A stretch of 15,547 nucleotides of DNA. Source: Elusimicrobia bacterium HGW-Elusimicrobia-2 (GTDB taxonomy: Bacteria; CG03). The notes below the pieces were generated by a model that worked only from the letters and a program-made list of their open reading frames with translations, had not been told where the DNA came from and did not search any database. Shown piece after piece: positions 1-15,547 of this stretch. Position 1 is the stretch's first letter, and every line of letters starts with the position of its first letter. A program made the position numbers and the translations under genes. The stretch is from NCBI GenBank assembly GCA_002841685.1, contig PHAM01000044.1, positions 1 to 15,547 of the forward strand, read 5' to 3'.

Positions 1-16
1 GGGGTGATAAATGGCC

Positions 17-77
17 GAGCAATCATAAAGACAATAATGGCGATTGTCTCAGTCGTAAAAACTCCTTCGAAATGACA
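17..77. repeat. Degenerate copy of a dispersed palindromic repeat
   Basis: The stretch ending in CTCCTTCGAAATGACA (62-77), with GATTGTCTC at 42-50, resembles the reverse complement of the palindromic repeat at 15478-15547. That copy reads TGTCATTTCGAGG at its left edge and has a GAGAAATCT/AGATTTCTC stem. The left arm here is damaged: only GAGCAATC (17-24) faces GATTGTCTC. No gene is visible in 1-114. A five-codon reading frame at 11-28 follows GGGGTGAT but stops at once and is not called. The relation to the right-hand copy was judged by eye and is imperfect. Confidence 0.5.
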
Positions 78-114
78 TACAGTGTGAATAATGCAGGATG
101 GGCAAAGGAGCTGA

Positions 115-1560
115 ATGATGAATAATTTTGAAGAGAAGAAGTTTGAAGATAAGATAATAAAAATTTTCATTGAGGCCTTGAGGGATACAGACCGGAAAAG
201 GCGTTTTCAGGCAGCATTCGCCCTGGGTGTGATAGGAGATAAAAGAGCGGTAGAGCCGCTGATTGAAGCGTTGAGCGATGAAGATAGCGGTGTCCGAAAT
301 GTGTCAGCGTATGCGCTGGGTAATATAGGAGATGAAAGGGCGATAGAACCATTAATCGCGGCATTGAAAGATAACGGTTGGGATGTGCGAAAGGAAGCAG
401 TAACAGCTTTGGGCAAAATAGGAGATGGAAGAGCAATAGAACCGCTGATTGAAACATTAAAGGATGAATACGATGAAGTGCGGGAGTTGGCGGCACAAGC
501 ACTGGGTGAAACAGGAGATAAAAGAGCGGTGGAACCACTGATTGAGACATTGAAGGACAAAAGTTGGTTTGGGAGAGGGGCAGTAGCGGAAGCGCTGGGT
601 AATATAGGAGATGAAAGAGCGGTAGAACCACTGATTGAGGTATTGAAAGATGAGCGTTGGGATACGCCGCGAAAAGAAATAATAAAAGCGTTGGGTAAAA
701 TAGGCAATGAAAGAGCGGCATTGACGCTGATTGATGTGTTGAAGGACAGATATGAGAAAGAGCAAGCGTTTGCAGCGGAAGCGCTGGGTAAAATGGGAGA
801 GAGAAGAGCGATAAAATTTTTGATTGCGGTATTGAAGGATGGCGGCTGTGGTTATAATCTAAAAAAGGCATCAGCGGAAGCGCTGGGCGCAATGGGAGAG
901 AAAAGAGCGATAAAATTTTTGATTGCGATATTGAAGGACGACAGCAGGTATATACTGTGCCCGGTAATAAGAGTTCTGGAGAAATTAAAATGGCAACCAT
1001 TAAATGACCTTGAAAAAGCGTGGTATTATATAGCAAATAGAAAATGGGATAAATGCGCAGCGCTGGGGGAAGTTGCTGTCCGGCCATTGCTTGCAGCCCT
1101 GTCAGAGGAAAATGAATGTATGACAAGCAAGGTAATAGGAGAAACAGTGGCAAAAATAGGGGAGCCGGCAATAGTGCCATTGATTGAGGTATTAAAAAAA
1201 GAGAGCAACTGGTGTATGAGAACATCCTCGGCAAAAATACTGGGCGAGATGCGAATAACGCCAGGATGTAAAAAAATAATTAAAGCGCTAATTAAGGCGT
1301 TGAAACATGAAACGGGCTATAAGCGGAGTATGGTGGCAAGAGCATTGGGAAAAACAGGAAGCAACAAAGCAGTAAGACAATTAATCAAAGCGTTGAAAGA
1401 TGAAGTGTATGATGAGGTGCGAAGGGAATCAGCAGAAGCGCTGGGTAAAATAGGGGACGCAAGAGCTGTTGCCCCATTAAAAAAAATCTTGCAAAAGGAG
1501 ACGCATTCCGATGTAAGAGAAGCAATTCAGGAAGCAATACAAAAAATTGAGGTATCGTAA
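115..1560 (+). CDS. HEAT-repeat (PBS-lyase-like repeat) protein
   Basis: A 481-residue protein built almost wholly from about a dozen HEAT-like units of roughly 31 residues. Each has the pattern D[13 protein letters not shown] followed by a second helix of the type VR-x-x-A-x-x-ALGKIGD. Such alpha-solenoids are protein-protein interaction scaffolds; no enzymatic motif is visible and the partner is unknown. Around residues 290-330 the regular repeat is replaced by a segment of the type [17 protein letters not shown], then a Trp- and Cys-containing stretch before [12 protein letters not shown], an insertion also seen in other bacterial HEAT proteins. There is no signal peptide or membrane segment, so it is probably cytoplasmic. 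A Shine-Dalgarno AAAGGAG (104-110) lies 4 bases from the ATG at 115 and 7 from the ATG at 118, so the second Met may be the real start. It stands alone, converging on the tRNA gene, and its base use differs from the 2782-12995 genes. The repeat fold is secure; the role is not. Confidence 0.9.
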
Positions 1561-1568
1561 GATACCTT
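1541..1568 (-). terminator. Possible terminator for the tRNA-Asp transcript, overlapping the HEAT gene end
   Basis: GGTATC (1551-1556) and GATACC (1561-1566) form a 6 bp stem around a four-base loop that contains the HEAT gene stop codon; one A-T and one G-T pair can extend it. Read on the minus strand, the stem is followed after two bases by six T (A1541-A1546 on the plus strand), which is intrinsic-terminator geometry for leftward transcription from the tRNA promoter. The stem is short, so this is tentative. Confidence 0.4.
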
Positions 1569-1688
1569 CGGACAAAATCAATGAAGATTAATGGGTATTT
1601 TCCGCATCAACATGGCACAAAAGTGGACACAAATTTTTATCGCGCGTAGAATTTGAAAATGTGAAATTGATTTTACCGTCGAGAAAAC
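1569..1688. other. Gene-free stretch at the tRNA 3' flank
   Basis: This is the stretch immediately past the 3' end of the tRNA gene, the usual attachment side for integrative elements. I see no convincing coding region. A 22-codon plus-strand frame (1582-1650) lacks a ribosome-binding site. I found no long direct repeat of the tRNA 3' half elsewhere in the window, so an attachment site is possible but not shown. Confidence 0.3.
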
Positions 1689-1765
1689 TGGCGGGGCGAA
1701 AGGGGCTCGAACCCTCGACCTCTGGCTTGACAGGCCAGCGCTCTAACCAGCTGAGCTACCGCCCC
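1689..1765 (-). tRNA. tRNA-Asp (anticodon GTC), CCA encoded
   Basis: A complete cloverleaf can be folded by eye on the minus strand. The acceptor GGGGCGG (1765-1759) pairs with TCGCCCC (1699-1693), with one G-U. T8-A9 are followed by a D arm with GCTC/GAGC. The anticodon arm is CTGGC-CTGTCAA-GCCAG with anticodon GTC at 1731-1729, and the T arm contains GTTCGAGC. The discriminator base is G (1692) and the CCA end is encoded at 1691-1689. GTC reads Asp codons GAC/GAT. All conserved positions looked at are intact. Confidence 0.96.
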
Positions 1766-1776
1766 CGCAATGAGCA

Positions 1777-1805
1777 ATATTAGATTATTTCTCCTGGTTT
1801 GGCAA
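1777..1805 (-). promoter_or_regulatory. Promoter of tRNA-Asp
   Basis: On the minus strand, a -35 box TTGCCA (1805-1800, five of six consensus bases) is followed after exactly 17 bases by TAATAT (1782-1777, four of six consensus bases). Transcription would begin near 1770, about five bases before the mature tRNA 5' end at 1765. Spacing and position both fit a sigma-70-type promoter. Confidence 0.65.
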
Positions 1806-1812
1806 GATTGCT

Positions 1813-1855
1813 GAAAGACGGGGGTGGGAAAGACGGGGGCATTTTTTGCTATAAT
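1813..1855 (+). promoter_or_regulatory. Extended -10 promoter with 12-base direct repeat, for the DUF3108 gene
   Basis: TGCTATAAT (1847-1855) is a perfect extended -10 element, five bases before the ATG at 1861. The expected start of transcription falls at or next to the start codon, so the mRNA would be leaderless. No -35 box stands at the usual distance. Upstream, GAAAGACGGGGG occurs twice (1813-1824 and 1828-1839), start to start 15 bases apart, placed where an activator or operator could sit. Confidence 0.5.
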
Positions 1856-1860
1856 GGGAA

Positions 1861-2595
1861 ATGAAATATTTGAGATGGCTGTTTATTCTGTTTATTCTTT
1901 CCGTGTCGCCGCGGAGGGGAGAAACGGCGCCGCGCGGCGTCGATCCTTCGACGCTGCCGTTCGGTGAAAAAGAAGAACTGGTCTATAATATCCGCTGGTC
2001 TTTCATTAACGTGGGTGAGGCCGTGCTGGGATTGAACCGGCTCTCCGGTTCCGTGTGGCGGGTGTATTCCACGGCTAAATCGTATTCCTTTTTTGACAAA
2101 TTTTACAAAGTGCGGGACAGTATTGAATCCCTGTGGTATATCGGCATGGGGCGCTCGCTGCGTTTTGAGAAGCGTACAAGGGAAGGTGGAAAAGAGAATG
2201 ACGAGCTTATCGTTATATCCACGGCGACCAATACGGCAGTCATGGACGGCCGGGAATGGAAAGTGTCTCCCCGGGCGCTGGATGTGCTCAGCGCCCTGCA
2301 TTTCATAAGGATGCAGCCGCTCAGTGTCGGTAAAAATATCGTGATGGATGTTTACACAAAGAATAAACTCTGGCCGCTGGAAGTGGCGGTTATCAAAAAA
2401 GAGAGAATAAAAGTAGGCGATAAAAAATACCGCACGATTCTGGTTGAGCCCAAAATGCGCGAGGAAGGGATATTCAACGCGAAGGGGCGCATATGGGTGT
2501 GGCTTACAGACGATGAAAAGCGTGTTCCCGTGCGCATGAATTCAAAGGTGCTCATCGGCTCAGTCAGCGTCGATCTGATAGAAATACGCAGGTAA
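1861..2595 (+). CDS. DUF3108 family exported protein
   Basis: A 244-residue protein with an N-terminal hydrophobic segment (residues 2-16, MKYLRWLFILFILSV) that looks like a signal peptide; maturation probably falls near residues 20-25. The rest matches the DUF3108 pattern: PFGEKEELVYNIRWSFINVG near residues 33-52, FFDKFYKVRDSIES near 77-90, VLSALHFIRMQPLSVGK near 140-157, and a C-terminal WLTDDEKRVPVRM with GSVSVDLIEI. Members are periplasmic or envelope proteins of unsettled biochemical role. The start follows from the upstream in-frame TAA at 1852-1854 and from the signal peptide. There is no good Shine-Dalgarno, in keeping with a leaderless transcript. It stands alone, between the divergent tRNA gene and a 186-base gap before argG. 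Confidence 0.85.
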   Translation: MKYLRWLFILFILSVSPRRGETAPRGVDPSTLPFGEKEELVYNIRWSFINVGEAVLGLNRLSGSVWRVYSTAKSYSFFDKFYKVRDSIESLWYIGMGRSLRFEKRTREGGKENDELIVISTATNTAVMDGREWKVSPRALDVLSALHFIRMQPLSVGKNIVMDVYTKNKLWPLEVAVIKKERIKVGDKKYRTILVEPKMREEGIFNAKGRIWVWLTDDEKRVPVRMNSKVLIGSVSVDLIEIRR

Positions 2596-2626
2596 CGGAA
2601 AAGGATTTAAGAATAATGGGCACACC

Positions 2627-2705
2627 GCGGCATCCCGCATTTTGTCCGGAAATAAGTATCGAAATGCTTCATCCGCCGTGGTGGAGTCAACCCCTGGCAC
2701 CTATT
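2627..2705. repeat. Imperfect hairpin and GTCA-type repeat remnant between genes
   Basis: GCATTTTG (2637-2644) and CGAAATGC (2660-2667) form an 8 bp stem (one G-T). GCGG (2627-2630) and CCGC (2673-2676) extend it past an internal loop. The loop is 15 bases and no T-run follows, so it is not a normal terminator. Next comes GTGGAGTCAACCCCTGGCAC (2681-2700). Its reverse complement CCAGGGGTTGACT resembles TCAGGTCTTGACA at 13003-13015, so both may be scraps of one short repeat family. No gene is seen in 2596-2781. Confidence 0.4.
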
Positions 2706-2731
2706 TGCTGTTCTTTTTGCCGAAAATGAGC

Positions 2732-2776
2732 TACAATTAAAGCGCTGATTTTAGCGCAATTATTTGATTTTGGAGG
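2732..2776 (+). promoter_or_regulatory. argG leader: -10 box, small hairpin and ribosome-binding site
   Basis: TACAAT (2732-2737) is a plausible -10 box; the best -35 candidate, TTGCTG (2705-2710), is 21 bases away, so the promoter is weak on paper. The leader then folds GCGCT (2742-2746) with AGCGC (2753-2757) around a six-base loop. GGAGG (2772-2776) is the Shine-Dalgarno and selects the GTG at 2782. No convincing ArgR box was recognised. Confidence 0.4.
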
Positions 2777-2781
2777 ATGAT

Positions 2782-3957
2782 GTGAAAAAGATCTTGATCG
2801 CTTATTCGGGAGGGCTGGATACCTCCTGCATGCTGCACTGGCTGAAGAAAAAGTATAACGCCGAGCTTTACGCTTACTGCGCGGACCTTTCGGGGATGAC
2901 CGCCGCAGAAAAAAGTAAAATCATACGCAAGGGACTCGCCACAGGGGCGAAAAAAGTCATTGTTGAAGACATGCGTGAAGAATTCATGAAAAATTATGTT
3001 TTTCCCGTGCTCAAAGCGGATGCCGTTTACGACGGCGAATATTTCATGGCCACGGCCATAGGCCGGCCGCTCATATCCAAACGCCTTGCTGACATCGCCG
3101 TAAAATACGGGATCAAAACCGTGGCGCACGGCTGCACGGGCAAGGGCAACGACCAGGTGCGTTTTGAAACGGGCTTATATTCACTGGTGAAAGATGTCGA
3201 GCTTCTTGCGCCTCTGCGTTTCTGGGAATTCAGGACGCGGGAAGAGGAAGTCGCTTACGCGAAGAAAAATAAAATACCGGTTTCGGCTGGAAGCAAAAAG
3301 TATTCTCTGGATGAGAATATCTGGGGCGTGGCGATAGAGTGCGGCCGTCTTGAGGATCCCTCGCTGCCTCCGCCCGCGGACGCATGGCAGTGGACCGGCG
3401 GAAAGCTGAGAAAGCAAGAGACAAAAATAACGCTGTCTTTCAGGAAAGGCGAGCCCGTAGCGCTCAACGGACGCGCGATGAAGCCCGTGGCCTTAGTGGA
3501 GAAACTCAACGCCGTCGGAGCAGCTTATAAGATAGGCCGTGCGGATATTATAGAGAGCAGGATAGTGGGCATTAAATCCCGCGAGATATACGAGTCCCCC
3601 GCGGCCAAGATCATAAGCGCCGCGCATTTTGACCTTGAACGCATGGTGCTGGACAGGGAAACGCTGCACTATAAAGAAAAGCTCGCGAAGGATTTCTCGC
3701 TGCTCGTTTATAACGGCCGCTGGTTTTCGCCGCTCAGGGAGGCCTTGAGCGCTTTTGTCGATATGACGCAGAAAAACGTGACGGGTTCGGTCAGCATGAT
3801 ACTGCGGCCCTGGGCCTTTGAGATCGTTTCCCGGACTTCTCCGAATTCCATTTACAGCAAATCTTTAGCCACTTACGCCAAGGGCGATAAGTTTGACAGG
3901 AGCCTGGCGGAAGGTTTTATCAAACTTTCCTGTATGGATATTACCCGTCGGAGCTGA
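2782..3957 (+). CDS. argG: Argininosuccinate synthase
   Basis: Joins citrulline and aspartate, using ATP, to give argininosuccinate, the next-to-last step of arginine synthesis (cytoplasm). The N-terminal ATP-pyrophosphatase loop AYSGGLDTS is at residues 7-15, the family motif HGCTGKGNDQVRFE near 116-129, and YSLDENIWGVAIECGRLEDP near 174-193. At 391 residues the length is normal for ArgG. The GTG start at 2782 is chosen because GGAGG (2772-2776) lies five bases upstream and the protein then begins MKKILIAYSGG, as in homologues. A longer in-frame reading from a TTG at 2764 would overlap the Shine-Dalgarno and is rejected. The stop codon lies seven bases before argH, so the pair makes a complete two-step module from citrulline to arginine. 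All key motifs are intact. Confidence 0.96.
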   Translation: MKKILIAYSGGLDTSCMLHWLKKKYNAELYAYCADLSGMTAAEKSKIIRKGLATGAKKVIVEDMREEFMKNYVFPVLKADAVYDGEYFMATAIGRPLISKRLADIAVKYGIKTVAHGCTGKGNDQVRFETGLYSLVKDVELLAPLRFWEFRTREEEVAYAKKNKIPVSAGSKKYSLDENIWGVAIECGRLEDPSLPPPADAWQWTGGKLRKQETKITLSFRKGEPVALNGRAMKPVALVEKLNAVGAAYKIGRADIIESRIVGIKSREIYESPAAKIISAAHFDLERMVLDRETLHYKEKLAKDFSLLVYNGRWFSPLREALSAFVDMTQKNVTGSVSMILRPWAFEIVSRTSPNSIYSKSLATYAKGDKFDRSLAEGFIKLSCMDITRRS

Positions 3958-3964
3958 TGAATCC

Positions 3965-5341
3965 ATGAAACTCTGGGGCGGGCGTTTCAAGCGTGAACAG
4001 CCTAAGGATTTTCTCGCTTTTGAGAGTTCCATAGCCTTTGACTTCAGATTAGCCGCTTGCGATATAGAGGTGAACAGGGCATGGGCTAAAATGCTCGAGA
4101 AGATAGATATCCTCACGGGAAACGAATTAAATAAAATACTCGCGGCTCTCGACGACACTCAGAAAGATCTTGAAAAGGGCCGCCTTAAAGCTGACGAGGC
4201 TCTCCACGAGGACATACACAGCCTGATTGAAGACAGGCTCTTCACCTATGCGGGATCCGTGGCCAAAAAACTTCCGGCGGGCCGCTCCCGCAATGAACTT
4301 GTCTCGGCCGATATGCGGCTTTATATGAGAGAGCGCATAGAATACATTCTCGGCCAGATCAAAGGTTTTCAGAGGAGCCTGCTCGAGGCCGCCACCCGTT
4401 ATTCGGGGGCGGTCATGCCCGCCTTTACGCACATGCAGAAGGCCGTGCCCGTGACGCTGGGCCATCTCATCCTGTCATATTTCTGGAAATTAAACCGGGA
4501 TAAAAAATTTTTCAGATACGCTCTTGAAGAGACTAATGTCATGCCTCTGGGCGGCGGGGCCGCGGGAGGCAGCGCCATTGCCGTTGATACGGATTTTCTG
4601 ATGGCGGAGCTGGGCTTTTCAAGGATTTTTGAGAATTCCATAGACGGCACTTCCAACAGGGACTTCATCCTTCTTTTTCTGGAGGCCGCCTGCAACATGC
4701 AGCTCCATTTTTCCGGCATCTGCGAGGATATGATACTTTTTTCATCGGAATATTTTTCATATCTCAAACTGCCGGACGAATATTCCACGGGGTCGTCTCT
4801 GATGCCGCAGAAAAAGAATCCGGATTTCTTTGAACTTGTCAGAGGGAAAACGGGCCGCGTTTCGGGCAATCTCGCCGCGCTCATCAATCTGCTGAAGGGC
4901 CTGCCGTCGGGCTATAACAGGGATCTTCAGGAAGACAAGATATCTCTTTTTGACACGGTGGATGAGATAGAGGGAATACTCAGGCTGTTCCCCTCGGTTT
5001 TTTCCGCTCTTGAATTTAACACCGACGCCATGCTGAAATCAGTGGAGAGGGGCTCTATCTGCGCGCAGGCTCTCGCCGAATTCCTGGTGATGAAGGGCGT
5101 GCCTTTCAGAACAGCGCACGAGATAATAGGAAAAATAGTGTCGGACAACGAGCTTCTGTACAGGAAGATGAGCGATATAAAGATCGTGGACCTAAAAGTG
5201 TATTCCGAGTTTTTTTCCGCTGAGGTTATTCCGCTTTTGGAACCGGCGGGAGCCCTGAAACAGCTGGCGACCTCATCTTCGCCGTCGCCTTTGATGTTTG
5301 AACAGCAGTTGAGGCTGGCTTATGAAGCGGTCGAAGAATAA
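3965..5341 (+). CDS. argH: Argininosuccinate lyase
   Basis: Splits argininosuccinate into arginine and fumarate, the last step of arginine synthesis. It is a 458-residue member of the fumarase/aspartase superfamily. MKLWGGRF opens the protein, THMQKAVP near residues 155-162 holds the conserved His, and the superfamily signature GSSLMPQKKNPD lies near 276-287 with the catalytic serine of the mobile loop. The ATG at 3965 gives the usual N-terminus (MKLWGGRFK) and length. GGAG (3950-3953) lies eleven bases upstream inside the argG end, which points to translation coupled to argG. A longer reading from a TTG at 3893 would overlap argG by 65 bases and is not supported by homologue starts. The 3' end overlaps the next small gene by 20 bases. 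Confidence 0.96.
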   Translation: MKLWGGRFKREQPKDFLAFESSIAFDFRLAACDIEVNRAWAKMLEKIDILTGNELNKILAALDDTQKDLEKGRLKADEALHEDIHSLIEDRLFTYAGSVAKKLPAGRSRNELVSADMRLYMRERIEYILGQIKGFQRSLLEAATRYSGAVMPAFTHMQKAVPVTLGHLILSYFWKLNRDKKFFRYALEETNVMPLGGGAAGGSAIAVDTDFLMAELGFSRIFENSIDGTSNRDFILLFLEAACNMQLHFSGICEDMILFSSEYFSYLKLPDEYSTGSSLMPQKKNPDFFELVRGKTGRVSGNLAALINLLKGLPSGYNRDLQEDKISLFDTVDEIEGILRLFPSVFSALEFNTDAMLKSVERGSICAQALAEFLVMKGVPFRTAHEIIGKIVSDNELLYRKMSDIKIVDLKVYSEFFSAEVIPLLEPAGALKQLATSSSPSPLMFEQQLRLAYEAVEE

Positions 5342-5573
5342 AAGCGCACACCGGTCTCAGGAGAAAGGCCGCCCGGGCGATCAGAAGAGTGTCGGAAACG
5401 CGCGGATACTGGCGGCGGGTCTGGTTATACTCATAGGGGCTTTTTTTCTCCTGCGATCGGCAAATCCCGCCGGAAATAATTTTGCCGCTCATGCGTCGCC
5501 TTTTGTTTTTATTTTTTCATGGGCAGTGATCCTGGCGGGGATATTGTGGGACGACGGGGCGGAAAAAGAGTGA
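5322..5573 (+). CDS. Small two-helix membrane protein of unknown function
   Basis: An 83-residue protein with a basic, hydrophilic N-terminus (residues 1-27, rich in Lys, Arg, Ser) and two predicted membrane helices near residues 29-46 (ILAAGLVILIGAFFLLRS) and 60-76 (FVFIFSWAVILAGILW), ending in the acidic tail DDGAEKE. The spacing of the helices, with a short Asn/Ala/Ser-rich loop, recalls small inner-membrane proteins of the DUF3098-like sort, but I do not assign it to a family. It starts inside argH (20-base overlap, GAGG about nine bases upstream) and its stop overlaps the GTG of the next gene by four bases. It is therefore translated within the same operon. This tight packing is the main argument that it is real. 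Confidence 0.65.
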   Translation: MKRSKNKSAHRSQEKGRPGDQKSVGNARILAAGLVILIGAFFLLRSANPAGNNFAAHASPFVFIFSWAVILAGILWDDGAEKE

Positions 5574-6781
5574 AGATAAGTTTCCTGCGCGATGCTCTTA
5601 TCCTGATTTTCTGTGTCAGAGCGGGACTGGCCGCAGCCGACCTGGATTATTGCCTTAAAACAGCGGTGCTGAATAATCACGGGCTTCTTCTGGTCGCGGA
5701 AGACATAAAAATATCAAAATTAAAACTCGAGCAGGTCGGTTCGCTGTTCAGGCCCAAGCTCTCGCTGGGCGCTTATTATGATTATTACAGCCTGGATTAT
5801 CCTTCGGTTTTTTCATCGTCCCTCGGAGCGTTTAATCTGCAGGAGGCGTCGGATAATCTCTACGGCACAAGAGTGACGCTGACCCAGCCGCTTTATACCG
5901 GCGGGGCTGTTTCAACTCTGAAAAAACAGGCGTCGCAGAAACTTCTGGACTCCGGCAATATGCTTGCCGCGGAGAAAAACCGTCTGTTGTACGGGGTGAA
6001 AGAGAAGTATATAAATGTGGTTTATCTGAAAAGGAAAATCGAGGCGCTGGAAAACGCGTTAAGGCAGATCAAAAAAATAGATGGCGGAGGAAAGGCGGGG
6101 GTTTACTCCGATATGATCAGGCAAAAATCGGAATTGAACGCGGCTCTCGTGGACAATGTTTACGCGCTCAACGCTCTGATATCGTCTGAATTTATCAAGG
6201 CTGAAGATATAAGCGGTGAAGCGTTGATTGACGGGGATCTCTCCGGCGACGAGCCAACGAAGTTCATCCTCCTGGCCGGACAGAACCGCCCGGAATTGAA
6301 GAGCCTCAGGGAAAAGGAATCGGTGGATTTTCTTTCTTTAGGGCTCGAGCAGTCGGTCAAATTCCCCAATGTGGATCTTTTCTCCACTTATGATTATCTC
6401 CACGCCGTCGGCGATGAGTGGGCGAGCAATTTCCAGGTGGGGATAAGTATGACTTTACCTCTCTATGACGGCGGCGCCCGCTGGCTGCGTTTTGAGGAGA
6501 AGAAAGCGCTTCTGCGCAAAACCAAAGTCAATATCGCACAGGCGGAAGAGGCTATAAGGCGCGAAGTTGAAAAGGCCTGCCGCGGATATTCCCTCGCGGG
6601 GGAATATCTTAAAGAGGCGCAGGCGGAAAAAAAGAATTTTCGTATGCCTGGGAAAATCAGCCCGGAGGATATTGTGGCCTGGGCGCGGGTAACAGAGAAT
6701 GAACTGGACGCCGGAATGAAGTTTAACCTCGCGGGCGCGTATCTTGAATACGCCGCGGGGCTTTTGATCTCCAAATACTGA
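5570..6781 (+). CDS. TolC-like outer-membrane efflux protein (OEP family)
   Basis: A 403-residue exported protein of the TolC/OEP family, trimeric outer-membrane channels with a periplasmic helical tunnel that join inner-membrane pumps. A signal peptide is visible (MKISFLRDALILIFCVRAGLA). The two structural halves both show the beta-strand and turn signature: LTQPLYTGGAV near residue 110 and MTLPLYDGGARW near 310, each followed by long amphipathic helices. The linker in the first half (IKKIDGGGKAGVYSDM) is rather short and the protein is slightly shorter than typical TolC. The GTG start at 5570 overlaps the upstream stop as GTGA and gives a clean signal peptide; a reading from 5519 would add charged residues before it. 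No membrane-fusion protein or RND pump lies beside it. The only transporter nearby is the MFS protein at 8638, so the partner pump is unknown. Confidence 0.85.
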   Translation: MKISFLRDALILIFCVRAGLAAADLDYCLKTAVLNNHGLLLVAEDIKISKLKLEQVGSLFRPKLSLGAYYDYYSLDYPSVFSSSLGAFNLQEASDNLYGTRVTLTQPLYTGGAVSTLKKQASQKLLDSGNMLAAEKNRLLYGVKEKYINVVYLKRKIEALENALRQIKKIDGGGKAGVYSDMIRQKSELNAALVDNVYALNALISSEFIKAEDISGEALIDGDLSGDEPTKFILLAGQNRPELKSLREKESVDFLSLGLEQSVKFPNVDLFSTYDYLHAVGDEWASNFQVGISMTLPLYDGGARWLRFEEKKALLRKTKVNIAQAEEAIRREVEKACRGYSLAGEYLKEAQAEKKNFRMPGKISPEDIVAWARVTENELDAGMKFNLAGAYLEYAAGLLISKY

Positions 6782-7708
6782 ATGCCTCGCGGATTTTTAT
6801 TTATAGTCTTATTTTTTGCCGCCCTCGGGCATTCTTTTAACACGGAAGACCATTTGCGGATACTCGCGTCAAGCCGCTGGCAGGGTCAGCGCGCCAAAGT
6901 GGCCCTCGTCCTTTCCGGCGGCGCCGCCCGCGGCCTTGCGCATGTCGGGGTGTTGAAGTCATGGCAGGAGAAAAAACTGCCGCTGGATCTTATTGTCGGC
7001 ACCTCTGTGGGCGCGATCGTGGGGGCGCTTTACGCCTCGGGCATGGATGGCGCAGAAATTGACCGGATCATCGCAGGGCTGAACTGGAACGAGATCATAG
7101 AGTTCAGGGTGACGCCGTCCAGGATCCTTAATCTCAACAGCATCATATCAAGCGAAAAAATGGGAGACTGGATGTTTTCTCATATGGGGGATAAGAAATT
7201 CAGCGATCTTAAGATCCCGTTTTTGTGCGTGGCCTGTGACATCAGAACGGGTGAGAAAATTGTGTTCCGTGACGGCGATCTTATCCCGGCGGTGCGGGCT
7301 TCTTCATGCATCCCCGGGATCTTTGAGCCCGTGGAATACAGGCACCGCGTGCTTGTGGACGGCGGCGTGGTGGATAATGTGCCGACGGATCTGGCCTCCG
7401 CCGAGGGCGCTGATATGATAGTGGCCTCGTGGACTGGGGGGTCCCGCTGGCTTTCCGATTCGAGGAGTATAATCGCCGTCCTCACGCAGGTGATATCTGT
7501 CTCCGGTACCGTGCTCTCGCGGCGTCAGCTTGAGAAAGCTGATGTGGTGATAGAACCGGATCTGAAAGATGTTTCCCCGCTGGATTTGGACAAATTCGTC
7601 CAGACGTCGGAAGCGGGTTATGACGCGACCGTCAAGAAAGCCGGTGAAATAGAGAAAATGTTTCTGGAAAAAACTCTTGAAAAAATAAAGGCGGCGCCGG
7701 ACAAATGA
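6782..7708 (+). CDS. Patatin-like phospholipase / esterase (RssA type)
   Basis: A 308-residue patatin-domain protein, expected to be a serine acyl hydrolase using a Ser-Asp dyad. The oxyanion loop SGGAARG is at residues 45-51, the nucleophile motif GTSVG at 73-77 (Ser75), and the DGG motif LVDGG at 191-195 (Asp193). All three patatin blocks are intact. Ahead of the domain is a hydrophobic N-terminus (FLFIVLFFAALG, residues 5-16) that looks like a signal peptide or anchor. The enzyme may therefore act in the periplasm, unlike cytoplasmic RssA. No C-terminal beta-barrel of the PlpD kind is visible. The ATG directly follows the upstream TGA with no gap, and the stop overlaps the next ATG by four bases, so it is tightly coupled to its neighbours. 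The lipid or ester substrate cannot be told from the sequence. Confidence 0.9.
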   Translation: MPRGFLFIVLFFAALGHSFNTEDHLRILASSRWQGQRAKVALVLSGGAARGLAHVGVLKSWQEKKLPLDLIVGTSVGAIVGALYASGMDGAEIDRIIAGLNWNEIIEFRVTPSRILNLNSIISSEKMGDWMFSHMGDKKFSDLKIPFLCVACDIRTGEKIVFRDGDLIPAVRASSCIPGIFEPVEYRHRVLVDGGVVDNVPTDLASAEGADMIVASWTGGSRWLSDSRSIIAVLTQVISVSGTVLSRRQLEKADVVIEPDLKDVSPLDLDKFVQTSEAGYDATVKKAGEIEKMFLEKTLEKIKAAPDK

Positions 7709-8616
7709 GAAAACTCGGCGCTTTAACCGTTCTGTCCGCGCTTGTGTTCATCTCTTCCTGCGCGGGTGTGAGGATTGGAAGGCCGTCGCCTCTTAAAATA
7801 GCGGCCTCTTTTGAGGCCGCGGGGAATCCGGACGAAGCAGTGAAAGTGCTTAAAAACGCTTCTCTCGATCCCGATTTGAAGCCCGGGGCGAAACGCGAAA
7901 TACTTACGGCTCTGGCGGAACTTTACGCGAATCAAAAAGACAATCTGAACGCGATAAAGACGCTCAGGGAAGCCGCTCAGACTGGCGACGGCGATCCTTT
8001 TATCGGCCTTCGCCTGGGTGAGATGCTGCTGCGGGAAGGGCTTATCGCCGAGGCTATTGCGGAATTCATCGCTCTTGAGAACAGGGGCGTTAAGACGCCG
8101 TCGCTGCTGCTGGGTTTGGGCGAGGCCTATTACAAGAATGGCCGCATACTCAAGGCGACGGGATATCTGGAGCAGTATCTTAAAATTTATCCGGATGACA
8201 AAAAAGCGCAGCTTATGCTTTACGAATCGTATGAGGCGAGCGGTAATTATCCGGCTTCGCGAAACGCGCTTTCCGGCTGCGCCGCTATTTTGGCTGAGGA
8301 GGATTTTGCTCTGCGTATGGCCATGAACTGGATGAGAGACGGGAATCCCGACGAGGCCGTTGAAGAGCTCGAAAAAATAAAGGCAGATTTTCCCGAGAGT
8401 AATTTTTATCTGGCCCTGGCCTGTTATCAGAAGGGCGATCTGGATAAAGCCCTGAATTTCTTCGCGCAGGCGCCGGACTCCCTAGCTGATGAGGCTTCTT
8501 TTTTCCGTGCGCTCGTTCTTTTTGAGCTTGGCAGGAAAGCCGAGGCATATCCGATATTCAAAAAGCTTGCCCTCAAGGAGAATTATTCCCGGTATTGCGC
8601 GGTCTTTGTAAAATAA
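7705..8616 (+). CDS. TPR-repeat lipoprotein
   Basis: A 303-residue protein with a lipoprotein signal peptide: MRKLGALTVLSALVFISSC, where Ile-Ser-Ser-Cys19 serves as lipobox. The mature part is a helical solenoid of tetratricopeptide repeats. Examples are PDEAVKVLKNASLDPD, a LYANQKDNLNAIKTLREA unit, an AEAIAEFIALENRG unit, AYYKNGRILKATGYLEQYLK and a last unit with DLDKALNFFAQAPD. TPR lipoproteins of this size usually scaffold envelope complexes; which one cannot be told. The start overlaps the patatin stop as ATGA. The following MFS gene begins 21 bases after the stop. Together with the TolC-like and patatin proteins it makes a run of envelope proteins behind argGH. Confidence 0.88.
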   Translation: MRKLGALTVLSALVFISSCAGVRIGRPSPLKIAASFEAAGNPDEAVKVLKNASLDPDLKPGAKREILTALAELYANQKDNLNAIKTLREAAQTGDGDPFIGLRLGEMLLREGLIAEAIAEFIALENRGVKTPSLLLGLGEAYYKNGRILKATGYLEQYLKIYPDDKKAQLMLYESYEASGNYPASRNALSGCAAILAEEDFALRMAMNWMRDGNPDEAVEELEKIKADFPESNFYLALACYQKGDLDKALNFFAQAPDSLADEASFFRALVLFELGRKAEAYPIFKKLALKENYSRYCAVFVK

Positions 8617-8637
8617 AGGCTCCGCGAACATACAGCT

Positions 8638-9819
8638 ATGCCGCAATCTCAAACATCAGGCGCTCCGGCGAATAGAAATTTCCTGCCGTCTTTTGCCGTT
8701 TATTATATCGCGGGTTTTGCCGGCATCTGCGCTGTTGATATGCTCACCGCCGCGCTTCCCGTGCATCTTAAGGCCGTGTTCGGAAACGCTTTTGACGTGG
8801 GGCTCATCTATGGGATCTTTCCCGTCTTATCGGTTATAATAAGGTTTCAGATATCCGAGTTCGCGTTCAGGACCGGTTTGAAAAAAGCTCTTTTCACAGG
8901 TTTGCTTGTCATGGCGCTGGCGCAGGGCGCTTATGTCTTCGCCGGTGACAGCCGCGTTCTGTGGCTCGCGCTGAGGATGATCTTCGGCGCGGGGATATGC
9001 GTTTATTTCATAGCGCTGCTGGAAGCTGTCAACAATGAGATAGCGTCTAAAGCGCATTCGCTCTACTACGGCATATTTTCCACACTTTTTGTGGCCTCCA
9101 TGCTTTTTGCTCCTGCGCTCGGCGCAAGGCTCTTGTCGCGTTTCGGTTTTAACACGCTCATTTTTTTTACGGGGATTTTTTTCGCCGCCGCCGCCATCGC
9201 CGTGATTTTTGTGAAAGACAGCCGCTCGGCGCGGCCGGGTTTTAACAGAAGGAATTTCTACAGGCTCATGCTCAAAAAACATTCTCATTTCGGAGTGCTT
9301 TTCATGACCATTTTTACATACGCGTCAGTCGTCGTTTTCCTGCCGATTCTTGGCGAGGCGAAGAATTTTGAGAATTTTGCTTTCGCGTTCACTTTTCTGT
9401 CGATATCAACAATAATCGTCAGGTTTTCTTCGGCTAAACTTTTCGCCGCCTATCCTGTTCACAAGTTCATATTGGCGGGCACATTTATCATATCGGCGGC
9501 CATAGCGCTTTTCGCTTTTTCCTCCACCATCGCGGTCTTTTTCGCCGCGGCGGCGCTGTTCGGCATAGGCTGGGCTTTTTTTGAATCAAATTATATGCCG
9601 TCGCTTCTGGCGGGCTCCGAGGGAAAGAGCGAGCTCATATCTGTTTATAGCCTTTTCTTTGACATGGCGTGGTTCATCGGTCCGCTGTTGAGCGGCGCGG
9701 CTGCCGAAAGATACGGCGTTCTGCGCCTTTATCAGGCGCTTCCTCTCGTGTGCCTTGTGGGCATGATCTATTTTTTCAGATTCAATGGCGCGCCGCGCTC
9801 TGTCTCAAACACGGCCTGA
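8638..9819 (+). CDS. Major facilitator superfamily transporter
   Basis: A 393-residue, strongly hydrophobic inner-membrane protein with the helix density and length of a twelve-helix MFS carrier. The first helix begins near residue 16 (SFAVYYIAGFAGICAVDML) and a cytoplasmic central loop rich in Arg/Lys (KDSRSARPGFNRRNFYRLMLKK region) divides the two halves near residue 200. The classical motif A between helices 2 and 3 is poorly preserved (FRTGLKKAL). The substrate cannot be inferred; efflux is possible given the TolC-like protein upstream, but the two are not adjacent. The Shine-Dalgarno for the ATG at 8638 is weak. No terminator is evident before the riboflavin promoter at 9869. Confidence 0.85.
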   Translation: MPQSQTSGAPANRNFLPSFAVYYIAGFAGICAVDMLTAALPVHLKAVFGNAFDVGLIYGIFPVLSVIIRFQISEFAFRTGLKKALFTGLLVMALAQGAYVFAGDSRVLWLALRMIFGAGICVYFIALLEAVNNEIASKAHSLYYGIFSTLFVASMLFAPALGARLLSRFGFNTLIFFTGIFFAAAAIAVIFVKDSRSARPGFNRRNFYRLMLKKHSHFGVLFMTIFTYASVVVFLPILGEAKNFENFAFAFTFLSISTIIVRFSSAKLFAAYPVHKFILAGTFIISAAIALFAFSSTIAVFFAAAALFGIGWAFFESNYMPSLLAGSEGKSELISVYSLFFDMAWFIGPLLSGAAAERYGVLRLYQALPLVCLVGMIYFFRFNGAPRSVSNTA

Positions 9820-9868
9820 CTTTCCCCGTATATCTCTAAAGCGATTTTCCGGTTGTACTGTGTTGTTC

Positions 9869-9897
9869 TTGCGTCTTCCCGGATAAAGTTGTAGTAT
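9869..9897 (+). promoter_or_regulatory. Promoter of the riboflavin operon
   Basis: TTGCGT (9869-9874) and TAGTAT (9892-9897) are separated by exactly 17 bases. The predicted transcription start near 9904 coincides with the first base of the riboswitch P1 helix. The boxes are only moderate matches (three and four of six), but the agreement with the riboswitch edge supports the call. Confidence 0.6.
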
Positions 9898-9902
9898 TAA
9901 TC

Positions 9903-10050
9903 TGACCTTCGGGGTGGAGTGAGATTCTCGACCGGCGGTGAAAGCCCGCGACCCGTGAGCATGGAAAATGCAGGACGTCCCCATTTTCTCCTCACGGCCG
10001 AACCGGTGGAATTCCGGCGCCGACGGTAAAGTCCGGATGATAGAAGGTTG
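9903..10050 (+). promoter_or_regulatory. FMN riboswitch (RFN element)
   Basis: The RFN core is plain. P1 pairs ACCTTC (9905-9910) with GAAGGT (10043-10048), and the conserved blocks GACCGGCGGTGAAAGCCCGC (9929-9948 region), ACCGGTGGAATTCCGG and CCGACGGTAAAGTCCGGATG follow in order. A variable arm pairs CCGTGAG (9953-9959) with CTCACGG (9991-9997), and inside it GAAAATG (9964-9970) with CATTTTC (9982-9988). It binds flavin mononucleotide and lowers expression of the downstream riboflavin genes when FMN is plentiful. An intrinsic terminator follows directly, which indicates control of transcription. Confidence 0.96.
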
Positions 10051-10052
10051 CA

Positions 10053-10081
10053 AGGCCCCGAAAGTTATCGGGGCTTTTTTT
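10053..10081 (+). terminator. Riboswitch-controlled intrinsic terminator
   Basis: GCCCCG (10055-10060) pairs with CGGGGC (10069-10074) around an eight-base loop and is followed by seven T (10075-10081). The 5' edge of the riboswitch, TTCGGGG (9908-9914), is perfectly complementary to CCCCGAA (10056-10062), the left terminator arm. This gives a direct antiterminator: without FMN the two pair and transcription goes on; with FMN, P1 sequesters part of the 5' strand and the terminator forms. Confidence 0.9.
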
Positions 10082-11194
10082 ATGGATAAAGACAAAATCA
10101 TGAAACGCGCGCTGGCTCTGGCCGCGCGTGCCGCGGGAAGGGTCTCTCCCAATCCCATGGTGGGAGCCGTTATTTTCAAGGGCTCAAAAATAATATCGGA
10201 GGGCTATCATCATTATTTCGGCGCTGATCATGCCGAGATAGACGCTCTCAAAAAAGCCGGAAAAAAAGCCGATGGCGCTTCAATGGCCGTCAATCTTGAA
10301 CCCTGTTCGCACAGCGGCAAGACACCGCCCTGCGTTGAGAGCATAGCCGGATACGGCATTAAGGAAGTGTTCGCCGGTATGCGCGATCCCAATCCTCTTG
10401 TCGCCGGTAAGGGCTTTGCTTATCTTAGACGGCACGGTATAAAGGTCAAATCCGGCATTGCAAAGGATGACTGCGCCTTTCTTAACAGGGCTTTTATTTC
10501 CGTCCATAGCCGGAAAAGGCCCTGGATAGTTCTCAAGGAAGGGCTTTCTCTGGACGGCCGTATAGCCTCTTATACGGGCAATTCAAAGTGGATAACAAAT
10601 CCTAAAGCGAGGCTTTTCGCGCATAGATTGAGATATGAGAGCGATATGGTCATGGCCGGCGCCGGCACTTTCAGAAAAGACGGGCCTTCGCTTTTACCAT
10701 ACCTTATAAAGGCCAAAAGGCACCCTCTCGGTTATCCCGCGCGCTGCGTTGTGACAAAATCAGGGTTGTTGAATACTTGTGGAAAACTTGTTGACAGAAA
10801 ATCACAGTTGTTCATCGCATATATGACAGGGAAAAGCTCCGCGGAGTCCGAAAATTCAAAATCGGGATGCATAAAGATTTATTCCGAAAATCTTGACACA
10901 TTGGTTCAGCTATTTTCTAAAAAAGGTTATAATCAAATACTAATTGAAGGGGGCGGGTCTTTGGCGGGTTCTTTGTTTGATGCGGGCCTGATTGATGAAG
11001 TTTACTTCATTTACGCACCAATTGTGATAGGCGGCAAAAATGCGGTCGCGGCGGTCGCCGGCAGAGGTCAAGCGCTTGTTAAGAACGCTTTTGCGTTTAC
11101 TGAAAACAGAATAATGAGGCTGGATGATAACTTTGTTTTTCACGGAATAAGAAGCGGCGGGCTTTTCAGGGAGAAAGGATGTTTACAGGAATAA
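10082..11194 (+). CDS. ribD: Bifunctional riboflavin biosynthesis protein RibD (deaminase/reductase)
   Basis: Carries out two steps of riboflavin synthesis: deamination of the pyrimidine product of GTP cyclohydrolase II, then NADPH-dependent reduction of its ribose side chain. The N-terminal cytidine-deaminase-like domain has the zinc ligands HAE (residues 50-52), Cys75 and Cys84 in EPCSHSGKTPPC. The C-terminal reductase domain shows LKEGLSLDGRIA (151-162), a D-x-VMAGAGTFRKDGPSL block near 188-204 and ILIEGGGSLAGSLFDAGLIDEVY near 285-307. At 370 residues the length is normal. The ATG at 10082 gives MDKDKIMKRALALA; an upstream in-frame reading lies inside the riboswitch and is rejected. No separate Shine-Dalgarno exists: the nearest G-rich run is GGGG (10070-10073) in the terminator stem. 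The 3' end overlaps ribE by 16 bases. Confidence 0.96.
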   Translation: MDKDKIMKRALALAARAAGRVSPNPMVGAVIFKGSKIISEGYHHYFGADHAEIDALKKAGKKADGASMAVNLEPCSHSGKTPPCVESIAGYGIKEVFAGMRDPNPLVAGKGFAYLRRHGIKVKSGIAKDDCAFLNRAFISVHSRKRPWIVLKEGLSLDGRIASYTGNSKWITNPKARLFAHRLRYESDMVMAGAGTFRKDGPSLLPYLIKAKRHPLGYPARCVVTKSGLLNTCGKLVDRKSQLFIAYMTGKSSAESENSKSGCIKIYSENLDTLVQLFSKKGYNQILIEGGGSLAGSLFDAGLIDEVYFIYAPIVIGGKNAVAAVAGRGQALVKNAFAFTENRIMRLDDNFVFHGIRSGGLFREKGCLQE

Positions 11195-11781
11195 TAACGC
11201 AAACAGGCGAAGTGAGAGCAGGAACTTCCGGCTCCATAAGCGTTGCCATGGACACATCGCGTATAAAAACGGGTGACAGCGTGGCCGTCAACGGCGTCTG
11301 CCTCACGGCTTCGCGTGTAAAAAAAGACATGGCTTTTTTTGATGTTTCGGCCAGAACTTTTCAGCTCACAAATCTTTCTTCGGCGAAAACGGTTAATATA
11401 GAGCTGCCGCTTAAAGCTTCTGATTATCTATCGGGGCATTTTGTGACAGGCCATGTTGACGGCACGGTTAAGCTGGTGAAAATAGAAGCCGCGGGGAATT
11501 TTAAAAAGCTTTATTTCGCATTTGAAAAACAATTCGCCCCTTTCATTGCGCTGCGGGGATCCGCCTCCCTTGACGGCATAAGCCTCACAATTGAGGGAAT
11601 AGAGGGCGGTGTCTTTACCGTTAATGTAATACCCGAAACCGTCAAAAGAACAAATTTGTCAAAGAGACAAACCGGTGACGCGGTGAATTTTGAGGCCGAC
11701 CCGCTGGCAAGATATGTTGTCAGTAATATGGATAAAGCGGGAGAAGGCATTACAAAGGAGAAACTGGAAAAATGGCTGTAA
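11179..11781 (+). CDS. ribE: Riboflavin synthase, alpha chain
   Basis: Converts two molecules of 6,7-dimethyl-8-ribityllumazine into riboflavin, the last step of the pathway. The 200-residue protein has the duplicated barrel expected. Half one opens MFTGIITQTG and has SVAVNGVCLT (34-43); a central SGHFVTGHVDG (85-95) starts half two, which has GSASLDGISLT (127-137) and NVIPETVKRTNL (149-160). AGAAAGGA just before the ATG acts as ribosome-binding site within the ribD end. The stop overlaps ribBA by ten bases. It is complete and of the usual length. Some species call this gene ribC; ribE is used here. Confidence 0.95.
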   Translation: MFTGIITQTGEVRAGTSGSISVAMDTSRIKTGDSVAVNGVCLTASRVKKDMAFFDVSARTFQLTNLSSAKTVNIELPLKASDYLSGHFVTGHVDGTVKLVKIEAAGNFKKLYFAFEKQFAPFIALRGSASLDGISLTIEGIEGGVFTVNVIPETVKRTNLSKRQTGDAVNFEADPLARYVVSNMDKAGEGITKEKLEKWL

Positions 11782-12995
11782 AATTTTCAAAAATAGACGA
11801 CGCTATAAAGGATTTCCGCAGGGGGAAAATGGTTGTAATTGTTGACGACGCCGCGCGGGAAAACGAGGGTGATCTTGTGTGCGCCGCCTCAAAAATAAGC
11901 CCCGCGAAGATAAATTTTATGGCTAAGCACGGGCGGGGGCTTATATGCATAGCCATGGAAGAAAATGCGCTTGCGCGTCTGAATCTTAATCTTCTCTCGC
12001 GCAGTTTTAACGCCGCAAATCCCAGAGAAGCGGCATTTACGCTGTCCTGCGACGCTTCAAAGGGGATAAGCACTGGAATCAGCGCCGCGGATAGAGCCAA
12101 GACGGTGATGTCGCTCGTTTCTCCGTCGGCAAAACCATCGGATATAGTGTCGCCGGGGCATATTTTCCCTCTGCAGGCGCAGAAAGGCGGCACGCTCGTG
12201 CGCGCGGGGCACACGGAAGCCGCCGTGGATATGGCGAATCTCGCGGGTCTGATTCCGTCGGGCGTGATATGCGAGATAATGAATGACGACGGCACGATGG
12301 CGAGGCTTCCTGACCTGGTGAAATTCAGCGCCCTGCACGGCCTTCGTCTTATAAGTCTCGCGCAAATAATAGAGAAACGCCGGCAGACGGAAAAACTCGT
12401 GGAAAGGGTGTCCGCGGCGTCTCTCCCGACCAAGTTCGGCATGTTTACCGTTGTTTCCTACAGAAGCAAAATATCTCAGGAGGACTTTGAGAGCCGCACA
12501 CATGTGGCTCTTGTCAAAGGCGCGGTCCGAGGAAAAAAGAAAGTGCTTGTGCGGGTCCATTCGCAGTGCCTCACAGGAGATGTGTTTCATTCCTTGAGGT
12601 GCGATTGCGGAATTCAGCTTGAAGAGGCGATGAAGAAAATAGAAAAAGAAAAGTTAGGTGTGCTGCTTTATATGAGGCAGGAGGGCCGCGGAATAGGCCT
12701 TGAAAACAAGATAAAGGCATATTCTCTGCAGGACGGCGGCATGGATACCGTCGAGGCCAACGAGGCCCTCGGCTTTGAAGCGGATTTGAGGGACTACGGC
12801 ATAGGCGCGCAGATTTTGGCGGATATCGGTTTAACCACGATAAGGCTTATGACTAACAATCCCCAAAAGGTGAAAGGCCTGTCCGGTTTCGGCCTTAGCG
12901 TCGCCGAGAGAGTGCCTTTAAAAGTGGAGGGCGGTTCTGCTCATTGCCGCCATTATCTTGCGACGAAAAAAGCGAAGCTGGGGCATCTTTTATGA
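11772..12995 (+). CDS. ribBA: Bifunctional DHBP synthase / GTP cyclohydrolase II
   Basis: Supplies both precursors of the pathway: 3,4-dihydroxy-2-butanone 4-phosphate from ribulose 5-phosphate (N-terminal half) and the diaminopyrimidine from GTP (C-terminal half). The RibB half has DDAARENEGDL (25-35), GISTGISAADRA (98-109) and RAGHTEA (144-150). The RibA half has the zinc cysteines 266, 277 and 279 in SQCLTGDVFHSLRCDCG, then RQEGRGIGLENKI (302-314) and the DYGIGAQIL and TNNPQK blocks. At 407 residues both domains are complete. AAAGGAG (11754-11760) lies eleven bases upstream of the ATG. The stop at 12993-12995 is followed at once by foreign-looking sequence, and the ribH gene that often comes next is missing here. 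Confidence 0.96.
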   Translation: MAVKFSKIDDAIKDFRRGKMVVIVDDAARENEGDLVCAASKISPAKINFMAKHGRGLICIAMEENALARLNLNLLSRSFNAANPREAAFTLSCDASKGISTGISAADRAKTVMSLVSPSAKPSDIVSPGHIFPLQAQKGGTLVRAGHTEAAVDMANLAGLIPSGVICEIMNDDGTMARLPDLVKFSALHGLRLISLAQIIEKRRQTEKLVERVSAASLPTKFGMFTVVSYRSKISQEDFESRTHVALVKGAVRGKKKVLVRVHSQCLTGDVFHSLRCDCGIQLEEAMKKIEKEKLGVLLYMRQEGRGIGLENKIKAYSLQDGGMDTVEANEALGFEADLRDYGIGAQILADIGLTTIRLMTNNPQKVKGLSGFGLSVAERVPLKVEGGSAHCRHYLATKKAKLGHLL

Positions 12996-12996
12996 G

Positions 12997-13027
12997 TGGG
13001 GTCAGGTCTTGACATTAGACATATTAG
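12997..13027. repeat. GTCAGG-type repeat remnant at the edge of the accessory region
   Basis: Directly after the ribBA stop comes GTGGGGTCAGGTCTTGACAT (12996-13015). GTCAGGTCTTGAC is an imperfect palindrome. This kind of sequence is, from general experience, found in many bacterial genomes beside RAYT-type (REP-associated) transposases, but no transposase is present here. A similar motif lies at 2681-2700 in the other orientation. It marks the point where composition shifts from the housekeeping type to AT-rich. Confidence 0.4.
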
Positions 13028-13044
13028 AGTGGAGGAAAAAGGAT

Positions 13045-13413
13045 ATGCTCCCTTTTTGTCTTGATGTTAAAGGACAAGGGTTGGGTTTTAAAGAAGTTGG
13101 CAGACAATTTATTGTTGTCTTTAAGAGAAAAAAAACTGCGGAGAACATTGTCCGGAAAAGGGTCGCAGAAAATGTCCCGCCAAGGTTGGTAGAAAAGTTG
13201 GTAGAAGGGTTGGTAGAAAACCAGAAAAAAATATTTGAGTTGATGAAAGGCCGTCCCCATATTTCCAAAAGAGAATTGTCTGATGAAATAGGTATCAGCG
13301 CTACCGCTATCGATAAAAATATTATGGTGTTAAAAGAAAAAAAATTATTAAAACGCGTCGGTTCAGACAAGGGTGGTCATTGGAAGGTGGGCAAGGATGT
13401 AAGATGGAAATAA
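13045..13413 (+). pseudogene. C-terminal winged-helix fragment of an AlbA_2/Schlafen-type ATP-binding protein
   Basis: A 122-residue frame whose body matches the end of the large AlbA_2 (Schlafen-like, RecG-related) regulators. GFKEVGRQFIVVFKRKK (14-30) is the last strand region of the catalytic half. A VEKLVEGLVEN linker comes next. A winged helix follows with QKKIFELMKGRPHISKRELS (residues 63-82), then EIGISATAIDKNI and LLKRVGSDKGGHWKVG. Full-length members are about 400-500 residues, so some 300 N-terminal residues, including the nucleotide-binding part, are missing; the first ten residues (MLPFCLDVKG) do not fit the family. A GGAGG (13031-13035) stands nine bases before the ATG, so a short DNA-binding product could still be made. 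Its 3' end overlaps the next gene by ten bases, so it could have been kept as a small regulator of that pair. Confidence 0.65.
13185..13220 (+). repeat. Three tandem 12-base repeats in the AlbA_2-type fragment
   Basis: GTTGGTAGAA recurs at 13185-13194, 13197-13206 and 13209-13218, a period of exactly 12 bases. It encodes the four-residue repeat in LVEKLVEGLVEN, a linker between the two ancestral domains. The period is a multiple of three, so copy-number change keeps the frame. Confidence 0.7.
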
Positions 13414-13994
13414 CAGAGCGAATTAGGCAGTGTAAAAAATGTAATATAAAAAATTATAGGCCATTGGTATTTGGAGATCCAGTAAAAGCAAAAATTATAT
13501 TTATCAGCGAAGAGCCCACTTCTAAAGCGAGCAATTCAGATTTTTTTGAATATTATTTGGGTAGCCCCGACAAAAGATTTCATTCTGATTGGATGCGTAA
13601 AATGGGTATTACATTAAACTGGTTGAAAGAAAAACCTTATATAACGCATGTATATAAATGCTGTTCTGCAAAGAGAAATAAATATGAAAAATGTAAAGAT
13701 TATTGGTTAAGTAGAGAAAAAAAATTATTCAGCAATAAAACGATAATTACATTTGGGGAGGCAGCATTATTGGGTATTATAGAAAGACCATATAAAAGAA
13801 ATAAGTTCAGGGAATATATTCGCACATATAATGAATTACCGACGCTGGTGCGCCAAAAATCAATAATAATTCCAATAATACATCCTTCATGGAGAAATGA
13901 TAAATTTATAGATGAAAATCAAGATAGAATTGACTGGATATTAGCCCAAATAAAGAAAGAAATAAAAAAGTCAAATATGGGTATGGCAAACTGA
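13404..13994 (+). CDS. Divergent uracil-DNA glycosylase superfamily protein
   Basis: A 196-residue protein with the layout of family-4-like (iron-sulfur) uracil-DNA glycosylases. CKKC (Cys10, Cys13) opens it. LVFGDPVKAKIIFISEEPT (21-39) stands where those enzymes have FGEG...IMFVGEAPG. HVYKCCSAKRNKYEKCKDYW (82-101) supplies further cysteines (86, 87, 97), then TIITFGEAALLGI (113-125), and IIPIIHPSW (155-163) carries the conserved HPS motif. Changes in the first active-site motif (SEEPT for GEAPG) and a short Cys-to-Cys spacing make it divergent, so uracil removal is not assured; nucleic-acid base recognition is the safer inference. AAGGA (13393-13397) lies six bases before the ATG at 13404. 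It is very AT-rich, overlaps the upstream fragment by ten bases and precedes the HEPN-type gene by 15 bases. Confidence 0.72.
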   Translation: MEITERIRQCKKCNIKNYRPLVFGDPVKAKIIFISEEPTSKASNSDFFEYYLGSPDKRFHSDWMRKMGITLNWLKEKPYITHVYKCCSAKRNKYEKCKDYWLSREKKLFSNKTIITFGEAALLGIIERPYKRNKFREYIRTYNELPTLVRQKSIIIPIIHPSWRNDKFIDENQDRIDWILAQIKKEIKKSNMGMAN

Positions 13995-13996
13995 GT

Positions 13997-14004
13997 GAGG
14001 TGAT
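13997..14004 (+). promoter_or_regulatory. Strong Shine-Dalgarno of the HEPN-type gene
   Basis: GAGGTGAT is an uninterrupted eight-base match to the 16S anti-Shine-Dalgarno and lies five bases before the ATG at 14010. It is the strongest ribosome-binding site in the window, which suggests that the downstream protein is made in excess of its upstream neighbour. Confidence 0.7.
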
Positions 14005-14009
14005 AAATA

Positions 14010-15143
14010 ATGAATAAGAACAAACCAGAAAGACACAATCCTTGGGAATTATTTGAATATTCAATTGCGCATTTGAATCAAAAAAGATTAGCAACCGCTC
14101 AGGCATTCTGGGCGATGTCCTTAGAAAGTTATGTAAAATATAGATATTTTGAAAAATACAAAAAACAGCCCGAAGGAAAATTAGAATTATGGAAAATAAT
14201 TGACAGTATAAGTTCAAAAGGATCTTTCCTAAATAACACATTGCATAAACTAAGAGATAAAAGAAATGATATTATTCACGAGGGGTTTATATGTAAAGAA
14301 GAATTTGAAGATTGTTTAACCAATTTTTTGAAATTATTTGATGAGAAAAAGAAAATAGAAGAAATTAGAAAAAATGTTGATAAAGAGAGACAAACAGATT
14401 TGGCGGTGCAGTTTAAAGATAGAGTGTTTTATGATGACCTTGAATGCCAATCTATGGAATACTCGAAGATAGAAGAAAATGATTTTTATGATGATTCGAA
14501 ATTAGAAAAAAAAGTATGGAATTTAAAATACAAAATAGAATCACTTTTTAAAAAAGACAAGAAATATGGAGGTTTACAAACAGGATTGATATCTGATTTT
14601 GGAGTTTCAAGTGAATGGATATGGCTTCCTATAGGATTTGTTATTAAGAAAAAAAATAGACGTGTACGAAAAGCTGTTATCAGTATATTGATTTTCCGTG
14701 ACAGAAAGGTTCGGATATATTTGGATTTTGGGACAAATACCCAAAAAGCAAGAAAGGAATACTATAAATTATTGAAAACAGGTGCGCTAAAGGAGCAACT
14801 AAAAGAATTGATTTCAAACAATAATGAAAAAAATATGTTTTTTTGGAATGTAAAACATTATTCAATTTTTGAGAAAACAAATATTTCAATAAAAGATTGG
14901 TTGGCAGATAAAAACAGAACCAAGGTAAATGCTCTTATCAAAAATGAGATAGAAAAGAAAAATGAGAAAGAAAACTGGACTTACAAGAACAAAAGAGGGA
15001 ATATATTGCTTTTCGGATTTGAGGATGTTATTGAAAAAGAAGGTGAAAATATAGATAACTTAGCGAGAAAATATGTAGATTATGTATATAAATTGGCGCC
15101 ATTTCTTAAATTATTTGATTGGAAAAAGTGTGCTGATGAATAA
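14010..15143 (+). CDS. HEPN-like N-terminal domain protein with an unrecognised C-terminal region
   Basis: A 377-residue, lysine-rich, AT-rich protein. Residues 10-112 are helical and end in the segment LRDKRNDIIHEGF (81-93), holding R85-N-D-I-I-H90. This is the R-polar-x3-H signature of HEPN RNase domains, common in toxin-antitoxin, abortive-infection and CRISPR-linked proteins. A charged linker (115-165) follows. Residues 170-377 look like a separate alpha/beta domain: GLISDFGVSSEWIWLPIGFV (191-210), strands KAVISILIF and KVRIYLDFG, then YYKLLKTGALKEQLKEL. I do not recognise a family for it. The run YLDFGTNTQKARKEYYKLL slightly recalls modified-base or effector-sensing regions of restriction-type proteins, but that is only an impression. 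It lies 15 bases after the glycosylase-like gene. No signal peptide or membrane helix is seen. Confidence 0.7.
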   Translation: MNKNKPERHNPWELFEYSIAHLNQKRLATAQAFWAMSLESYVKYRYFEKYKKQPEGKLELWKIIDSISSKGSFLNNTLHKLRDKRNDIIHEGFICKEEFEDCLTNFLKLFDEKKKIEEIRKNVDKERQTDLAVQFKDRVFYDDLECQSMEYSKIEENDFYDDSKLEKKVWNLKYKIESLFKKDKKYGGLQTGLISDFGVSSEWIWLPIGFVIKKKNRRVRKAVISILIFRDRKVRIYLDFGTNTQKARKEYYKLLKTGALKEQLKELISNNNEKNMFFWNVKHYSIFEKTNISIKDWLADKNRTKVNALIKNEIEKKNEKENWTYKNKRGNILLFGFEDVIEKEGENIDNLARKYVDYVYKLAPFLKLFDWKKCADE

Positions 15144-15226
15144 AGCAGGAGATATAATTATGACTATCCGCCGAAAAAAATCAAAGCGCGCTGGATTCGT
15201 CGATGGAGAATCCTGCCTGCTTTATT
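15139..15226. repeat. 11-base perfect inverted repeat across the 3' ends of two converging genes
   Basis: AATAAAGCAGG (15139-15149) is the exact reverse complement of CCTGCTTTATT (15216-15226), with 66 bases between. The left arm covers the stop codon of the HEPN-type gene and the right arm lies at the hicB stop. The spacer holds no gene, apart from the hicA-like tail on the minus strand. It could be the edge of a mobile segment or a bidirectional transcription barrier; there is no adjacent T-run. Confidence 0.55.
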
Positions 15227-15261
15227 ATAGCCAAAAGTGTTTTTTTAGGTATGTTTTTTCC
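15181..15261 (-). pseudogene. Remnant of a HicA toxin C-terminus
   Basis: Read on the minus strand in the frame shifted from hicB, bases 15261-15181 encode 26 residues and a TGA. The core TLLAIIKQAGFSIDE resembles the HicA end pattern (TLRxIIRQAGISVEEF). The first 40-50 residues of HicA, including the catalytic histidine and the double-stranded-RNA-binding-like fold, are absent. The piece overlaps the last 12 codons of hicB, whereas in intact loci only the start of hicA meets hicB. A deletion that fused the two genes is the simplest explanation. The match is short and was judged by eye. Confidence 0.5.
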
Positions 15262-15446
15262 GAGGGCAGAGGATCGCCGTGTTCAATGCAGGACTCAATG
15301 AGTTTTCTCGCGACATCTTCGGCAATTTCCAGCGTTTCGGATATTGTTCTTCCCTGCGCGATAAGTCCCTGCAAAGCGGAACTTGTGGCAAGGTATCCGC
15401 CTTCCTCAAGATGTTCAATGGTAACCGGAATTAAATATTCTGACAT
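15225..15446 (-). CDS. hicB: HicB-family antitoxin (orphan, probably with altered C-terminus)
   Basis: A 73-residue protein with the HicB-like fold signature: MSEYLIPVTIEHLEEGGYLA, then GLIAQGRTISETLEIAEDVARKLIES. HicB antitoxins neutralise the mRNA-cleaving toxin HicA, and longer ones also repress their own promoter; no DNA-binding domain is seen here, as in other short HicBs. The ATG at 15446 gives the usual N-terminus. A GTG at 15458, four codons earlier, has a better placed AAGGA about nine bases upstream and may be the true start. The last residues (about TYLKKHFWL) are unlike HicB and overlap a HicA-like tail in another frame, so the protein end probably arose by deletion. No complete hicA is next to it inside the window. 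Confidence 0.8.
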   Translation of the reverse strand: MSEYLIPVTIEHLEEGGYLATSSALQGLIAQGRTISETLEIAEDVARKLIESCIEHGDPLPSEKTYLKKHFWL

Positions 15447-15477
15447 GGTTGAGTCCACTCTAATAAGTCCTTCTTGG

Positions 15478-15547
15478 TGTCATTTCGAGGAGCGTAGCGA
15501 CGAGAAATCTTTGTATTATAAGCATTTTAGATTTCTCCCTTCGGTCG
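15478..15547. repeat. Dispersed palindromic repeat, cut by the window end
   Basis: The element begins TGTCATTTCGAGG (15478-15490) and contains GAGAAATCT (15502-15510) and its exact complement AGATTTCTC (15529-15537) around an 18-base loop. It continues into CCTTCGGTCG at the window edge. The outer arms should pair once the missing right end (expected CGAAATGACA) is included. Palindromic units of this look recur in many bacterial genomes between genes. A decayed relative sits at 17-77. Confidence 0.7.

Follow-up and report, generated by a model that had tools for sequence, protein, structure and literature searches.

A low-GC gene patch behind ribBA

We analysed a 15,547-nucleotide stretch of DNA from Elusimicrobia bacterium HGW-Elusimicrobia-2 (the whole stretch is referred to below as the window), in which a pair of genes, here called gene 1 and gene 2, sits behind ribBA. 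The two genes lie on the same strand with a gap of 15 bp, their coordinates being confirmed by the list of open reading frames. GC content is 29–33% over positions 13201–15000, versus about 43–56% in the preceding genes, so the two tightly spaced AT-rich genes described in the initial annotation are borne out. The features discussed below are as follows.

13001–13033, forward strand: left junction, a REP-like repeat (GTCAGGTCTTGACATTAGACAT...) directly past the ribBA stop, recognised from its repeat copies and an inverted arm.
13081–13413, forward strand: SLFN_AlbA_2-type remnant, C-terminal winged helix only (HTH_24, 2.7e-5; PHROG).
13404–13994, forward strand: gene 1, encoding a putative divergent UDG-superfamily (family-4-like) glycosylase of 196 aa (Pfam UDG; HMM alignment).
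14010–15143, forward strand: gene 2, encoding a predicted HEPN protein of 377 aa with a C-terminal DUF1054-like domain (ORF; homologues in genomes G198, locus L005, and G053, locus L007).
14010–14345, forward strand: predicted HEPN domain of gene 2, residues 1–112 (AlphaFold model, structure comparison).
14262–14279, forward strand: R85-N-D-I-I-H90, putative HEPN RNase motif (conservation in homologues).
14457–15128, forward strand: C-terminal alpha/beta domain of gene 2, residues 150–373, with a DUF1054-like predicted fold (model, VIA).
15225–15458, reverse strand: orphan HicB-like antitoxin-type protein of 77 aa (HicB_lk_antitox match at E 0.0014, under the Pfam cut-off).
15454–15469, reverse strand: right arm of a 16-nt inverted repeat (inverted-arm match to 13018–13033).

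The 16-nt arm at 13018–13033 is the end of the left-junction repeat, and its inverted copy at 15454–15469 is identical at 15 of 16 positions, a match equalled in none of 200 shuffles. This inverted repeat, which lies on both sides of the patch, may mark the ends of a candidate element. The GTCAGGTCTTGACATTAGACAT repeat itself (window positions 13001–13022; L023–L028) is found at seven places in the same genome with at most three mismatches, at some of them as palindromic pairs (L026), and one copy (L023) adjoins a REP-associated transposase-like ORF. This dispersed repeat looks like a member of the RAYT/REP family.

Comparison with congeners showed that the ribBA–ribH interval is a variable gene site within the riboflavin operon (L019, L020, L021). 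The interval holds a whole SLFN_AlbA_2 protein in congener G001, a YhcG PDDEXK nuclease in G002, and a probable membrane protein of 525 aa in G003, which also has the same repeat junction as the left junction of the window; nothing like gene 1 or gene 2 was found in any of these three stretches.

Both smaller ORFs flanking the gene pair had been noted previously. The AlbA_2-type fragment is present with its winged-helix C-terminal end remaining, and its best PHROG match is to residues 390–481 of 485 of a 'DNA helicase' family (1e-9). The first ~85 nt of this ORF are a repeat common to congener G003 and not AlbA_2, and its last 10 nt are also the first 10 nt of gene 1, start codon included. The second ORF, 81 bp downstream of gene 2 on the opposite strand, had been called a hicB remnant; it encodes a HicB-like, single-domain protein that looks full-length. 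No ORF recognisable as HicA was found next to it, up to the contig end. The patch may extend past the contig end; the terminal window positions 15478–15547 (TGTCATTTCGAGGAGCGTAGCGACGAGAAATCT) look like a dispersed repeat. The locus showed no excess of promoter-like or terminator-like signals, so it is gene spacing alone that points to co-transcription of genes 1 and 2. PADLOC defence models matched neither gene.

Gene 1: a divergent UDG-superfamily protein

The start of gene 1 is the ATG at 13404, giving a protein of 196 aa, within an open frame that begins with a TTG at 13380. The protein falls in UDG superfamily PF03167 (Pfam E 6.2e-11; 43 bits versus a gathering cut-off of 24.3). Among named families it comes closest to family 4 and UdgX but stays far below the cut-off of either, with the NCBIfam family-4 model TIGR00758 giving 23.3 bits versus a cut-off of 125.3; among solved structures, 4zbx and 1ui0 are the closest. 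We compared gene 1 with a reference set of 32 canonical family-4 sequences, comprising 30 from the searched genomes, the copy in its own genome, and 4zbx. Residues C10xxC13, C86 and C97 match the Fe-S cysteine columns, which are Cys in 32/32 canonical sequences. The alignment also places the motif-1 Glu (E36) and the motif-2 His (H160-P-S-W), with H160 the counterpart of the catalytic H155 of Tth UDGa. By contrast, motif 1 reads SEEPT versus GE[AG]PG, and the uracil-reading Asn is replaced by H82, both features being conserved in all 32 canonical members. The UDG blocks reported initially (CxxC, a further Cys, and HPSW, with an altered first active-site motif) are all present.

The uracil pocket of Tth UDGa is formed by E41, G42, E47, F54, N80 and H155, among which E47 blocks C5-substituted bases and N80 reads uracil (PMC5387724). 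In the HMM alignment, G42, E47, F54 and N80 of Tth UDGa correspond to E37, A42, Y51 and H82 of gene 1, and gene 1 has a shorter version of the N89-bearing loop (RPPxNR). The assignment of A42 and Y51 varies with the alignment used, since the MAFFT alignment has gaps there and the region from motif 1 to PFVG is somewhat ambiguous. Gene 1 therefore shares with family 4 UDGa (Tth, 1UI0; Sulfolobus tokodaii, 4ZBX/4ZBY) the fold family, the four Fe-S cysteines, the motif-1 Glu and the catalytic His of HPx, but differs from it in the SEEPT motif, the N80-to-His, E47-to-Ala and F54-to-Tyr changes, the second and third of which carry the alignment dependence just given, and the shortened loop. The changes to the uracil-reading residues suggest that gene 1 probably excises a base other than uracil, and the fact that the genome also encodes a second, canonical family-4 UDG (C33) argues against a role in plain uracil repair.

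Brig1 and Brig3 are UDG-superfamily glycosylases that provide defence by excision of modified bases (PMC11078745, PMC13160076). In Brig1, E147 replaces the uracil-reading Asn and Y121 replaces the stacking Phe (PMC11078745). Compared by published residues, gene 1 resembles Brig1 in that the Asn site is replaced (H82) and the Phe site is Tyr (Y51), but the replacement at the Asn site is His, not Glu. Gene 1 also resembles both Brig1 and Brig3 in being a UDG-superfamily protein in a defence-type setting. Brig3 forms a two-gene glycosylase operon with BapA (PMC13160076), whereas no BapA partner was identified beside gene 1. Taking the four pocket changes together with the Brig1 and Brig3 precedents, the earlier suggestion that the UDG-fold protein handles modified or uracil-containing DNA is favoured in its modified-base part and disfavoured for plain uracil. 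From its sequence, we infer that gene 1 encodes an altered-base glycosylase.

No relatives of gene 1 were found in phages, plasmids or viral contigs, and at E ≤ 1e-8 none but gene 1 itself was found among 290 genomes. The divergent PF03167 proteins of other genomes included none close to gene 1 and none with a gene 2 relative beside it.

Gene 2: a predicted HEPN domain followed by a DUF1054-like fold

Gene 2 scores below the cut-off of every Pfam family; the named HEPN families (DUF4145, RiboL-PSP-HEPN, Cthe_2314-like) score 12.6–17 bits at best, with cut-offs of 23–28. An AlphaFold model of the full protein, built from two sequences, had a pLDDT of 63 and a pTM of 0.52. Residues 2–112 of this model gave VIA Z scores of 10.0 to 2q00_A, 9.9 to 2hsb (HEPN) and 8.8 to HepT 6m6u_G, and the listed matches to residues 1–114 with Z of at least 7.4 were largely HEPN or HEPN-MNT proteins, values to be read knowing that helical bundles easily reach middling Z and that confidence in the model is moderate. 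Foldseek gave the HEPN part probabilities of 0.95 to 6m6w_B and 0.93 to 2q00_A, with E-values of 0.4–2 that are not significant alone. The initial annotation had set a structural match of the N-terminal part to HEPN as a test, and the model does match HEPN over residues 2–112. The R-x4-H motif that had been read in this region is likewise present, with R85, N86 and H90 (R-N-x3-H, with a polar residue after R) invariant in 3/3 sequences, namely gene 2 and its two homologues. The N-terminal part of gene 2 is thus predicted, from the model, to adopt the HEPN fold with an intact putative RNase motif.

HEPN domains act in abortive infection (PMC3710099). In the predicted fold of residues 2–112 and in its R-x4-H motif, gene 2 resembles HepT of MntA-HepT and other HEPN RNases (6m6u, 5yep, 2q00, 2hsb, and AbiV 9bj7). 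Unlike HepT, gene 2 encodes one 377-aa protein with an extra C-terminal domain of ~220 residues and has no nucleotidyltransferase partner, there being no MntA-like nucleotidyltransferase gene among the ORFs at 12000–15547. This bears on the possibility that the locus is a toxin-antitoxin system with the HEPN protein as toxin and either the gene 1 product or the orphan HicB as antitoxin. The resemblance to HepT and the position of the HicB-like gene are in keeping with such an arrangement, but the lack of an MntA-like gene beside gene 2 in the window, the lack of an adjacent UDG or HicB at the gene 2 copy in G198, and the lack of any UDG-fold antitoxin in the literature searched make it quite improbable.

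We also modelled the C-terminal domain alone, again from two sequences (pLDDT 70, pTM 0.71), and re-ranked its matches with VIA. The best match was to 2a8e, with a Z score of 11.2 over 184 residues; the next best was 6.7. The 2a8e structure is of B. subtilis protein Q45498, which we take to be the DUF1054 protein YktB. A second DUF1054 structure, 3mqz, gave a Z score of 9.9 with the full gene 2 model. DUF1054/UPF0637 proteins (2a8e, 3mqz) are stand-alone, with 205–210 residues, whereas the gene 2 domain is fused behind HEPN. A weak match was also seen to a DNA-bound McrB domain (8ikd_B, Z 4.5 over 122 residues); this likeness to the modified-cytosine-binding N-terminal domain of McrB (DUF3578/ADAM; 8ikd) is one of fold, and gene 2 comes without the GTPase and without McrC.

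Sequence comparisons of the C-terminal domain gave no family. DUF1054 (PF06335) had no Pfam match to gene 2 or elsewhere in its genome, and hhalign gave it a probability of 0.4% with DUF1054 represented by a rough set of five rows, one of which (L072) was misread. McrB-N, an assignment first made by eye, received no support from BLASTP and an hhalign probability of 0.3%; the McrB-N/DUF3578 profile PF12102 had no match in the genome. Searching solved structures with a profile of the C-terminal pair returned nothing, and a viral fold library gave no significant match. Since the sequence tests were negative, the link to DUF1054 and McrB-N is one of fold similarity only. A separate genome of the same phylum (G013; L029, 406–3345) encodes a McrB-type protein with its PF12102 domain after a long N-terminal region. 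The C-terminal part of gene 2, previously described as unrecognised, still matches no sequence family, but modelling now predicts a DUF1054-like fold for it. We regard it as a candidate nucleic-acid or base reader. No paper on the function of the DUF1054 fold was found in the literature searched.

Relatives of gene 2 and the possible roles of the two genes

Relatives of gene 2 were found in two genomes besides its own among 386 (G198 and G053) and in none of 15 other genomes of its own phylum. A scan of an 84,980-species genome collection recovered only one of these two relatives, and no homologues were found in viral contigs, phages or plasmids. G198, 'Candidatus Desantisbacteria' CG1_02_49_89, carries a full-length copy that is 36% identical to gene 2 (42% in the C-terminal domain), with RhuM and ORF6N as neighbours. 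In G053, which belongs to the same phylum as G198 in the collection, the copy is broken: it consists of two pieces in different frames, with a stop present and ~80 residues missing, and its neighbours are MNT, DUF3800, a DUF2204-like ORF, RhuM and AbiEii. The presence of RhuM, ORF6N, MNT and AbiEii near the homologues, together with the variable insertion site, supports the defence-like setting proposed initially.

The initial annotation had further proposed a dedicated two-gene system, in which the UDG-fold protein would find or process modified or uracil-containing phage DNA and the HEPN RNase would then be switched on. Their shared strand, 15-bp gap and similar composition, the weak resemblance of the predicted C-terminal fold to the McrB modified-DNA reader, and the precedent of the BapA-Brig3 operon all fit this proposal. 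However, no UDG-fold gene lies near gene 2 at either of the two other loci (0/2; 14 kb examined), so a two-gene system is not supported, albeit in a small sample, and the absence of gene 1 relatives from the 290 genomes leaves nothing for the reverse comparison. The initial annotation had itself named rare adjacency of the homologues as an outcome that would count against its proposal, and on these two loci that is the outcome. We consider a dedicated system rather unlikely; the partnership may instead be facultative or recent, the sample for pairing being tiny. No paper describing HEPN and a uracil-DNA glycosylase as one system was found in the literature searched.

It is unlikely, and somewhat more so, that gene 1 is just one more DNA-repair glycosylase of the ordinary kind, acquired by chance beside an unrelated toxin or abortive-infection gene. 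The pairing is not conserved and several genomes have more than one PF03167 protein, as chance neighbours would lead one to expect, but the pocket differs at the residues that confer uracil specificity although the genome retains a canonical copy, and the genes lie in a low-GC insertion at a variable site. That the patch is a graveyard of decaying cargo in which neither gene is functional, as the truncated AlbA_2 gene, the orphan hicB and the broken G053 copy might suggest, is very improbable given that both ORFs are intact, that the HEPN motif, the Fe-S cysteines and the catalytic His all remain in place, and that the G198 copy is similar to gene 2 along its whole length.

In the reading that we tentatively prefer, at slightly less than an even chance, a strain-specific patch of defence type was acquired horizontally and inserted behind ribBA; it holds two adjacent, probably co-transcribed, separable genes. 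Gene 1 would be a glycosylase derived from family 4 that has kept the Fe-S ligands and the leaving-group His and has changed the residues that read uracil and exclude C5-substituted bases; most likely it would remove a modified pyrimidine from invading DNA, as Brig1 and Brig3 do. Gene 2 would be a HEPN RNase joined to a domain of the DUF1054 fold, whose most likely task is to sense infection through some nucleic-acid signal, and once the protein is activated its HEPN domain would cleave RNA, halting growth or phage production. The analysis itself establishes the genes, the UDG family with its residue changes, the conserved HEPN motif, the predicted folds, the context of the insertion and the lack of conserved pairing; the substrates, the co-transcription, the sensing, the RNase activity and any anti-phage role are what we infer for this patch. 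A tighter coupling, in which the glycosylase flips or removes a modified base of the phage and the DUF1054/McrB-N-fold reader of the HEPN RNase detects the modified or abasic site, after which the RNase cuts RNA and shuts the cell down, seems distinctly improbable.

The gene products are probably defence proteins against phage. Both kinds are already known, the one from UDG-superfamily glycosylases that act in defence (PMC11078745, PMC13160076), the other from HEPN effectors (PMC3710099). The novelty lies in the predicted HEPN/DUF1054-like architecture and in this specific set of pocket changes. DNA glycosylases with a defensive role form a young class, which in the literature consulted comprises Brig1 and then Brig2 and Brig3, and gene 1 offers it concrete, testable pocket changes from a poorly sampled phylum. 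Gene 2 may place the DUF1054 fold in a setting of biological conflict, which offers a route to testing the role of that fold.
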